DNA from: Mycobacterium sp. NBC_00419
GTDB taxonomy: Bacteria; Actinomycetota; Actinomycetes; Mycobacteriales; Mycobacteriaceae
Assembly: GCF_036023875.1 (NCBI RefSeq)
Contig: NZ_CP107931.1
Coordinates: 3,906,001 to 3,970,000, forward strand
DNA: 64,000 bases
Direction: 5' to 3'
Under the pieces are notes generated by a model. The model made no database searches. It was not told the origin of the DNA and saw only the letters and a program-made list of their open reading frames with translations. Of this stretch, positions 1-64,000 are shown one piece after another; the stretch's first letter is position 1; every line of letters starts with the position of its first letter. A program made the position numbers and the translations under genes.

Positions 1-145
1 TATTTCAGTGCTGCGGGTGGTGGTGCGGGAGGGCTTCTCCGCCGACTTGGCCCGCTCGCTGTGGGAGGACCTCAACGCGGTGCTGGGTCACTTGGACGCG
101 ACCAAGCCCAACGGCCATTTCGACCAGGAGCACTTCGCGCACTAG
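1..145 (+). CDS. gadB: Glutamate decarboxylase, C-terminal fragment
   Basis: Only the last 47 codons are in the window, read in the frame starting at base 2 and stopping at 143-145. The tail contains LRVVVREGFSADLA, like the C-terminal domain of PLP-dependent glutamate decarboxylases, and ends in a His-containing tail (HFDQEHFAH). In M. tuberculosis gadB lies a few genes from alr in the same chromosomal neighbourhood, which supports the assignment. Its stop codon overlaps that of the convergent YihY gene by 3 bp. The catalytic part lies upstream of the window, so enzymatic competence cannot be judged. Confidence 0.7.
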   Translation, partial: ISVLRVVVREGFSADLARSLWEDLNAVLGHLDATKPNGHFDQEHFAH

Positions 146-1053
146 GCGGTGGACTCCGTCGGGGTGTAGACCTCTCCGAGGTTGTCGGTCTGGACCTCGA
201 CCACGGTGTCCGACGGGGCGTTGCGCTCCCACAGCACCGCGCCGACGCAGGCCGTGACGACCCATCCGGTGCCGATCACCCCGCACCACGTCAACAGGGC
301 CATCGCGATCCCGATCGGCCCGAGTTCGGCCCAGCCGTCGAGCACCATCGGGAAGAAGGCCCGGCTCGACAGCGGGATGATCACGCCGTCGACCACCACG
401 CCGGCCAGTCCGGCCAGCGCCAGGTGGACGAGACTCCGGCCGCCGTTGCGCACCAGCAGTGCCGGGGTCAACGACCAGAACAGCCACACCGGCACCTGCG
501 CCAACACGAACATCAGCACCCGCATCTCGCTGCTGTGGTGGTGGCCGAACGTGATTCGTTCGCGGCAGACGATCATCGTCAGGTACAACGCGAACCACAG
601 CGCGCCGCGCAGCACCCGCTGGGTCAGGCCGAACTGTTCGCGCCGCCAGGCCTTGGCGAAGATCGCGGCCACGGTGACCGCCATCGGGATTCCCCAGATC
701 AGGAAGCCGCCGACGCCGATGAACGTCCAACTCGAGCGCAGTCCAGCGGTACTGCCGAATGCGCCGCGGACCCGGTCGCTCGTCGGATGCACCAGGCCGA
801 GTTCCCGGATCCAGATCGTGCCGGCGCTGGCGCTCTGGGCGAAGTTCTCGACATAGCTGAAGCCGAGGATCATCAGCGGGATCACTGTCGTGAACAGCTG
901 CACCGAGACGAGGATGCCCAGGGTGGAGCCGTCGATCTCACGGAACCTGGCCAGGGTCGCCGTCGCCAGCCGCAACTTGCGGGACGCGGCCAGGCGCCGG
1001 TAGCGCTCCTCGAGCCGAGCCCGGACGTCGCCTTGGCGGCCGACCTCGGTCAT
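142..1053 (-). CDS. YihY/BrkB family integral membrane protein
   Basis: A 303-residue polytopic membrane protein of the YihY/virulence factor BrkB family. Members have about six transmembrane helices and no agreed biochemical role; some are called inner-membrane transporter-like proteins. A basic, helical N-terminus (RARLEERYRRLAASRKL) is followed by hydrophobic stretches beginning around DGSTLGILVSVQLFTTVIPL and by the Pro/Gly-rich segments usual for the family. The ATG at 1053 is preferred because it gives a family-like N-terminus; an in-frame GTG at 1089 would add 12 residues. The gene converges on gadB and stands alone upstream of the oxidase gene on the same strand. Confidence 0.75.
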   Translation of the reverse strand: MTEVGRQGDVRARLEERYRRLAASRKLRLATATLARFREIDGSTLGILVSVQLFTTVIPLMILGFSYVENFAQSASAGTIWIRELGLVHPTSDRVRGAFGSTAGLRSSWTFIGVGGFLIWGIPMAVTVAAIFAKAWRREQFGLTQRVLRGALWFALYLTMIVCRERITFGHHHSSEMRVLMFVLAQVPVWLFWSLTPALLVRNGGRSLVHLALAGLAGVVVDGVIIPLSSRAFFPMVLDGWAELGPIGIAMALLTWCGVIGTGWVVTACVGAVLWERNAPSDTVVEVQTDNLGEVYTPTESTA

Positions 1054-1119
1054 CGGACTACGTCCCGGAACACCCCGGCACGATCTCACACTTTCCTGGG
1101 AGCGCCGTCGAAGGGGCGG

Positions 1120-3576
1120 CTAACGGATCCGCTCTCCTGCGGGGTCGTAGATCGCCCTCAGCGACACGGTGATCGGGTAGATCTCACCGCCGACGTTGAC
1201 CGAGTAGCTGCCGGCCCGAATCCAGTCCGCGGTGACGGTGGTGTCGTCACCGGCGCGCACGTAGGCCAGTCCGACGCAGGCACCGGTGGTGGCACCCCAC
1301 GCCGCCGAGGTCACCTGGCCGGCGACCGCGCCGTCGCGCAGGATCAGCTCGCCGCCCCACAGCATCGGTTCGGGGGAGTCGACGGCGAAGCTCACCAGCC
1401 GTCGCCGCGGCCCGTCAGCCTTGGCCTTCTCCACCGCGGACCGGCCGAGGAAGTCGATGTCGGTCTTGAGCTTGCAGGCGAACAACAGGCCGGCCTCCAC
1501 CGGGTTGTCGTTGGGGGTCAGTTCGCGGCCGAAGGCGCGGTAGCCCTTCTCCAGGCGCAGCGACTCGATGGCGTAGTACCCGCCGCGACCGATGCCGAAC
1601 TGCGCGCCGGCCCGCAGCAGGTCTTCGTAGACGCCGACGGCGAACTCGGCGGGAACGTAGAGCTCCCAACCTAATTCGCCGACATAGGTGATGCGGGTCG
1701 CCCGGACGGTGGCGTAGCCCAGCGAGATCACCTGGCTGGTGGCGAACGGGAACGCGGCGTCCGAAAGGTCGGCGTCACTGAGGCTGGCCAGCAGGTCGCG
1801 CGAGCGCGGACCCATCACCCCGAACACCGCCATCGACGACGTGAGGTCGACCAGTTCAGCCTGTGCCCCGGCCGGGAGGTTGTGCGTGATGTGGTCCTTG
1901 TCCCGCTCGGTGGTGGCCGCGCTGCTGACGATCAGGAACTCACTGGCCCCGGTGCGGGTGACGGTCACGTCCGACTCGTAGGTGCCGCGTGCGTTCAGCA
2001 TGCCGGTGTACACCGACTTACCCACCGGCACCGCCACATCGGCGGTACACAGCCACTGCAGTGCCTGCTCGGCGTCGGGCCCGGTCAGCAGGTATTTCGA
2101 GAATGAGGTCTGGTCGAACACCGTCACTGCCGTGCGGGTGTTGACCTGTTCGGCTGCCGACCACGGCAGCCAGTTCTGCTTGCCCCACGAGTACTCGATT
2201 ACGGGCTGCTCGCCTTCGGGGGCGAAGAAGTTGGCCCGCTCCCAGCCCATCCGGCTGCCGAAGTTCGCGTTCGCGTCAACCAGCAGGTGGTGGACGGGTG
2301 AGCGCCTAAACGGCCGTGCCGTGGTCAGTTCCCGGTTAGGCCAGGGGATCTCGTAGTGCACGCCGAGTACCTCGGCGACCCGGTCGTGCAGCCAGGCCAC
2401 GTTACCGTTGAACGGGGCGAAGCGGCGGATGTCCACTCCGGTCAGATCGGTGGTGGGCGACCCGTTGACGATCCATTCGGCCAGCGCGCGGCCCGCCCCG
2501 CCGGCCGAGGCGATACCGACCGAGTTGAATCCGGCGCCGACGAAGAAGTTCGTGCATTCCGGTGCCTCGCCGAGGATGAACTGGTTGTCCGGGGTGAAGC
2601 TCTCCGGCCCGTTGTAGAGCTTCTTCAGCCCGGTGTGGTCCAGTGCCGGGATGCGCAGCAGCGCATTCTCCATGAGGATTTCAAAGTGCTCCCAGTCCTC
2701 CTCGAGGAGCTGGAACTCGAACGGGTAGGGAATCGCATCCGGCGCCACCCAGGGTTTGGCTTCCGGTTCGAAGCCGCCGATCACCAGGCCGCCCACCTCT
2801 TCCTTGAAGTAGGTGTAGCCGTCGGGATCGCGCAGGATCGGCAGGTCGGGGTGCACACCGGCGATGGTCTCGGTGACGACGTAGAAGTGCTCGGCGGAGT
2901 ACAGCGGCACGTTCACCCCGGCCATGGCGCCGATGGCCTTGGCCCACTGGCCGGCGCAGTTGACGACGATCTGGGCTTCGATGTCGCCGGCGTCGGTACG
3001 CACCCCGGTCACCGCGGTGCCGTCGGTGAGGACGTCGAGCACACGGACGTGCTCGAAGACCTTGGCGCCGCGTTGGCGGGCTCCCTTGGCCAGTGCCATC
3101 GTCAGATCGGTGGGGTTGGCTTTGCCGTCGGCCGGCAACCAGATCGCACCCACCAGGTCGTCGACCCGCATCACCGGATAGTGCTCGAAAGCCTCCTCCG
3201 GAGTGAGTAGTTCGCAGTCCAGGTTGTAGGCCGCCGCGCTGGCGGCAGTGCGGCGCAGTTGGGTCATCCGGTCCTCAGTGCGTGCCACCGTCACCCCGCC
3301 GCACTGTTTGTAGCCCGCGCTCAGCCCGGTCTCGGCCTCCAGTTCGGCATACAGCTCGGTGGAGTACTGCACCAGCCGGGTGCCGCTCTCCGACGCGCGC
3401 AGCTGACCGACGAGACCGGCGGCGTGCCAAGTTGTGCCACAAGATAATTGGCCCTGCTCGATCAGCACCACATCGGTGCGACCGAGTTTAGTCAGGTGGT
3501 AGGCGAGGCTGGTCCCGATGACACCGCCGCCGATGATGACGATCTGGGCGCGGTCGGGCAGCTCTTGCGGGGACAT
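1120..3576 (-). CDS. FAD-dependent oxidoreductase with GcvT domains (dimethylglycine/sarcosine dehydrogenase type)
   Basis: 818 residues, the usual size of dimethylglycine oxidase/sarcosine dehydrogenase proteins. The N-terminal DAO domain opens with the Rossmann motif VIIGGGVIG (residues 13-21). GTTWHAAG (47-54) carries a His (H51) at the position where this family attaches FAD covalently. A middle FAO_M-like region is followed by a GcvT aminomethyltransferase fold, which in relatives transfers the released one-carbon unit to tetrahydrofolate. The expected reaction is oxidative N-demethylation of an N-methylated amino compound; the exact substrate is not readable. An SD-like GAGGAA precedes the ATG, and the gene lies 11 bp after the phosphotransferase gene, so the two probably share a transcript. 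Confidence 0.85.
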   Translation of the reverse strand: MSPQELPDRAQIVIIGGGVIGTSLAYHLTKLGRTDVVLIEQGQLSCGTTWHAAGLVGQLRASESGTRLVQYSTELYAELEAETGLSAGYKQCGGVTVARTEDRMTQLRRTAASAAAYNLDCELLTPEEAFEHYPVMRVDDLVGAIWLPADGKANPTDLTMALAKGARQRGAKVFEHVRVLDVLTDGTAVTGVRTDAGDIEAQIVVNCAGQWAKAIGAMAGVNVPLYSAEHFYVVTETIAGVHPDLPILRDPDGYTYFKEEVGGLVIGGFEPEAKPWVAPDAIPYPFEFQLLEEDWEHFEILMENALLRIPALDHTGLKKLYNGPESFTPDNQFILGEAPECTNFFVGAGFNSVGIASAGGAGRALAEWIVNGSPTTDLTGVDIRRFAPFNGNVAWLHDRVAEVLGVHYEIPWPNRELTTARPFRRSPVHHLLVDANANFGSRMGWERANFFAPEGEQPVIEYSWGKQNWLPWSAAEQVNTRTAVTVFDQTSFSKYLLTGPDAEQALQWLCTADVAVPVGKSVYTGMLNARGTYESDVTVTRTGASEFLIVSSAATTERDKDHITHNLPAGAQAELVDLTSSMAVFGVMGPRSRDLLASLSDADLSDAAFPFATSQVISLGYATVRATRITYVGELGWELYVPAEFAVGVYEDLLRAGAQFGIGRGGYYAIESLRLEKGYRAFGRELTPNDNPVEAGLLFACKLKTDIDFLGRSAVEKAKADGPRRRLVSFAVDSPEPMLWGGELILRDGAVAGQVTSAAWGATTGACVGLAYVRAGDDTTVTADWIRAGSYSVNVGGEIYPITVSLRAIYDPAGERIR

Positions 3577-3587
3577 GTCTTCCTCAC

Positions 3588-4508
3588 TTAGTCGGTGGCT
3601 TGCGCGTCATCGAGCAGGCGGGCGAAGTCGGGACCGCGGAATTCGGCGACGGCCGATTCGTAGCGTTCCATCGCCCACTGCCAGAAGTCGAAGTCGATTG
3701 CACTGGAGGCATTCTGGATGCACCCCCACAGGGTCCAGCCGTACTTGCCGACGATGCCCTGCAGGCGTGCTCGTGCGGTCTTGTGGCGCAGCGGACGCCC
3801 GTAGTACAGGCTGACGAGTTCTTCGAGCTGAGCGGTGGACAGCCCACACTCGGCGGCGAGGTTGCCCAGCTCGAAGCAGGGGTCGTTGTTGCCGGCGTAT
3901 TCGTAGTCGATCAACCACAACCGCTGACCGTTGTCGACGAAGTTGCCCGCCAGCAGATCGTTGTTGCACGGCACGGTGGTCTGATCGGTCGCGTCGAGCA
4001 CCCGCTGGATCTCGGCGAACGCCTGGGCATGCTCCAGGTAGTCCGACGGCAGCCGGAAGCCATTGTCCTGCACTACTTTCAGGTACGAAGGCTGGCGTTC
4101 GAACATGTCGAAGCGGCTGCGGAAGCGCGGCCCGGAGTGCAGGCCCCGGACTCCGGTGGCAACGCGGTCCAGCACGCCGGGGCGCTGCATGTCGGCGTTG
4201 GTCAGGGTGACGCCCTCCAGGAAGCCGACCAGCAGGATCCCGAGGTCGGGGCGGTAGTCGATGACCGGCGCGCCAACTCCCGCCTCGGCGGCGGCCCTGC
4301 TGTTGTAGTACTCGTTGTCGCGGTCGATGCCGAGCAGGTTCTTGCTGTTGACGCTGCAGCGCGCGACGTACGCCCCGCTGGGCGTGGTGATCTTCACGTT
4401 GCGGTTGGTCAGACCGCCCGACAGTTCCTCGAGCTGACGCGGTTGACCGGCCAGCGCCGGCAACTGCTCGAGCAGCGCATCCAGTTCCGAGTCGGAGAGG
4501 AACGGCAT
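3588..4508 (-). CDS. Choline/ethanolamine kinase-like phosphotransferase
   Basis: 306 residues with an aminoglycoside phosphotransferase/choline kinase fold. The C-terminal lobe shows CNNDLLAGNF (181-190) followed by LIDYEYAGNND (199-209). These correspond to the Brenner motif (normally HNDLxxxN) and the metal-binding Asp motif of choline kinases. The expected His is Asn (N182), while the catalytic Asp (D184), N189 and D201 are present, so activity is plausible. It heads a two-gene operon with the FAD/GcvT oxidase and is divergent from the HAD gene, 25 bp between start codons. This suggests a phosphorylation step in metabolism of a choline- or ethanolamine-like alcohol, which is inferred from context. 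Confidence 0.8.
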   Translation of the reverse strand: MPFLSDSELDALLEQLPALAGQPRQLEELSGGLTNRNVKITTPSGAYVARCSVNSKNLLGIDRDNEYYNSRAAAEAGVGAPVIDYRPDLGILLVGFLEGVTLTNADMQRPGVLDRVATGVRGLHSGPRFRSRFDMFERQPSYLKVVQDNGFRLPSDYLEHAQAFAEIQRVLDATDQTTVPCNNDLLAGNFVDNGQRLWLIDYEYAGNNDPCFELGNLAAECGLSTAQLEELVSLYYGRPLRHKTARARLQGIVGKYGWTLWGCIQNASSAIDFDFWQWAMERYESAVAEFRGPDFARLLDDAQATD

Positions 4509-4516
4509 GCTTTAAA

Positions 4517-4526
4517 AGACTAGACT
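4517..4526. promoter_or_regulatory. Overlapping divergent leaderless -10 elements
   Basis: On the plus strand TAGACT (4521-4526) is followed by 7 nt and the ATG of the HAD gene (4534). On the minus strand TAGTCT (4522-4517) is followed by 8 nt and the ATG of the phosphotransferase gene (4508). Both fit the mycobacterial TANNNT leaderless pattern, and the two hexamers overlap by 2 bp. Transcription in the two directions should therefore compete for polymerase. Confidence 0.65.
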
Positions 4527-4533
4527 ATTAGCC

Positions 4534-5262
4534 ATGTCTTCGTACCCCGAATCTGGGCAAGCACACGAATTGCTCGCACAGTGGGCCGAGGTCGCCGACC
4601 CCGCCGTCATCTTCGATTTCAACGGCACGCTGTCCGATGACGAGCCGATCCTGTTCCAGATCTTCGGCGAGCTCTTCGACGAGCACCTGAACTGGGCACT
4701 GAGCCAGGACGACTACGACCGTCACCTGCTGGGCCACAGTGACCGCGAGATCGTCGAGAAGGCGATCGAGATCACCGGCGCACGAGTCGATGTGGACCCG
4801 CTGCTGGAGTTGCGCAAGCAGCGCTACCGCGATCTCGTCGCCCAGCACAATCCCATCACCACCGACACGGTGAGCCTGGTGCAGATCCTCGCCCAGCACG
4901 GCGTACCGATGGCGATCGTCACCGGTGCGCAGCGCGACGACGTGCACGCCGTCCTGGCGAGCAGCCCGGTCGGTGAGGTCATCGAGATCGTCGTCGCCGA
5001 GGAGGACGTCCGGCGCGGCAAGCCCGATCCCGAAGGATTCCTCTCCGGCGCCGCACTTCTCGGCCACCCGCCGTCGCAGGTGTTGGTGTTCGAGGACTCG
5101 GTGCCGGGCGTGCGTGGCGCGCTGGCCGCAGGTATGCGCTGTATCGCCGTCAGCACCGCACCGAGCGAAGCCCTCTTGTCGGTGGCCCCCGCGGTGGTGC
5201 CCGCGCTGTCTGCCGACCTCGTCGGTCACGTCCTGCCTGCGCTGCGCGCCCGGCGCGGCTGA
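4534..5262 (+). CDS. HAD-superfamily phosphatase (beta-phosphoglucomutase-like)
   Basis: 242 residues, a haloacid dehalogenase hydrolase with a helical cap. Motif I is DFNGTL (28-33): the nucleophile D28 is present, but the second acidic residue, usually Asp and the general acid/base, is Asn (N30). Motif II Thr (T130), motif III Lys (K163 in RRGKPDPEG) and the motif IV acidic pair E187-D188 are present. Subfamily relatives dephosphorylate small phosphate esters or sugar phosphates; the substrate here is unknown. The ATG sits 7 nt after a TAGACT hexamer, so the transcript is probably leaderless. It lies between the phosphotransferase and GntR genes of a likely catabolic module. Confidence 0.8.
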   Translation: MSSYPESGQAHELLAQWAEVADPAVIFDFNGTLSDDEPILFQIFGELFDEHLNWALSQDDYDRHLLGHSDREIVEKAIEITGARVDVDPLLELRKQRYRDLVAQHNPITTDTVSLVQILAQHGVPMAIVTGAQRDDVHAVLASSPVGEVIEIVVAEEDVRRGKPDPEGFLSGAALLGHPPSQVLVFEDSVPGVRGALAAGMRCIAVSTAPSEALLSVAPAVVPALSADLVGHVLPALRARRG

Positions 5263-5267
5263 TCGGC

Positions 5268-6083
5268 TCAGGACGCCGGCGAGGTCTCCACCCGGGCCTG
5301 GGTGTCGCGGTCGACCCACGACTTCACCCGGATGCGAGTCCGGTCGGACCGGAAGTAGTCGTGCGAGAACTCCACGGGAACGCCGTCGCGGTCGTGTGCT
5401 GTCCGTGTGACGAGCAGTAGCGGGTCACCCACCGCGATACCGAGTAACGTCGCGCGCGCCGCCGTGGCGGGTGCGGCCTCGATGTGCTCGTCGGCCGAGA
5501 ACAGCGGGGTGCCGAACTCGTCGGCCATCAACGCGTACACCGACCCGGTGAGGTCCGCGGACAGCAGCCCTGGAAACAGCCCCGCCGGCAGATAGGTCTC
5601 CTCGAGGAGCACCGGCGCACCGTCGGCCGAGCGGATCCGGACGACCTCGTGCACCCGCGCCCCGCGTTTGAGGCCCAGTGCCTCGCGTACCTCAGCCGTC
5701 GGGACGCGCGTGAGGGCACTGACCACCTGTGCTCCCGCGGCCATGTCCAGCCGGCGCAACTGCTCGGTGAAGCCCGGCATACCCGTGTGGTCGAACTCCA
5801 GCCGTGAGGTCTCGACGAAGTTCCCGCCGAAGCGGCCCCGGCTGCGCCGGATCAGGCCCTTGGCCTCGATGGCCCCCAATGCCTGGCGCAGCGTCATGCG
5901 GCTTACGCCCAGCGCCGCGGCGATGTCGACTTCTGCAGGCAGCTTGTCACCGGGTGCCAGTCGGCCCGAGACGATGAGTTTCTCCAGCCACGCCGAGATA
6001 CGCGCATGGGCGGGCTGATCGGACACGCTGCTCAGATCGGGGCGTTTGCCCAGTACCGCGTCGCCCATCGACAGCACCCGCAC
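5268..6083 (-). CDS. GntR family transcriptional regulator with UTRA domain
   Basis: 271 residues from the GTG at 6083. An N-terminal winged helix-turn-helix (about 24-90, including [20 protein letters not shown]) is followed by a UTRA ligand-binding domain (about 110-255), placing it in the HutC/FarR subfamily. This group senses small effectors and often controls neighbouring catabolic genes. The start was chosen because TAGAGT (6096-6091) lies exactly 7 nt before the GTG, a leaderless arrangement; an ATG at 6068 would shorten the protein by five residues. It converges on the HAD gene (5 bp apart) and is divergent from alr. A likely target is the oxidase/kinase/HAD module, inferred from proximity. 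Confidence 0.85.
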
Positions 6084-6090
6084 AGCGCCG

Positions 6091-6096
6091 ACTCTA
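6091..6096 (-). promoter_or_regulatory. Leaderless -10 element of the gntR gene
   Basis: Reverse-strand TAGAGT is followed by the 7-nt spacer CGGCGCT and the in-frame GTG at 6083-6081. This fixes the preferred start of the regulator upstream of the ATG at 6068. Confidence 0.55.
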
Positions 6097-6160
6097 CCGC
6101 CCGTTGCGGCCTGAATAGTGAGGTCAGCGACCGGATGGGCGGTTATCGGGCCGGTTCTGG

Positions 6161-6170
6161 GACAATTGTC
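6161..6170. promoter_or_regulatory. 10-bp palindrome between gntR and alr
   Basis: GACAATTGTC is a perfect palindrome 9 bp upstream of the alr ATG and 77 bp upstream of the gntR start. It could be an operator for the adjacent GntR protein. The only support is its symmetry and position. Confidence 0.25.
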
Positions 6171-6179
6171 GACGGTGAC

Positions 6180-7367
6180 ATGGATATGCACACGACTTCG
6201 TTGACCCCGTCGACACCGGCTCAGGTGTCCGGCCCGGCTGCTGAGGCGCTCGTCGATCTCGGGGCGATCGCCGACAACGTGCGGGTTCTGCGCGAGCGCG
6301 CGGGATCCGCCGAGGTGATGGCGGTCGTCAAGGCCGACGCCTATGGGCACGGCGCTCCACAGGTGGCCCGCGCCGCGGTGGCGGCAGGAGCCGCCGCACT
6401 CGGTGTCGCCACCATCGACGAGGCCCTCGCGTTGCGCAGCGCCGGCATCACCGCCCCGGTGCTGGCGTGGTTGCACCCGCCGGGCACCGACTTCGCGCCC
6501 GCACTGAATGCCGACGTGCAGATCGGGGTCTCCTCCGCGCGCCAGGTCGGTGAAGTGCTGGCCGCCGTCGAACGCACCGGGCGCACTGCGCAGGTCACCG
6601 TCAAGGTCGACACCGGACTCAACCGCAACGGTGTCAGCGCCGCGGAGTATCCCGGCGTGCTCACCGAATTGCAGCGGGCGATTGCCGCGGACGCGATCCG
6701 GGTGCGCGGCATCATGTCGCATCTGGTCAGCGGCGACGTACCCGACGACCCGCTCAACGATATTCAGGCGCAACGCTTTTCCGACATGCTGGCCCAGGCG
6801 CGGGCGCGCGGAATCGACTTCGAGGTGGCGCACCTGTCGAACTCCCCGTCGGCGCTGACCCGGCCCGACCTCGGCTTCGACATGGTCCGGCCGGGCATCG
6901 CCGTCTACGGGCTCAGTCCCATCCCGGAACTCGGCGACATGGGATTGCGCCCGGCGATGACGCTGAAATGCACGGTGGCGATGGTGAAGTCGGTGAAGGC
7001 CGGCGAAGGTGTGTCCTACGGCCACACCTGGATCGCCGAGGAGGACACCAACCTCGCCCTGCTCCCGATCGGCTACGCCGACGGGGTGTACCGCACCCTG
7101 AGCGGCCGGATCGACGCCTTGATCAACGGCCGGTTGCGGCGCAACGTCGGCCGGATCTGCATGGACCAGCTGGTGGTCAACCTCGGCCCCGGCCGCCCCG
7201 ACGTTGCCGAGGGTGACGAGGCCATCCTGTTCGGCTCCGGAGCGGCAGGCGAACCGACCGCCCAGGACTGGGCCGACATGCTGGGCACCATCCACTACGA
7301 GGTGGTCACCAGTCCGCGTGGGCGGGTGGTGCGTACCTACCGGGAGGCTGACGCCGGTGGCCGCTGA
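6180..7367 (+). CDS. alr: Alanine racemase
   Basis: 395 residues, PLP-dependent interconversion of L- and D-alanine supplying D-Ala for peptidoglycan; the target of D-cycloserine. The PLP-binding lysine is K51 in [10 protein letters not shown], and the second catalytic base is Y280 in GVSYGHTW. A fold-III barrel with a C-terminal beta domain fits the family length. ATGs at 6180 and 6186 are both possible; the longer is given. It is the first gene of a dense operon: the next gene starts inside its last codons. In mycobacteria alr lies upstream of tsaE-tsaB-rimI-tsaD, as here. Confidence 0.95.
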
Positions 7368-8565
7368 TTCCGAGGGCACTGCGAAGCCCAAGGGCGCCAA
7401 GGGTATCGACGAACGTCTGGCCCGCCGTGCCGAGAAGGCCGCTGCGCGGTTGATCCGCAAAGCCGACAATCCCGGACTGGGTGCGGGCCGCAGGGCCGGG
7501 CTGATGGCCGGGGTCGCCGGCCTGAGCGCGGTCGGCACCGCCGCCGGCGTATCGGCGGCCCGCGCGTTGCGTCACAAGAAGTTCATCCAAGACGCCTACT
7601 CCGGTGAGGATTTCGCTCTGCTCGACGCCGATCGCGGCTGCGTGGTGACCACCGCCGACGGGGTGCCCCTGGTGGTGCGCGAAGTCGGCCCGATCACCGC
7701 ACCGCTGACCGTGGTGTTCGCCCACGGCTTCTGTCTGCGGATGGGGTCGTTTCACTTCCAGCGCGCGGCGCTGGCGCAGCGCTGGGGCGATCAGGTGCGG
7801 ATGGTGTTCTACGACCAGCGCGGTCACGGGCAATCGGCTGAGGCGCCGGTCGACACCTACACCGTGACACAGCTGGGACAGGACCTGGAAACCATTCTGC
7901 AGGTGATGGTTCCGCGTGGACCGGTGGTTCTGGTCGGTCACTCGATGGGTGGTATGACGGTACTCTCGCACGCCCGGCAGTTCCCTGAACGCTACGGTCA
8001 GCGCATCGTCGGAGCGGCGCTGATCTCCTCGGCCGCCGAAGGCCTCTCGCGCTCCCCGCTCGGTGAGATCCTGCAGAACCCGGCCCTGGAGGCGGTGCGA
8101 TTCGCCGCCCGCTACGCACCCCAGATCGTGCACCGCACCCGCGGTGCGGCCCGATCGGTGCTGCGCCCGATCCTGCGCACCGCATCGTTCGGGGACGACT
8201 CGATGAGTCCGAGCGTCGTGGCCTTCTCCGAGAACATGATTCACGACACTCCGATCGCCACGCTCGTGGAGTTCCTGCACGCGCTGGAGGTACACGACGA
8301 AAGCGCGGCGCTGCCGGTGCTGGCGCGCATCCCGACCATGATCGCCTGCGGTGACCACGACGTGCTGACCCCGGTGAAGCACTCCGAGGAGATGGCGGCG
8401 GTACTTCCGGACTCCGAGCTGGTGATCGTCCCCGGGGCCGGCCACCTGGTCCAACTCGAAGACCCCGACATCATCAACGACGCGCTGGTGCGCCTGGTCG
8501 AACGCGCGACGCCGTCGAAACTGGTCGCGTTCGCCCGCCGGCTGAAGAATCGTGCCCATGGCTGA
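7357..8565 (+). CDS. Alpha/beta hydrolase with N-terminal membrane anchor
   Basis: 402 residues. A positively charged N-terminus and a hydrophobic Ala/Gly-rich segment (about 46-70) precede an alpha/beta hydrolase domain. The oxyanion-hole HGF (123-125) and nucleophile elbow GHSMGG (S196) are clear; later GDHD and GAGH segments supply the probable Asp and His of the triad. Substrate unknown; an esterase or lipase of the envelope is plausible. The GTG start overlaps the alr stop by 11 bp and is preceded by GGGAGG at 7342-7347, which decides the start. Translation is probably coupled to alr and to tsaE, which begins 8 bp before this stop. Confidence 0.85.
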
Positions 8566-9031
8566 GACCGGAATCGGCAGCGGCACCGCGCACCTGGCCA
8601 CCCTCGACGACACCCTCGCGCTGGGCGCACGCCTGGGTGAGCAACTGCGTGCCGGTGACGTCGTGGTGCTGTCCGGTCCGCTCGGGGCGGGAAAGACGGC
8701 CCTGGCCAAGGGGATCGCCGCCGGAATGGATGTCGAGGGGCCGGTCACCTCGCCGACGTTCGTCCTGGCACGGGTCCACCGTGCCCGGCGCAACGGCAAT
8801 CCGGCGATGATCCACGTGGACATCTACCGGCTGCTCGACAACGAGGGCGCCGACCTGTTGGCCGAGCTGGACTCGCTCGATCTGGACACCGATCTCGAGG
8901 ACGCCGTTGTCGTCGTCGAATGGGGCGAAGGCGTAGCCGAGCGGCTCTCCGACAATCACCTCGACATCACGCTGGAACGCCGCGCCGACGGCGAAACCCG
9001 TACCGCGACATGGCATTGGAGCCACCGATGA
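8558..9031 (+). CDS. tsaE: tRNA threonylcarbamoyladenosine biosynthesis ATPase TsaE
   Basis: 157 residues. The Walker A motif GPLGAGKT (40-47) is followed by SPTF, the D-I-Y-R-L segment and VVEWGEG, all typical of the TsaE (YjeE) P-loop ATPase family. TsaE works with TsaB and TsaD in transferring threonylcarbamoyl to A37 of ANN-decoding tRNAs. ATG 8558 overlaps the previous stop; a GTG at 8552 would add two residues. It shares an ATGA overlap with tsaB, so the t6A proteins are translationally coupled. Confidence 0.93.
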   Translation: MAETGIGSGTAHLATLDDTLALGARLGEQLRAGDVVVLSGPLGAGKTALAKGIAAGMDVEGPVTSPTFVLARVHRARRNGNPAMIHVDIYRLLDNEGADLLAELDSLDLDTDLEDAVVVVEWGEGVAERLSDNHLDITLERRADGETRTATWHWSHR

Positions 9032-9672
9032 CCCGGATCGTCCTGGCCCTCGACACGGCGACCCCGGCCGTCACCGCCGCCGTCGTCGCGTGTGACGACA
9101 ACGGACGATGCGAGCTTCTCGGGCAGCGGGTCAGCATCGACGCCCGGGCGCACGCTGAGTTGCTGACCCCCAACGTCATCTCCGCGGTGGCCCAGGCCGG
9201 ACTGACGATGGCCGACCTGACTGCCGTCGTGGTCGGCTGTGGCCCAGGGCCGTTCACCGGGCTGCGGGTCGGGATGGCCACCGCCGCCGCCTACGGCCAT
9301 GCCCTCGGAGTGCCCGTGCACGGGGTGTGCAGCCTTGACGCCATCGGTGTGCTGACGGACGGTGAGGTGTTGGTGGTGACCGATGCCCGCCGCCGCGAGG
9401 TGTACTGGGCCCGCTACCGCGCCGGTGTGCGCATTGACGGCCCGGGTGTCGAGGCCGTCGCCGACGTACCGGTCGGCGGGGCGCAGGCGGTGGCCGGATC
9501 ACCTGACCATGTCGGCCTGTTCGATTTGCCCGCACTGGACTTCACCTACCCGACACCGGCGGGACTCGTTGCCGCAGTGACGGACTGGGATGGCGAACCG
9601 GCACCTCTGGTCCCGCTGTACCTGCGTCGGCCGGATGCCAAGACCCTTGCCGAACGCGGGGTGTTGCGGTGA
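9028..9672 (+). CDS. tsaB: tRNA threonylcarbamoyladenosine biosynthesis protein TsaB
   Basis: 214 residues of the ASKHA-fold TsaB (YeaZ) family. The N-terminus ILALDTATPAVTAAV and the segment GCGPGPFTGLRVGMATA are family hallmarks. TsaB is the catalytically inactive partner that dimerises with TsaD and recruits TsaE. The ATG overlaps the tsaE stop (ATGA), and the stop overlaps the rimI GTG (GTGA). It lacks the metal-binding HxxxH of TsaD, as expected. Confidence 0.93.
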   Translation: MTRIVLALDTATPAVTAAVVACDDNGRCELLGQRVSIDARAHAELLTPNVISAVAQAGLTMADLTAVVVGCGPGPFTGLRVGMATAAAYGHALGVPVHGVCSLDAIGVLTDGEVLVVTDARRREVYWARYRAGVRIDGPGVEAVADVPVGGAQAVAGSPDHVGLFDLPALDFTYPTPAGLVAAVTDWDGEPAPLVPLYLRRPDAKTLAERGVLR

Positions 9673-10124
9673 ACGTCGTCTACGGCCCCCTGCAGAAGAC
9701 CGACGCCGCCCGCTGCGCGGAACTGGAGATGCAGCTGTTCGACGGCGACGACCCGTGGCCGGAGTTCTCGTTCGTGCGGGAACTGGCCGCCGCCCACAAC
9801 CGCTACGTCGCCGCCCGGGTGGACGACAAGCTGGTCGGCTACGCCGGGATCTCCCGGCTCGGCCGCACCCCGCCGTTCGAATTCGAGATCCACACCATCG
9901 GGGTCGACCCGGCGTATCAGGGCAAGGGCATCGGTCGGCGGATGATGACCGAACTGCTCGATGCCGTCGGCCCCGGCTCGGTGGTCTTCCTCGAAGTCCG
10001 CACCGACAACGAGCCGGCGATCGCGCTGTATGAAAGCCTCGGCTTCACCAGGATCGGTGTGCGCAAGCGGTACTACCAGGCCAGCGGCGCAGACGCCTAC
10101 ACGATGCGACGGGACGCGCAATGA
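9669..10124 (+). CDS. rimI: Ribosomal protein-alanine N-acetyltransferase RimI-like (GNAT)
   Basis: 151 residues with a GNAT acetyltransferase fold. The acetyl-CoA loop is in [17 protein letters not shown] (V-x-x-x-x-R/Q-G-x-G-x-G/A type), followed by [20 protein letters not shown] and IGVRKRYY, typical of RimI. Family members acetylate protein N-termini, classically ribosomal protein bS18. It starts with GTG in a GTGA overlap with tsaB and ends in an ATGA overlap with tsaD, the order found in mycobacteria. Confidence 0.9.
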
Positions 10125-11224
10125 CAAATCTCCCCGAGTCGCTGCGCTCCTGCCCGCCGGCGACACCTACCCCCGAGTCACTGCGCTCCTGCCCGCCGGC
10201 GACAACCATCCTCGCCATCGAAAGCTCCTGCGACGAAACAGGAGTCGGTATCGCCCGCCTGAACGCCGACGGCACCGTGGCGCTGCTGGCCGACGAGGTG
10301 GCCTCCAGCGTCGACGAGCATGCCCGCTACGGCGGGGTGGTGCCGGAGATCGCCTCGCGGGCCCACCTGGAGGCACTCGGGCCGACCATGCGCCGGGCCT
10401 TGGCCACCGCGGCGATCGACAAGCCCGACGTGGTCGCGGCCACCATCGGACCCGGCCTGGCCGGCGCGCTGCTGGTCGGGGTCGCCGCCGCGAAGGCCTA
10501 CGCCGCGGCATGGGGTGTGCCGTTCTATGCGGTCAACCACCTCGGCGGGCACCTGGCCGCCGACGTCTACGACCACGGCCCGCTTCCCGAAAGCGTCGGC
10601 CTGCTGGTGTCCGGCGGTCACACCCACCTGCTGCACGTGCGCTCGCTGGGCGAGCCGATCATCGAACTCGGCAGCACCGTCGACGACGCGGCGGGGGAGG
10701 CCTACGACAAGGTGGCCCGACTGCTCGGCCTGGGATACCCCGGCGGCAAGGCCCTCGACGACCTGGCCCGCACCGGCGACGCGGGGGCCATCGCGTTTCC
10801 GCGCGGTATGACCGGCCCGCGCGACGAACGGTTCGCGTTCAGCTTCTCCGGCCTGAAGACGGCGGTGGCGCGCTATGTGGAGAGCCACCCCGACTACAAC
10901 GCCGCCGATGTGGCCGCGGGCTTCCAGGAAGCCGTCGCCGACGTGCTCACGTCCAAGGCCGTGCGGGCCGCGGCCGAGCTGGGAGTGTCGACGCTGCTGA
11001 TCGCCGGCGGCGTCGCAGCCAACTCCCGGCTTCGCGAACTCGCCGAAGAGCGATGTGCCGCAGCGGGATTGACGTTACGCATCCCACGCCCGCGGTTGTG
11101 TACCGACAATGGGGCGATGATCGCCTCCTTCGCGGCCCATCTGATCGCCGCCGGTGCCTCGCCGTCCCCGCTCGACGTGCCCACTGACCCCGGCCTGCCG
11201 GTGATCGCGGGGCAGGTGGCATGA
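10121..11224 (+). CDS. tsaD: tRNA threonylcarbamoyladenosine transferase TsaD with repeat-encoded N-terminal extension
   Basis: 367 residues, an ASKHA metalloenzyme that transfers threonylcarbamoyl from TC-AMP to tRNA A37. The family N-terminus [14 protein letters not shown] begins only at residue 30; metal-ligand His residues are in NHLGGHLA, and [10 protein letters not shown] is present near the C-terminus. The first 28 residues are abnormal: [11 protein letters not shown] occurs twice because a 39-bp DNA repeat is duplicated here (10132-10209). The only start codon in register with the rimI overlap (ATGA) is upstream of the repeat. No ATG or GTG exists at the usual family start, so the extension is probably translated. 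Confidence 0.92.
10132..10209 (+). repeat. Two tandem 39-bp units inside the 5' end of tsaD
   Basis: Unit 1 (10132-10170) and unit 2 (10171-10209) both begin CCCCGAGTC and share 33 of their first 34 bases, including CTGCGCTCCTGCCCGCCGG. A third, shorter copy lies at 58465-58488. The unit is a multiple of three, so it inserts 13 codons without a frameshift. Confidence 0.85.
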
Positions 11225-11703
11225 GCGCGGCCGACAAGCTCGAGATCACCGAACTGCTCTACCGCTACGCCGAACTCATCGACGCCGGCGACTTCGACGG
11301 CGTCGGGCAGTTGTTGAGCCGCGCCACATTCGGCGGTGCCAAGACGCCGATCGTGTCCGGCGCGAAGAACATCGCTGGCCTGTTCGCGATGACCACCCGT
11401 CGCTTTCCCGACACGGCATCTGATGTCGCCGGCCCGGCGGCTCCGGGTACCCCCAAGACCCGCCACCTCGTCCTCAATGCCCTCGTCGATCTCGACGGTG
11501 ACAGTGCTGCCGCCCGGTCGACGTTCCTGGTCGTGCAGGCCACCGACGCCGTGGCGTTCCAGCCCATCGTCGCCGGCCGCTACTACGACCGATTCGCCCG
11601 CGACGGCGACGGCTGGTACTTCACCGAACGCAAGGCCGATGTCGAGATGGTGGGGGACGTGTCCGATCACCTGCTGATCGCCCCGGACGCGTTCGACAGG
11701 TGA
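11221..11703 (+). CDS. NTF2/SnoaL-like domain protein
   Basis: 160 residues with a nuclear transport factor 2-like fold. The helical start [24 protein letters not shown] and the late segment [16 protein letters not shown] are typical. Such small proteins act as isomerases, hydrolases or ligand-binding domains; nothing here fixes a reaction. It resembles the NTF2-like protein at 21910-22353: both have Y(A/T)YAE-x-LDAGD-type starts, PKTRH and a GDxSxHL ending. Its ATG overlaps the tsaD stop (ATGA) and its stop overlaps the next start, so it belongs to the alr-tsaD operon. Confidence 0.8.
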
Positions 11704-12707
11704 TGCACTACGACGTGCGGCTGCGGCCGGCGCAACCGCCCGCACCTGCCGCCGACGCGTTCACGCTCCACCGCAGTGAGGTCCCGCCCAGTCCCGGCCG
11801 CGACGGGCTGACGCTGGCGTACATCCACGAAGGGGTGGGCGGCTACCCGCTGCTCCTGCTGCACGGGTATCCCGAGACCAAGCGCATCTGGTGGCGCAAC
11901 ATCGCCGCGCTGGCCGATGCCGGCTACGAGGTCATCGCGCCGGACCTGCGCGGCTACGGCGACTCCGATCTGTCGGCGGACGACGTCTACGACTTCGCCG
12001 CCTACAGCCGCGACGTCTACCACCTGGTGCACGACGTGCTCGGCCACCAGCACTGCGGCGTGGTCGGCGGAGACGTCGGCGGGGTCGTGGCGATCGACCT
12101 GATCCACCGGTTCGACGGTTTCGTCGACAAGCTGGTGTTCTTCGATTCGGTGCCACCGCTGGTCTTCGAGGACTACATCGCCGCGGGCATCGACCCGGCG
12201 GCCGTGTTGCGCGACGGACCGACCGGCGACTACCGCCGGTTGCAAGGGCAGACGCCTGACGTGCTGGCCGCCGAACTCGACACGGCCGACAAACGCCGCC
12301 GCTACGTCGGAGGCATGTACGGCCACCGGTTGTGGGCTTCGCCGGGCACGTTCGACGACGCCGACGTCGACTTCATGACTGAGCCGTTCGCCACCGAGGC
12401 GCGGCTGCGGGCGGGGTGGGCGGTCTACCAGCTGGCCTACGGCAGAGCGGTCAGCGAGGCCCCCATCATGGATCGCAAGGTCGACGTGCCGACCCTGCTG
12501 CTCTACGGCATGGACGACCAGGTCGTCAGCCCCGACTTCGTGCATGCCTGCGAGGTGGCCTTCACCGACCGGACCGGGCCCGTCGTGCTGCCCGGCGCCG
12601 GGCATTTCCTGCAGTGGGAACGGGCCGACCTGTTCAATCCGCTGGTCATCGCGTTTTTCGGGGACGTCCGCGTGGCCCACGAGCGGCCGGGGACACCGGC
12701 GGGCTAA
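11700..12707 (+). CDS. Epoxide hydrolase/haloalkane dehalogenase-like alpha/beta hydrolase
   Basis: 335 residues. [11 protein letters not shown] (55-65) is the HGxP oxyanion motif, and the nucleophile elbow is GGDVGG with Asp at 125 in place of Ser. This Asp nucleophile marks epoxide hydrolases and haloalkane/haloacetate dehalogenases, which form a covalent alkyl-enzyme ester. Late GMDDQV and GAGHFLQWE segments supply the charge-relay acid and the His. The substrate cannot be read. Start is GTG 11700 (overlapping the previous stop) or the adjacent ATG 11703. Last gene of the operon before groES. Confidence 0.85.
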
Positions 12708-12738
12708 GCCCTGGGCGAATCTGCGCCGGGCCACCCTT

Positions 12739-12770
12739 GAGTGCTAGCACTCTCATGTATAGAGTGCTAG
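12739..12770. promoter_or_regulatory. CIRCE (HrcA) operator of groES-groEL1 with an extra half-site
   Basis: CTAGCACTC (12744-12752), a 9-nt spacer and GAGTGCTAG (12762-12770) form a perfect CIRCE element, the HrcA repressor site. The left arm is part of another perfect palindrome, GAGTGCTAGCACTC (12739-12752), so there are three half-sites in 32 bp. A -10-like TAGAGT (12760-12765) lies in the right half, so HrcA binding would block the promoter. Confidence 0.9.
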
Positions 12771-12856
12771 GTGGCACGCGGCCAACCCCCTGCGCCGGCT
12801 CCCGCGACGACGGCGCGAAGGCTTGGACGTATGCCGAACACCTGGTTAAACCGACA

Positions 12857-12879
12857 GGTCCGGGGAAAAGCCCCGGACC
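12857..12879 (+). other. Hairpin in the groES 5' leader
   Basis: GGTCCGGGG (12857-12865) and CCCCGGACC (12871-12879) form a perfect 9-bp stem with a 5-nt AAAAG loop. It lies about 30 nt upstream of the groES GTG, inside the predicted leader. There is no following T-run, so a terminator is unlikely; it may stabilise or regulate the mRNA. Confidence 0.6.
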
Positions 12880-12907
12880 CGCACCCCTAACAGTGGAGGG
12901 CTCCATC

Positions 12908-13210
12908 GTGGCGAGCGTGAACATCAAGCCACTCGAGGACAAGATCCTCGTACAGGCCAATGAGGCCGAGACGACCACAGCGTCGGGTCTGGTCATCCCG
13001 GACACCGCCAAGGAGAAGCCGCAGGAAGGCACTGTCGTTGCCGTCGGCCCCGGCCGGTGGGACGAGGATGGCGAGAAGCGGATTCCGCTGGACGTCGCCG
13101 AGGGCGACACCGTCATCTACAGCAAGTACGGCGGCACCGAGATCAAGTACAACGGCGAGGAGTACTTGATCCTGTCGGCACGCGACGTGCTGGCGGTCGT
13201 CAACAAGTAG
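12908..13210 (+). CDS. groES: Co-chaperonin GroES (Cpn10)
   Basis: 100 residues, nearly identical along its length to mycobacterial GroES ([52 protein letters not shown]). It forms the heptameric lid that caps the GroEL chamber. The GTG start is preceded by GGAGGG about 8 nt upstream. It heads the CIRCE-controlled heat-shock operon with groEL1, 80 bp downstream. Confidence 0.98.
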
Positions 13211-13251
13211 CACCCGTGTACCGCCCCGGCGATCCCCGCATTCGCGGGTGA

Positions 13252-14910
<1,659 letters not shown>

Positions 14911-14926
14911 ATAGCACTGCCTCGAC

Positions 14927-14976
14927 TGTGGGGCTTATGTACGCGATCTCTTCGATTTGCGTACATAAGCCCCACA
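14927..14976. terminator. 18-bp perfect stem-loop downstream of groEL1
   Basis: TGTGGGGCTTATGTACGC (14927-14944) pairs perfectly with 14959-14976 across a 14-nt loop; beyond one mismatch three more base pairs are possible. No T-run follows. It sits between convergent genes (groEL1 and the ion channel gene) and is probably a bidirectional terminator. Confidence 0.7.
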
Positions 14977-14994
14977 CTCGTCTCTGGGGCCTCG

Positions 14995-15051
14995 CGAGTG
15001 TGCGGTTTCGTCCGCGACTCGCCGCCTGGCGCGTATGCCGATGCACACTCG
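14995..15051. repeat. Inverted-repeat element with 9-bp ends
   Basis: CGAGTGTGC (14995-15003) is matched by GCACACTCG (15043-15051) over a 39-nt interior. The left end can also pair with CACACTCG at 14973-14980, giving an alternative hairpin that competes with the terminator stem. The layout (GAGYGTGC...GCACRCTC, 55-57 bp) is like the element at 57306-57361. Confidence 0.5.
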
Positions 15052-15088
15052 GCACCCGGAATTTCCGACGCCGCCGTGCTCGCCGTCG

Positions 15089-16174
15089 CTAGTGGAAGAA
15101 CTGGGTAGCCGGGGGCGCGTTGTACACGTGAAGGAAGATCGTTAGCGCTACCAGCGCGGCATAGGTGCCGAGCGAGATCAGTCCGACCCGACGGTCGAGT
15201 GCGGCTGTCAGCGCTGGCGACATTTCTTGGTGGTTGCGTCGGCTGGCGAGGACCGAATAACCAGTCGCCGCCGCGATATAGATCATCGACAGGATGTAGA
15301 TCACGTCCAGCATCGTCAGGTACTCGACAGACGGCAGGTCGCCTTCTGTGCTCCACTGCAGGGCGATGATGGTCAGCAGTGCAGTGATGCCAATGCCGGC
15401 GCGCGCCTCTTCCAGGCGAGCGGGAAGCACGAAGATCAGCGCGGTGATCAGGACGACGATGAAGATCGGTATGAAGAGTTTCACTATGTACGGCAATGCA
15501 TTCCGCTTGACCGGAAGGTCGATCGTGATGCACGAGAAGGGCACGCCGTCAGGCGGAACTCTGCTGTCTCCGAAGTTGGTCTCGTATTGATGATCGATGA
15601 TGGACAGCGTCGGGGTGCCCAGCGAGTATCCGGGAATCGTGTCCAGCAGTGACCTGTTGATCGAGATCGGCCGCGTGTCGGGCACGAAGTTCAGTGTGCG
15701 GGTGTCCGCGCGTTGGTCTTTGAACACCACTCGCAGCACCTGCGTGTCGAAGGGGTAGTTCTGCAGCATGAGCTTTCTGCTGAACACCCCCTGGTACCTC
15801 ATGAGCATGTACTTGGAGCCATCAGGTTCCTCGACCGGTGCGTCATAGATCATCTGGGGCGCGACGCCTCCAGTGGACGAAGTTGTGGTGTTCTGAAAGC
15901 CGTTGGAGTTCATTACTTCAAGAGTGGCCGGCGGGTTGATGTTCGGATTCGTCCACCGCAACCAGAGGTAGACGTCCACGGTGAAACTCTCCGCGGCGAC
16001 ATCGATGTCCTGTAAGTCCTTGATGTAGGCGCCGACGAACACCCGATCTGCGCCGGCATCCGCGCTCGCCGGTGCAGGTCGCGTCAGAACGCCTGCCCAA
16101 CCCGCCGCCAGAGCCATCAGGACGATCACCAGAGCAGCAACGCCGCGATGGCTGTGGGTCACTCGAACGACCAC
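15089..16174 (-). CDS. Pentameric ligand-gated ion channel (Cys-loop superfamily) homologue
   Basis: 361 residues. A signal peptide (about 1-38, ending PASA-DA) is followed by an extracellular beta-sandwich (about 40-226) and four membrane helices: M1 about 228-250, M2 256-273, M3 284-308, M4 331-351. The canonical loop is NYPFDTQ (139-145), as in prokaryotic members, without the two loop cysteines. M2 reads EEARAGIGITALLTIIALQ: aligned on the conserved 9' Leu it has Glu at -2', Arg at 0', and the G-I-T-x-L-L core seen in nicotinic receptor M2, suggesting a cation pore. Known bacterial relatives are GLIC (proton-gated) and ELIC (amine-gated). The ligand here is unknown. The start is a GTG at 16174; other GTGs downstream are possible. 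It is monocistronic and divergent from a secreted M15-like protein. Confidence 0.88.
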   Translation of the reverse strand: MVVRVTHSHRGVAALVIVLMALAAGWAGVLTRPAPASADAGADRVFVGAYIKDLQDIDVAAESFTVDVYLWLRWTNPNINPPATLEVMNSNGFQNTTTSSTGGVAPQMIYDAPVEEPDGSKYMLMRYQGVFSRKLMLQNYPFDTQVLRVVFKDQRADTRTLNFVPDTRPISINRSLLDTIPGYSLGTPTLSIIDHQYETNFGDSRVPPDGVPFSCITIDLPVKRNALPYIVKLFIPIFIVVLITALIFVLPARLEEARAGIGITALLTIIALQWSTEGDLPSVEYLTMLDVIYILSMIYIAAATGYSVLASRRNHQEMSPALTAALDRRVGLISLGTYAALVALTIFLHVYNAPPATQFFH

Positions 16175-16300
16175 GCTTTTGCCGCCTGTCTTTCAGGGGC
16201 ACCCCGAGCGGATTCTTGCACGTCGGAGACCTCAGCCGTCGATGACGGGGCGCGTGTCGCGGTTCTGTGGCAATGGCGCCATCGCCGCCGACGAGAAAAG

Positions 16301-16306
16301 TAAGCT
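16301..16306 (+). promoter_or_regulatory. Leaderless -10 element of the M15-like gene
   Basis: TAAGCT is followed by 7 nt and the GTG at 16314. This favours a start that places the hydrophobic signal segment at the N-terminus, rather than the in-frame ATG at 16242. Confidence 0.5.
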
Positions 16307-16313
16307 GCTCGTC

Positions 16314-16970
16314 GTGGCGAAGGTGCTGGGCGGTAACGCAGGTCGCTGGTTGGCGGCCGGGCTGTCCGTCGTCGTCTCCGGCGCGATGTTCTATGCCCAA
16401 AGCCACGAGACCCCGCACCGTCCCGCCGCCCCGGCCGCATCGCCGACATCGACAGCGCTGCCCGCGCCGAACGTGACCACCCCTACCGAGGCCGAACTGC
16501 TGGCAGCCAGTGCACCGGTGGCCGACGCAGCGGGCTTCCAGTTCGCCCTGCCACCCGGCGACGTGGACGAGAAGAACATGCAGATCCACACCATCTGGGT
16601 GGCGCGCGCGATCAGCGTGATGTTCCTGGAGATCAACACCATGTACGGCTACCGGCAGGATCCGCTGAAATGGCATCCCAACGGGCTGGCCGTCGACGTG
16701 ATGATCCCGAACTACCACACCAAAGAGGGCATCGACCTGGGCAACCAGATCGCCGGCTATGCCCTGGCCAATGCCAAGCGCTGGGGAGTGCTGCACGTCA
16801 TCTGGCGGCAGGGCTTCTACCCGGGCATCGGCGCTCCGAGCTGGACAGCGGACTACGGCAACGAGACCGCCAACCACTACGACCATGTCCACATCGCCAC
16901 CGACGGCGGCGGATATCCGACCGGCCAGGAAACCTATTTCCTGGGCTCGATGCGGTTAGCTCCGGCCTGA
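16314..16970 (+). CDS. Secreted or anchored M15-like (VanY/ARB_07466-type) domain protein
   Basis: 218 residues from the leaderless GTG. A hydrophobic N-terminal segment (about 10-28) is followed by a Pro/Ala/Thr-rich linker (31-60) and a conserved domain. The domain has HPNGLAVD (H121, D128) and HYDHVH (H188, H191, H193), the spacing of the zinc site of M15/LAS D-Ala-D-Ala carboxypeptidases (HxxxxxxD...HxH). Close mycobacterial relatives are uncharacterised; a role in peptidoglycan trimming is plausible but inferred. It is divergent from the ion channel gene and followed by the DUF4349 lipoprotein gene. Confidence 0.7.
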   Translation: MAKVLGGNAGRWLAAGLSVVVSGAMFYAQSHETPHRPAAPAASPTSTALPAPNVTTPTEAELLAASAPVADAAGFQFALPPGDVDEKNMQIHTIWVARAISVMFLEINTMYGYRQDPLKWHPNGLAVDVMIPNYHTKEGIDLGNQIAGYALANAKRWGVLHVIWRQGFYPGIGAPSWTADYGNETANHYDHVHIATDGGGYPTGQETYFLGSMRLAPA

Positions 16971-16986
16971 TCGCGCGGCACCGCGC

Positions 16987-16992
16987 TAGCCT
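16987..16992 (+). promoter_or_regulatory. Leaderless -10 element of the DUF4349 lipoprotein gene
   Basis: TAGCCT is followed by a 6-nt spacer and the ATG at 16999, the TANNNT leaderless layout. Confidence 0.5.
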
Positions 16993-16998
16993 CGCTAG

Positions 16999-17850
16999 AT
17001 GGACCGGACGCCGCCAAGACTGCGCATTGCACGATGGCTGGTCGCCGCGCTGGCGGTGCTGAGCCTGCTCACCGCGTGCACGGGCGGACCTGTGCGTCCC
17101 TCGCAGGCTCCCGCCGGTACCGCTGATGCGGTGCAAGCGCCTGTGCCTCAGGATGTTCCGAAAGCGCCGCCGCCGGTGCAGCGCGACGTAGTCAAGACGG
17201 CGGCGATGATCGTCAATGTGGCCGACCCCGCCGAGGCGGGCGACAAGGCCACCACGATCGTCGACACCCAGCAGGGCCGGGTCGACAGCCGCTCCGAAGA
17301 CGCGGGATCGGGAACCGGCAGAGCCCGAACGACGATGGTGCTGCGCGTTCCCGCCGCCAAGCTCGACGACGTCATGCGCGAACTCAAGGCGCTCGGCACC
17401 GTCGAACACGCCGAGGTCACCACCGACGACGTCACCGCCCAGCGGGTCGACCTCGATGCCCGGATCAAGGCACTGCAGACATCGGTGGATCGACTGCTGG
17501 CCATCATGCGCGACGCCAAGGATCCCGAAGCGTTGATCAAAGCCGAAGATGCTCTCTCGCAGCGGCAGGCCGACCTGGACAGTCTGCGCGCCCAGCGCGA
17601 GGCGCTCGGCGACCAGATCGCCTACAGCACAGTCAACGTCACTTTCACCGCCCAGAGCATCGGCGGCCCGGCACCGAATCAGTATCAGGGCTTCTTCGGC
17701 CAGGTCCACCGAGGGTGGGACGCGATGGTGTCCCTCGCCAGCGATTCGGTGCTGCTGTTCGGTCTGCTGCTCCCGTGGCTGGCGGTGCTGGCCGTCGCCG
17801 GTGGCATCACCTACGGCCTCGTCCTGCTGGTGAAGCGGCGCCGGCCGTGA
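16999..17850 (+). CDS. DUF4349 domain lipoprotein
   Basis: 283 residues. The signal peptide ends in the lipobox LLTAC with lipidated Cys27. The DUF4349 domain (about 65-225) includes a predicted coiled coil around RIKALQTSVDRLLAI...ALSQRQADLDSLRAQREAL. A C-terminal membrane helix (about 248-270) and a basic tail (KRRRP) follow, so the protein is held at both ends. DUF4349 proteins have no established function. Its stop overlaps the next gene's GTG (GTGA), so the two are co-translated. Confidence 0.85.
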   Translation: MDRTPPRLRIARWLVAALAVLSLLTACTGGPVRPSQAPAGTADAVQAPVPQDVPKAPPPVQRDVVKTAAMIVNVADPAEAGDKATTIVDTQQGRVDSRSEDAGSGTGRARTTMVLRVPAAKLDDVMRELKALGTVEHAEVTTDDVTAQRVDLDARIKALQTSVDRLLAIMRDAKDPEALIKAEDALSQRQADLDSLRAQREALGDQIAYSTVNVTFTAQSIGGPAPNQYQGFFGQVHRGWDAMVSLASDSVLLFGLLLPWLAVLAVAGGITYGLVLLVKRRRP

Positions 17851-18647
17851 CCGGCGAACCACTGGTGCTCCAGGACCGCGACGAGCGCGGCGTCGTCACC
17901 CTGACATTGAACCGGCCGCAGTCCTTCAACGCGCTGTCCGAAGCAATGCTCACCGCTCTTGGCTCTGCCCTCGACGCCCTCGCCGGTGACGACACCGTTC
18001 GTGCCGTCGTCCTGGGCGCCGCGGGAAAGGCCTTCTGTGCCGGGCACGATCTCAAGGAGATGCGCGCCGAGCCGTCGCTGGACTACTACGAGCAACTGTT
18101 CGCCCAGTGCACCGCGGTCATGCTGTCGATCCAGCGGCTGCCCGTTCCGGTGATCGCCCGGGTGCACGGCGTGGCGACGGCGGCCGGCTGCCAGCTGGTG
18201 GCGATGTGCGACCTCGCGGTGGCCAGCCCAGACGCCCGCTTCGCTGTCAGCGGCATCAACGTCGGGCTGTTCTGCTCGACCCCCGGAGTTGCGTTGTCCC
18301 GCAACGTGCCCCGCAAGGCGGCCTTCGAGATGCTAGTCACCGGAGACTTCGTCGGCGCCGAGGAGGCCCGGGAGTTGGGGTTGGTCAACCGGGTGGCCGA
18401 GCCCGACGCGCTCGACGACGAGATCGAGGCTCTGGTGGCACGCATCGTGGCCAAGCCGCGGGCCGCCCTCGCCGTGGGAAAGGCCCTGTTCTACCGCCAG
18501 ATCGAAACCGGCATCGCGGCCGCCTATGACGATGCGGGTGCGACGATGGCCGCCAACATGATGGATCCGTGTGCGCTCGAAGGTGTACAGGCCTTCATCG
18601 ACAAGCGCCCGCCGACGTGGTCGCCTACTGCCCGGCAGGGAAGTTGA
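17847..18647 (+). CDS. Crotonase-fold protein, ECHDC3-like, lacking catalytic glutamates
   Basis: 266 residues of the enoyl-CoA hydratase/isomerase superfamily: the oxyanion segments FCAGHDLKEM and GVATAAGCQLVAMCD are present. Aligned with rat crotonase, Glu144 is replaced by Gln (Q116) and Glu164 by Gly (G136). Ordinary hydration is therefore unlikely. The segment GINVGLFCSTPGVALSR closely resembles human ECHDC3, a poorly understood family. It may catalyse another acyl-CoA reaction or bind acyl-CoA. GTG start in a GTGA overlap with the lipoprotein gene; its 3' end overlaps the convergent SDR by 23 bp. Confidence 0.85.
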   Translation: MTGEPLVLQDRDERGVVTLTLNRPQSFNALSEAMLTALGSALDALAGDDTVRAVVLGAAGKAFCAGHDLKEMRAEPSLDYYEQLFAQCTAVMLSIQRLPVPVIARVHGVATAAGCQLVAMCDLAVASPDARFAVSGINVGLFCSTPGVALSRNVPRKAAFEMLVTGDFVGAEEARELGLVNRVAEPDALDDEIEALVARIVAKPRAALAVGKALFYRQIETGIAAAYDDAGATMAANMMDPCALEGVQAFIDKRPPTWSPTARQGS

Positions 18648-19461
18648 CGTCCTTGGTGACCGCTTCCCATTCGTCGATCGACGCCGACAGTGTGGCGATC
18701 TTGTCGCGCACCGCTTTGAGGACGTCGCGGCCCAGCAGCAACCGCAGCGGCGGTTCGTCCAGGGTGGACAGCAGCAGGACCGCCTCGGCGACCTTGCGGG
18801 GATCGCCGGGTAGGTGGTTGGCGAACTCCTTGATCAAAGTCTTTCGGCTGCCGACATTTTCCTCGTAGTCACCGATCGGGGTGTCCGACTCCCACATCGA
18901 GCGCGCGGCCCAGTCGGTGCGGAACGCTCCGGGTTCGATGGCGCTCACCTTGATGCCGAACGGTTTGACCTCCTGGGCCAGCGCCTCGGTCAGCGCCTCC
19001 AGGGCGAACTTGGTCGACGAGTAGTAGGCGTTGGGCGGATTGGCCACCAGGCCGGTCATCGACGAGATGTTGACGATGTAGCCGGACTTGTTGGCACGCA
19101 TCCCCGGCAGTACGGCCTTGATGGTGTCGACGACACCGAAGTAGTTGGTGTCGAACAACTTACGGACCTGCTCGTCCTCGCCCTCCTCGACCGCCGACAG
19201 GTAACCGTTACCGGCGTTGTTGACCAGAACGTCGATGCCACCGAAGGCATCCTGAGCGGCTTGCACCGCGGCGGCGATCTGCTGCTTGTCGGTCACGTCG
19301 AGGGCGACCGCCACCGCACGGTCACCGAACTCGTCGACGAAGTCGGTGATGGTCTCGGTGCGGCGCGCGGTCACGACGACGGAGTGCCCCGACTCCAGTG
19401 CGGCACGGGCGATCTCGCGCCCGATTCCGGTGGAGCACCCCGTGATCAACCAGCGGCCCAT
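18625..19461 (-). CDS. Short-chain dehydrogenase/reductase
   Basis: 278 residues, classical SDR: TGCSTGIGRE cofactor motif near the N-terminus, NNAG, and the YxxxK pair in YYSSTK, with the ISS segment upstream supplying Ser. The Arg pair in TARRTET suggests NADP preference. The ATG at 19461 is preceded by an AGAAGGGA-type SD and follows the DUF1214-like gene by 1 bp, so it is the last gene of a four-gene operon. The substrate is not known. Confidence 0.9.
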   Translation of the reverse strand: MGRWLITGCSTGIGREIARAALESGHSVVVTARRTETITDFVDEFGDRAVAVALDVTDKQQIAAAVQAAQDAFGGIDVLVNNAGNGYLSAVEEGEDEQVRKLFDTNYFGVVDTIKAVLPGMRANKSGYIVNISSMTGLVANPPNAYYSSTKFALEALTEALAQEVKPFGIKVSAIEPGAFRTDWAARSMWESDTPIGDYEENVGSRKTLIKEFANHLPGDPRKVAEAVLLLSTLDEPPLRLLLGRDVLKAVRDKIATLSASIDEWEAVTKDVNFPAGQ

Positions 19462-19462
19462 G

Positions 19463-20719
19463 TCAGTTCGTCCCTTCTGGAAGCCGGCGCAGATACGCTG
19501 CCCGGCGCTCGGCGAGTTCGGTCGCGCGCTGCTGCTCGGACACCCGGCGCAGGCCCGGTACCTGGGCTTCGAGGTTGTCGAGCCTGACGACTCGTCCACG
19601 GGCACCCAGATCCTCGGTGGGCCCGTCGGGCCCGAACTCGGCCATCCGCAGCGTCAGAATCCCTTCGCGCAGACCATCGGAGTCGATCCAGTTGGCGACG
19701 CCCGGATCGGTGGGGGAGATGACATAGGTGTACGTGCCGTCGTCGTTGGCGACGGACTGGGACTTGTTGAGGCTGCCGGTTCGGTCGACGATGTCCAGCG
19801 TTGTGCCCCAGATGTTGCTCAGCGGAACGGTGAAGTATTCGGCACCGCCGTCGCCGACGTCGACGACAAACGCCTCGCCGGGGGCCAGATCGAAGCGGCC
19901 CATCACGTACACCTGGTTGCGCATCGCGCCGACCTTGTCGGCCGACCAGGCGAGGTTGAAGTTGTTGGGCGGCATCTTGTAGACGCCGTGGCTGAGCTTG
20001 CCGGTGAAGTTGGCGAAGTACGCCATCATGTCGGCAGTGGCCTCGGCCTGCTCGTCGAGCGTGCGGGGTGGGGTCGTCGGACGGTCACCGAGGCGCTGCA
20101 CCGTCAGGTGGTTGGGATCGTCGCGCTCCCAGTTCAACAACACGTCGCGGATGTAGAACTCGTGCGCGTCGCTGGTGGTCTGAACATGGTTGGGGCGATC
20201 ACCGGCCGGATCGGAGTCGACCGTGATGACGAAGGAGCCGTCGGAATCGACCGCCATGGTGCGGCCGTTGAGGACGGCGACGGTACCCATGTTGGCGTCC
20301 CAGAGGGTGAAGTAGTTCTCCGTCATCCGATGCTCGCCGACTCGGCCCCGGATCTCGTAGCGCTCCTCGCCCGAGATCGGGATGACGCGGTACACACTGT
20401 CGGGATTGTCGATCCCCCAACGTGATCCGGGAATGGCGCGCCCACCCACGGGGTGGCCCAGCCGGGTGATGCAGGTGACCTTGGGCCGCAGTTTGTCTTG
20501 GTTGGACGACCACACCGCCGCGGAGAACATCACTTCGGCGAAGGCGTCGTCGAACACCGCGCGCATGGCGTCGGAGGCCTTGGCCCGCCCGAGCCAGGTT
20601 TCGGCGACCGTGCTGTAGGCCGCGCGCACCGTCGGGTGTGCCATGAGTTCCAGCGCCGCCAGTTCCTGTTCGTGTTGGGAGGCCGTGGCGACCGGGTGAT
20701 CTGTGTCAGCGAACATCAT
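19463..20719 (-). CDS. DUF1214-like conserved protein
   Basis: 418 residues. No catalytic motif was recognised. The C-terminal third (from about 290: YVMGRFDLAPGEAFVVD, IWGTTLDIVDRTGSLN, NDDGTYTYVI, NWIDSDGLREGILTLRM) matches the general pattern of DUF1214, a domain often found beside lipid or steroid enzymes. The upper part is rich in acidic and aromatic residues and has no signal peptide or membrane helix. Two adjacent ATGs compete: 20719 gives an ATGA overlap with the sulfotransferase gene, while 20716 has better spacing to GAGGAG. Operon context suggests a role with the sulfotransferase and SDR. Confidence 0.65.
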   Translation of the reverse strand: MMFADTDHPVATASQHEQELAALELMAHPTVRAAYSTVAETWLGRAKASDAMRAVFDDAFAEVMFSAAVWSSNQDKLRPKVTCITRLGHPVGGRAIPGSRWGIDNPDSVYRVIPISGEERYEIRGRVGEHRMTENYFTLWDANMGTVAVLNGRTMAVDSDGSFVITVDSDPAGDRPNHVQTTSDAHEFYIRDVLLNWERDDPNHLTVQRLGDRPTTPPRTLDEQAEATADMMAYFANFTGKLSHGVYKMPPNNFNLAWSADKVGAMRNQVYVMGRFDLAPGEAFVVDVGDGGAEYFTVPLSNIWGTTLDIVDRTGSLNKSQSVANDDGTYTYVISPTDPGVANWIDSDGLREGILTLRMAEFGPDGPTEDLGARGRVVRLDNLEAQVPGLRRVSEQQRATELAERRAAYLRRLPEGTN

Positions 20720-21903
20720 CTTCTCCTCGAACTGTCTGCGTCGGAACGGAAGCGGGAGTTGTAGCTGGCGAACCGTTCGGCGATCTGAGCCTCGCTGAGC
20801 CCGAAGTCGGCTGCGGCGTAGGGCGGTCGGGCCGGATCGCGGGGACGCTCGACGAGCCAGCGAAGCATCGCGGCCTCGGCCGGTGCGGTCAGTGGTACGC
20901 CGATCGCGTCGTACACGCGGGTCACCTGGCCGATGGGATCGGCTACGGCGTCGGTGAATTCGATGTCGGTGCACCGCGCCGACTCATCGGGCCATCTGGA
21001 ACGTACCGCCATAGCCCGGTCGTTGGTCCAGCCCATTCTGCTGAGCCACTGCGCACCGACGCGGCTTCGGTCGACGTGGTCGGAGTGCATCGCGTGCAGG
21101 GTGGCGTTCAGGCTCGCGCCCGAGGCGATGGTGTCCCGGGGATCGCGGTGCATGTGAACGATATGCAGATCGGGGAACTGTGCCCGCAGCACATCGAGGT
21201 AGCCCAGGTGCGCAGGGGACTTCAGCACCCAACGCTGTGCGGTCCGACCACATTGCCGCTTCTGCCACTGCAGGAATTGCAGCATCCGGTGAAGGTAGGC
21301 GTAGGCCGGGGTGAAGTCCTGGGTATCGATCCAGGCTCGGTACTCGGGTACCTCGGCGCCGGATTCGGGCACATGAGACAGGAACGCGTCAGAGAGGAAG
21401 ACGATCTCCTCTTCGGGTTCGCGGGCATGCATCGGATGGATGGCGAACAGTTCGGGTGTCATCTCGCGCGACACCGCCTCACGCTTTTCGCTGATGGCGA
21501 CCCTGGGGTCCTCGTGGGCCGACCACTGGTAGTCGAGTTTGGGCGCGACCTCCACCACCTCCCAGCCGTATGCGCAGTGGAACCGGTCGTCGCACGCCAG
21601 CAGCCGTTGAAGCAGAGTGGTGCCGCTGCGCATCATGCCGACCACGACGATCGGCGCGACGATGGTCTCGTCCAGGATCTCCGGGTAGCGCCGAATCCAT
21701 TCCTGGGCGCGCAATCGCATCCGCAGGCTGTGCACGAGGCCCGAGCGCAGGATGTGGCCCCCGATGTCGTTGAGATCCGCGGTGGCATAGCTTCCGGCGA
21801 GCACCGTCAGCGGTTCGCGGAAGCTCAGCGGGCCCCAGTCGTGCAGGCCTTCTTTCTGCTGCGCCTGGGCCGTCAGGCCGGTGACATCGAAGGGCGTTGT
21901 CAC
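20716..21903 (-). CDS. Sulfotransferase family protein
   Basis: 395 residues from a GTG start. GMMRSGTTLLQRLL (about 88-101) is the 5'-phosphosulfate-binding loop and HMHRDPRDTIASGASL the 3'-phosphate-binding segment of PAPS-dependent sulfotransferases (Stf-like mycobacterial family). Acceptors in mycobacteria include glycolipids and sterol-like lipids, but many members of this branch have no proven activity. It starts 6 bp after the NTF2-like gene and overlaps the DUF1214-like gene. Confidence 0.88.
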   Translation of the reverse strand: MTTPFDVTGLTAQAQQKEGLHDWGPLSFREPLTVLAGSYATADLNDIGGHILRSGLVHSLRMRLRAQEWIRRYPEILDETIVAPIVVVGMMRSGTTLLQRLLACDDRFHCAYGWEVVEVAPKLDYQWSAHEDPRVAISEKREAVSREMTPELFAIHPMHAREPEEEIVFLSDAFLSHVPESGAEVPEYRAWIDTQDFTPAYAYLHRMLQFLQWQKRQCGRTAQRWVLKSPAHLGYLDVLRAQFPDLHIVHMHRDPRDTIASGASLNATLHAMHSDHVDRSRVGAQWLSRMGWTNDRAMAVRSRWPDESARCTDIEFTDAVADPIGQVTRVYDAIGVPLTAPAEAAMLRWLVERPRDPARPPYAAADFGLSEAQIAERFASYNSRFRSDADSSRRR

Positions 21904-21909
21904 GGAGGT

Positions 21910-22353
21910 TCAGAACTTCAAATGGTGGCTGGTGTCGCCGACCTGGTCGACGAACATGACTCGGGTGTCGAACCACCACGTCCCGTCGAGGAGGTGGAAG
22001 GTGTCGCGGTAGTGGCCGGTGACAATGATCTGCAGCGACAGGTCCGGTGTGGCCTGGGTGACGCAGTAGTAGGCCTTGCCGTCGGCCCGCCCGGCCGCTT
22101 CGTCGACATAGATCTGAACGTTGCTGGTGAAGTGGCGCGTCTTGGGGGTGCCGTCCTCGTAGAGGCGGGTGGCCATCTCGTACATCGCCCGCACGCCGGC
22201 CGCCCCTTCGAAGGTGGCCTCGGGGGGCGCGTCCTCCATGGCGGTGATGCGCCCGTGGGTGAACAGCTGCGCCACGCCGTCGAGGTCGCCGGCGTCGAGT
22301 CGCTCGGCGTAGGTGTAGATCAGGTTCTCGATCTCCCGGGCGCTATCGCTCAT
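21910..22353 (-). CDS. NTF2/SnoaL-like domain protein
   Basis: 147 residues, with IENLIYTYAERLDAGDLDGVAQLF at the start and a conical NTF2 fold predicted from the whole. Family members include ketosteroid isomerase-like enzymes and dehydratases. It leads the operon NTF2 - sulfotransferase - DUF1214-like - SDR. It resembles the NTF2-like protein at 11221-11703 (shared YAE-LDAGD, PKTRH and GDxSxHL features), indicating an old duplication. Confidence 0.82.
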   Translation of the reverse strand: MSDSAREIENLIYTYAERLDAGDLDGVAQLFTHGRITAMEDAPPEATFEGAAGVRAMYEMATRLYEDGTPKTRHFTSNVQIYVDEAAGRADGKAYYCVTQATPDLSLQIIVTGHYRDTFHLLDGTWWFDTRVMFVDQVGDTSHHLKF

Positions 22354-22457
22354 GCCGTTAGACCCACTTCTTTGTAAAGTTTGTCAATGTGACCAGGATT
22401 ACTCGATATTTCTCGTAGGTAATCAGGTGGAGGCTGTCGTGTCAACCACTCGGTGGC

Positions 22458-22463
22458 TATTCT
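22458..22463 (+). promoter_or_regulatory. Leaderless -10 element of the SDR gene at 22470
   Basis: TATTCT followed by a 6-nt spacer and GTG 22470. Upstream, GATTAC and GTAATC (22398-22426 area) form a loose inverted repeat in the divergent region; no regulator can be assigned. Confidence 0.45.
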
Positions 22464-22469
22464 CGCGGC

Positions 22470-23360
22470 GTGACTTCACACTGGTCGGCGAACCGACTCG
22501 GCAACCTCAGCGGCAAACGGATCATCGTGACCGGAGCGACCAACGGTGTCGGTCTGGGCACCGCTCGGGCTCTGGTGCGGGCGGGTGCCCAGGTGGTGAT
22601 GGCGGTCCGCAACGTCGAGCTGGGCGCCCAACGCGCCGCCGAGATCGGTGGTGACACCCAGGTCGTCAAACTCGACCTCGCCGACCAGGCGTCGGTGCGA
22701 GCCTTCCCCGACCTGTTGGACGGTGACGTCGACATCCTGATCAACAACGCCGGGATCGTCACCCAGGCGCGAAGCGAGACCGTCGACGGCTTCGAGAGCA
22801 TGCTCGGCACGAACTTCCTCGGTCCGTTCGCGTTGACCAATCTGCTCTTCGAACGGGTGCGGTCGCAGATCATCAACGTGGGATCCGACGGCCACAAGCA
22901 GGGCACCCTCGACTTCGCCGACCCGCACCTTCGGTCGAGCAAGTGGTCGTCATTCCCGGCCTATGCCCGCTCGAAGCTGGCGGTCATGCTGTGGGGACTC
23001 GAGCTCGACCGACGGCTGCGTGCCGCCGGGTCACCGGTCGTCAGCCATCTCACCCATCCGGGCTGGGTCGCATCCAATCTGACGAATCTGTCGGACAAGC
23101 GCGTGATGGCGGTGTTTCACTCCGTCGCGCAGTCGGCCGCCAACCGGCTGGGCAACGACATCGATGCCGGCGCCGCGACGACGCTGTACTGCATCGCCGA
23201 GCCGATTCCGCCGGGCAGTTACGTGGGTATCGACAGCAGGTTGGGGCTCAAGGGCGGACCGACTTTGAGCGGACGATCCGCTGTTGCCAGTGACTACGAC
23301 ATCGCCCGCCGGCTGTGGGCGTTCGCCGAAAAGGAGACCGGGACAACGCTTCCCGTGTGA
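22470..23360 (+). CDS. Short-chain dehydrogenase (retinol dehydrogenase-like)
   Basis: 296 residues: VTGATNGVGLGTARAL cofactor loop, NNAG in ILINNAGIV, the Ser in NVGSDGHK and YARSK as YxxxK. Length and the C-terminal insert fit the atypical SDR/retinol dehydrogenase-like group common in actinobacteria. GTG start, predicted leaderless. Divergent from the NTF2-sulfotransferase operon, so possibly in the same pathway. A clear terminator separates it from whiB3. Confidence 0.88.
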   Translation: MTSHWSANRLGNLSGKRIIVTGATNGVGLGTARALVRAGAQVVMAVRNVELGAQRAAEIGGDTQVVKLDLADQASVRAFPDLLDGDVDILINNAGIVTQARSETVDGFESMLGTNFLGPFALTNLLFERVRSQIINVGSDGHKQGTLDFADPHLRSSKWSSFPAYARSKLAVMLWGLELDRRLRAAGSPVVSHLTHPGWVASNLTNLSDKRVMAVFHSVAQSAANRLGNDIDAGAATTLYCIAEPIPPGSYVGIDSRLGLKGGPTLSGRSAVASDYDIARRLWAFAEKETGTTLPV

Positions 23361-23365
23361 CGCCG

Positions 23366-23396
23366 AGAGGCCCACCCCGAGCCGGGATGGGCCTCT
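23366..23396. terminator. Bidirectional terminator between the SDR and whiB3
   Basis: AGAGGCCCA (23366-23374) pairs perfectly with TGGGCCTCT (23388-23396) around a 13-nt loop. It sits in the 52-bp gap between two convergent genes. Confidence 0.75.
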
Positions 23397-23412
23397 TGCG
23401 ATGTTTGCTGCG

Positions 23413-23703
23413 TCAGGCGGTGCGGCGGATACCGCGCTTGAGCAGGAGTTCACGCTCCGACTCGCTCAGGCCGCCCCAAATGCCGTAGGGCTCACCGACC
23501 GCCAGCGCGTGTGAACGGCAATGGGCAATGACCGGGCAACTCCGGCACATCTCTTTGGCGCGCATCTCGCGCTGTGCGCGGGCCCGGCCGCGCTCGCCGT
23601 CGGGATGGAAGAACATTGAGGAATCGACGCCCCGGCAAAGGCCTTGCATCTGCCAATCCCAGATGTCGGCGTTCGGGCCGGGTAGCTGCTGCGGCTGTGG
23701 CAT
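23413..23703 (-). CDS. whiB3: WhiB-family iron-sulfur redox regulator WhiB3
   Basis: 96 residues. PNADIWDWQMQGLCRG and FFHPDGERGRARAQRE match WhiB3 closely. The four cluster ligands are C23, C53, C56 and C62, followed by GIWGGL (the Trp/Gly turn that contacts sigma factor) and a basic C-terminus. WhiB3 binds a 4Fe-4S cluster that reacts with O2 and NO and regulates lipid and redox genes through SigA. The ATG at 23703 gives the family N-terminus MPQP. Monocistronic, divergent from the Rv3415c homologue. Confidence 0.95.
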   Translation of the reverse strand: MPQPQQLPGPNADIWDWQMQGLCRGVDSSMFFHPDGERGRARAQREMRAKEMCRSCPVIAHCRSHALAVGEPYGIWGGLSESERELLLKRGIRRTA

Positions 23704-24068
23704 TGGAAAACCCCTCTCCCCGCGCATCTTTCGAACGCGTGAGTTGTGGAACCGATCCGAGCCTGTCGCCGATGACTACTCGTGCCCACAAAATTAGGGG
23801 TGGCTTGCAAAGGGAGTCAATAGTCCCGCCATGTGCGCAATCACATAACTGCAGCTTGAGAATTTACATCACGTTCATCATTGCGACCCACCGTCGCCGG
23901 CTGAAGTGCTAATTCGCCAGGGTGCAGCGTGACACTTCCGTGATTTACCCAGGATGGCCGGCCTGCCATTTCCTAGCGCTCAATAGGTAGTTGACATGCG
24001 CGTAACACTGCGACCACAAACTGTTAACTGACGTGTCTGCAGATCCGTGTTGATAACGTCGCCCCCAC
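23704..24068. other. 365-bp divergent regulatory region of whiB3
   Basis: No gene was found. For whiB3 a reverse promoter is visible (see the 23791-23820 entry), giving a leader of about 80 nt. For the plus-strand gene TAACGT (24054-24059) lies 9 nt before the ATG. The middle (about 23830-23990) is relatively AT-rich for this window and may bind regulators; no clear palindrome was identified. Confidence 0.6.
23791..23820 (-). promoter_or_regulatory. Predicted whiB3 promoter
   Basis: On the minus strand TTGACT (23820-23815), an 18-bp spacer and TAATTT (23796-23791) form a good SigA-type promoter. Transcription would begin near 23784, about 80 nt before the ATG. Confidence 0.55.
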
Positions 24069-24884
24069 ATGACTCCCACCACGCTAACCGCTGCGGCGTT
24101 CGGCGGCGATCCGGAATGCTGGCCGCTTCCCGGCGCGCAGTCGCCCGAAGACCTGTGGCTGCGCGCCGTTGCCGCGGGCGGTCAAGGGCACTACAGCAGC
24201 GCCCGCGCAGACCTCGATACGGTGCGGCGCCTCCAGCCGACGGGCCCGCTCGCCTCGCTGGCGCTGAGCACCCACGCGTCGTTTCTGCGGCAACTGGGCG
24301 GACACCGCCTCGCCCGCGGCTGGGACGGGCGTGCGTTCGCGCTCGCGTGCGCCGCAGGCGACACCCCGAAGGCAGCCGAAGCCGCCGTCGACGCTCTGGT
24401 CGGTCTGGCCGCCGACGCTCTGGGGGTCGGCCGGCTCGCCGCCTCGGCAGCACTGCTGGAGCGCGCCGGCGCCGTCCTGGATCGCGCCGACGCGCCACCG
24501 CCGCGATTGGCGATCCGGCTGGCGTGGGTGCGCGCCGAACTGGCGATGGCCGGCGGGCGGGGGACAGTGGCGCTGGAGAGCGCCGAGCGTGGTGTCGAAC
24601 TTGCCGAGGCGGCGCTGCCGGCGCTACGCAGGCATCGGGTCAAGAGCGACGTGGTGCTCGCCGCTGCGCTGTGCAGTGCGGGCTTGCCTGACCGCTCCCG
24701 TGCGGTCGCCGAACGGGCGCTCACCGACGCGCTGACCTACGGGCTGGTGCCCTTGCGATGGGCTCTGGCGTGTCTGCTCGTTGATCTCGAAAGCACAACG
24801 CTTACGTCACAGCAAGTCTGGGCGATCCGCGACGAGAGCGCTGCAGCAATCGCACGGCGCGGCGGGCAGTGGTGCCCCGGCTAA
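24069..24884 (+). CDS. Conserved mycobacterial hypothetical protein (Rv3415c homologue)
   Basis: 271 residues, very Ala/Arg/Leu-rich and predicted all-helical, reminiscent of TPR-like repeats (for example AALLERAGAVLDRADAP and ALESAERGVELAEAALPAL). Function unknown. In M. tuberculosis the homologue also lies between whiB3 and sigD, divergent from whiB3, which supports the identity. A -10-like TAACGT ends 9 nt before the ATG, so its leader should be absent or very short. Possibly linked to SigD/WhiB3 signalling, by neighbourhood only. Confidence 0.75.
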   Translation: MTPTTLTAAAFGGDPECWPLPGAQSPEDLWLRAVAAGGQGHYSSARADLDTVRRLQPTGPLASLALSTHASFLRQLGGHRLARGWDGRAFALACAAGDTPKAAEAAVDALVGLAADALGVGRLAASAALLERAGAVLDRADAPPPRLAIRLAWVRAELAMAGGRGTVALESAERGVELAEAALPALRRHRVKSDVVLAAALCSAGLPDRSRAVAERALTDALTYGLVPLRWALACLLVDLESTTLTSQQVWAIRDESAAAIARRGGQWCPG

Positions 24885-24971
24885 CGCCCGATCGTCAGCC
24901 TTGGCCGATATTGTCTAGCTGAATGGCTGCCAGGTAGCGCCCGCTTCGTAACGTTGGAGATATCGCCGTCG

Positions 24972-25553
24972 ATGACAATTCCAGGAGAACGTCTCGACGC
25001 CGCCGTTGCTGAGGCAGTGGCCGGTAGTCGGGATGCGCTCCGGGAAGTAGTAGAGACCATCCGCCCCATCGTGGTCCGGTACATCCGGGCTCGCCTGGGG
25101 ACCACGGAGCGGGTTGGCCTCTCAGCCGATGACGTCGCACAGGAGGTTTGCTTGGCCGCCATTCAGGCGCTGCCGCGCTACCAGGATCAGGGTCGCCCCT
25201 TCCTGGCCTTCGTGTACGGCATCGCTGCTCACAAGGTCGCCGACGCTCATCGCGCCGCGGCCCGCAACAAATCCGACCCCACTGAAGTGGTGCCGGAGCG
25301 GTACTCGCTGGAAGCGGGTCCCGAGCAAATGGCCGTCCGGGCTGACACCTCCGATCGGATGAACAAGCTGCTGCAGGTGCTGCCCGAGAAGCAGCGCGAG
25401 ATCCTGATCCTGCGCATCGTGGTCGGGCTGTCGGCCGAGGAGACCGCCGACGCCGTCGGCAGCACCCCGGGTGCGGTGCGGGTGGCTCAGCACCGGGCCC
25501 TCGCCAAGCTCAAGTCGGAGATCACCGCGGCCGGGGGTGGCGACTATGCCTGA
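24972..25553 (+). CDS. sigD: ECF RNA polymerase sigma factor SigD
   Basis: 193 residues. Region 2 contains DDVAQEVCLAAIQALPRY and FLAFVYGIAAHKVADAHR; region 4 contains LPEKQREILILRIVVGLSAEETADAVGSTPGAVRVAQHRAL. It matches mycobacterial SigD throughout. SigD affects the ribosome, lipid and post-exponential/stringent programme in M. tuberculosis. The ATG at 24972 has a GGAG about 11 nt upstream; a TTG at 24954 would add six residues also seen in the M. tuberculosis protein. Overlaps the anti-sigma gene by 8 bp, ensuring paired synthesis. Confidence 0.95.
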   Translation: MTIPGERLDAAVAEAVAGSRDALREVVETIRPIVVRYIRARLGTTERVGLSADDVAQEVCLAAIQALPRYQDQGRPFLAFVYGIAAHKVADAHRAAARNKSDPTEVVPERYSLEAGPEQMAVRADTSDRMNKLLQVLPEKQREILILRIVVGLSAEETADAVGSTPGAVRVAQHRALAKLKSEITAAGGGDYA

Positions 25554-26871
25554 CTTCGGCCGTAGCTCCCGCGGGGACGATCCGTCGCTGGACGCCATCG
25601 TGCGCAGCGACCAGTTCCTCGACGCCCTGGCCACCGGTGGCCCGGTCGCGCCGCAGGACAACGCCGACGCCATGCTGGCCTCGCTGCTCGGCGAATGGCG
25701 CGAGGAGATGCGCTGGCCGCCGGCCACCGGCCTGATCACCGAACGTGACGCCGTCACGGCGCTGAATTCCGGAATCGTCGAGAAGCGCAAGCAGCGCAGC
25801 CCCGGCACCGGGCGCAGCCGGCGCGGCCTGAGCATCGTCGGCGCGGCAGCGGCCGGTGTGCTGGTGTTTGGTGGCTTCGGTGCTGTCGTCTACGGCGCCG
25901 GCCCCGGCGATGCGCTATATGGGCTGCACACGATGTTGTTCGGCGAGCCCACGAAGGTCCGCGAGGACCAGGTCTCCCTCGCCTCCGCTGCGGAGCAGCT
26001 CAAACAGGTTCAGCAGCTGGTCCAGCAAGGCGACTGGCCTGCGGCCCAGGCCAAGTTGGTCGAGGTCAACAACCAGGTGGCCGGGGTCGCAGACGCGCCG
26101 CAGAAGCAGCAGGTGCTCGAGCAGTGGAACGAGTTGGCGGCAAAGGTCGTCCAGCAGGACCCGCAGGCAACCGTCCCGCCGGGCATCACGTTCACCGTGC
26201 CGCCGTCAGCGACCGAGCTGGTGCCCGCGGTCGTCACCCCGCCGGAAGGGCCTGAAGTCCCGCCGACCAGCGTGCCGACCCTGCCGTCGATCACCATCTC
26301 GACGACGCCGGGAGAGTCCAGCGCGGTCGGAAGTCCGGGCCCGAGCACCTCGGGGGCACCGACGAGCACCGAACCGACCTCGCCGGTGGAGCAGACCGCG
26401 CCGCCGACGACCACCGCCGTGCCCACCACGACGGTCCCGTCGACGTCGACCGCCGTGCCCACCACGACGGCGGCGCCTACCACCTCGTCGGCGCCCACCA
26501 CGACATCGGTGCCCACCACGACGGCGGCACCCACGACGACCGCGGCGACTACGGCCACGAGCACCACCGCCGCGCCCACGACGGCTGCGCCGACCACGAC
26601 GACGACCAGTGCGGCCGCGGCCGCACAGTCACCGGCGCCGGCGGCTGCGACCACGACGACAGCGCTTGTCCAGCAGTCGGCGGCCACCACCGCGCCGGAG
26701 GCCTCCGCGCCCGCGATCGCCTCGACTCCGAGCGTGATCGCGGCGGTGCCCTCAACGGCTGTTCAGGCGCCCAAGACGCAGCCGCAAATCGTGATTACCA
26801 CCACTGTGGTGCCGATGCCCCAGCTCCCGGCACTCGGCGGGGGCGGAGCCACGCAAAGCGGCGCAGGCTGA
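25546..26871 (+). CDS. rsdA: Membrane anti-sigma-D factor RsdA with long Thr/Pro-rich external tail
   Basis: 441 residues. The cytoplasmic N-terminus (about 1-90; LDALATGGPV, LLGEWREEMRWPP) is the SigD-binding part of RsdA. One membrane helix (about 93-115) is followed by an extracytoplasmic helical region (YGLHTMLFGEPTKVREDQ..., containing a Gln-rich coil) and a very long Pro/Thr/Ala tail (about 200-420). Release of SigD is known to require proteolysis of RsdA. The tail is much longer than in the roughly 300-residue M. tuberculosis protein. ATG at 25546, 8 bp inside sigD. Confidence 0.9.
   Translation: MPDFGRSSRGDDPSLDAIVRSDQFLDALATGGPVAPQDNADAMLASLLGEWREEMRWPPATGLITERDAVTALNSGIVEKRKQRSPGTGRSRRGLSIVGAAAAGVLVFGGFGAVVYGAGPGDALYGLHTMLFGEPTKVREDQVSLASAAEQLKQVQQLVQQGDWPAAQAKLVEVNNQVAGVADAPQKQQVLEQWNELAAKVVQQDPQATVPPGITFTVPPSATELVPAVVTPPEGPEVPPTSVPTLPSITISTTPGESSAVGSPGPSTSGAPTSTEPTSPVEQTAPPTTTAVPTTTVPSTSTAVPTTTAAPTTSSAPTTTSVPTTTAAPTTTAATTATSTTAAPTTAAPTTTTTSAAAAAQSPAPAAATTTTALVQQSAATTAPEASAPAIASTPSVIAAVPSTAVQAPKTQPQIVITTTVVPMPQLPALGGGGATQSGAG
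26400..26620 (+). repeat. Low-complexity Pro/Thr repeat region in rsdA
   Basis: The 16-base unit GTGCCCACCACGACGG occurs at 26419-26434, 26455-26470 and 26509-26524, with degenerate copies between, encoding V/A-PTTT blocks. Such sequence is prone to slippage, so tail length may vary between strains. The product is a probable unstructured, possibly mannosylated, cell-wall linker. Confidence 0.75.
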
Positions 26872-26882
26872 TCTAAATCAGC
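26867..26882. terminator. Small hairpin between rsdA and the DUF5319 gene
   Basis: GCTGAT-CTAA-ATCAGC (26867-26882) spans the rsdA stop codon in the 6-bp gap between two convergent genes. The stem is only 6 bp, so this is a weak candidate. Confidence 0.35.
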
Positions 26883-27282
26883 GGAAGCCGTCGTAGTCCG
26901 ACGTCGCCTCGTTCAGCGACGCGTCGGCGTATCCACGGCAGTAGTCCCACGTGACGTACGCGTCGGGTTCAGGGTCATAGGCCGGCTCGTGCGGGCGAAC
27001 GGTGCCGTCGACCAGGAGCTGAAGAAGGTTGGCGCGCAACATATCCCAGTCGTGATAGTGGTCCTGCTGGCATTCGTCACAGCACACCACCAGGCCGCGG
27101 ATGCCCTTGTGGGCGAGCAGCGCCTCGTAGACCGCGAGATCGGCCAGATCTGCCTCCACGGCGGCGCGCTCCTGCTGGTCGAGCGGCTGACCGGGTTCCA
27201 GCGCATCGAGCGCCGCAGACGGATCGCACGGGTCGTCGGCGAACGGATCTGGCGGCAGGCCTGGTGGAAGGTGGTCGCGCAC
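26878..27282 (-). CDS. DUF5319 conserved protein (Rv3412 homologue)
   Basis: 134 residues, acidic. CCDECQQDHYHDW (about 67-79) holds three Cys and two His and resembles a metal site, although no known zinc-ribbon spacing fits exactly. A second conserved block near the end contains WDYCRGYADA. The function is unknown. The position between sigD-rsdA and guaB2 matches Rv3412. The GTG start lies 6 nt after the reverse-strand hexamer TAGGGT (27294-27289), so the mRNA is probably leaderless. Divergent from guaB2. Confidence 0.85.
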   Translation of the reverse strand: MRDHLPPGLPPDPFADDPCDPSAALDALEPGQPLDQQERAAVEADLADLAVYEALLAHKGIRGLVVCCDECQQDHYHDWDMLRANLLQLLVDGTVRPHEPAYDPEPDAYVTWDYCRGYADASLNEATSDYDGFR

Positions 27283-27295
27283 GACTCCACCCTAG

Positions 27296-28960
<1,665 letters not shown>

Positions 28961-28970
28961 GGGTCGAGCA

Positions 28971-30107
28971 ATGCGTGACATGGTGGAAATCGGCATGGGC
29001 AGAAACGCCCGCCGCACATACGAACTCGACGACATCAACATCGTGCCGTCGCGTCGCACCCGGTCCTCCCAGGACGTCTCGACAGCCTGGCAGCTCGACG
29101 CCTACCGCTTCGAGATCCCGGTCGTCGCGCACCCGACCGACGCGTTGGTCTCCCCGGAGTTCGCCATCGAACTCGGGCGCCTGGGCGGTCTAGGTGTGCT
29201 CAACGGCGAGGGCCTGATCGGCAGGCACGCCGACGTCGAAGCCAAGGTCGCCCAGGTGATCGAGGCCGCTCAGAAAGAGCCCGAGCCGTCGACGTCGATC
29301 CGGCTGCTGCAACAGCTGCACGCCGCACCGCTGGATCCTGAGCTGCTCGGGGCGGCGGTTGCCCGCATCCGTGAGGCCGGTGTGACCACCGCGGTGCGGG
29401 TGAGCCCGCAGAACGCCCAGCTCCTCACACCGACGCTGGTGGCCGCGGGGATCGACCTGCTGGTCATCCAGGGCACGATCATCTCCGCCGAGCGGGTTGC
29501 CAACGACGGTGAGCCCCTCAACCTCAAGACCTTCATCTCCGAACTCGACATCCCGGTCGTCGCCGGTGGTGTGCTCGACCACCGCACCGCGCTGCACCTG
29601 ATGCGCACCGGAGCGGCCGGCGTCATCGTCGGCTATGGGTCCACCTCCGGGGTCACCACCAGCGACGAAGTGCTGGGTATCAGCGTGCCGATGGCCACCG
29701 CGATCGCCGACGCGGCTGCTGCCCGGCGGGAGTACCTGGACGAGACCGGCGGGCGCTACGTGCACGTACTGGCCGACGGCGACATCCACACCTCCGGTGA
29801 CCTCGCCAAGGCGATCGCCTGCGGCGCCGACGCGGTGGTGCTCGGAACGCCCCTGTCGGCGTCGGCCGAAGCCCTCGGCGACGGCTGGTTCTGGCCGTCG
29901 GCAGCAGCCCATCCGTCGCTGCCGCGCGGTGCACTGCTGCAGGTCGCGGTGGGTGAGCGGCCGTCGCTGGACCGGGTGCTCAACGGGCCCTCCGACGATC
30001 CGTTCGGCGCACTGAACCTCGTCGGCGGGCTGCGCCGGTCGATGGCGAAGGCGGGCTACTGCGACCTCAAGGAATTCCAGAAGGTCGGCCTGACCGTCGG
30101 CAGCTGA
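28971..30107 (+). CDS. guaB3: GuaB3 family IMP dehydrogenase-related protein
   Basis: 378 residues, an IMPDH-like barrel without the CBS domains. YELDDINIVPSRRTRSSQDV at the N-terminus is diagnostic of GuaB3. At the position of the IMPDH catalytic-Cys loop it has GYGSTSGVTTSDEVLG, with no Cys. Mycobacterial GuaB3 has not been shown to be an IMPDH; GuaB3 proteins elsewhere have been assigned guanine-nucleotide reactions, so the activity is open. It follows guaB2 closely and probably shares its mRNA. Confidence 0.93.
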   Translation: MRDMVEIGMGRNARRTYELDDINIVPSRRTRSSQDVSTAWQLDAYRFEIPVVAHPTDALVSPEFAIELGRLGGLGVLNGEGLIGRHADVEAKVAQVIEAAQKEPEPSTSIRLLQQLHAAPLDPELLGAAVARIREAGVTTAVRVSPQNAQLLTPTLVAAGIDLLVIQGTIISAERVANDGEPLNLKTFISELDIPVVAGGVLDHRTALHLMRTGAAGVIVGYGSTSGVTTSDEVLGISVPMATAIADAAAARREYLDETGGRYVHVLADGDIHTSGDLAKAIACGADAVVLGTPLSASAEALGDGWFWPSAAAHPSLPRGALLQVAVGERPSLDRVLNGPSDDPFGALNLVGGLRRSMAKAGYCDLKEFQKVGLTVGS

Positions 30108-30118
30108 GGCTTTCGTCC

Positions 30119-30171
30119 GCGCAGAAGGGTCGCGGTGAAAACGCGGTGTCGCCCCTCAGGACCCTTCGCGC
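30119..30171 (+). terminator. Imperfect stem-loop after guaB3
   Basis: GCGC (30119-30122) and AAGGGTC (30125-30131) pair with GACCCTT (30160-30166) and GCGC (30168-30171), with a small internal loop. It begins 11 bp after the guaB3 stop and is probably a terminator separating the purine genes from the acyl-CoA genes. Confidence 0.5.
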
Positions 30172-30185
30172 AGCTACTAAGCTGG

Positions 30186-30206
30186 TATAACTGTCTAACG
30201 AATTAG
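30186..30206 (+). promoter_or_regulatory. Possible promoter/operator before the acyl-CoA synthetase gene
   Basis: TATAAC (30186-30191) is a good -10 hexamer, but no convincing -35 is visible. Just downstream CTAACGAATTAG (30195-30206) has 4-bp inverted ends. The leader to the GTG at 30354 would be about 155 nt; nothing else was seen in it. Confidence 0.35.
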
Positions 30207-30353
30207 CGTCCCGGTCGACGGCCGGGAAGGGCTTGCCGCCCATGGTGTCTCGGTGATCCGACACACCAGCTGACGGTCAGTGTCTGCGTGGATGAGGTGC
30301 CTTTTGTCTTCCCCATCGGGTCTGCTTGTGGTCACGCGTAGCAGCGAGGTCGT

Positions 30354-31871
30354 GTGAGCATTTCGTTGCTGCTGGACATGGCCCAGGGCGGCGGGCTGGC
30401 AGACCCTGACCTCACCGCAATCGTGTCGGGAGATCTTCGGCTGTCGGTGACCGAACTCGGTGCGTTGGCCGATGGCGGTGCGGGCGTGGTGGCGGCCTCC
30501 GGTGCCGGGCACGTCGCCTACGTCGGCACCGGCGGTGCGCTGTTACCGCTGTTGTTGTTTGCCTCTGCGCGTGCGGCGGTGCCGTTCACGCCGCTCAACT
30601 ACCGGCTCTCGGCGGAGAACTTGCGCACGTTGATCGGCAGGTTGCCGGAGGCCTTGGTGGTCGTCGATGACGAGTACCGGAACGCGGTCGGTGACTCGGG
30701 TAGGCAGGTAATCACCTCAGCTGAGTTTGTCGCCTCGGCCCGAACCGCCGATCCAGTCGCAGGCGCGGCCGAGCCGGACCCTGATTCCGTCGCGGTGGTG
30801 TTGTTTACCTCGGGCACCACGTCGGCTCCGAAAGCCGTTGAGCTGTCACATTACAACCTGACCAGCTACATCATGGGCACCGTCGACTTCGACTCCGCTC
30901 AACCTGGCGACGCCGCCTTGATCTGCGTGCCGCCGTACCACATCGCCGGTGTCTCGGCGGCGCTGTCTAATCTGTACGCCGGGCGCCGGATGGTCTACCT
31001 CACGGCGTTCGATGCGGCCCAGTGGGTGCGACTGGTCGATGCCGAGGGGGTGACGTCGGCAACGGTCGTCCCGACGATGCTCGATCGCATCGTCACCGCG
31101 TTGGACGCTGCGGATACGAGGCTTCCGACGCTGCGCTCGCTGGCCTACGGTGGCTCGAAAGTCGCGCTACCCCTTGTCCGTAAGGCGCTGAATCTGCTGC
31201 CCGACGTCGGATTCGTCAATGCCTACGGACTCACCGAAACCAGTTCCACCATCGCGGTGCTCACGCCCGAGGACCATCGGGTGGCTTTCGTGGCCGATGA
31301 CCCGAATGTGTTGCGGCGGTTGGGTTCGGTGGGACGTCCGGTGCCCACGATCGAGGTACAGGTCCGTGGTGAGGACGGCACCGTTCTCGGTCCGAACGAG
31401 ACCGGAGAGTTGTTCGTCCGGGGTGAACAGGTGTCGGGTCGCTACACCGGGATCGGCTCGGTGCTCGACGATGAGGGCTGGTTCCCGACGAAGGATGTCG
31501 CCTATCTCGACGAGGATGGCTACCTGTTCATCGGCGGCCGATCCGATGACACGATCATCCGCGGCGGCGAGAACATCGCCCCGGCGGAGATCGAAGATGT
31601 CCTGGTTGAGCACCCCGATGTGCACGAGTGCGCCGTGGTCGGTGTCGAGGATCCGTCGTGGGGTCAGATCATCGTCGCCGTCGTCGTTCCGGCCGTCGGG
31701 GCTGCACCTGATGCGGAGGGTGTGCGAGAGTTCGTCCGCGCTCAGCTGCGGGGCTCACGCACTCCCGACCGCGTCGTCTTTCGAGAAGAGCTGCCCACCA
31801 ACGCCACCGGCAAGGTCCTGCGGCGCGACCTCGTGCGCGAGCTCAACGAATCCGCAAAGGAGTCAGTGTGA
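30354..31871 (+). CDS. Class I adenylate-forming acyl-CoA synthetase (FadD-like)
   Basis: 505 residues from a GTG. The AMP/phosphate loop TSGTTSAPKAVE, YGLTETSS, the hinge region EDGYLFIGGRSDDTIIRGGENI and the catalytic C-terminal Lys in NATGKVLRRDL are complete, so it should activate a carboxylic acid to its CoA thioester through an acyl-adenylate. The carboxylate is unknown. It overlaps (GTGA) a small conserved ORF. First gene of an acyl-CoA block between guaB3 and choD. Confidence 0.88.
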   Translation: MSISLLLDMAQGGGLADPDLTAIVSGDLRLSVTELGALADGGAGVVAASGAGHVAYVGTGGALLPLLLFASARAAVPFTPLNYRLSAENLRTLIGRLPEALVVVDDEYRNAVGDSGRQVITSAEFVASARTADPVAGAAEPDPDSVAVVLFTSGTTSAPKAVELSHYNLTSYIMGTVDFDSAQPGDAALICVPPYHIAGVSAALSNLYAGRRMVYLTAFDAAQWVRLVDAEGVTSATVVPTMLDRIVTALDAADTRLPTLRSLAYGGSKVALPLVRKALNLLPDVGFVNAYGLTETSSTIAVLTPEDHRVAFVADDPNVLRRLGSVGRPVPTIEVQVRGEDGTVLGPNETGELFVRGEQVSGRYTGIGSVLDDEGWFPTKDVAYLDEDGYLFIGGRSDDTIIRGGENIAPAEIEDVLVEHPDVHECAVVGVEDPSWGQIIVAVVVPAVGAAPDAEGVREFVRAQLRGSRTPDRVVFREELPTNATGKVLRRDLVRELNESAKESV

Positions 31872-32170
31872 TCAAGAACGGCAGTCGCCTGCAGAGCCAG
31901 GTGTGCGATACCCAGGTCATCGTGGTGCGCAGCACCGAGGCGCTCGACGACCTCCGCATCGGTGGTGCGCCGGCTGTTCCGGTCGGCACGGAGAAGAGCG
32001 GGGACCTCGCGCTGGACGACGCGTTTGCGGCCGGTGCGTTGATGGGCAAGCGCTACGTCCATACCGATGGTGCTGAGCTGCTGGTGACCAAGGCCGGCAA
32101 GGGGTCGTTGAGCGTGGGTTCGACGGCGCTGGAGCTCAAGGAAGCCAAGCCGCTTCCCGCCAGTGACTGA
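31868..32170 (+). CDS. Small conserved hypothetical protein coupled to the acyl-CoA synthetase
   Basis: 100 residues, GTG start overlapping the previous stop. It opens MIKNGSRLQSQVCDTQVIVV, has a middle basic patch (LMGKRYVHTDGAEL) and ends ALELKEAKPLPASD. It contains a single Cys and no signal peptide or membrane helix. I do not recognise a domain. Translational coupling to an acyl-CoA synthetase suggests an accessory or carrier role, which is only an inference. Confidence 0.7.
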   Translation: MIKNGSRLQSQVCDTQVIVVRSTEALDDLRIGGAPAVPVGTEKSGDLALDDAFAAGALMGKRYVHTDGAELLVTKAGKGSLSVGSTALELKEAKPLPASD

Positions 32171-32197
32171 CGACGTCGCGGAGAAGGCGCTGACCGC

Positions 32198-33727
32198 CTA
32201 CTGTGTTGCCGCGCTGTACTTTTCGATGAGCGATTGCTTGTAGAGTTTGCCGGCATCGGTTCGCGGGAGATGGTCCTCGAACCAGATGTGGCGCGGGCAC
32301 TTGAAATGAGCGAGTCGCTCGCGCAGCCACTGCGCCAGTTCGTCGGCGAAGACTTCGCTGGCATCGCCCGGGGTGACTGTCTCCACCACGGCGGCGACTC
32401 GCTGCCCCATCTCGGCATCAGGAATCCCGAAGACGGCGGCGTCGGCGACCTGAGGGTGGCTGACGAGCAGGCTTTCGGCTTCCTGGGGGTAGATGTTCAC
32501 CCCGCCGGAGATGATCATGTGGTGCCGGCGATCGCTGAGGTAGAGGTAGCCGTCCTGGTCGAGATGTCCGACGTCGCCGACGGTCGCCCATCCGGTCTGG
32601 TTGTGGGAGGCAGCCGTCTTGGCTTGGTCATTGAGATAGTCGAACGCGTAGCCGCCCTCGAAGTACACATCGCCGACCTGGCCGACAGGTAGCTCGCAGC
32701 CGTCCTCGTCGAGGATGTGTGGCGTGCCCAGAATCGCGCGACCTACCGAACCCGGGTGGTCCAGCCACTCCGGGGCGGTGATGAACGTGATGCCCGCGCC
32801 CTCTGATGACGAGTAGAACTCGTCGATGATGGGTCCCCACCATTCGATCATCTGGCGCTTGATCTCGGGCGGGCACGGTGCCGCGGCGTGCACGACGCGC
32901 CGCAGGCTCGACAGGTCGTAGGAGTCGCGGACCTGCTTGGGCAGCTTCAGCATTCGCACGAACATCGCCGGAACGAACTGGCCATGGGTGATGCCGTAGC
33001 GCTCGATGCAGGCCAATGTCTGCTCTGCGTCGAACTTTTCGAGGACCACCGTGGTGGCGCCAAGGGCCTGCACGCACATCGACCAGACCGACGGGGCTGT
33101 GTGGTAGAGCGGCGCGGGGCTCAGGTAGACCGATTGTGCGGTGACGCCAAGCGCGCCCAGCAGCGGGGTCAGCGGGTTGGGTGCTTCAGCCGGAGTGAGG
33201 TGCGGGAGCGCGCGCCGGATACCTTTTGGCCGGCCCGTGGTCCCGGACGAGTACTGCAGCAGGTCGCCTTCAGATTCGTCAGCGACGGGACTGACCGGTT
33301 CGGCGGCAACCGCATCGGGATAGCAACTCCACCCGGGCAGCGCGGGTGCGGTGATCAGTCTGAGTTCGGGGGCGACCCCGCTCAGATAGTCATCGAGCGA
33401 ACGGCACTGCTCGCTCATCGTGGCGGAGGCGACGATCGCTGTGGCGCCGCTGTTGGACAGGATGTATCCGATTTCGGCTGGTGTCAGATGGGTGTTCACC
33501 GGGACGTAGTACAGCCCCGCACGCCGGGCCGCCCACATGACTGCATGCATGTGCTCGTTGTTCTCCATGAGCACCGCGACGGTGTCGCCGTGTCGCAGCC
33601 CGTGCCGGCGCCAGTAGTGGGCCAGTTGGTTGGCCCGGGCTTCGAGCTGTGTGAACGTCACCTGCCGAGCCGATGGGTGCAGGATGACCGCGGGTGTGTC
33701 AGCTGCGCAGTGCTCGCGAATCTGCAT
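32198..33727 (-). CDS. Acyl-CoA synthetase (AMP-dependent, FadD4-like)
   Basis: 509 residues. YSSGTTGRPKGIRR is the phosphate-binding loop, YSSSEGAGITF the A5 motif, DGYLYLSDRRHHMIISGGVNIYP the A7-A8 region and RTDAGKLYKQSL contains the catalytic Lys. Arrangement and length fit medium/long-chain or steroid-side-chain acyl-CoA ligases of actinobacteria. It follows the thioesterase gene by 4 bp and converges on the small ORF. Confidence 0.88.
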   Translation of the reverse strand: MQIREHCAADTPAVILHPSARQVTFTQLEARANQLAHYWRRHGLRHGDTVAVLMENNEHMHAVMWAARRAGLYYVPVNTHLTPAEIGYILSNSGATAIVASATMSEQCRSLDDYLSGVAPELRLITAPALPGWSCYPDAVAAEPVSPVADESEGDLLQYSSGTTGRPKGIRRALPHLTPAEAPNPLTPLLGALGVTAQSVYLSPAPLYHTAPSVWSMCVQALGATTVVLEKFDAEQTLACIERYGITHGQFVPAMFVRMLKLPKQVRDSYDLSSLRRVVHAAAPCPPEIKRQMIEWWGPIIDEFYSSSEGAGITFITAPEWLDHPGSVGRAILGTPHILDEDGCELPVGQVGDVYFEGGYAFDYLNDQAKTAASHNQTGWATVGDVGHLDQDGYLYLSDRRHHMIISGGVNIYPQEAESLLVSHPQVADAAVFGIPDAEMGQRVAAVVETVTPGDASEVFADELAQWLRERLAHFKCPRHIWFEDHLPRTDAGKLYKQSLIEKYSAATQ

Positions 33728-33731
33728 GGCG

Positions 33732-34142
33732 CTAGCGAACTGCCGACTCGGTGCTGAGGCTGTTCAGTGTGGCCAACTCGGCCTCAGACCATGGGCGGGG
33801 CCGTTGCTGTGCCTGGTCGAGGACCACCTGCACGGTGCGCACGGTGGCGCAGGCGCGTCCGGTATCGGTCGCGATTGTGTTCAGGGTGGTAAACGATGTT
33901 CTGCCAATCGATTCCACCCGCGCGGTCACCTCAAGGGTGTCGGTCACCACAACGGAGCTGTGATAGTCGACGCCGTTGTGCACGACGACGATGTGAGCCC
34001 AGGCATCCGGCAGCGCCTGCTGGAGAAAGCGAGCCCTGGCCTCCTCCGCGTACACCAGGAACACGTTGTTGTTGACGTGCCCGACCGGATCGAGGTCAGT
34101 CCAGCGAGGCTCGATCCGCAGGGGTGGCGGCAGCTCTATCAC
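33732..34142 (-). CDS. Acyl-CoA thioesterase (hotdog fold, 4HBT-like)
   Basis: 136 residues. [27 protein letters not shown] is the helical signature of 4HBT/YbgC-type thioesterases, with the Asp of DPVGHVNN as the likely catalytic acid. It hydrolyses an acyl-CoA of unknown chain type. The GTG start is exactly 7 nt after reverse-strand TAGATT (34155-34150), so it is probably leaderless. Operon with the FadD-like gene downstream and divergent from the racemase gene. Confidence 0.85.
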
Positions 34143-34149
34143 GCAAAAT

Positions 34150-34155
34150 AATCTA
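34150..34155 (-). promoter_or_regulatory. Leaderless -10 element of the thioesterase gene
   Basis: Reverse-strand TAGATT, 7-nt spacer ATTTTGC, then GTG at 34142-34140. Confidence 0.55.
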
Positions 34156-34200
34156 CCGCAATATGTCGTGAGTCGGATACCGGCCGAGGGGGCTGAAACT

Positions 34201-34220
34201 CGGATTCCAAGCGGAATCCG
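34201..34220. promoter_or_regulatory. Perfect 8-bp inverted repeat, candidate operator
   Basis: CGGATTCC (34201-34208), AAGC, then GGAATCCG (34213-34220) form a perfect inverted repeat in the 166-bp gap between the divergent thioesterase and racemase genes. Size and symmetry fit a TetR-type operator that could control both operons. No regulator gene is adjacent. Confidence 0.5.
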
Positions 34221-34308
34221 GCAGCCTGAAATAGGCAGACTATTACGCTACTTGGATGACTGCAGGAGACACTTGCGGCGGGAAGCGATCACCCCAGTGG
34301 ATGAAATC

Positions 34309-35391
34309 ATGACCGGGCCGCTGAACGGCCTGCGTGTCGTCGAACTGGCCGGAATCGGTCCGGGGCCGCACGCCGCGATGGTCCTCGGTGACCTCGGCGC
34401 CGATGTCGTGCGCGTCGAGCGTCCGGCCGGAGAGCCGATGCCCGCCAACGATCTGATGCTGCGTAGCCGACGCGTCGTGGTGGCCGATCTGAAGAGTGAC
34501 GAGGGTCGCGACCTGGTGCTGCAACTCGTCGCCAAGGCCGATGTGCTGATCGAGGGGTATCGACCCGGCGTAACCGAGCGGCTGGGACTGGGTCCCGAGG
34601 ATTGCGCCAAGGTCAACGATCGACTGGTCTACGCCCGGATGACGGGCTGGGGCCAAGACGGTCCCCGCGCGCAGCAGGCCGGGCACGACATCAACTACAT
34701 CTCCGTCAACGGCATCCTGCATGCCATTGGACGCAAGGGTGAAAGGCCGGTACCGCCGCTGAATCTGGTCGGTGATTTCGGTGGGGGATCGATGTTCCTG
34801 CTCGTCGGGATCTTTGCCGCGCTGTGGGAGCGCCAGACGTCCGGCAAGGGACAGGTTGTCGATGCCGCCATGGTCGACGGGTCATCGGTGCTGGCGCAGA
34901 TGATGTGGAGCATGCGCAGTCTCGGCGTATGGGACGACCGGCGTGGGGTCAACCTGCTCGACTCGGGCGCACCGTTCTACGACACCTACGAGACGGCCGA
35001 TGGCAAGCACGTTGCCGTCGGCGCGATCGAGCCCCAGTTCTACGCCCAGCTGGTGGCCGGTCTGGGTCTGGATCCGGCGGCTCTTCCCGCCCAGAATGAC
35101 GTGACCCGCTGGGCAGAACTGCGGCAGACGCTCGCCGATGCCTTCCGTGCCCGTGATCGTGACCACTGGGCGGCCGTTTTCGACGGCACCGACGCATGCG
35201 TGACGCCGGTTCTGAGTTTCGGTGAGGCCGAGACCGAAGCGCATCTCGTCGCGCGCGGCACGCTGTTCGGTTCGGGCCAAGGCATCCAACCGATGCCCGC
35301 GCCGCGATTCTCCCGCAGCCACCCCGGTACGCCGGCCCCGCCGGGCGGTTCGGAGGTCGCGGCCGCAGGTGTTCTGCGGGAATGGAATTAG
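34309..35391 (+). CDS. mcr: Alpha-methylacyl-CoA racemase
   Basis: 360 residues of the class III CoA-transferase superfamily. [29 protein letters not shown] is the racemase N-terminus. The catalytic pair H126 (GHDINYIS) and D156 (VGDFGGGS) fall at exactly the positions known for M. tuberculosis MCR. It inverts the 2-methyl centre of branched-chain or steroid-side-chain acyl-CoAs before beta-oxidation. The start at ATG 34309 gives the family N-terminus MTGPL; an in-frame GTG at 34297 adds four residues. Confidence 0.92.
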
Positions 35392-35413
35392 TGTCTCTGA
35401 CGAGAGGTTTGTC

Positions 35414-36631
35414 GTGTCCAACCTGCTAGATGGAGTGCGCGTAATCGAATCGGCAGTACTGCTCAACGGTGACACCGTGGGCATGCTGCTCGGTGATCTG
35501 GGCGCCGATGTGATCAAGGTCGAGTCACCACCTGCCGGCGACTACCTGCGTTACTTTCTCGGCCAGATCGTCCCGGGTGTGAGCGTGCCGCACGCTCAGG
35601 TCAACCGGAACAAGCGCTCGGTGCTGTTGGATCTGAGAGACGACTCCGACCGGGAGACGTTCTGGCGTCTCATCGACACCGCCGACATCTTCGTCGACGG
35701 CAACCGGCCCGGTGTATGCGACAAGTTGGGAGTGGGGCCAGACGCGATGCGCGCCCGTAAACCAAGCCTGGTCTATGTGCAGCACACCGGTTTTGGTGCC
35801 ACCGGCCCGTACGCGAACATTCCGACCCATGGGATGCTCATGAACGCGCTGGTGGGTGCCCACGCAGTGCAGCGCGGCGACGACGGGCTGCTTGAGAAAG
35901 GGTCCTTCGAACAGGACGGGGCCAATCTCGGCGGCGAGGCGACCAGTGTGGGTGCTCTCCATGCCGCACTTCATGCCGTTGCGGCGCTGTACCGGGCCAG
36001 GGAGACCGGTGTCGGCGCCTACGTCGACGTCGCGGGTTCGGATGCGACCGCAATGACGGCGTGGGTGGCAATGGCATTGCAGCGCAACGACCATCGCATC
36101 ACCGACCGGTCTGGAATGGCCACCAGATCCGGCGGCGAGATGACGGGGTCGCGATACCAGTTCTACGAGACCTCCGACGGCAGGGTCGTGTTGTTCGGCT
36201 GTATCGAGCAACGCTTCTGGGACAAGTGGGCAGCGGCCGCGGGGCGCGAGGATCTGATCGGGCGACAAGCGGACACGTCCAATGGCTCGGTCGACTGGGG
36301 CGATGAGGCCGAACGCCACCTGATTGCCGAGGTGATCGCCACCAAGACGCTGGACGAGTGGCTGGCTCTGGCCGCCGAGCACGGCTTCGCGCTCGGCGCG
36401 GCCCACCAGAGGGTCGAGGAGGTCGCTGCCGATCCGCACATCGCCGGCCGCAATGTCTTCGTCGAGGGTGAGCACCCGGTGGCGGGACCGATCTCCTACG
36501 TCGGATCGGCAGCCATCGTCGACGGCGAACCCTTCACGGTGCGTCGGCACGCTCCCGCGCCCGGTGAACACACCGACGAGGTGCTCGCCGAACTGGCAGG
36601 TGACCAGGGGTTGAACGTCACGTCGAAGTGA
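35414..36631 (+). CDS. Class III CoA-transferase family protein (CaiB/BaiF)
   Basis: 405 residues. [34 protein letters not shown] and QVNRNKRSVLLDLRD are typical of CaiB/BaiF CoA-transferases; TGFGATGPYA follows. Family III enzymes use an Asp to form acyl-CoA anhydride intermediates; I did not identify it with certainty. GTG start 22 bp after the racemase stop, so probably co-transcribed and acting on a related substrate. Confidence 0.85.
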   Translation: MSNLLDGVRVIESAVLLNGDTVGMLLGDLGADVIKVESPPAGDYLRYFLGQIVPGVSVPHAQVNRNKRSVLLDLRDDSDRETFWRLIDTADIFVDGNRPGVCDKLGVGPDAMRARKPSLVYVQHTGFGATGPYANIPTHGMLMNALVGAHAVQRGDDGLLEKGSFEQDGANLGGEATSVGALHAALHAVAALYRARETGVGAYVDVAGSDATAMTAWVAMALQRNDHRITDRSGMATRSGGEMTGSRYQFYETSDGRVVLFGCIEQRFWDKWAAAAGREDLIGRQADTSNGSVDWGDEAERHLIAEVIATKTLDEWLALAAEHGFALGAAHQRVEEVAADPHIAGRNVFVEGEHPVAGPISYVGSAAIVDGEPFTVRRHAPAPGEHTDEVLAELAGDQGLNVTSK

Positions 36632-36695
36632 CTGAGGCGGGACGTTAGCCCGCCCTATCTAGCTTGTTACCCGTCAGTAAGTTCATACTGGACCG

Positions 36696-38432
36696 ATGGA
36701 ACCGGATTTCGACGTCCTCATCATCGGTTCGGGCTTCGGCGGCAGCGTCAGCGCCCTGCGGCTCACGGAGAAGGGCTACTCGGTCGGCGTGCTGGAGGCG
36801 GGCCGCCGCTTCGCCGACCACGAGTTCGCCAAGACCTCGTGGCGGTTGCGTGAGTTTCTGTGGGCGCCGCGCCTGGGCTGCTACGGAATCCAGCGAATCC
36901 ACCTGCTGCGCAACGTGATGATCCTGGCCGGGGCAGGTGTCGGCGGTGGGTCGCTGAACTACGCCAACACCCTCTACGTGCCACCGGCCCCGTTCTTCAA
37001 CGACCCGCAGTGGAAGAACATCACCGACTGGCGCGGCGAGCTGATGCCGCACTACGACCAGGCCCAGCGGATGCTCGGCGTGGTCAAGAACCCGACCTTC
37101 ACCGACGCCGACCGCATCATGAAGGAAGTGGCCGACGAGATGGGTGTCGGCGACACCTTCACCCCTACCCCGGTTGGGGTGTTCTTCGGGCCGAACGGCG
37201 AGAAAGCCCCGGGCAAGACCGTGCCCGACCCCTACTTCGGCGGCGTCGGACCGGCCCGCACGGGTTGCATCGAGTGCGGCGAATGCATGACGGGGTGCCG
37301 GCACGGCGCCAAGAACACCCTGGTCAAGAATTACCTCGGTTTGGCCGAAAAGGCTGGGGCACAAGTCTTTCCGATGACCACGGTGACGGGCTTCGAGCAG
37401 CGTGCCGACGGCACCTGGGAGATTCACACCGTGCGCACCGGACGGTGGGCCCGCAGGAGCGCCCGTACGTTCACCGCCCGTCAGCTGATCCTGGCGGCCG
37501 GCACGTGGGGCACCCAGAACCTGCTGTTCAAGATGCGCGACACCGGCAAGCTGCCCAAGCTGTCGGACAAGCTCGGTGTGCTCACCCGCACCAACTCCGA
37601 GTCCATCGTCGGCGCCGGCCGACTCGAGGCGCGTCCGGATCTGGACCTGACGCACGGCGTGGCGATCACCTCGTCGATCCATCCCACCCCCGACACCCAC
37701 GTCGAACCCTGCCGCTACGGCAAGGGCTCCAACGCGATGGGTCTGCTGCAGACGCTGATGACCGACGGCCCCGGCCCGAAGGGCAGCGACGTGCCCCGCT
37801 GGAAGCAGCTGTTCATCAATGCCGGGGAGGACCCGCGCGGCATGCTGCGCATGCTGTCCCCGCGGCGCTGGAGCGAACGGACCATGATCTCGCTGGTGAT
37901 GCAGCACCTGGACAACTCGATCACCACCTACACCAAGCGCGGGGTGCTGGGCTTGCGCCGGATCACCAGCAAGCAGGGCCACGGCGAGCCGAACCCGACG
38001 TGGATTCCGGTCGGCAACCAGGTGACCCGCCGGATCGCCGAGAAGATCGACGGTGTGGCCGGCGGAACGTGGGGCGAGCTGTTCAACATCCCGCTCACCG
38101 CGCACTTCCTCGGCGGTGCGGCGATCGGCGAGACCCCCGAGCGCGGCGTCATCGACCCCTATCAGCGGGTGTACGGCTATCCCACGCTGCACGTGATGGA
38201 CGGTGCGGCCATCTCGGCTAACCTCGGCGTCAACCCGTCACTGTCGATCACCGCGCAGGCCGAACGCGCGGCGTCGTTGTGGCCCAACTCCGGCGAGGAC
38301 GACCTGCGGCCCGCCCAGGGCCAGGCCTACCAGCGGCTGAACCCGATTGCCCCCAAGAACCCGGTCGTTCCCGTCGACGCGCCGGGCGGGCTGCGTCATC
38401 TGCCGATCACACCGGTCAACTCGGCGGGTTGA
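36696..38432 (+). CDS. choD: Cholesterol oxidase-like GMC flavoprotein ChoD
   Basis: 578 residues. The FAD-binding IIGSGFGGSVSALRL (8-22) and GAGVGGGSLNYAN, plus GCIECGECMTGCRHGAKNTL, match mycobacterial ChoD. This last segment contains four Cys. The C-terminal GMC half has TAHFLGGAAIGETPERGV and NLGVNPSLSITAQAERAA. Although called a cholesterol oxidase, mycobacterial ChoD is a distant member and its physiological substrate is uncertain. No signal peptide. In M. tuberculosis it directly follows guaB3; here 6.6 kb intervenes. Its end overlaps the convergent esterase by 17 bp. Confidence 0.92.
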   Translation: MEPDFDVLIIGSGFGGSVSALRLTEKGYSVGVLEAGRRFADHEFAKTSWRLREFLWAPRLGCYGIQRIHLLRNVMILAGAGVGGGSLNYANTLYVPPAPFFNDPQWKNITDWRGELMPHYDQAQRMLGVVKNPTFTDADRIMKEVADEMGVGDTFTPTPVGVFFGPNGEKAPGKTVPDPYFGGVGPARTGCIECGECMTGCRHGAKNTLVKNYLGLAEKAGAQVFPMTTVTGFEQRADGTWEIHTVRTGRWARRSARTFTARQLILAAGTWGTQNLLFKMRDTGKLPKLSDKLGVLTRTNSESIVGAGRLEARPDLDLTHGVAITSSIHPTPDTHVEPCRYGKGSNAMGLLQTLMTDGPGPKGSDVPRWKQLFINAGEDPRGMLRMLSPRRWSERTMISLVMQHLDNSITTYTKRGVLGLRRITSKQGHGEPNPTWIPVGNQVTRRIAEKIDGVAGGTWGELFNIPLTAHFLGGAAIGETPERGVIDPYQRVYGYPTLHVMDGAAISANLGVNPSLSITAQAERAASLWPNSGEDDLRPAQGQAYQRLNPIAPKNPVVPVDAPGGLRHLPITPVNSAG

Positions 38433-39414
38433 GATACGTCCGCAGGTGCTCGGCCACTCCGCGACGAAAGTCCTTCATAGCCGGGTGTTTTGCCGCCAGG
38501 CCGTCGGCGCCGTGGTACATACCGGCGACGGTGACGAGTTCACATGCGACGCCGGCGGCCGTCAAACGCTGCGCGTAGTCGACTGATTCGTCGTAGAAGA
38601 GGTCGAGGTCGCCGACACCCACCCAGGCCGGGGCCAGACCGGAGAGGTCCTCGCGGCGGGCCGGCGCGGCATACGCCGGTGCGTCCGACATCCGCGGCGG
38701 CCGGCCCAGATAGGCCGTCCAGCCGAACCTGTTGGATTCCGGTGTCCACAGGAATCGGCCACGTCCGCCGCTGTCGCGCAGGACGGTGCGGTCGTCGAGC
38801 ATCGGGTAGATCAGCGCCTGGGCACGCAGCGCGATGCCCTCGTCGTGCGCCCGTTGCGCGACCGCCGCCGACAGACCGCCACCGGCACTTGATCCGGCGA
38901 CGGCAATCCGGTCCGGGTCGAGACCGAGTTCGTCGGCGTTGTCGCGCATCCAGTTCAAGGTCGCCATGCAGTCGTCGAGCGCGGCCGGGAAGGGATGCTC
39001 AGGAGCCAGGCGGTAGTCCGGTGAGACGACGACGGCATCCAGTTGGCGGGCGAGCGCACCACTGCCCATGGCTTCGGTCTGGGGCGAGCCGGTGATCATG
39101 CCGCCGCCGTGGATGTAGAGGACCGCGGGCCGGGTGTGGGCCCCGGACGGTGCCGTCGGCGCCAGCACGAGGACGGGCAGCCGTCCGTCGATGGAGCGGC
39201 GGGTCATCGCGACCCCCGGTCCCGGTCGGGTGGACACCCGGTAGCCCAGCCTGCTCGTTCGCAACGAGCGTGGCGTCACATCCATCGTCAACAGCGGCAA
39301 CAGCGGACTGCGAAGGTCCACGGGTACCGCGGCCACTGCCGCCCTGGTCGTCCAGTACCGGCGCGCCGTCACTGCCATTGCGCCGACAGCCAGGCCGGCC
39401 AGCACCTTCTTCAT
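38416..39414 (-). CDS. HSL-family (LipH-like) esterase
   Basis: 332 residues. A short hydrophobic N-terminus (KKVLAGLAVGAMAVTARRYW) may anchor it. HGGGMITGSP is the oxyanion-hole motif of hormone-sensitive lipase-type esterases; GSSAGGGLSA holds the nucleophilic Ser. DLDLFYDESVDYA and GMYHGAD supply the Asp and His. Likely substrates are short or medium acyl esters. Reverse-strand TAGCCT (39427-39422) lies 7 nt before the ATG, so the mRNA is probably leaderless. Divergent from guaA. Confidence 0.9.
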   Translation of the reverse strand: MKKVLAGLAVGAMAVTARRYWTTRAAVAAVPVDLRSPLLPLLTMDVTPRSLRTSRLGYRVSTRPGPGVAMTRRSIDGRLPVLVLAPTAPSGAHTRPAVLYIHGGGMITGSPQTEAMGSGALARQLDAVVVSPDYRLAPEHPFPAALDDCMATLNWMRDNADELGLDPDRIAVAGSSAGGGLSAAVAQRAHDEGIALRAQALIYPMLDDRTVLRDSGGRGRFLWTPESNRFGWTAYLGRPPRMSDAPAYAAPARREDLSGLAPAWVGVGDLDLFYDESVDYAQRLTAAGVACELVTVAGMYHGADGLAAKHPAMKDFRRGVAEHLRTYLNPPS

Positions 39415-39421
39415 GAGCCGA

Positions 39422-39427
39422 AGGCTA
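39422..39427 (-). promoter_or_regulatory. Leaderless -10 element of the esterase gene
   Basis: Reverse-strand TAGCCT, 7-nt spacer TCGGCTC, then ATG at 39414-39412. Confidence 0.55.
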
Positions 39428-39466
39428 CCTTCGGCCGACCGGACGGCTGGGCGCGAGCGCCGCCAC

Positions 39467-39472
39467 TAGACT
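39467..39472 (+). promoter_or_regulatory. Leaderless -10 element of guaA
   Basis: TAGACT followed by a 6-nt spacer and GTG 39479. guaA is therefore probably translated from a leaderless mRNA. Confidence 0.5.
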
Positions 39473-39478
39473 GAGCCG

Positions 39479-41047
39479 GTGACAGCTGAATCTCCCCGCC
39501 CTGTGTTGGTGGTCGACTTCGGTGCCCAGTACGCCCAGCTGATCGCCCGCCGCGTCCGCGAGGCCCGGGTGTTCTCCGAGGTCATCCCGCACACCACGAC
39601 CGTCGAGGAGATCAAGGCCAGGGACCCGCAGGCGATCGTCCTGTCCGGCGGACCGGCCAGCGTGTACGCCGAGGGCGCGCCGCAACTCGACCCCGCCCTG
39701 TTCGACCTCGATGTGCCGGTGTTCGGCATCTGTTACGGCTTCCAGGCCATGGCGCAGGCGCTGGGGGGCACCGTCGCACACACCGGTACCAGCGAATACG
39801 GCCGCACCGAGATGGAAGTCGTTGGTGGGGAACTGCATTCGGGTCTGCCCGGCAAGCAGCCGGTGTGGATGAGCCACGGCGACGCGGTGACGTCGGCACC
39901 CGAGGGCTTCGAGGTCGTCGCCGTCAGCTCCGGTGCGCCCGTCGCGGCGTTCGAGCACCGCGCCCGCAGGCTGGCCGGTGTGCAGTACCACCCCGAGGTC
40001 ATGCACAGCCCGCACGGCCAGCAGGTGCTCAGCCGGTTCCTGCACGACTTCGCCGGCATCGGGGCGGCCTGGACGCCGGCCAACATCGCCGAGTCGCTCA
40101 TCGAGCAGGTGCGCGAGCAGATCGGTGACGGCAAAGCGATCTGCGGGTTGTCCGGCGGTGTGGACTCCGCGGTGGCCGCCGCGCTGGTGCAGCGGGCCAT
40201 CGGTGACCGTCTGACATGTGTGTTCGTCGACCACGGCCTGCTGCGCGCCGGTGAACGCGCCCAGGTGCAGCGCGACTTCGTCGCCGCGACCGGTGCCCGG
40301 CTGGTCACGGTTGACGCCGAAGAACGCTTCCTGGAAGCACTTTCGGGCGTGCACGACCCGGAGGGCAAGCGCAAGATCATCGGCCGTGAATTCATCCGAG
40401 CCTTCGAGGGCGCGGTGCGCGATCTGCTGGCCGAGGGTGACTCCGACGGCCACCCCGTCGACTTCCTGGTGCAGGGCACGCTGTATCCCGACGTCGTCGA
40501 GTCCGGTGGCGGTACCGGCACGGCGAACATCAAGAGCCACCACAACGTCGGTGGCCTGCCCGCCGACCTGAAGTTCAAGCTCGTCGAGCCGCTGCGGCTG
40601 CTGTTCAAAGACGAGGTCCGCGCGGTCGGCCGTGAACTCGGCCTGCCGGAGGACATCGTTGGCCGCCAACCCTTCCCGGGACCCGGCCTGGGTATCCGGA
40701 TCGTCGGCGAGGTGACCGCGGGCCGCCTGGACACCTTGCGGCGCGCGGATCTGATCGCCCGCGAGGAACTCACCTCGGCCGGACTGGACGGCCAGATCTG
40801 GCAGTGCCCGGTGGTGCTGCTGGCCGACGTGCGTTCGGTCGGTGTGCAGGGCGACGGGCGTACCTATGGCCACCCGATCGTGCTGCGGCCGGTGTCCAGT
40901 GAGGATGCGATGACCGCGGACTGGACCCGGGTGCCCTACGAGGTGCTCGAGCGCATCTCGACCCGGATCACCAATGAGGTCCCCGAGGTGAACCGGGTGG
41001 TGCTCGACGTCACGAGCAAGCCACCCGGCACCATCGAGTGGGAGTAG
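39479..41047 (+). CDS. guaA: GMP synthase (glutamine-hydrolysing)
   Basis: 522 residues. The glutamine amidotransferase domain (about 1-200) has C85 in GICYGFQAM and the His/Glu pair in QYHPEVMHS. The ATP-PPase domain has [12 protein letters not shown], and the C-terminal dimerisation domain ends PPGTIEWE. It converts XMP to GMP with glutamine and ATP, completing the pathway begun by GuaB2. GTG start, leaderless. Two hairpins follow the stop. Confidence 0.98.
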
Positions 41048-41114
41048 ACGAAGAGCGTCTACGTTGACATGGCACTGAGAGCGAGATTCCTGCTTGGATG
41101 TCGCTCTGAGTGCC
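41044..41114. terminator. Two tandem hairpins between guaA and the aldolase gene
   Basis: GTAGACG (41044-41050) pairs with CGTCTAC (41056-41062) over a 5-nt loop and overlaps the guaA stop. A larger stem joins GGCACTGAGAGCGA (41071-41084) and TCGCTCTGAGTGCC (41101-41114), 13 of 14 positions pairing. They lie between convergent genes and are a likely bidirectional terminator. Confidence 0.7.
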
Positions 41115-41125
41115 TTCTCAACGGC

Positions 41126-42010
41126 CTAAGTCCCTGAGGCAGCGGCTATTTCGGCGATCGCTGCATCCAGGGTCTTGTCGAACTCGGCGTCGCTCTGCTG
41201 GGCGGTCAGGCCCTCGGTGAGTGCCCGCGAGAAGCTGGCGATCACACCGTGGTTGCGAGACAACCGCTCGCAGGCCTCGGCGCGGGTATAGCCGCCGGAG
41301 AGCGCGAGCACCCGCATCACCTTCGGGTGCTCGACCAGATCGCGGTAGAGGTCGTCGGTGTCGGGCAACGTCAGCTTCAGCATCACCTGCCGGCCCTTGC
41401 CGAGCGCGCCGAGGCGGCGCAGGATCGCGGTTTTGAGCTGGTCCTCGGCGGCAGCCTTGTCGGGGGAGTGGATGTCGACCTCGGGTTCGATGATGGGCAC
41501 CAGGCCGGCGGCCAGGATCTGGTCGGCCACCTCGAACTGCTGGTCGACCACCGCGTCCAGCCCACCGCCGGGGAGCTTGATGACCGAGCGCATCTTGGTG
41601 CCGAAGATGCCCTTGTCCACCGCGCGCGCCAGCAGATCCGCGAGGCCGCCGATCGGCTTCATCACCTGCGCGCCGTCCTCTTCGGCTTCTAGGCCCTTGT
41701 CCACTTTCAGGATCGGCACGACCTTCTTGACGTTCCACAGGTAGTCGGCGCTGGCGCGGCCCTCGATGTCGCGGTCCATGGTGTCTTCGAACAGGATCGC
41801 GGCCAGGATGCGGTCACCGCCGAAGCTGCTGCTGGTGATGATCCGGGTGCGCATCTGGTGGACCAGGTCGAACATCTGCTCGTCCCCGGAGTAGGCGTCC
41901 TCGGCGATGCCGTAGAGCTTCAGCGCCTTCGGGGTACTGCCGCCGCTCTGGTCCAGCGCGGCGACGAAGCCGTCGCCGTGGGCGATCGTGCCGGCCTGCT
42001 CGGTATTCAT
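41126..42010 (-). CDS. Fructose-bisphosphate aldolase class I
   Basis: 294 residues of the bacterial class I aldolase type. The start DGFVAALDQSGGSTPKAL is the family signature, EPEVD (175, 177) gives the conserved acidic pair, and K212 in VMLKLTLP is the Schiff-base lysine. It cleaves fructose-1,6-bisphosphate to DHAP and glyceraldehyde 3-phosphate without metal. Most mycobacterial flux is attributed to the class II enzyme, so this would be a second, metal-independent aldolase. Monocistronic. Confidence 0.92.
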   Translation of the reverse strand: MNTEQAGTIAHGDGFVAALDQSGGSTPKALKLYGIAEDAYSGDEQMFDLVHQMRTRIITSSSFGGDRILAAILFEDTMDRDIEGRASADYLWNVKKVVPILKVDKGLEAEEDGAQVMKPIGGLADLLARAVDKGIFGTKMRSVIKLPGGGLDAVVDQQFEVADQILAAGLVPIIEPEVDIHSPDKAAAEDQLKTAILRRLGALGKGRQVMLKLTLPDTDDLYRDLVEHPKVMRVLALSGGYTRAEACERLSRNHGVIASFSRALTEGLTAQQSDAEFDKTLDAAIAEIAAASGT

Positions 42011-42114
42011 CGTTTCATCGTGCCTGCGAATGCCGGGTTGGTGCGCCGAATCAGCCGATGTGAGGACATCGCGATCGCTTGACGCTGTCGGTGGGCGGGT
42101 GTTTACTCACAGTA

Positions 42115-42130
42115 TCGAACATACTTTCGA
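42115..42130. promoter_or_regulatory. LexA (SOS) box of imuA'-imuB
   Basis: TCGAACATACTTTCGA matches the mycobacterial/Gram-positive LexA consensus TCGAAC-N4-GTTCGA at 11 of 12 fixed positions. A -10-like TACTTT (42122-42127) lies inside it. The box is 35 bp before the imuA' ATG. Confidence 0.8.
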
Positions 42131-42165
42131 ACATAGTGGATCTCGATCGCAGGTGGAGGTGGGCG

Positions 42166-42852
42166 ATGACGGCGGCGCTTGCCCGGGAAGAACATCGATT
42201 TAACCGTGCTGAGCAGCTACAACAGCTCCGCAAGCAGATGGCGGCGGTGTCCGGCAAGGTCGGTGTCACCCGGCAGGCCGCTGAGCACACCGACGAGGTG
42301 CTCCCGACGTCAGAATGTTTGCTGCCGATCCCTGAATCGCTGGCTGGACTGCTTCCCGGGGGGTTGCCGCGCGGTGCGGTGGCGGTGGTCTCGGGAGCCA
42401 GGTCGTTGCCGGTGAGCATGGCCGCTGCGGTGACCGCGGGCGGCGGTCATGTCGCGGTGGTCGGGGTGCCGGATTTCGGCTTGCTCGCCGCCTCGGAGAT
42501 GGGTGCGGACCTGAGCCGGATTGCGGTGATCCCCGATCCCGGCACCGACCCCGTCGAGGTGGCCGCGGTGTTGATGGACGGCATGGATCTGGTGGTGCTC
42601 GGCCTGGCCGGCCGTACAGTCACCGCCACCCGGGCGCGGGCCGTGGTGGCGCGGGCCCGGCAGAAGGGCTGCACCCTGGTGGTCGTGCGGGGGGAGTGGC
42701 AAGGTGCCTCGATCCGGCTCGACGCGCGGGTACGTGGCTACGAGATGACCGCCGGGCGCAGTGGTGTCCCGGTGCCGGGCTGCGGGCGGATCAGCCGAGT
42801 GCGGTTGTCGGTCCGGGCCAGCGGGCGCTCCATCCGGTCGAGGACCGGCTGA
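42166..42852 (+). CDS. imuA': Mutasome accessory protein ImuA'
   Basis: 228 residues, RecA-like but degenerate. [22 protein letters not shown] is the shape of the RecA/SulA-like core with no complete Walker A. A helical N-terminus ([19 protein letters not shown]) and a basic C-terminus ([18 protein letters not shown]) flank it. ImuA', ImuB and DnaE2 form the SOS-induced translesion mutasome. ATG 42166 is preceded by GGTGGAGG. LexA box upstream; imuB starts 1 bp after the stop. Confidence 0.9.
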
Positions 42853-42853
42853 C

Positions 42854-44434
42854 GTGACAGCCCGGGTCCTGGCGATCTGGTGCATGGACTGGCCCGCGGT
42901 CGCCGCGGCGGTGGCGGCGGGGCTCGAGGCCACCGCACCGGTGGCGGTCACCCTGGCCAACCGGGTGATCGCCTGTTCGTCGGGGGCACGCGCGGCCGGG
43001 GTGCGCCGCGGGCTGCGGCGGCGCGAGTCGCAGGCCCGCTGCCCGCAGTTGCATGTGGTCGCCGCCGACCCGGCGCGGGACGCGCGGTTCTTCGAAGGGG
43101 TGACGGCCGCGGTCGACGAGGTGGTGCCCCGCGCCGAGGTGCTGCGGCCAGGCCTGCTGGTGTTGGCAGTCCGCGGTGCGGCCCGATACTTCGGCTCCGA
43201 GCAGGGCGCCGCCGAACGGCTGGTCGACGCGGTCGCCGCGGCCGGTGCCGAATGTCAGGTGGGGATCGCCGATCAGTTGGCGACGGCGGTGTTCGCCGCC
43301 AGGGCCGGGCGGATCATCGAACCCGGTGGGGACGCGGAGTTCCTCTCGGCGCTGTCCATCCGGCAGCTCGCCACCGAGCCGAGCCTGTCGGGCCCCGGCC
43401 GTGACGACCTGGCCGACCTGTTGTGGCGGATGGGCATTCGCACCCTGGGTCAGTTCGCCGGGTTGTCCCGCAGCGATGTGGCCTCCCGGTTCGGAGCCGA
43501 CGCGGTGGCCGCGCACCGATTGGCGCGCGGCGAGCCGGTGCGCGGGCCGTCGGGCCGTGATGTGCCTGCCGAACTCGACGCCGTGCTCGACTGCGATCCG
43601 CCCATCGAGCGGGTCGACGCCGCCGCCTTCGCGGGCCGGACGCTGGCCGCTGCCCTGCACCGCAGCCTGGAGTCTGCCGGTGTCGGGTGCACCCGGCTGG
43701 CCATCCACGCCGTCACCGCCAACGGCGGTGAACTGACCCGGGTGTGGCGGTGTGCCGAACCGCTGACCGAGGATGCCACCGCCGACCGGGTGCGCTGGCA
43801 ACTCGACGGCTGGCTCACTTCCCGGCGGGCTACCGACCGGCCGCGCGCGCCGGTGACGATGTTGCGGCTGCAACCGGTGGAAGTTGTTTCCGCAGAAGCA
43901 CTTCAGCTGCCGCTGTGGGGCGGCGTAGGGGAGGAAGACCGGCTTCGGGCCCGCCGGGCACTGGTCCGCGTGCAGGGGCTGCTGGGCCAGGAGGCCGTCC
44001 AACTGCCGGTCCTGTCCGGTGGCCGTGGGCCCGCCGAGCGCATCACCTTGACCCCGCTGGGTGGCGAGGTGGTGCCCAGGGCCGACCCCGACCGCCCGTG
44101 GCCGGGCCGGCTTCCGGAACCGGCGCCGACCGTTCTGCTCGACGACCCGGTGGAACTCCTTGACGCCCAAGGTAACCCTATCCGAGTGACATCGCGTGGG
44201 ATGTTCACCGCCGAGCCGGCTCGGCTCGACGGCCAGTACCGCGGCGAGCTGAGGTGGTGGGCCGGGCCGTGGCCGGTGGACGAACGGTGGTGGGACCAGG
44301 CCGATCAACCCCATACCGGACACACGGCGCGGGCCCAGGTGCTGGTGGGCGGGCAAGCCGGTGAGGAATCGGGGACCGCGCTGCTGCTGTGTTATCGGCA
44401 GCGCCGGTGGTACCTGGAGGGGGTTTACGAATGA
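42854..44434 (+). CDS. imuB: Y-family polymerase-like mutasome adapter ImuB
   Basis: 526 residues. It has a DinB-like fold (palm: RVLAIWCMDWPAVAAA; little finger after about 230), but lacks the full acidic triad of active Y-family polymerases, as known for ImuB. The C-terminal extension (from about 350) mediates contacts with the beta clamp, ImuA' and DnaE2; VSAEALQLPLWG may be the clamp-binding segment. GTG start 1 bp after imuA'. Its 3' end overlaps the convergent nucleoside hydrolase by 10 bp. Confidence 0.92.
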   Translation: MTARVLAIWCMDWPAVAAAVAAGLEATAPVAVTLANRVIACSSGARAAGVRRGLRRRESQARCPQLHVVAADPARDARFFEGVTAAVDEVVPRAEVLRPGLLVLAVRGAARYFGSEQGAAERLVDAVAAAGAECQVGIADQLATAVFAARAGRIIEPGGDAEFLSALSIRQLATEPSLSGPGRDDLADLLWRMGIRTLGQFAGLSRSDVASRFGADAVAAHRLARGEPVRGPSGRDVPAELDAVLDCDPPIERVDAAAFAGRTLAAALHRSLESAGVGCTRLAIHAVTANGGELTRVWRCAEPLTEDATADRVRWQLDGWLTSRRATDRPRAPVTMLRLQPVEVVSAEALQLPLWGGVGEEDRLRARRALVRVQGLLGQEAVQLPVLSGGRGPAERITLTPLGGEVVPRADPDRPWPGRLPEPAPTVLLDDPVELLDAQGNPIRVTSRGMFTAEPARLDGQYRGELRWWAGPWPVDERWWDQADQPHTGHTARAQVLVGGQAGEESGTALLLCYRQRRWYLEGVYE

Positions 44435-45495
44435 CCGAGCGCTCGGGCGAACGGCCCCACCCGTTCGATGAACCGGTCGAAAAAGGCCGCCGGGTCCACG
44501 TCAACACCGATGTGCGCGTTGGGTTCCCGTCCCCAGTGGCGGCTCCAGTCCGCGATCGTCATGGCCCGGGTCAGCGTCCCGGTCAGTTCCACGTCGACGG
44601 TTGCCGCCCTGGTGCCGATGATGCCCGGGTCCAATGCGACGGCTGCTGCCAACGGGTCGTGCAGGTGGGCCAGAAACCCTTCACCCTGGTCGAAGTGGAA
44701 CTCGAAGTAGAACCGCATCGCGTCCTCGAGTGCGCGAATCAGCGGGTTATCGGCCACCGACCGGGTTCCCCTGGCGTCGAGCACACTCATCGCCACCGTC
44801 GTCGATCCCGCCGCACCGGCCAGACGGCTCAGGATCGTCGGTGTCAGTGCGATGTTCTCGGTCAGGTTCAGTCCGCACACGATCGGAAGTTGATGCGGTT
44901 CAATCGTATTCGACTCCACAGCCCGCCCCCAGGCACTGAACACCTCGGCGGCGGCCTCCGGGTCGACGCTGATGTTCCACTCGGCCACCGGTGTGGTGTT
45001 GCCGCGGTAGTCGAAGGATCCGCCCATGATGACCAGGCGCCGCAGCAGCGACGGCAGTTGCGGCTCGGCCCGCACGGCCAGCGCGAGGTTGGTCAGCGGG
45101 CCGGTCACCAACCCGATCAGTTCACCGGGGTGGGCGTGCGCGGCTGCGACCCACGCCTCGGCCGAGTCGTAGGACGTCAGTTCGCGGCTGTGAGCGGGTA
45201 AGTCGGCATAGCCCAGGCCCGCCGGGCCGTGGGTGTCCTCGGCGGTGCGCATCGTGTCAGCCAGCGGCTGCTCGGCGCCCCGCGAGACCGGGATGTCGCC
45301 GGCCCGGCACAGCTCCAGCAGCCCGAGGTTGTTGCGGCAGACCTGGTCGACGTCGACGTTGCCGCCCGTGGAGGCGATCCCCACCAACTCGGCATCGGGA
45401 CTGGCGAGCAGATAGACCACGGCCATCGCATCGTCGACGCCGGTGTCCACATCGGCGAAGACGGGCAGCCCTGCAGCCCTGTCGTCCCCCGTCAC
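44425..45495 (-). CDS. iunH: Inosine-uridine-preferring nucleoside hydrolase
   Basis: 356 residues. The N-terminal Asp cluster FADVDTGVDDAMA (D15, D17, D21, D22) binds the catalytic Ca2+, and VTGPLTNLALA, MGGSF and AEWNISVDPEAA complete the IUNH signature. It hydrolyses ribonucleosides to base and ribose for salvage. The GTG start is exactly 7 nt after reverse-strand TATCGT (45508-45503), so it probably has its own leaderless promoter despite lying 48 bp after fcrA1. Same position as Rv3393. Confidence 0.93.
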   Translation of the reverse strand: MTGDDRAAGLPVFADVDTGVDDAMAVVYLLASPDAELVGIASTGGNVDVDQVCRNNLGLLELCRAGDIPVSRGAEQPLADTMRTAEDTHGPAGLGYADLPAHSRELTSYDSAEAWVAAAHAHPGELIGLVTGPLTNLALAVRAEPQLPSLLRRLVIMGGSFDYRGNTTPVAEWNISVDPEAAAEVFSAWGRAVESNTIEPHQLPIVCGLNLTENIALTPTILSRLAGAAGSTTVAMSVLDARGTRSVADNPLIRALEDAMRFYFEFHFDQGEGFLAHLHDPLAAAVALDPGIIGTRAATVDVELTGTLTRAMTIADWSRHWGREPNAHIGVDVDPAAFFDRFIERVGPFARALGHS

Positions 45496-45502
45496 CGCGG
45501 TA

Positions 45503-45508
45503 ACGATA
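45503..45508 (-). promoter_or_regulatory. Leaderless -10 element of iunH
   Basis: Reverse-strand TATCGT, 7-nt spacer TACCGCG, then GTG at 45495-45493. Confidence 0.55.
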
Positions 45509-45543
45509 CCGGCCTACCCGGCACTACGTGCTTGGGCGGCACC

Positions 45544-47394
45544 TCACCAGTGCACGCCCGGCACCAGTCGCACCGCCCGTTTGACGGGCCGGGGTGTGCG
45601 CAGCCGGACGGCCCGGCGGCGCGGGAGGCTCGGTGCCGGCCGTGCCGGCGGTGGAGGCGGCGTTTCACCGCGGGCGGCAGGGGAGTCGGGGTAGCCGAGG
45701 TAGAGCTGATGCAGGGCCCGCCGGGCCAGCTTGGGTGTGAAGTACTGGCCGACGTCGGCCAATGTGCCCAGCGGGGTATCGATGCGCACCGGCTTGTCGA
45801 CCAGGGCGCGCACCACCATCGCGGCGGCGTGCTCGGCGCTGATCGGCGGCACCGGATTGCGCCATCCCGACGGCGCGATCATCGGCGTCTTCACCAACGG
45901 CATGTGAATCGTCGTGAATGTGATGTTGTCCGAGAGGGTTTCGGTTGCCACCACGTCGGCGAACGCATCGAGTGCAGCCTTGCTCGGCAGATATGAGCTG
46001 TACTTCGGGTTGCGTGCCTGCACCCCGGCGCTGGACACGTTGACCACATGCCCGAACCGGCGTCTGCGCCAGTGCGGCAGCAGTGCCAGCACCATCCGTA
46101 CCGCACCGAAGTAGTTGACCGCCATCACCCGCTCGTAGTCGTGCATACGGTCGGTCGACGCGCTCACCGAACGGCGGATCGACCGGCCGGCATTGTTGAC
46201 CAGATAGTCGACGTGGCCGAAGCGGTCCAGGATCTCGGCGATCGTCGCGTCCACCGATTCGTCGTCGGTGACGTCGCAGCTGAAGCTGTACGCCTGACCG
46301 CCGTCGGCGCGGATCTCCGCCACCAGTTCGTCGAGCGCCGCACCGTTGCGCGCCAGCGCGAACACCGTGGCACCACGCTGTGCCACCGCGACCGCCGACG
46401 CGCGGCCGATGCCGCTGGATGCGCCGGTGATGATGACGTGCCTGCCCACCAGCGGCCCGGCCGGGTCGCCGGTGCGTGTCTGTTTCGGATCGAGGTGCTC
46501 GGCCCAGTAGCGCCACAGTGCCGGGGCGTACGAGCGGAACGTGGGTGGATGAATGCCACTCGGCGTCAATGCTTCTCGCGTGGCGTCCGTGGTGAACCTG
46601 GTCGGCGTATCGGCCGAATCCAGTGCCTCGGGCGGGACACCGAGCTGGGTTGCGGCCATGTCCCGCAACACTTTTCCTCGCCCGCGTGCACCCAAAACCG
46701 GACCGCCGATGGCTCGGGGCAGTGACCCGCGCACCGGCGGAAGACCCGCCTGGCGCGCCACCGCACGGTAGACCTCCCGCAGTCCGACCGTATCGGTCGC
46801 GGTGAGGTGGAACGTCCGCCCGTCGTAGCCGTCGGTGTGCATCAGTTCGACCAGGGCGTCGCAGACGTAGTCCACCGGCACCACGTTCACCCGGCCGATG
46901 TCGGGCAACAGGATCGGCGTGATCGCCGGCAGCACGGACAGCCTGGCCAGCAGGGGAAAGAAGTGCAGCGGACCGACGATCCGGTCGGACTCTCCGCTCT
47001 GTGAGTCGCCGACGACGACGCCCGTCCGGTAGATCCGGAAGTCGACCTCGCCCGTGCGGACCAGATGTTCGGCGGCGAACGCGCCGCGGTGGTGGGCGCT
47101 GGGTAACTGCTGGCCGACGTCGAAGTCGTCCTCGGTGAACTCGCCCCGATAGTCACCGGCGACCGCGATCGACGACACGTGGTGCAGCCGGGCTCCCGAT
47201 GCGCGAGCCAGCGCGAGCGCCGCCTCGGTGGAACCTGGTGCGCAGTTGACGACGTGATCGACTGGTCCGGTGTCGCCGTCGTCGCAGAGTTCCCACACCA
47301 GTACGTCGGCGTCGTCGAGTTCGGTCAATCGGGCCGCGACCCGGCGTCCAAGAAACCCGGTACCGCCGGTAACGACATAGCGCATGGTGGACAT
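45544..47394 (-). CDS. acrA1: Two-domain fatty acyl-CoA reductase-like protein (FcrA1/AcrA1)
   Basis: 616 residues made of two NAD(P)-binding modules. The N-terminal extended SDR (about 4-320) opens YVVTGGTGFLGRRVAARL, has HHVSSIAVAG, and lacks an obvious YxxxK. The C-terminal classical SDR (about 325-560) has ITGASSGIGRA, NNAG, and YLPSK as YxxxK, followed by a Pro/Arg-rich tail. This matches mycobacterial AcrA1/FcrA1 (Rv3391), an acyl-CoA/aldehyde reductase for wax-ester-type lipids. Starts at ATG 47394 or 47385; in frame GTG 47400 also possible. Confidence 0.85.
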   Translation of the reverse strand: MSTMRYVVTGGTGFLGRRVAARLTELDDADVLVWELCDDGDTGPVDHVVNCAPGSTEAALALARASGARLHHVSSIAVAGDYRGEFTEDDFDVGQQLPSAHHRGAFAAEHLVRTGEVDFRIYRTGVVVGDSQSGESDRIVGPLHFFPLLARLSVLPAITPILLPDIGRVNVVPVDYVCDALVELMHTDGYDGRTFHLTATDTVGLREVYRAVARQAGLPPVRGSLPRAIGGPVLGARGRGKVLRDMAATQLGVPPEALDSADTPTRFTTDATREALTPSGIHPPTFRSYAPALWRYWAEHLDPKQTRTGDPAGPLVGRHVIITGASSGIGRASAVAVAQRGATVFALARNGAALDELVAEIRADGGQAYSFSCDVTDDESVDATIAEILDRFGHVDYLVNNAGRSIRRSVSASTDRMHDYERVMAVNYFGAVRMVLALLPHWRRRRFGHVVNVSSAGVQARNPKYSSYLPSKAALDAFADVVATETLSDNITFTTIHMPLVKTPMIAPSGWRNPVPPISAEHAAAMVVRALVDKPVRIDTPLGTLADVGQYFTPKLARRALHQLYLGYPDSPAARGETPPPPPARPAPSLPRRRAVRLRTPRPVKRAVRLVPGVHW

Positions 47395-47417
47395 CGTGAC
47401 CGGCCTGCAGCCTGCGG

Positions 47418-47819
47418 TCAAGACGCGGCGGCAACCTCGTCGCGGAACCAGTCCGGCCACTGCTGCTTCTCGAACGTCGTCGCATCCACGCAGACGTGGA
47501 TCATCGTCGCCTCGGCCACCACGTCCTCGCCGCGCCGGATCACGTAGGTGCTGCGCAGCGACGTCCGGCCGGGCGGGTCGAGGGTGACCTCGATGACCAG
47601 GTCGTCATCGAACCCGGCCGGGCGGCGGAACTGCAGCTCGGCGGCGGCCACCACCACGTCGATACCGCGTTCCACCAGGATCTGGATGCCGCCCACGAGC
47701 TCGCGCAGAGCTTCGGTGTGGGCCATGTCGACCCAGGTCAGATAGTGGCCGTTGAAAGCCCGGCCCTGCATATCGCACTCGACGTAGCGCACGCGCAACG
47801 GCATGCTGAAGTTGGCCAC
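47418..47819 (-). CDS. Acyl-CoA thioesterase (hotdog fold)
   Basis: 133 residues. MPLRVRYVECDMQGRAFNGHYLTWVDMAHTEALREL is the 4HBT-type N-terminal helix, with the acidic residue in ECDMQG as a likely catalytic Asp. The GTG at 47819 follows the lpqD stop by 8 bp; reverse-strand TAAGCT lies 5 nt before it, a sub-optimal leaderless spacing, so operon transcription from lpqD is more likely. It could supply or remove acyl-CoA for the neighbouring reductase. Confidence 0.82.
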   Translation of the reverse strand: MANFSMPLRVRYVECDMQGRAFNGHYLTWVDMAHTEALRELVGGIQILVERGIDVVVAAAELQFRRPAGFDDDLVIEVTLDPPGRTSLRSTYVIRRGEDVVAEATMIHVCVDATTFEKQQWPDWFRDEVAAAS

Positions 47820-47827
47820 ACCGGAGC

Positions 47828-48535
47828 TTAGAACTCGGTGATTCCGTCCCAATCCACCAGCGTCCACCCGTCGACGGGGTTACCGGTGATCACGACCCGG
47901 CCCGTGTTGGGCAGCGGGTGGTCGCTGGCGAGGCTGTCCTTGCCGTTGCGCACGTTCAGCAGCGTCCACAGCATGATCGAGGCGGCGCTGGAGAACGCGA
48001 CGGGCTTTTTGTCACCGCTTTCGTAGATCCGCTGCACCGCGGCGGTGAACTTGCCGTTGAACTCGGTGCCGCTGACCGATCCCGGAATGCTGAAGTTGGT
48101 GAAGCCGCGCATCCAGTCCATCGGCGCCACCATGTACGTCGCGGCGGCGCTGTCCATCTTCTGGCCGTTGAACCAGCCGGCGGAGATCTCGTTGAGTCCG
48201 GGCAGCACGTTGACCGGTTCGTTCAGCGCCTTCGACATCGGTGCCGCCGTCTGCTGCGTGCGGACCATCTCCGAGGCGTAGATCCCGTCGTAGTCATTGC
48301 TTTTCAGCCGATTGGCCACCGAGGTGGCCTGTTGCTCACCGGCCGACGTCAGCGACGGACCGGGCACCGAGGTATCGATGATCCCGTCCTTGTTCGCCTG
48401 GGACTCCCCGTGCCGGATGAAGGTCAGGGTGATCGTCCGCTCCTTGGGAGCCGAAGAGCTGCAGGAGGCGACGAGAACCATCGCCATCAGGGCGGCCAGG
48501 ACCGCGACAAGAGACCGGAGACGCGAACGATGCAT
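47828..48535 (-). CDS. lpqD: Histidine-phosphatase-fold lipoprotein (LpqD-like)
   Basis: 235 residues. The signal peptide ends in LVASC with lipidated C25. FIRHGESQANKDG (R41-H42-G43) is the phosphohistidine motif of the phosphoglycerate-mutase superfamily. Where the second catalytic His is expected (normally SHG), the sequence is VAFSSAASIM, Ser at 183, so normal phosphatase activity is doubtful. Position between fcrA1 and the MaoC dehydratase matches LpqD (Rv3390). It probably heads a co-directional series with the thioesterase and acrA1. Confidence 0.8.
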   Translation of the reverse strand: MHRSRLRSLVAVLAALMAMVLVASCSSSAPKERTITLTFIRHGESQANKDGIIDTSVPGPSLTSAGEQQATSVANRLKSNDYDGIYASEMVRTQQTAAPMSKALNEPVNVLPGLNEISAGWFNGQKMDSAAATYMVAPMDWMRGFTNFSIPGSVSGTEFNGKFTAAVQRIYESGDKKPVAFSSAASIMLWTLLNVRNGKDSLASDHPLPNTGRVVITGNPVDGWTLVDWDGITEF

Positions 48536-48627
48536 GCCAATAGCGTGCCTTGTCCCCGGCTTCGGCGTGCGAGATTTTCCGGAGTGCGACTATTGAGCCG
48601 ATCATCGGAGACCCCAGGAGCGGCGCA

Positions 48628-49494
48628 ATGGCACTTGACCCCACGGCAATCGGAGCAGTGACCGAACCTCACCTCTACGAGTGGACCGAACGCGACACGC
48701 TGCTCTACGCCCTGGGTGTGGGCGCCGGCGTCGACGATCTGGCGTTCACCACCGAGAACAGCCACGACATCGCCCAGCAGGTACTGCCGACGTTCGCGGT
48801 GATCTGCTGCACGGGCTTCGCCGCGGTCGGCAAAGTGGGCTCGTTCAACTTCGGCCTACTGCTGCACGGCTCCCAGGAGATCCGCCTTCACAAGCCGCTG
48901 CCCGCGTCCGGCTCGCTGTCAGTGGTGGGCGAGGTGGCCGACATCCAGGACAAGGGCGAGGGCAAGAACGGCATCGTCATGCTGCGCGGCAAGGGCACCG
49001 ACCCGGCCACCGGCGAGCTCGTTGTCGAGACGCTGTCCACCGCGGTGATCCGCGGGGCCGGTGGTTTCGGCGGCCAGCCCGGTCAGCGGCCGGCCGCCCC
49101 GGAGTTCCCCGACCGTGAGCCCGACGCCCGCATCGTCTCGCCGACCCGCGTGGACCAGGCGCTGCTTTACCGGCTCTCCGGTGACCGCAACCCGCTGCAC
49201 AGCGACCCGTGGTTCGCCCGCGAGATGGCCGGCTTCCCGACGCCGATCCTGCACGGGTTGTGCACCTATGGCTTCGCCGGGCGTGCGCTGCTGGCCGAAC
49301 TGGCCGGCAATGACGCCTCGAAGCTGACGGCGGTGGCCGCGCGGTTCTCCGCTCCGGTGTTCCCCGGCGAGACGCTGACGACCTCCATCTGGCGCACCGA
49401 GGCGGGCAAGGCCATCTATCGCACCGAGGCGGCCGGGCCCGACGGCGCAGGTGCCCGGGTGGTGCTCGACGACGGCGTCGCCGAGTATCTCTGA
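48628..49494 (+). CDS. htdY: MaoC-type 3-hydroxyacyl-thioester dehydratase (HtdY-like)
   Basis: 288 residues, a double-hotdog hydratase 2. The C-terminal domain has YRLSGDRNPLHSDPWFAREMAGFPTPILHG, with the catalytic Asp and His of (R)-specific enoyl-CoA hydratases (D-x4-H). It hydrates 2-enoyl-CoA to (R)-3-hydroxyacyl-CoA or the reverse. ATG 48628 has CCAGGAG upstream. Position and length match Rv3389c (HtdY). Divergent from lpqD. Confidence 0.9.
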   Translation: MALDPTAIGAVTEPHLYEWTERDTLLYALGVGAGVDDLAFTTENSHDIAQQVLPTFAVICCTGFAAVGKVGSFNFGLLLHGSQEIRLHKPLPASGSLSVVGEVADIQDKGEGKNGIVMLRGKGTDPATGELVVETLSTAVIRGAGGFGGQPGQRPAAPEFPDREPDARIVSPTRVDQALLYRLSGDRNPLHSDPWFAREMAGFPTPILHGLCTYGFAGRALLAELAGNDASKLTAVAARFSAPVFPGETLTTSIWRTEAGKAIYRTEAAGPDGAGARVVLDDGVAEYL

Positions 49495-49510
49495 CCCGCG
49501 GACCTGCACT

Positions 49511-49549
49511 TTGTTGGCGATGTATGCTGACTGCATATATCGCCAACAA
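49511..49549. promoter_or_regulatory. 39-bp palindromic operator of vapBC
   Basis: TTGTTGGCGAT (49511-49521) pairs perfectly with ATCGCCAACAA (49539-49549). Inside, TATGC (49523-49527) pairs with GCATA (49533-49537) around a 5-bp centre. A -10 hexamer TATGCT (49523-49528) lies within it. Binding of VapB/VapBC would occlude the promoter, the standard toxin-antitoxin autoregulation. Confidence 0.8.
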
Positions 49550-49560
49550 AGGAGTCCGTC

Positions 49561-49782
49561 GTGGCTGTGACTCAGATTGACCTCGACGACGACGCGTTGG
49601 CCGCGGTCATGCGGATCGCTGGCGTGCATACCAAGAAAGATGCCGTCAATCTCGCGATGCGCGACTACGTCCAACGGTTCAGAAGGGTCGAAGCGTTGGC
49701 CCGGTCCCGCGAGCAGGCCAGCGGCTGGGACTACGACGGCTGGCTCGCCGCACGAGCCGATGAGAAGGCACTCGGAGGTTGA
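49561..49782 (+). CDS. vapB: VapB-type antitoxin
   Basis: 73 residues from a GTG with GGAG 10 nt upstream. The N-terminal half (TQIDLDDDALAAVMRIAG, TKKDAVNLAMRDYVQR) is a ribbon-helix-helix DNA-binding fold of the VapB family; the acidic C-terminal tail (SGWDYDGWLAARADE) should wrap the toxin. Its stop overlaps the toxin start. M. tuberculosis has vapBC46 in the same interval, but orthology was not tested. Confidence 0.88.
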   Translation: MAVTQIDLDDDALAAVMRIAGVHTKKDAVNLAMRDYVQRFRRVEALARSREQASGWDYDGWLAARADEKALGG

Positions 49783-50192
49783 TCTCCTTCCTGGTCGATT
49801 CCTCTGCAGTCTGGCGTCTCCAGCGGCAACAGAATCTGGCCGAGGTGTGGACGGATGCACTCATCAGTGGTGCCGTCGGGTCATGTGAACCGCAACGAGC
49901 AGAGTTCCGCCGGTCAGCCCGCAATGCCGATGAGGTCGATCAGATGAACCAGATGTTCAGCGACGTCTACCCCGATGTGCCGGTGCCAAAGTCCGTGTGG
50001 CGGTGGATCGATTCCGCGCAGCACCGACTGGCCCTCGCGGGCGCGGTGCGCGCTCTTTCGGTTGTCGATCTACTCGTCTGTGGCACTGCGGCTGTCAACG
50101 GATTGATAGTCCTGCATGACGACGCCGACTATGAACTGGCCGCGCGCCACCTTCCCGACGTCCACGCGCGGCGAGTCGTCGATCCGCGTTGA
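49779..50192 (+). CDS. vapC: VapC-type PIN-domain toxin ribonuclease
   Basis: 137 residues from a TTG that overlaps the antitoxin stop (TTGA). The PIN-domain acidic residues are visible: D7 (FLVDSSA), E42, D97 (VVDLLV) and D114/D115 (HDDADYE). VapC toxins cleave tRNA or rRNA when not bound by VapB; the RNA target here is unknown. The TTG start and a very close GGAGG suggest that toxin translation depends on antitoxin translation. Confidence 0.87.
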   Translation: MISFLVDSSAVWRLQRQQNLAEVWTDALISGAVGSCEPQRAEFRRSARNADEVDQMNQMFSDVYPDVPVPKSVWRWIDSAQHRLALAGAVRALSVVDLLVCGTAAVNGLIVLHDDADYELAARHLPDVHARRVVDPR

Positions 50193-50216
50193 CCAGCGGC
50201 GCCGTCGCCGACGGGC

Positions 50217-50951
50217 CTAGCCGACGACGCCACCGACCAGGTGGCCGATGCCGAAGGTGATCGCCATCGCCAGCGCTCCGCCGATGACCACCCGCTGAAT
50301 CGCGCGTGGGACATTGGCGCCGCCGAGGCGGGCACTGATCCACCCGGTGAAGGCCAGGGCGACGAGCACGCCGGCGAAGGTGATCGGGACGCGCATCGAC
50401 GGCGGCGGCAGCAGGATCGCCAGCAGCGGCAGGATCGCCCCGACCGTGAACGCGACGGCCGAGGAGATGGCGGCCTGCCACGGATTGGTCAGTTCCTCGG
50501 GGTCGATACCGAGTTCGATGTCGATGTGCGCGGCGAACGCGTCATGGTCGGTGAGTTCCTCGGCCACGGTGCGGGCGGTGGCCGGCGACAGTCCCTTGGC
50601 CTCGTAGAGGGCAGCCAACTCTTCGAATTCGGCGGCCGGCTGGGTGTCGAGTTCGCGGCGTTCCTTGTGCAGCAGCGCCTTCTCGGTGTCGCGCTGGGTG
50701 CTCACCGAGACGTACTCACCGACGGCCATCGATAGCGCGCCCGCCGCCAGCGCGGCGATGCCTGCGGTGAAGATCGGGCCGCGCTCCGCCGTGGCGGCGG
50801 CCACCCCGACCACGATGCCCGCTGTCGACACGATGCCGTCGTTGGCGCCGAGCACTGCGGCGCGCAGCCAGTTCAGCTTGCTGCCGACGCCGCTGTGGTG
50901 CGGCTCGGCGGGATGCAGTTGTGGATCAGTTGAATCGGGTGTCGCGGTCAC
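50217..50951 (-). CDS. VIT1/CCC1 family transporter
   Basis: 244 residues. NWLRAAVLGANDGIVSTAGIVVGVAAA and AGALSMAVGEYVSVSTQRD are the first two helices of the VIT/CCC1 family, followed by a soluble acidic metal-binding segment (KERRELDTQ...ELGIDPEELTN) and three more helices. Members export or store Fe2+/Mn2+ from the cytosol. Reverse-strand TACGCT (50963-50958) lies 6 nt before the GTG start, indicating its own leaderless promoter in the 16-bp gap after the DUF899 gene. Confidence 0.9.
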   Translation of the reverse strand: MTATPDSTDPQLHPAEPHHSGVGSKLNWLRAAVLGANDGIVSTAGIVVGVAAATAERGPIFTAGIAALAAGALSMAVGEYVSVSTQRDTEKALLHKERRELDTQPAAEFEELAALYEAKGLSPATARTVAEELTDHDAFAAHIDIELGIDPEELTNPWQAAISSAVAFTVGAILPLLAILLPPPSMRVPITFAGVLVALAFTGWISARLGGANVPRAIQRVVIGGALAMAITFGIGHLVGGVVG

Positions 50952-50957
50952 GGGGAA

Positions 50958-50963
50958 AGCGTA
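50958..50963 (-). promoter_or_regulatory. Leaderless -10 element of the VIT gene
   Basis: Reverse-strand TACGCT, 6-nt spacer TTCCCC, then GTG at 50951-50949. Confidence 0.5.
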
Positions 50964-50967
50964 GACC

Positions 50968-51669
50968 TCAGACCTTGTCTCCGTAGGCCGCGGCGATGTC
51001 CTGGGAACCTGACCAGCCCGAGTAGGTCGGCCGCTGCGGCCATCCGTCGGGGGAGTCCTGCCATTCCTCCTGCCGGCCGTACGGCAGCAGGTCGATCAGG
51101 GCGAAGGAGTGACTGAGCTGCTCGGTGCCGCGGCCATTGGTATGCCATGTCCGGTAGACGGTTTCGCCGTCGCGCAGGAAGACGTTGACCGCGAAACCCG
51201 CACCGGGGCCGGCATCGACATCGGCGCCGAACGAACTCTCCGACGAGGAGTACCAGTCCATCGTGTTGCCGACCCTCTTCTTGTAGGCCAGCGCCTCCTC
51301 GATGGGTCCATTGGTGACGATGACGAAGCGGGCGTCGTAGTTGTCCAGGAACTCCAGCCGGGTGAACTGGGAGGTGAAACCGGTGCAGCCAGGGCATTGC
51401 CACTGCTCGCCGTCGGTCCACATGTGGTTGTAGACGATCAGCTGCGAGCGGCCGTCGAACACCTCGGCCAGACACACCGGCCCGTCCGCGCCGATCAGGA
51501 CGTACTGCGGCATCTCGACCATCGGCAGCCGACGGCGCTGGGCGGCGATGGCGTCGAGTTCGCGGGTTGCGGCTTTCTCCCGTGCGCGCAGCTCATCGAG
51601 TGCGGTGCGCCAGTCCTGCTGGTCGACGACCGGTGGTAGAGCTGTCTTCGGTGGTGCGGTGTCGGTCAC
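50968..51669 (-). CDS. DUF899 (thioredoxin-like fold) protein
   Basis: 233 residues. WRTALDELRAREKAATRELDAIAAQRRRLPMV is the helical DUF899 start, and HMWTDGEQWQCPGCTGFTSQF holds a CPGC pair in thioredoxin-like position. Biological role not established; a redox function is plausible. An AGGAGG element lies about 7 nt before the GTG start. Probably monocistronic. Confidence 0.85.
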   Translation of the reverse strand: MTDTAPPKTALPPVVDQQDWRTALDELRAREKAATRELDAIAAQRRRLPMVEMPQYVLIGADGPVCLAEVFDGRSQLIVYNHMWTDGEQWQCPGCTGFTSQFTRLEFLDNYDARFVIVTNGPIEEALAYKKRVGNTMDWYSSSESSFGADVDAGPGAGFAVNVFLRDGETVYRTWHTNGRGTEQLSHSFALIDLLPYGRQEEWQDSPDGWPQRPTYSGWSGSQDIAAAYGDKV

Positions 51670-51725
51670 GATGAATCCTCCTGTTCCGGGGTCTTCTCTC
51701 TATCGACTCCGCGGCGGGCCGTAAT

Positions 51726-53924
51726 TCATCGCGCCGCCAGTCCGGTCAGCGCTGCGGGCAGTGGGCGTTGATGTAGCACGCCCAGCCGCTGGGTTGCGCG
51801 GGTGAGCGCCACATAGAGTTCGGCGGCACCCCGCGGCCCGTCGGCCAGGATCTGGTCGGGCTCGACCACCAGCACCGCGTCGAACTCGAGGCCCTTGGTC
51901 TCAGACGCAGCGACGGCACCCGGCACACCCGGTGGCCCGATCACGACGCTGGTTCCCTCGCGGGCGGCTTCGGATGCGACGAATTCCTCGATGGCGGCGG
52001 CCATCGTCTGCGCGGTGACCTGGCGGGACCAGGGCCGCTCACCGCACGCGCGCACCGACTCCGGCGGCCGGACATCAGGGGCGAAGTCGGCGAGCAGCGC
52101 AGCGGCGACGGCCATGATTTCGGCAGGCGTTCGGTAGTTCACCGACAGCGGCCGGTGGACCCAGCGGCCGGGGACGTAGGGCTCGAGCATCTCTGCCCAC
52201 GATGTCGCCCCGGCCATCGAACGGCGTTGTGCCAGATCGCCGACGACCGTGAACGACCGGCTCGGGCAGCGTCGCATCAACACCCGCCAGTCCATCTCGG
52301 AGAGCTCCTGCGCCTCGTCGACCACCACATGCCGGTAGGTCCAATCCCGGTCGGCGGCGGCACGTTCGGCAAGATCGCGGGTGTCGCGTTCGAGGAACCG
52401 CTCGGCGAGATCCTCGGCGTCGAGCAGGTCCTGTGCCAGCAGGTGGTCTTCGTCGTCCATCAGGTCTTCGCGGTCGACCATGTTGTCCAATACGCCTTCT
52501 GCATAAGCTGTTTCGGCCTGTCGTGCCCGTTCGGCGGCATCGTCGGCCGGCTTGTCGGGGCCCAGCAGGTCGGCCAGCTCGTCGAGCAGTGGAACGTCCG
52601 ACACGGTCCACGCGGCGCCGTCCTCGCGCTGCAGCAACGGGTCGGCGCCGGCAGCGCGAAGACGATCCGCCGAGGTGTAGAGGGTGGTCAACACATCCTG
52701 CGGCGTCAGGATCGGCCAGAGGCGATCGAGGGCGGCGGCGAACTGTTCGTTGTCGTCGAGGTCGGAGAGCACATCCGTGCGCACCTTCTCCCAGGCCTCG
52801 CGATTGTCCCGGGTGAGCCAGCCCCGGCCGATCCGGGAGATCGCGCGTTCGCTCAACACATAGGTGAGGATCTCCCGGAACACCTCGCGGGCCGGGTTGT
52901 GCGGTAGCCCGCTGGTGCGCGCCTCGTCGATGGCCCACTGGGCGGCGTCGGCGGCGATCTGCATGTCGATGTCGGCCAGTGGGATCTGGATCGGGTCCTC
53001 GGGCAACTGTTGCCGGTCGGCGATCGCCGCAGTCAACACGTCCAGCATCGAGCGTGATCCCTTGATGCGGGCGATATTCGGGGAGTCCTCGGCGGTGACG
53101 TGCAGGCCGGGAACCAGATCGCCGACCGTCATGAAGACCACCTCGGACTCGCCGAGGGATGGCAGCACGCGGCTGATGTGGTTCATGAACGCCTGGTTCG
53201 GTCCGACGACCAGCACCCCGTGCCGTTCGATCCGCGCACGCTGGGTGTAGAGCAGATAGGCGACGCGGTGTAGCGCCACCACGGTCTTGCCGGTGCCGGG
53301 GCCGCCTTCGATCACCAGCACGCCGGGATGGTCGAGCCGGATGATCTCGTCCTGCTCGGCCTGGATCGTCGCGACGATGTCACGCATCCCATCACCGCGG
53401 GGCGCGTTGACGGCGGAAAGCAGGGCGGCGTCACTGCTGAACGGGCTGTTGTCGCCGGCGTCGGCATTGGGTCGGCCGAACACCTCGTCGGTGAAGTCGA
53501 GCAGGCGGCGACCCAGCGAGTGGAACTGGCGGCGCCGGCGCATGCCCTGCGGGCTGGCGGCGGTGGCGACGTAGAACGCGCTGGCGGCCGGTGCCCGCCA
53601 GTCGATCAGTAGTGGCTCGTGGTCGCTGTGCTCGTCGGAGATGCCGATGCGGCCGACGTAGAGCGGCTCACCGGTGACGGAGTCCAGCCGTCCGAAGCAC
53701 AAGCCGTGGTCGGCCACGTCCAGCCGCGCCACGGATTGGGCCAGTGCACGCACCTCGGCGTCGCGGGCGACCAGCGTTCCGCCGTCCTGAACGTCGATCG
53801 GGCCGCCGTACGAGGCGAGGTACTGGGCCTTGACCCGCCTGCGCTTGTCGTCGAGCCTGTCGTAGAGACCGGCCAGGTAAACCTGCTCGGACTCCAGTTC
53901 ACGATCGTGCCTGTCGGACGTCAT
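51726..53924 (-). CDS. helD: HelD-like RNA polymerase-associated helicase/ATPase
   Basis: 732 residues, the size of mycobacterial HelD. The N-terminal helical region (LESEQVYLAGLYDRLDDKRRRV) matches the coiled-coil that enters the RNAP secondary channel. The superfamily 1 ATPase core is split: Walker A IEGGPGTGKTVVALHR, then VVDEAQELSEMDW (Walker B), and motifs V/VI near VALTRATQRLGVL. HelD removes nucleic acid from stalled RNA polymerase; relatives (HelR) confer rifampicin tolerance. Divergent from dnaE2; the intervening 77 bp contain a LexA box. Confidence 0.9.
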   Translation of the reverse strand: MTSDRHDRELESEQVYLAGLYDRLDDKRRRVKAQYLASYGGPIDVQDGGTLVARDAEVRALAQSVARLDVADHGLCFGRLDSVTGEPLYVGRIGISDEHSDHEPLLIDWRAPAASAFYVATAASPQGMRRRRQFHSLGRRLLDFTDEVFGRPNADAGDNSPFSSDAALLSAVNAPRGDGMRDIVATIQAEQDEIIRLDHPGVLVIEGGPGTGKTVVALHRVAYLLYTQRARIERHGVLVVGPNQAFMNHISRVLPSLGESEVVFMTVGDLVPGLHVTAEDSPNIARIKGSRSMLDVLTAAIADRQQLPEDPIQIPLADIDMQIAADAAQWAIDEARTSGLPHNPAREVFREILTYVLSERAISRIGRGWLTRDNREAWEKVRTDVLSDLDDNEQFAAALDRLWPILTPQDVLTTLYTSADRLRAAGADPLLQREDGAAWTVSDVPLLDELADLLGPDKPADDAAERARQAETAYAEGVLDNMVDREDLMDDEDHLLAQDLLDAEDLAERFLERDTRDLAERAAADRDWTYRHVVVDEAQELSEMDWRVLMRRCPSRSFTVVGDLAQRRSMAGATSWAEMLEPYVPGRWVHRPLSVNYRTPAEIMAVAAALLADFAPDVRPPESVRACGERPWSRQVTAQTMAAAIEEFVASEAAREGTSVVIGPPGVPGAVAASETKGLEFDAVLVVEPDQILADGPRGAAELYVALTRATQRLGVLHQRPLPAALTGLAAR

Positions 53925-53972
53925 ACCCCTCGTTTCCCTAGTTCTTGTCCATTCTCCGCTACCGCCTGCGCT

Positions 53973-53988
53973 TAGAACGTATGTTCGA
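53973..53988. promoter_or_regulatory. LexA (SOS) box between helD and dnaE2
   Basis: TAGAACGTATGTTCGA matches TCGAAC-N4-GTTCGA at 11 of 12 fixed positions. The dnaE2 -10 hexamer TAGGCT (53990-53995) lies immediately downstream, so LexA would block dnaE2 transcription. The box is also 49 bp from the helD start. Confidence 0.8.
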
Positions 53989-53989
53989 T

Positions 53990-53995
53990 TAGGCT
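53990..53995 (+). promoter_or_regulatory. Leaderless -10 element of dnaE2
   Basis: TAGGCT followed by a 6-nt spacer and GTG 54002; adjacent to the LexA box. Confidence 0.55.
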
Positions 53996-54001
53996 GACGG
54001 G

Positions 54002-57000
54002 GTGGGATGGCACAACGGCCCGCCGAGCTGGGGCGAGATGGAGCGGGTGCTCAACAGCAAGCCCCGCCGGACCGGCCTGTCACTGGGGGAGCCGCACGCC
54101 GACGGCGGGGACAGCCCCGCCTGGACCAGAAAGCGGCAGCCCTACCAGCCGGCAGGCGAACAACCGCTGCGATCCGGTGTTCCCTATGCCGAGCTGCACG
54201 CGCATTCGGCCTATAGCTTTCTCGACGGGGCCAGCACCCCGGAGGAGCTCGTCGAGGAGGCGGCGCGGCTCGATCTGCGGGCCATCGCGCTCACCGACCA
54301 CGACGGTCTCTACGGGGTGGTGCGGTTCGCCGAGGCCGCCAAGGAACTCGACATGCGCACCGTCTTCGGTGCCGAGCTGTCGCTTGGCAATACCCCGCGC
54401 ACCGACGCCCCCGACCCGCCCGGCCCGCATCTGCTGGTGCTGGCCCGCGGGCCGGAAGGCTACCGCCGGCTGTCGCGTCAGATCGCCCGCGCACACCTGG
54501 CCGGCGGGGAGAAGGGTAAACCGCTCTACGACTACGACGCGCTGGCCGAGGCCGCCGGCGGGCATTGGCACATCCTGACCGGATGCCGCAAAGGGCATGT
54601 GCGACAAGCACTCTCGACCGGTGGGCCGGACGCGGCCGCTCGGGCCCTTGCCGACCTGGTCGACCGGTTCGGGGCTGAGCGGGTCAGTATCGAACTCACC
54701 CACCATGGTGACCCGCTCGATGACGAACGTAACGCCGTCCTGGCCGCGCTCGCGCCGAGGTTCGGGCTGACGGTGGTCGCCACCACCGCCGCGCACGTCG
54801 CCGACCCCGGGCGTGGCAGGCTGGCCATGGCGATGGGTGCGATCCGCGCCCGCCAGTCCCTGGACTCCGCGGCCGGCTGGTTGGCCCCGCTGGGTGGGGC
54901 GCACCTGCGCTCCGGTGACGAGATGGCCCGGCTGTTCTTCGAGTATCCCGAAGTGGTCACCGCCGCAGCTGATCTCGGTGAGCAGTGTGCCTTCGGGCTC
55001 GCGCTGATCGCCCCCCAGCTGCCTCCCTTCGACGTGCCCGAGGGGCACACCGAGGACAGCTGGCTGCGCGAGCTGACCATGCTCGGGGCCGCCCGGCGCT
55101 ACGGTCCGAGGGCCGGTGCGCCGAAGGCCTACGCCCAGATCGAGCGGGAACTCGACGTCATCTCCCAGCTGAAGTTCCCGGGTTACTTCCTGGTGGTGCA
55201 CGACATCACCGAGTTCTGCCGGCGCAACGACATCCTGTGCCAGGGCCGTGGATCGGCGGCCAACTCGGCGGTCTGCTACGCACTGGGGGTCACCGCCGTC
55301 GATCCGGTGGCCAATGGTCTGCTCTTCGAGCGGTTCCTGTCCCCGGCCCGCGACGGGCCGCCCGACATCGACATCGACATCGAATCCGACCTGCGCGAGA
55401 AGGCGATCCAATACGTCTACGACCGCTATGGCCGTGACTATGCCGCTCAGGTCGCCAACGTCATCACCTACCGCGGGCGCAGCGCGGTGCGCGACATGGC
55501 TCGCGCACTGGGCTTCTCGCAGGGTCAGCAGGACGCCTGGAGCAAGCAGATCAGCCGGTGGAACGGGCTGGCCGACTCGCCCGACATCGAGGACATCCCC
55601 GAACCGGTGATCGACCTGGCGCTCCAGATCAAGAACCTGCCCCGGCACATGGGCATCCACTCCGGGGGCATGGTGATCTGTGACCGGCCGATCGCCGACG
55701 TGTGCCCGGTGGAATGGGCGCGGATGGAGAACCGCAGTGTGCTGCAGTGGGACAAAGATGACTGTGCGGCAATCGGTTTGGTGAAGTTCGACCTACTCGG
55801 CCTGGGTATGCTCTCGGCGCTGCACTACTGCATCGACCTGCTCGCCGAGCACAAGGGGGTCGAGGTCGACCTGGCCCGGCTGGACCTGTCCGATCCAGCG
55901 GTATACGAGATGCTGCAGAAAGCCGACTCCGTCGGGGTGTTCCAGGTGGAGTCCCGGGCGCAGATGGCCACCCTGCCGCGGCTGAAGCCGCGGGTGTTTT
56001 ACGACCTGGTGGTGGAGGTGGCGCTGATCCGGCCCGGCCCCATCCAGGGCGGCTCGGTGCACCCCTACATCAAGCGGCGCAACGGCCTGGAGCCAGTCGT
56101 CTACGACCACCCTTCGATGGAACCGGCCCTGCGAAAGACATTGGGGGTTCCGCTGTTCCAGGAACAGCTCATGCAGCTGGCGGTGGACTGTGCGGGGTTC
56201 TCGGCTGCCGAGGCCGACCAGTTGCGCCGGGCCATGGGGTCCAAACGCTCCACCGAGAAGATGCGGCGACTTCGCGACCGCTTCTACGCCGGGATGGCGC
56301 AGCGGAACGGTATCACCGGGGACGTGGCCGACCGGATCTACGAGAAGCTGGAGGCATTCGCCAATTTCGGTTTCCCCGAGAGTCATTCGCTGAGCTTCGC
56401 CTCGCTGGTGTACTACTCCTCGTGGTTCAAGCTCTACCATCCGGCGGCGTTCTGCGCGGCACTGCTGCGCGCCCAGCCGATGGGCTTCTACTCCCCGCAG
56501 TCGCTGGTCGCCGACGCCCGCCGCCACGGCGTCGAGGTGCACGGGCCCGACGTCAACGCCAGCCTTGCCCACGCCACGCTGGAGAACCATGGCCTGCAGG
56601 TGCGGCTGGGCCTGGGTGCGGTGCGCCATATCGGTGACGAGCTGGCTCAGCGCATCGTCGACGAGCGGGCGGTCAACGGGCCGTATGCCTCGCTACTGAA
56701 TCTCACTGAACGCGTGGTGCTTTCAGTGCCGCAGACCGAGGCACTGGCCACCGCCGGGGCGCTGGGCTGCTTCGCGGTCACCCGCCGCGAGGCGTTGTGG
56801 GCGGCCGGGGCGGCGGCCACCCAGCGGCCCGACCGGCTGCCCGGGGTGGGCTCGTCGTCGCACGTTCCGGCGCTGCCCGGGATGACCGAGGTGGAACTGG
56901 CCGCCGCCGACGTGTGGGCCACCGGCATCTCTCCGGACAGCTACCCGACGCAGTTCCTGCGCGAGGACCTCGACGCGATGGGCGTCGTCCCTGCCGATCA

Positions 57001-57295
57001 GCTCCTCGGCGTGCCCGACGGCAGCCGGGTCCTGATCGCCGGGGCGGTGACCCACCGCCAGCGCCCGGCCACCGCCCAGGGCGTGACGTTCATGAACATC
57101 GAGGACGAGACCGGCATGGTCAACGTGCTGTGCACCCCGGGGGTGTGGAGCCGGCACCGCAAGCTGGCGCAGACGGCCTCAGCCCTGCTGATCCGCGGTC
57201 AGGTGCAGAACGCCACCGGCGCGGTGACGGTGATCGCCGAACGGATGGGCCGCATCACGATGAAGGTGAACTCCCGCTCGCGCGACTTCCGTTAA
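54002..57295 (+). CDS. dnaE2: Error-prone DNA polymerase DnaE2
   Basis: 1097 residues. The PHP domain begins AELHAHSAYSFLDGAS, the palm contains PDIDIDIESD with catalytic Asp residues, and the fingers and the OB-fold (VTFMNIEDETGMVNVL) follow. A DnaE-type C-terminal beta-clamp motif is not obvious, as in DnaE2 proteins. It carries out SOS-induced mutagenic translesion synthesis with ImuA' and ImuB. GTG start, predicted leaderless and LexA-controlled, consistent with its family. Confidence 0.97.
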   Translation: MGWHNGPPSWGEMERVLNSKPRRTGLSLGEPHADGGDSPAWTRKRQPYQPAGEQPLRSGVPYAELHAHSAYSFLDGASTPEELVEEAARLDLRAIALTDHDGLYGVVRFAEAAKELDMRTVFGAELSLGNTPRTDAPDPPGPHLLVLARGPEGYRRLSRQIARAHLAGGEKGKPLYDYDALAEAAGGHWHILTGCRKGHVRQALSTGGPDAAARALADLVDRFGAERVSIELTHHGDPLDDERNAVLAALAPRFGLTVVATTAAHVADPGRGRLAMAMGAIRARQSLDSAAGWLAPLGGAHLRSGDEMARLFFEYPEVVTAAADLGEQCAFGLALIAPQLPPFDVPEGHTEDSWLRELTMLGAARRYGPRAGAPKAYAQIERELDVISQLKFPGYFLVVHDITEFCRRNDILCQGRGSAANSAVCYALGVTAVDPVANGLLFERFLSPARDGPPDIDIDIESDLREKAIQYVYDRYGRDYAAQVANVITYRGRSAVRDMARALGFSQGQQDAWSKQISRWNGLADSPDIEDIPEPVIDLALQIKNLPRHMGIHSGGMVICDRPIADVCPVEWARMENRSVLQWDKDDCAAIGLVKFDLLGLGMLSALHYCIDLLAEHKGVEVDLARLDLSDPAVYEMLQKADSVGVFQVESRAQMATLPRLKPRVFYDLVVEVALIRPGPIQGGSVHPYIKRRNGLEPVVYDHPSMEPALRKTLGVPLFQEQLMQLAVDCAGFSAAEADQLRRAMGSKRSTEKMRRLRDRFYAGMAQRNGITGDVADRIYEKLEAFANFGFPESHSLSFASLVYYSSWFKLYHPAAFCAALLRAQPMGFYSPQSLVADARRHGVEVHGPDVNASLAHATLENHGLQVRLGLGAVRHIGDELAQRIVDERAVNGPYASLLNLTERVVLSVPQTEALATAGALGCFAVTRREALWAAGAAATQRPDRLPGVGSSSHVPALPGMTEVELAAADVWATGISPDSYPTQFLREDLDAMGVVPADQLLGVPDGSRVLIAGAVTHRQRPATAQGVTFMNIEDETGMVNVLCTPGVWSRHRKLAQTASALLIRGQVQNATGAVTVIAERMGRITMKVNSRSRDFR

Positions 57296-57305
57296 GTGCA
57301 TTCGC

Positions 57306-57361
57306 GAGCGTGCGTGTCGGCTCAGGGACACGCCGACCGGGGTGGCATTTGGCGCACGCTC
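57306..57361. repeat. Nested inverted-repeat element between dnaE2 and the PPOX gene
   Basis: GAGCGTGCG (57306-57314) pairs with CGCACGCTC (57353-57361). Inside, GTCGGC (57316-57321) pairs with GCCGAC (57332-57337). It begins 11 bp after the dnaE2 stop, between convergent genes, so a terminator role is likely. Layout and length resemble the element at 14995-15051. Confidence 0.6.
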
Positions 57362-57375
57362 ACCAGAATTGGACG

Positions 57376-57786
57376 CTACGCCGTCGGGGTGGTCCACACC
57401 TTGTCGACGCTGATCCGCAGCCGCAGGTTGTAGCCGGCCATCGCCTCGGTCAGACCGAACTGGTCAGCCGCTTCGCGGTACTTCGCCCAATAGGGCTCGT
57501 CGTCGCGGGGGTCGGCATCCTCGGAGTCCACCACGGCGGCACCGCCGACGACGATGATGCCCGACCCGTTTCCGTCGGAGTCCAAGTTCAGGCTCACCTG
57601 CGGGTGGGCCCGAATGTGGCGCACCTTGGCCGCAGTCGGCTCGGTGTAGACGATGACGTCGATGCCGTCGAAGTAGAACCACACCAGTTTGGGCACCGGC
57701 TGGCCGGATTTCGCCACGGTGGTGAGCCAGCCGTAGTGATCGGCAACGAGTCGATCGGTAACTTCAGGAGTCAGGTCGGGGGCCAT
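57376..57786 (-). CDS. Pyridoxamine 5'-phosphate oxidase-fold protein (Rv3369 homologue)
   Basis: 136 residues, split-barrel flavin/F420-binding fold. YGWLTTVAKSGQPVPKLVWFYFDG and KVRHIRAHPQVSLNLD are typical of the PPOX/F420-dependent oxidoreductase family. Substrate unknown; relatives reduce biliverdin or quinone-like compounds. Reverse-strand TACATT (57799-57794) stands 7 nt before the ATG, so the mRNA is probably leaderless. Divergent from the nitroreductase with only 24 bp between starts. Confidence 0.85.
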   Translation of the reverse strand: MAPDLTPEVTDRLVADHYGWLTTVAKSGQPVPKLVWFYFDGIDVIVYTEPTAAKVRHIRAHPQVSLNLDSDGNGSGIIVVGGAAVVDSEDADPRDDEPYWAKYREAADQFGLTEAMAGYNLRLRISVDKVWTTPTA

Positions 57787-57793
57787 GAACCCG

Positions 57794-57803
57794 AATGTAG
57801 TCT
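57794..57803. promoter_or_regulatory. Overlapping divergent leaderless -10 elements
   Basis: Minus strand: TACATT (57799-57794), 7 nt, ATG 57786. Plus strand: TAGTCT (57798-57803), 7 nt, ATG 57811. The hexamers share two base pairs, the same layout as at 4517-4526. Confidence 0.65.
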
Positions 57804-57810
57804 CGGCGAC

Positions 57811-58452
57811 ATGACACTCGATCTGACCGCTGATGAACTCCTGACCTCCACCCGATCGGTGCGCAAGCGGCTCGACTTCGACAAGCCGGTGCCGCGTGAG
57901 GTCCTGATCGAGTGTCTCGACCTCGCGCTGCAGGCGCCGACCGGATCAAACGCGCAGGGCTGGCAGTTTATGTTCGTCGAGGACCCCGCCAAGAAGAAGG
58001 CGCTCGCCGACATTTACCGGGCGACGGCCACCCCGTATCTGGGCATGCCCAGCCCCGTCCGCGGCGATATCCGCGACGAGCAGATGGACGCGGTGCTGAG
58101 TTCGGCGGTGTACCTCAACGAGAACCTGGAGAAGGCCCCGGTCTTCCTGATCCCGTTACTGGAGGGCCGTCCGGAGGGCGCCGATGCCGGTATGCAGGCC
58201 TCCTTCTGGGGTTCGCTGCTCCCCGCGGTCTGGAGTTTCATGCTGGCGCTGCGCTCCCGCGGCTTGGGCTCGGCCTGGACCACGCTGCACCTGATCGGCG
58301 ACGGTGAGAAGCAGGCCGCTGAGTTGCTCGGCATTCCCTTCGAGCAGTACACCCAGGGTGGGTTGTTCCCGATCGCCTACACCAAGGGCACCAGCTTCAA
58401 GCCGGCCAAGCGGCTGCCCGCCGAGCAGCTGGCCCACTTCGATACCTGGTGA
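57811..58452 (+). CDS. Nitroreductase family protein (Rv3368c homologue)
   Basis: 213 residues. The FMN-binding start RSVRKRLDFDKPVP, APTGSNAQGWQFMFV and the later GLGSAWTTLHL are classical nitroreductase elements. Physiological substrate unknown; members reduce quinones, nitro-compounds or flavins. Leaderless ATG. Divergent from a PPOX protein, as in M. tuberculosis Rv3369/Rv3368c; a flavin/F420-related pair is plausible. Confidence 0.9.
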   Translation: MTLDLTADELLTSTRSVRKRLDFDKPVPREVLIECLDLALQAPTGSNAQGWQFMFVEDPAKKKALADIYRATATPYLGMPSPVRGDIRDEQMDAVLSSAVYLNENLEKAPVFLIPLLEGRPEGADAGMQASFWGSLLPAVWSFMLALRSRGLGSAWTTLHLIGDGEKQAAELLGIPFEQYTQGGLFPIAYTKGTSFKPAKRLPAEQLAHFDTW

Positions 58453-58464
58453 GTCACGCCCAAT

Positions 58465-58488
58465 CCCCGGTCGCTGCGCTCCTGCCCC
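58465..58488 (+). repeat. Third copy of the tsaD-associated repeat
   Basis: CCCCGGTCGCTGCGCTCCTG... (24 bases) matches the first 24 bases of the tsaD tandem unit with one base missing. It lies in the 35-bp gap between the convergent nitroreductase and trmL genes and ends at the trmL stop codon. Confidence 0.75.
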
Positions 58489-58952
58489 TAGACCCCACCG
58501 GCGAAGCCGTTTTGCCGCCACGCCTCGTAGGCGGCGACGGCCGCCGCGTTGGACAGATTCAGTGAGCGCCGCCCCGACAGCATCGGGATGCGAACCCGGC
58601 CGGTGATGTGCGGGTCGGCCAGCGTCGCCTCGTCCAGCCCGGTGGGTTCGGGCCCGAACAGCAACACATCGCCGGGCAGGTAGGCGACGTCGGTGAACGG
58701 CCGCTCGGCGTGAGCGGTGAACGCGAACACCCGAGCGCCGCCGACCGCCGCCCACGCGGCGTCGAGGCCGGGGTGCACGGTCACCGACGCCAGATCGTGG
58801 TAGTCCAGCCCGGCGCGACGCAGCTTGGGTTCGGACAGGTCGAAACCCAGCGGCTCGACCAGGTGCAGTTCGCATCCGGTCGCGGCCACCATGCGGATCG
58901 CGTTACCGGTATTCGGCGCGATACGCGGCTGGTAAAACATCACCCGGAACAT
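58488..58952 (-). CDS. trmL: tRNA (cytidine(34)/uridine-2'-O)-methyltransferase TrmL (SpoU family)
   Basis: 154 residues, single-domain SPOUT enzyme. Motif 1 contains NTGNAIRMVAATGCELHLVEP; motif 2 LLFGPEPTGLDE; motif 3 IPMLSGRRSLNLSNAAAVAAYE. This is the TrmL/CspR layout, methylating the ribose 2'-OH of tRNA wobble nucleotides. It matches M. tuberculosis SpoU (Rv3366) by position. No leaderless signal was found upstream. Confidence 0.92.
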   Translation of the reverse strand: MFRVMFYQPRIAPNTGNAIRMVAATGCELHLVEPLGFDLSEPKLRRAGLDYHDLASVTVHPGLDAAWAAVGGARVFAFTAHAERPFTDVAYLPGDVLLFGPEPTGLDEATLADPHITGRVRIPMLSGRRSLNLSNAAAVAAYEAWRQNGFAGGV

Positions 58953-59207
58953 CCGATGATGATCTCAGTTGTGCTGCAGTGCAATTTGCTCGCCACCCCG
59001 TAAAGCCGCGCAGAGCCGCCCGCACAACCTCTCTGTTCAGTAACGACTATGGAGATGCTGGGCGAACGCTGTCATACTCGACGAATTGCCAGGCGTAATT
59101 CGCTGTCTCGTTGGCATGCCACGGGTGAGCGATGACCAGGAAGTCCCAATGAAGCAGGCGAGAACACTGAATATCGGTGCAGCGGTCGTCAGCCCGGCCG
59201 CAGTGCG

Positions 59208-61883
59208 GTGACCATGTTCGCCACCCCCGACGGGGTGGGGCAGGTGCCGTCGGACCCTGAGCGACCGGTCGCGCCGGTGAAGGTTCCGTCCCGGTGGTCG
59301 TTGCGCAACTGGCCGGTGCGGCGCAAGGTGTTCGCGATCGTCGCCGTCCCGCTCGCACTGGCGCTGGCTTTCGGTGGCGCGCGGGTCTACGCCGGGCTCA
59401 ACTCCGCACGCGATCTACAACTGGCGGCCGACCGCGTCCAGATAATCCCGTCGATCGAGAACTACATGTCTGCGCTGGAGGCGGCGCTGCTGGCGTACTC
59501 GTCCAACGGCGACACCGCGTCGGCCACCAATACCTTCGACAGCGCCCGGGCTTCGCTGCAGCGCAAAGTCAACGACATCGGGGTGGCCCCCGACGTCCGC
59601 ACCGGCGTCACCAACATCCTGGCCGGCGGGCAGAAATTGCTCGGCGCGGTCTCGTCCAACTCGATTGGATTGAGCGAGCGCATCACCACCTATGCGCCGA
59701 TCCTGCTGACCGCCGAGGACGCCATCAACGGGTCGGTTCGCCTCGACGACGAGAAGCTGCGCGCCCAGACCCAGGGCCTCAGCCGTGCCGTCGGTGCCCG
59801 CGGCCAGATGTTCATGCAGGAGTTACTCGTCGAACAGGGCGGTGAGCTGGCCGAGCCGGAACTGCGGACCTCGATGGTCACCCTGGCCGGCACCGAGCCG
59901 TCGACGTTGTTCGATATGAGCCAGGTGCTCGGTGTCGGATCCTCGGACGTCAAGATCCTCCAGGGCGAGATGGTCCGCCGAATGGGCATCATGTCGAACC
60001 CGGATGCGGTGCTGGTCGGCAACCTCGACCTGCGCCAGTCGTTGCAGGCCACCGACACGATCGCCGCAGAAGTCGTCACCGGCACCACCCGTGAGATCAC
60101 CAAGTCCGTTCAGGCACTGGCCAACGACCGCCGCAACGCCGCGATCCGCGACGCACTGTTGATCCTCGCCGTGTTCGTGATCGCGCTGATCGTCGTGTTC
60201 CTGGTGGCCCGGTCGCTGATCCGGCCACTGCGCACGCTGCGCGACGGCGCGCTGAAGGTGGCCCACACCGATCTCGAGCAGGAGATCGCCCGGGTGCGCG
60301 CCGGTGACGAGCGCGAGCCGCAGCCGCTGCCGGTCTACACCACCGAAGAAGTCGGCCAGGTAGCCCACGCCGTCGACGAGCTGCACACCCAGGCCCTGCT
60401 GCTCGCCGGTGACGAAGCCCGGCTGCGGCTGCTGGTCAACGACATGTTCGAAACCATGTCGCGGCGCAACCGCTCCCTGGTCGACCAGCAGCTCGCGCTG
60501 ATCGACCGGCTGGAGCGCAACGAGAAGGACCCCGAGCGCCTGGAGAGTCTGTTCCGTCTGGACCACCTCGCCACCCGGATGCGGCGCATCGGCGCCAATC
60601 TGCTGGTGCTCGCCGGCGCCCAGGTGTCCCGCGAGCAACGCGACTCCCTGCCGCTGGCGAGTGCGATCACCGGTGCGGTGTCCGAGGTCGAGGACTACAA
60701 GCGCGTCGAGATCGGCACCGTGCCGGACTCGGCCCTGGTGGGCAAGGTTTCCGGCGACGCGGTGCACATGCTCGCCGAGCTGATCGATAACGCGCTGCGC
60801 TACTCGCCGCCGATTTCGCCGGTGCGGGTCACCGCGGTGCACACCAGCAATGCGGGTGTGCTGGTGGAGGTTCACGACGACGGAATCGGCATGACCGATG
60901 CCGACTTGCGGATCGCCAACATGCGCTTGCACGCCGGCGGTGAGGTCAGCCCCGACAACACCCGCCACATGGGACTTTTCGTGGTCGGGCGGCTCGCCCA
61001 CATGCACGGCATGGTGGTGCGGCTGCGCAACACGATCGCAGGCCAGCCGTCCTCGGGCACCACCGCCGAGCTCTACGTGCCGCCGGGGCTCCTCGAACAC
61101 GGTGCGCCCATCGGCCCGGACGCGCGGCGGTTCGGCGCCGAGACCGAGCTTCAGGCCGGCGACGACGAGGACGCCCGGGCGGCGTTGTTCGCCGCCCCGG
61201 CAGTCGAGGGTCAGCCGGTCGTCGGTCTGCCCCGGCGCTCCCCGGGATCCAGCGGCATCACCGGTCCTCCCGGCCAGCAGCCCGAACCGGAACCGGAGCC
61301 CGAACCGCAGCCGTCGCGATGGTTCGCCGACGCCGAGACAACCGCCGACGCCCCCGTCGCCGCGCACGATCAGCCGACCAACACCTCGTCGTTCTTCACC
61401 GCGCGCGAACGTGCGGAGAAGACGCTCGAGGAGACGCCCATCGACGTCAGCGACCTCGACGTGCTGGCCGCGGACCTGGGGGCACCGGAGGCCGAGGACA
61501 CCGACACCGACTTCATCTACCAGAAGATGCTCTCGGAATTCCTGGTCGACCCCAAGACGGTGGCGGTGCCGCAGGACTGGAAGTCGGTGTGGGACAACGG
61601 CTGGGCTACGGCCGGCGATGTCGACAACGTGCCGGTTCAGGCCCACACCGAGCACGGCTTGCCGGTACGTGAGCCCGGTGCGCGGCTGGTTCCCGGAGCG
61701 GCCGATCCGAACACTGTGGCGGCCAACGGAATTCCGCCCGCTCCGCAGCCCCCGGCGCCCGATCTTCCCCGGCGCGATCCCGAGGCCGTCCGCGCGTCCT
61801 TCAGCAGCCACTTCGGCGGTGTGCGGGCCGCGCGTGCCAATTCCCAATCCGGTCCCACCGAGAACGGACGAGATCAGCAATGA
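59208..61883 (+). CDS. Conservon sensor histidine kinase-like protein (CvnA type, Rv3365c homologue)
   Basis: 891 residues from the GTG at 59208 (ATG 59214 also possible). An N-terminal membrane helix (about 40-60), a large extracytoplasmic nitrate/nitrite-sensor-like domain (to about 320), a second helix, a HAMP linker, a DHLATR H-box (about 449) and an HATPase_c domain with HDDGIGM. The long C-terminal tail (from about 640) is Pro/Asp/Glu-rich. In conservons this protein may pass signals to the roadblock and GTPase partners rather than to a response regulator. First gene of a five-gene operon ending in mfpA. Upstream 255 bp hold no other gene. Confidence 0.88.
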
Positions 61884-62293
61884 CCTATCCGCCACGCGCG
61901 CAGAACAACTCGCTGGACTGGCTGGTGTCCAACTTCACCCGCGAGGTGCCCGGTGTGTCGCACGCGGTGCTGGTGTCGGTGGACGGTCTGCTGATCGCCG
62001 CCAGCGAGCAGCTCCCGCGTGACCGCGCAGAGCAGCTGGCCGCCGTCACCTCGGGGCTGGCCAGTCTGGCCGCCGGTGCCGCGCAACTCTTCGAGGGCGG
62101 CCAGGTGCTGCAGTCGGTGGTCGAGATGGCCGGCGGCTACCTGCTGGTGATGCGAGTCGGCGACGGCTCGCAACTGGCCACGCTGGCCACCCCGAATTGC
62201 GATATCGGCCAGATCGGCTATGAGATGGCGGTTTTGGTCGAGCGGGTGGGCAACGTCGTCTCCTCGTCGCGTCGAGCCCCGCAACCGTCGTGA
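61880..62293 (+). CDS. Roadblock/LC7 domain protein (CvnB type)
   Basis: 137 residues. [34 protein letters not shown] and the later repeat of the fold are the Roadblock/LC7 domain that binds MglA/Ras-like GTPases. In conservons CvnB interacts with the CvnA kinase and the CvnD GTPase. ATGA overlap with the kinase gene, so translationally coupled. Confidence 0.93.
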
Positions 62294-62299
62294 TCCATC

Positions 62300-62668
62300 A
62301 TGGACGAACGGTCGACACCTGAGGCGCAGGCGAATCTCGTTCGCCCGTATGCGCTGACGTCCGGGCGCACCGACACCACCGTCGAGTTGCCGCTGGAGGC
62401 CCCGGTCCAGACCGTGGGCTCGGCGCTGCCGCACCATTGGCCCTCCGGTGACGTCCGTGGCCGGATCTGTCACCTGTGTGCCGACAGCCCGTCGGTAGCC
62501 GAGATCTCGGCCACGCTGGGATTGCCTCTCGGTGTCGCGCGGGTCCTCGTCGGTGACTTGGTCACATCGGGATATCTTCGGGTACACACAACACTGACCG
62601 ATCGCTCCTCGGTGGACGAGCGCCGTGAACTCATAGGGAGGACCCTGCGTGGCCTACGAGCCCTCTGA
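62300..62668 (+). CDS. DUF742 protein (CvnC type)
   Basis: 122 residues. Conserved VRPYALTSGRT and a winged-helix-like C-terminal half (SVAEISATLGLPLGVARVLVGDLVTSGYL) define DUF742. It is a standard conservon component of unknown biochemical role, possibly a DNA-binding or adapter protein. It overlaps the GTPase gene by 20 bp. Confidence 0.93.
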   Translation: MDERSTPEAQANLVRPYALTSGRTDTTVELPLEAPVQTVGSALPHHWPSGDVRGRICHLCADSPSVAEISATLGLPLGVARVLVGDLVTSGYLRVHTTLTDRSSVDERRELIGRTLRGLRAL

Positions 62669-63230
62669 GGGGCGCCCAGCCGCCTCGACGAAGATCGTCA
62701 TCGCCGGTGGGTTCGGTGCCGGCAAGACGACGTTCGTCGGAGCGGTGTCCGAGATCATGCCGCTGCGCACCGAAGCGATGGTGACCGACGCGTCGGCGTC
62801 CGTCGATGCTCTGGAGGCGACGCCGGGCAAGTCGACGACGACGGTGGCGATGGACTTCGGCCGGATCACCCTCGACAGCGACCTGGTGCTCTATCTGTTC
62901 GGCACGCCCGGGCAGCGCCGGTTCTGGTTCATGTGGGACGACCTGGTGCACGGGGCCATCGGGGCGATCATCCTGGTCGACGTGCGCCGTCTGCAGGACA
63001 GCTTTCCCGCAGTCGACTTCTTCGAGCACCGCAAGCTGCCGTTCCTGATCGCGGTCAACGAATTTGACGGTGCGCCAAGCTATCCCACTGACGAGGTGCG
63101 CAAGGCACTCACGCTGCCGAACACCACGCCGGTGATCACCGTCGATGCCAGGGATCGCAAGTCGGCCACCGACGCGCTGATCGCGGTCAGCGAGTACGCC
63201 CTGGCCAGCCTCGCGACGAGCCACCCGTAG
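62649..63230 (+). CDS. mfpB: Conservon GTPase (CvnD/MfpB type)
   Basis: 193 residues, MglA-like small GTPase. P-loop GGFGAGKTT, switch II LFGTPGQRRFWFMW and NEFD in place of NKxD. In mycobacteria this protein (MfpB, Rv3362c) acts with the pentapeptide repeat protein MfpA and affects its action on DNA gyrase. GTG start inside DUF742; 8 bp before mfpA. Confidence 0.94.
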   Translation: MAYEPSEGRPAASTKIVIAGGFGAGKTTFVGAVSEIMPLRTEAMVTDASASVDALEATPGKSTTTVAMDFGRITLDSDLVLYLFGTPGQRRFWFMWDDLVHGAIGAIILVDVRRLQDSFPAVDFFEHRKLPFLIAVNEFDGAPSYPTDEVRKALTLPNTTPVITVDARDRKSATDALIAVSEYALASLATSHP

Positions 63231-63238
63231 AGGCGCCG

Positions 63239-63790
63239 GTGCCGAACTGGGCCGACCGGGAGTTCGTCGGCCACGACTTCCGTGACGAGGACCTGGCCGG
63301 CCTGCAGACCGAGCGGGTGGTGTTCACCGAATGTGACTTCGGTGGGGTGAACCTGGCCGAGTCGACCCATCTGGGATCGGCGTTCCGCAACTGCCGGTTT
63401 CTGAGAACAACGCTGTGGCACAGCACGTTTCGCAATTGCAGCATGCTGGGTTCGACATTCGAGAACTGCCGGATGCGACCCGCCGTGTTCGACGAGGTCG
63501 ACTTCACTCTGGCTGTGCTCGGTGGGGCCGATCTGCGTGGGGTCGACCTGTCCGGTTGCCGGCTTCGGGAGGCGGGCCTGGTGCAGGCCGACTTGCGCAA
63601 GACGGTGTTACGTGGGGCCGACCTCAGTGGTGCTCGCACCAACGGGCTGCGCCTCGAGCAGGCCGACCTGCGCGGGGCGCGGGTGGATGCTTCCCTGTGG
63701 ACTACTGCGGCCTGCCGCGGCGCGAAGATCGACGTCGCTCAGGCGCTGGCGTTCGCCGTCGCCCACGGCCTCGACGTCACCGGGCAATGA
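63239..63790 (+). CDS. mfpA: Pentapeptide repeat protein MfpA (fluoroquinolone resistance)
   Basis: 183 residues, the same length as M. tuberculosis MfpA (Rv3361c). Consecutive A(D/N)L/FxN-type pentapeptides (FRDEDLAGLQ, FRNCRFLRTT, FENCRM, ADLRGVDLSG, ADLRKTVLRGADLSG) build a right-handed quadrilateral helix mimicking B-DNA. MfpA binds gyrase and reduces quinolone poisoning. GTG start (GTGCCGAAC). Last gene of the conservon operon; the convergent TetR gene ends 7 bp away. Confidence 0.95.
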   Translation: MPNWADREFVGHDFRDEDLAGLQTERVVFTECDFGGVNLAESTHLGSAFRNCRFLRTTLWHSTFRNCSMLGSTFENCRMRPAVFDEVDFTLAVLGGADLRGVDLSGCRLREAGLVQADLRKTVLRGADLSGARTNGLRLEQADLRGARVDASLWTTAACRGAKIDVAQALAFAVAHGLDVTGQ

Positions 63791-63796
63791 CTGCCG

Positions 63797-64000
63797 TTAC
63801 TGCGCGCGGGTGGATTGTGCGGGAGTTCCCGCCGGCTCCCAGGTGTGCATTGCCAGATCGAGTTCGGCCTCGCTGAGCGCCTCGACCGGCAGCGCCACCT
63901 GCTCGGGGCGACGGCGCAAACCCTCGATGAACAACGCCACATAACGTCGCCAAAGGTCGGGTCTGACCTCACCGGCGAACTCGCTGACCGTGCCGATGAG
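63797..64000 (-). CDS. TetR family regulator, C-terminal fragment
   Basis: The last 67 codons are visible; the start and HTH lie outside the window. It reads EFAGEVRPDLWRRYVALFIEGLRR and ends PVEALSEAELDLAMHTWEPAG. This resembles the last helices of TetR-family regulators, where R-R-Y-x-x-x-F-x-x-G-L-R is frequent. The family call rests on this fragment alone. Confidence 0.55.
   Translation of the reverse strand, partial: LIGTVSEFAGEVRPDLWRRYVALFIEGLRRRPEQVALPVEALSEAELDLAMHTWEPAGTPAQSTRAQ

Follow-up and report, generated by a model that had tools for sequence, protein, structure and literature searches.

We report that the chromosome of Mycobacterium sp. NBC_00419 (5.6 Mb, one contig) carries a single gene for a pentameric ligand-gated ion channel (pLGIC), whose product is a bacterial cousin of the neurotransmitter-gated ion channels of the brain, found here in a mycobacterium. 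The gene lies in a stretch of 64,000 nucleotides (contig NZ_CP107931.1), which is called the window and gives the coordinates used below. Its sequence, predicted fold and marker residues give good support for placing the product in the pLGIC superfamily; the gene is under purifying selection, and the protein forms one clade with its mycobacterial relatives. We infer a Cys-less Pro-loop receptor of the prokaryotic kind, which probably assembles as a homopentamer, faces the periplasm, opens upon a ligand or a pH change and is more likely to pass cations than anions.

Bacterial pLGICs serve as structural models of neurotransmitter receptors. A mycobacterial member is of a kind known from other bacteria, and what appears unusual, judged from the sequence, is the mix of anion- and cation-type features in its pore helix M2, which makes the selectivity rules directly testable. 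Besides, a single-copy gene on a one-contig mycobacterial chromosome provides a host for asking what bacterial pLGICs do. First reports of pLGICs in bacteria date from 2004, and their occurrence is sporadic (PMC549065; PMC4795631); in unicellular taxa they are described as sparsely present and non-essential (PMC4795631). Words beginning with actinobact- and mycobact- are absent from the main texts of both papers. Searches of an open-access library showed no description of a mycobacterial pLGIC, which is consistent with, though no proof of, the remark of the initial annotation that a mycobacterial member is not known to have been characterised. The protein also touches a speculation voiced in PMC7930380, that acetylcholine and nicotinic antagonists affect the growth of Mycobacterium tuberculosis via an ancestral bacterial receptor; 374 of the 396 sampled genomes of the genus, among which M. 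tuberculosis was not singled out by name, have no match with the window protein.

Gene, predicted fold and marker residues

The minus-strand frame at exactly 15089-16174 runs for 361 codons without interruption, and the plus strand is interrupted by stops, so the open reading frame claimed by the initial annotation, which named no strand, is real. It starts with GTG, with a second in-frame GTG at codon 5, and a promoter scan gave one site, located within the gene itself. The parts of the gene and its product are summarized in Table 1.

Table 1. Location of the pLGIC gene and of the parts of its product in the window
Feature	Coordinates	Strand	Basis
pLGIC gene, 361 aa	15089..16174	-	open frame; PDB, NCBIfam and Pfam matches; dN/dS 0.138
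Probable signal peptide, residues 1-38	16061..16174	-	hydrophobic residues 9-34 with Ala-Ser-Ala behind them
Extracellular (periplasmic) beta domain, residues 43-223	15506..16048	-	strands of the model; aligned with GLIC/ELIC chains
Pro-loop YPFDTQ, residues 140-145	15740..15757	-	conserved in A1 rows
Loop C region (residues 197-213), including Y197 and F213	15536..15586	-	A1 conservation; ELIC alignment
Pre-M1 Arg224 (= GLIC R192)	15503..15505	-	subgroup I rows
M1 helix, residues 227-248, kink at P236	15431..15496	-	model; P236 in 23/23 rows
M2 pore helix, residues 255-277	15344..15412	-	model and alignment
M3 helix, residues 284-315	15230..15325	-	model
M4 helix, residues 320-351	15122..15217	-	model

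The single-chain model (pLDDT 76.0) has a beta-sandwich extracellular domain and four long helices, with Foldseek and VIA matches to pLGICs. The four membrane helices that had been read from the sequence were thus recovered in the model, and hydropathy alone marks M1, M3 and M4 and leaves the less hydrophobic M2 unmarked. The YPFDTQ loop was located in the extracellular domain as described, and the proposed signal peptide, read from the sequence, fits and is probable. Together with the predicted fold and the marker residues, the phmmer search against solved pLGIC chains (E = 9.2e-13) agrees with the superfamily membership claimed at the outset. The profile search that had been named as a check gave a mixed picture: both Pfam models were matched, but below their gathering scores (21.3 vs 28.1 bits and 17.9 vs 26 bits), and the NCBIfam match of the window protein is also under its cut-off. 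At E<=1e-3, the Pfam LBD model was found in 18 of 23 relatives and the memb model in 11 of 23. NCBIfam NF033918 matched none of the 14 genomes used as controls; with the limit set at E<=1e-3 it matched one of six genomes, which is the window genome itself.

To describe conservation we used an alignment (A1) of 23 rows, which come from 20 of the 22 sampled genomes that match the window protein; the contigs behind three rows also occur as genome_contigs records, and of the two remaining genomes one has a fragment (L024) and one a distant match (L025). The rows fall into subgroup I (14 rows) and subgroup II (9 rows; A1 rows 15-23: L018-L023 and L026-L028), the latter 29-33% identical to the window protein. 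The superfamily Pro-loop tip [F/Y]PxD is present as Y140-P141-F142-D143, where P141, F142 and Q145 are invariant across all 23 rows and Asp143 across the 14 of subgroup I. The aromatic residue of beta9 (W, F or Y in the superfamily) is Y183, aligned with GLIC W160, and the prolines of M1 and of the M2-M3 loop are P236 (GLIC P204) and P281 (GLIC P247). The pre-M1 Arg, R224 here, occurs in 14/14 subgroup I rows and 0/9 subgroup II rows. In loop C, every A1 row has Tyr at the position of Y197 and Phe or Tyr at position 213. C215 is the sole cysteine of the protein, so no Cys-loop disulphide can form, and the loop-closing pair of animal-type Cys-loop receptors is absent; the label "Cys-loop-type" of the initial annotation is therefore loose.

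Relatives and genomic surroundings

The 22 matching genomes of the genus include 11 of the 361 of good quality. With the A1 profile, matches were found in 7 of 397 genomes of the order, 6 of 396 of the phylum and 10 of 394 of the class, with the window genome counted in each; the matches from other genera score lower and fall on separate branches. These counts are lower bounds because a limited number of candidates was scored per genome. A contig scan with a close-relative query hit three bins, labelled Mycobacterium sp. isolate LacPavin, Actinomycetota and "Bifidobacterium breve". The last title looks wrong, for the pLGIC on this contig (L003, CAMCWJ010000325.1) is that of G111, a genome of the window's genus.

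The tree drew its rows only from genomes of Actinomycetota, from three plasmid records and from two solved structures. All 23 A1 rows fall into a single clade (99/97), which splits into subclades of 14 rows (99/98) and 9 rows (100/99), and the window protein groups with L005 and L002 (100/100). GLIC and ELIC sit on long branches, and support for the forks that fix their position is weak (59/53). Dropped before the tree were L025, L041, L043 and L049 (fragments or internal stop), kept out of A1 were the fragments L024 and L030 and the distant L029 (which is in the tree), and L001, L006, L007, L008 and L031 were left out as repeats of proteins already included. The mycobacterial proteins thus appear to belong together among the sampled rows, and closer groups outside them may exist. 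Distant single-domain pLGICs were also seen in one mycobacterial genome of the sample (L029, 1489-2487, minus strand) and on two Streptomyces plasmids (L098 and L099, annotated "hypothetical protein").

Carriage by a phage or a plasmid was considered and rejected: there were no matches in 50,697 phage records, none of the 154 pattern matches in viral contigs (one scan) proved to be a relative by tblastn, and the 10 plasmid records found (8 Azospirillum, 2 Streptomyces) are all below 30% identity.

The gene converges on a groEL gene (13291-14910, plus strand; GroEL by NCBIfam, "groEL1" being our own label). Upstream and divergent lies a frame of 218 residues (16314-16970, plus strand, start chosen by us), followed by a DUF4349 gene. 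The 218-residue protein falls into no Pfam or NCBIfam family, but it has four matches within the window genome, and 30 of the 41 genomes searched have matches to it; it represents an unnamed family. Between the convergent stops of groEL1 and the pLGIC gene lies a perfect 18-bp inverted repeat (14927-14944 and 14959-14976), unique in the genome and with an RNA fold z-score of -7.9, which is perhaps a terminator for both genes; a terminator scan, limited to short loops with a T run, did not list it.

When the 26 window genes were compared with the loci L052, L053 (the two closest relatives), L055, L056 and L057, the pLGIC alone was matched, and an operon partner was accordingly rejected. At L054, enoyl-CoA hydratase-like frames match a window gene at 32% identity. 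At L058 (subgroup II), a short-chain dehydrogenase (2-874) is 72.5% identical to window 22470-23360, 7 kb from the pLGIC, but its orientation relative to the pLGIC differs and the proximity is probably chance. Among the matches listed, L004, L010, L011 and L056 have flanking frames in common (~77-86% identity), and L015, L016 and L055 have one (79-95%), so the position of the gene is kept among members of a subgroup. The distance from groEL1 to the 218-residue frame is 1.4 kb here (14910-16314), with only the pLGIC in between, and 5.5 kb in G024, 16.2 kb in G018, 18.3 kb in G009 and 25.4 kb in G004; G024 has groEL1 and the 218-residue/DUF4349 pair in order with other genes between them. In none of 14 loci around the 218-residue frame is groEL1 within 1.5 kb. 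An exact empty site was thus rejected, since the gap varies in length and content across genomes, and the borders of an insertion cannot be drawn in such a variable gap, in which no sign of a mobile element was noticed.

Pore, trigger and coupling

In the proposed mechanism, five identical subunits would sit in the cytoplasmic membrane with their binding domains in the periplasm and M2 lining the pore. Binding of a small molecule to loop C at a subunit boundary, or a shift in pH where the domains meet, would move the Pro-loop and the M2-M3 loop and open a hydrophobic gate at L267 (9'), perhaps also at W274 (16'). Ions would then run down their gradient, with cations the likelier current given the acidic ring of E256 (-2') and E277 (19'), and, as the mechanism of the superfamily implies, opening upon a periplasmic cue would shift membrane potential or ion content. 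Mycobacteria are non-motile, so chemotaxis would fit poorly as the role. It has been proposed for other bacterial members (PMC549065); a role in sensing envelope stress, pH or osmolytes is a guess on our side.

For M2, the initial annotation had correctly read Glu(-2'), Arg(0') and the G-I-T-x-L-L stretch up to the 9' Leu, which are Glu256, Arg258 and G262-I-T-A-L-L267; A257 is at -1' and T264 at 6'. Its statement that M2 is closer to nicotinic receptors than to GLIC was not borne out. Over 23 positions (-2' to 20', ungapped from the 0' anchor to the M2-M3 anchor), the number of identities and the BLOSUM62 sum come to 8/37 for GlyR alpha1, 8/34 for GABAA alpha1, 6/22 for GLIC and 5/18 for the alpha7 nAChR, the only nicotinic subunit compared, which ranks last, so that a nicotinic-like M2 was rejected. 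Among the best 60 of 252 PDB matches of the membrane part, DeCLIC, glycine, GluCl and GABAA receptors appear and no nicotinic receptor is named. Nicotinic traits are absent too: -1' is A257 rather than Glu, and with one cysteine in all there is no vicinal loop-C pair, which is a feature of a subset of animal cation channels (PMC549065).

Which ions would pass depends on which of two sets of residues the pore obeys. GLIC conducts cations and has Glu as its -2' and Ala as its -1' residue, and by this precedent the window M2 is of the cation type. By the rule of Tasneem et al. (E-[RK] a cation motif, A-[RK] an anion motif; PMC549065), its Ala(-1')-Arg(0') makes it anion-type. An anion channel, whose pore would follow the GlyR-like core and the Ala-Arg dyad and not the acidic ring, also draws on the M2 scores, highest with GlyR and GABAA, and on the anion receptors listed right behind DeCLIC among the best 60 of 252 membrane-part matches. 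From -2' to 10', the window sequence E-A-R-A-G-I-G-I-T-A-L-L-T and P-A-R-V-G-L-G-I-T-T-V-L-T of GlyR alpha1 are identical at 8 of 13 positions, and the single charge change is Glu for Pro, which leaves the GlyR/GABAA signature Pro(-2')+Ala(-1')-Arg(0') incomplete. It is just this position that argues against anions: -2' is Glu or Asp in 23 of 23 rows (Pro in GlyR and GABAA), while -3' and 2' differ between subgroups. In the same rows, -1' is Ala or Ser in 23, 0' Arg or Lys in 22, 6' Thr in 22, 9' Leu or Ile in 23, 13' Ala in 23, 16' Trp or Phe in 23 and 19' Glu or Asp in 11. We therefore lean to a cation-passing channel, as the kept acid, equivalent to GLIC E222, would suggest; the anion reading looks unlikely, and the small remaining probability belongs to a non-selective pore. 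The "cation channel" of the initial annotation is thus plausible and unproven, with the -2' acid in its favour and the Ala-Arg dyad against it.

As for the trigger, a small-molecule ligand is somewhat favoured: Y197 and the aromatic residue at 213 are conserved in all 23 rows, and their counterparts in the ELIC alignment are a Tyr and a Phe, which we take to be its amine-binding loop-C residues. Proton gating of the GLIC type, where periplasmic acid would neutralise E62, E256 and E277 and open a cation pore with no organic agonist, is possible but the less probable reading. According to PMC5760087, eight GLIC positions alter activation (E26, D32, E35, D122, E222, H235, E243 and H277), with E35 the key proton-sensing residue and H235 held not to be the sole sensor, so the loss of H235 alone leaves proton gating possible. 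Four of the eight are identical in the window protein (E35=E62, D122=D143, E222=E256, E243=E277) and a fifth is a conservative exchange (E26=D53), but acidic residues are common, which makes partial overlap weak evidence; D32, H235 and H277 are replaced by Val, Ile and Ser, with I269 and S311 in place of the two GLIC histidines. Of the 23 relatives, 8 have Glu where GLIC has E35, 3 have Asp and 12 have Asn, so the Glu is not clade-wide. It is very improbable that the gene is intact yet functionless in this host. Its patchy presence (22 of 396 genomes), its differing surroundings in the closest relatives and its GC at codon positions 1/3 (0.59/0.78 vs 0.72-0.74/0.82-0.88 in two neighbours, part of which is expected of a membrane protein) would fit a dispensable gene, but the frame is intact, gate and filter positions are conserved, and dN/dS against the 83%-identical L005 is 0.138 at dS 0.71, lowest in M1-M3 (0.071), followed by the binding domain (0.123), the stretch with M4 (0.176) and the fastest-changing signal peptide (0.289). 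Against L002 it is 0.191, and the values for three pairs formed among the other relatives are 0.20, 0.21 and, at a dS of 0.11, 0.39. Such purifying selection is compatible with a working channel; dN/dS averages over both lineages, and a recent loss in this host alone would escape it.

Subgroup II lacks a coupling pair of the superfamily, whose pre-M1 Arg and Pro-loop Asp are 94% and 93% conserved superfamily-wide and form a salt bridge. Ser or Ala takes the place of the Arg in 9 of 9 rows, and eight of the nine have lost the Asp (4 Glu, 4 Gln); as the nine rows form one clade, the loss of both partners may be a single event. A model of L026, whose alignment also included seven subgroup I rows, is still a predicted pLGIC (pLDDT 77.3, pTM 0.56; best PDB match GLIC, 2.1e-20). 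A bolder and rather doubtful reading would have the whole clade carry a hybrid pore (GlyR-like core, Ala-Arg, GLIC-like -2' ring) as an envelope conductance opened by an amine-like molecule, in which case the sister subclade without the Asp/Arg pair must gate otherwise.

Comparison with known channels

GLIC of Gloeobacter violaceus, which is proton-gated, shares 19-20% identity with the window protein in VIA rows, but the window protein has no equivalents of H235, H277 and D32 and its M2 core is glycine-receptor-like. ELIC of Erwinia chrysanthemi gives a profile match of 1.9e-24, and its loop-C Tyr and Phe and its 16' aromatic residue align; in contrast, it is gapped in the M1-M2 loop before S-E-R, where the window protein has E-E-A-R. 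In the PDB, the membrane part matches DeCLIC best (2e-9), yet DeCLIC has extra N-terminal domains, none of which exist in the 361-residue window protein, and the M2 N-terminus aligns with gaps. In other Actinomycetota, PBP-I/pLGIC fusions (L033, L044) have the pLGIC core in common and are matched by the A1 profile, whereas their frames exceed 800 aa, with Peripla_BP_6 in front, and they form a separate tree branch. In both, Peripla_BP_6 precedes the core in one frame (L033, 1-2427, 6.4e-35; L044, 1-2454, 4.7e-26), and fusions of this sort are described for alpha-proteobacteria in PMC549065. Glycine and GABAA receptors share the M2 core, the A(-1')-R(0') dyad and the M2-M3 motif LPxVxY with the window protein, which differs from them by Glu for Pro at -2', the absence of Cys-loop cysteines and a short M3-M4 loop.
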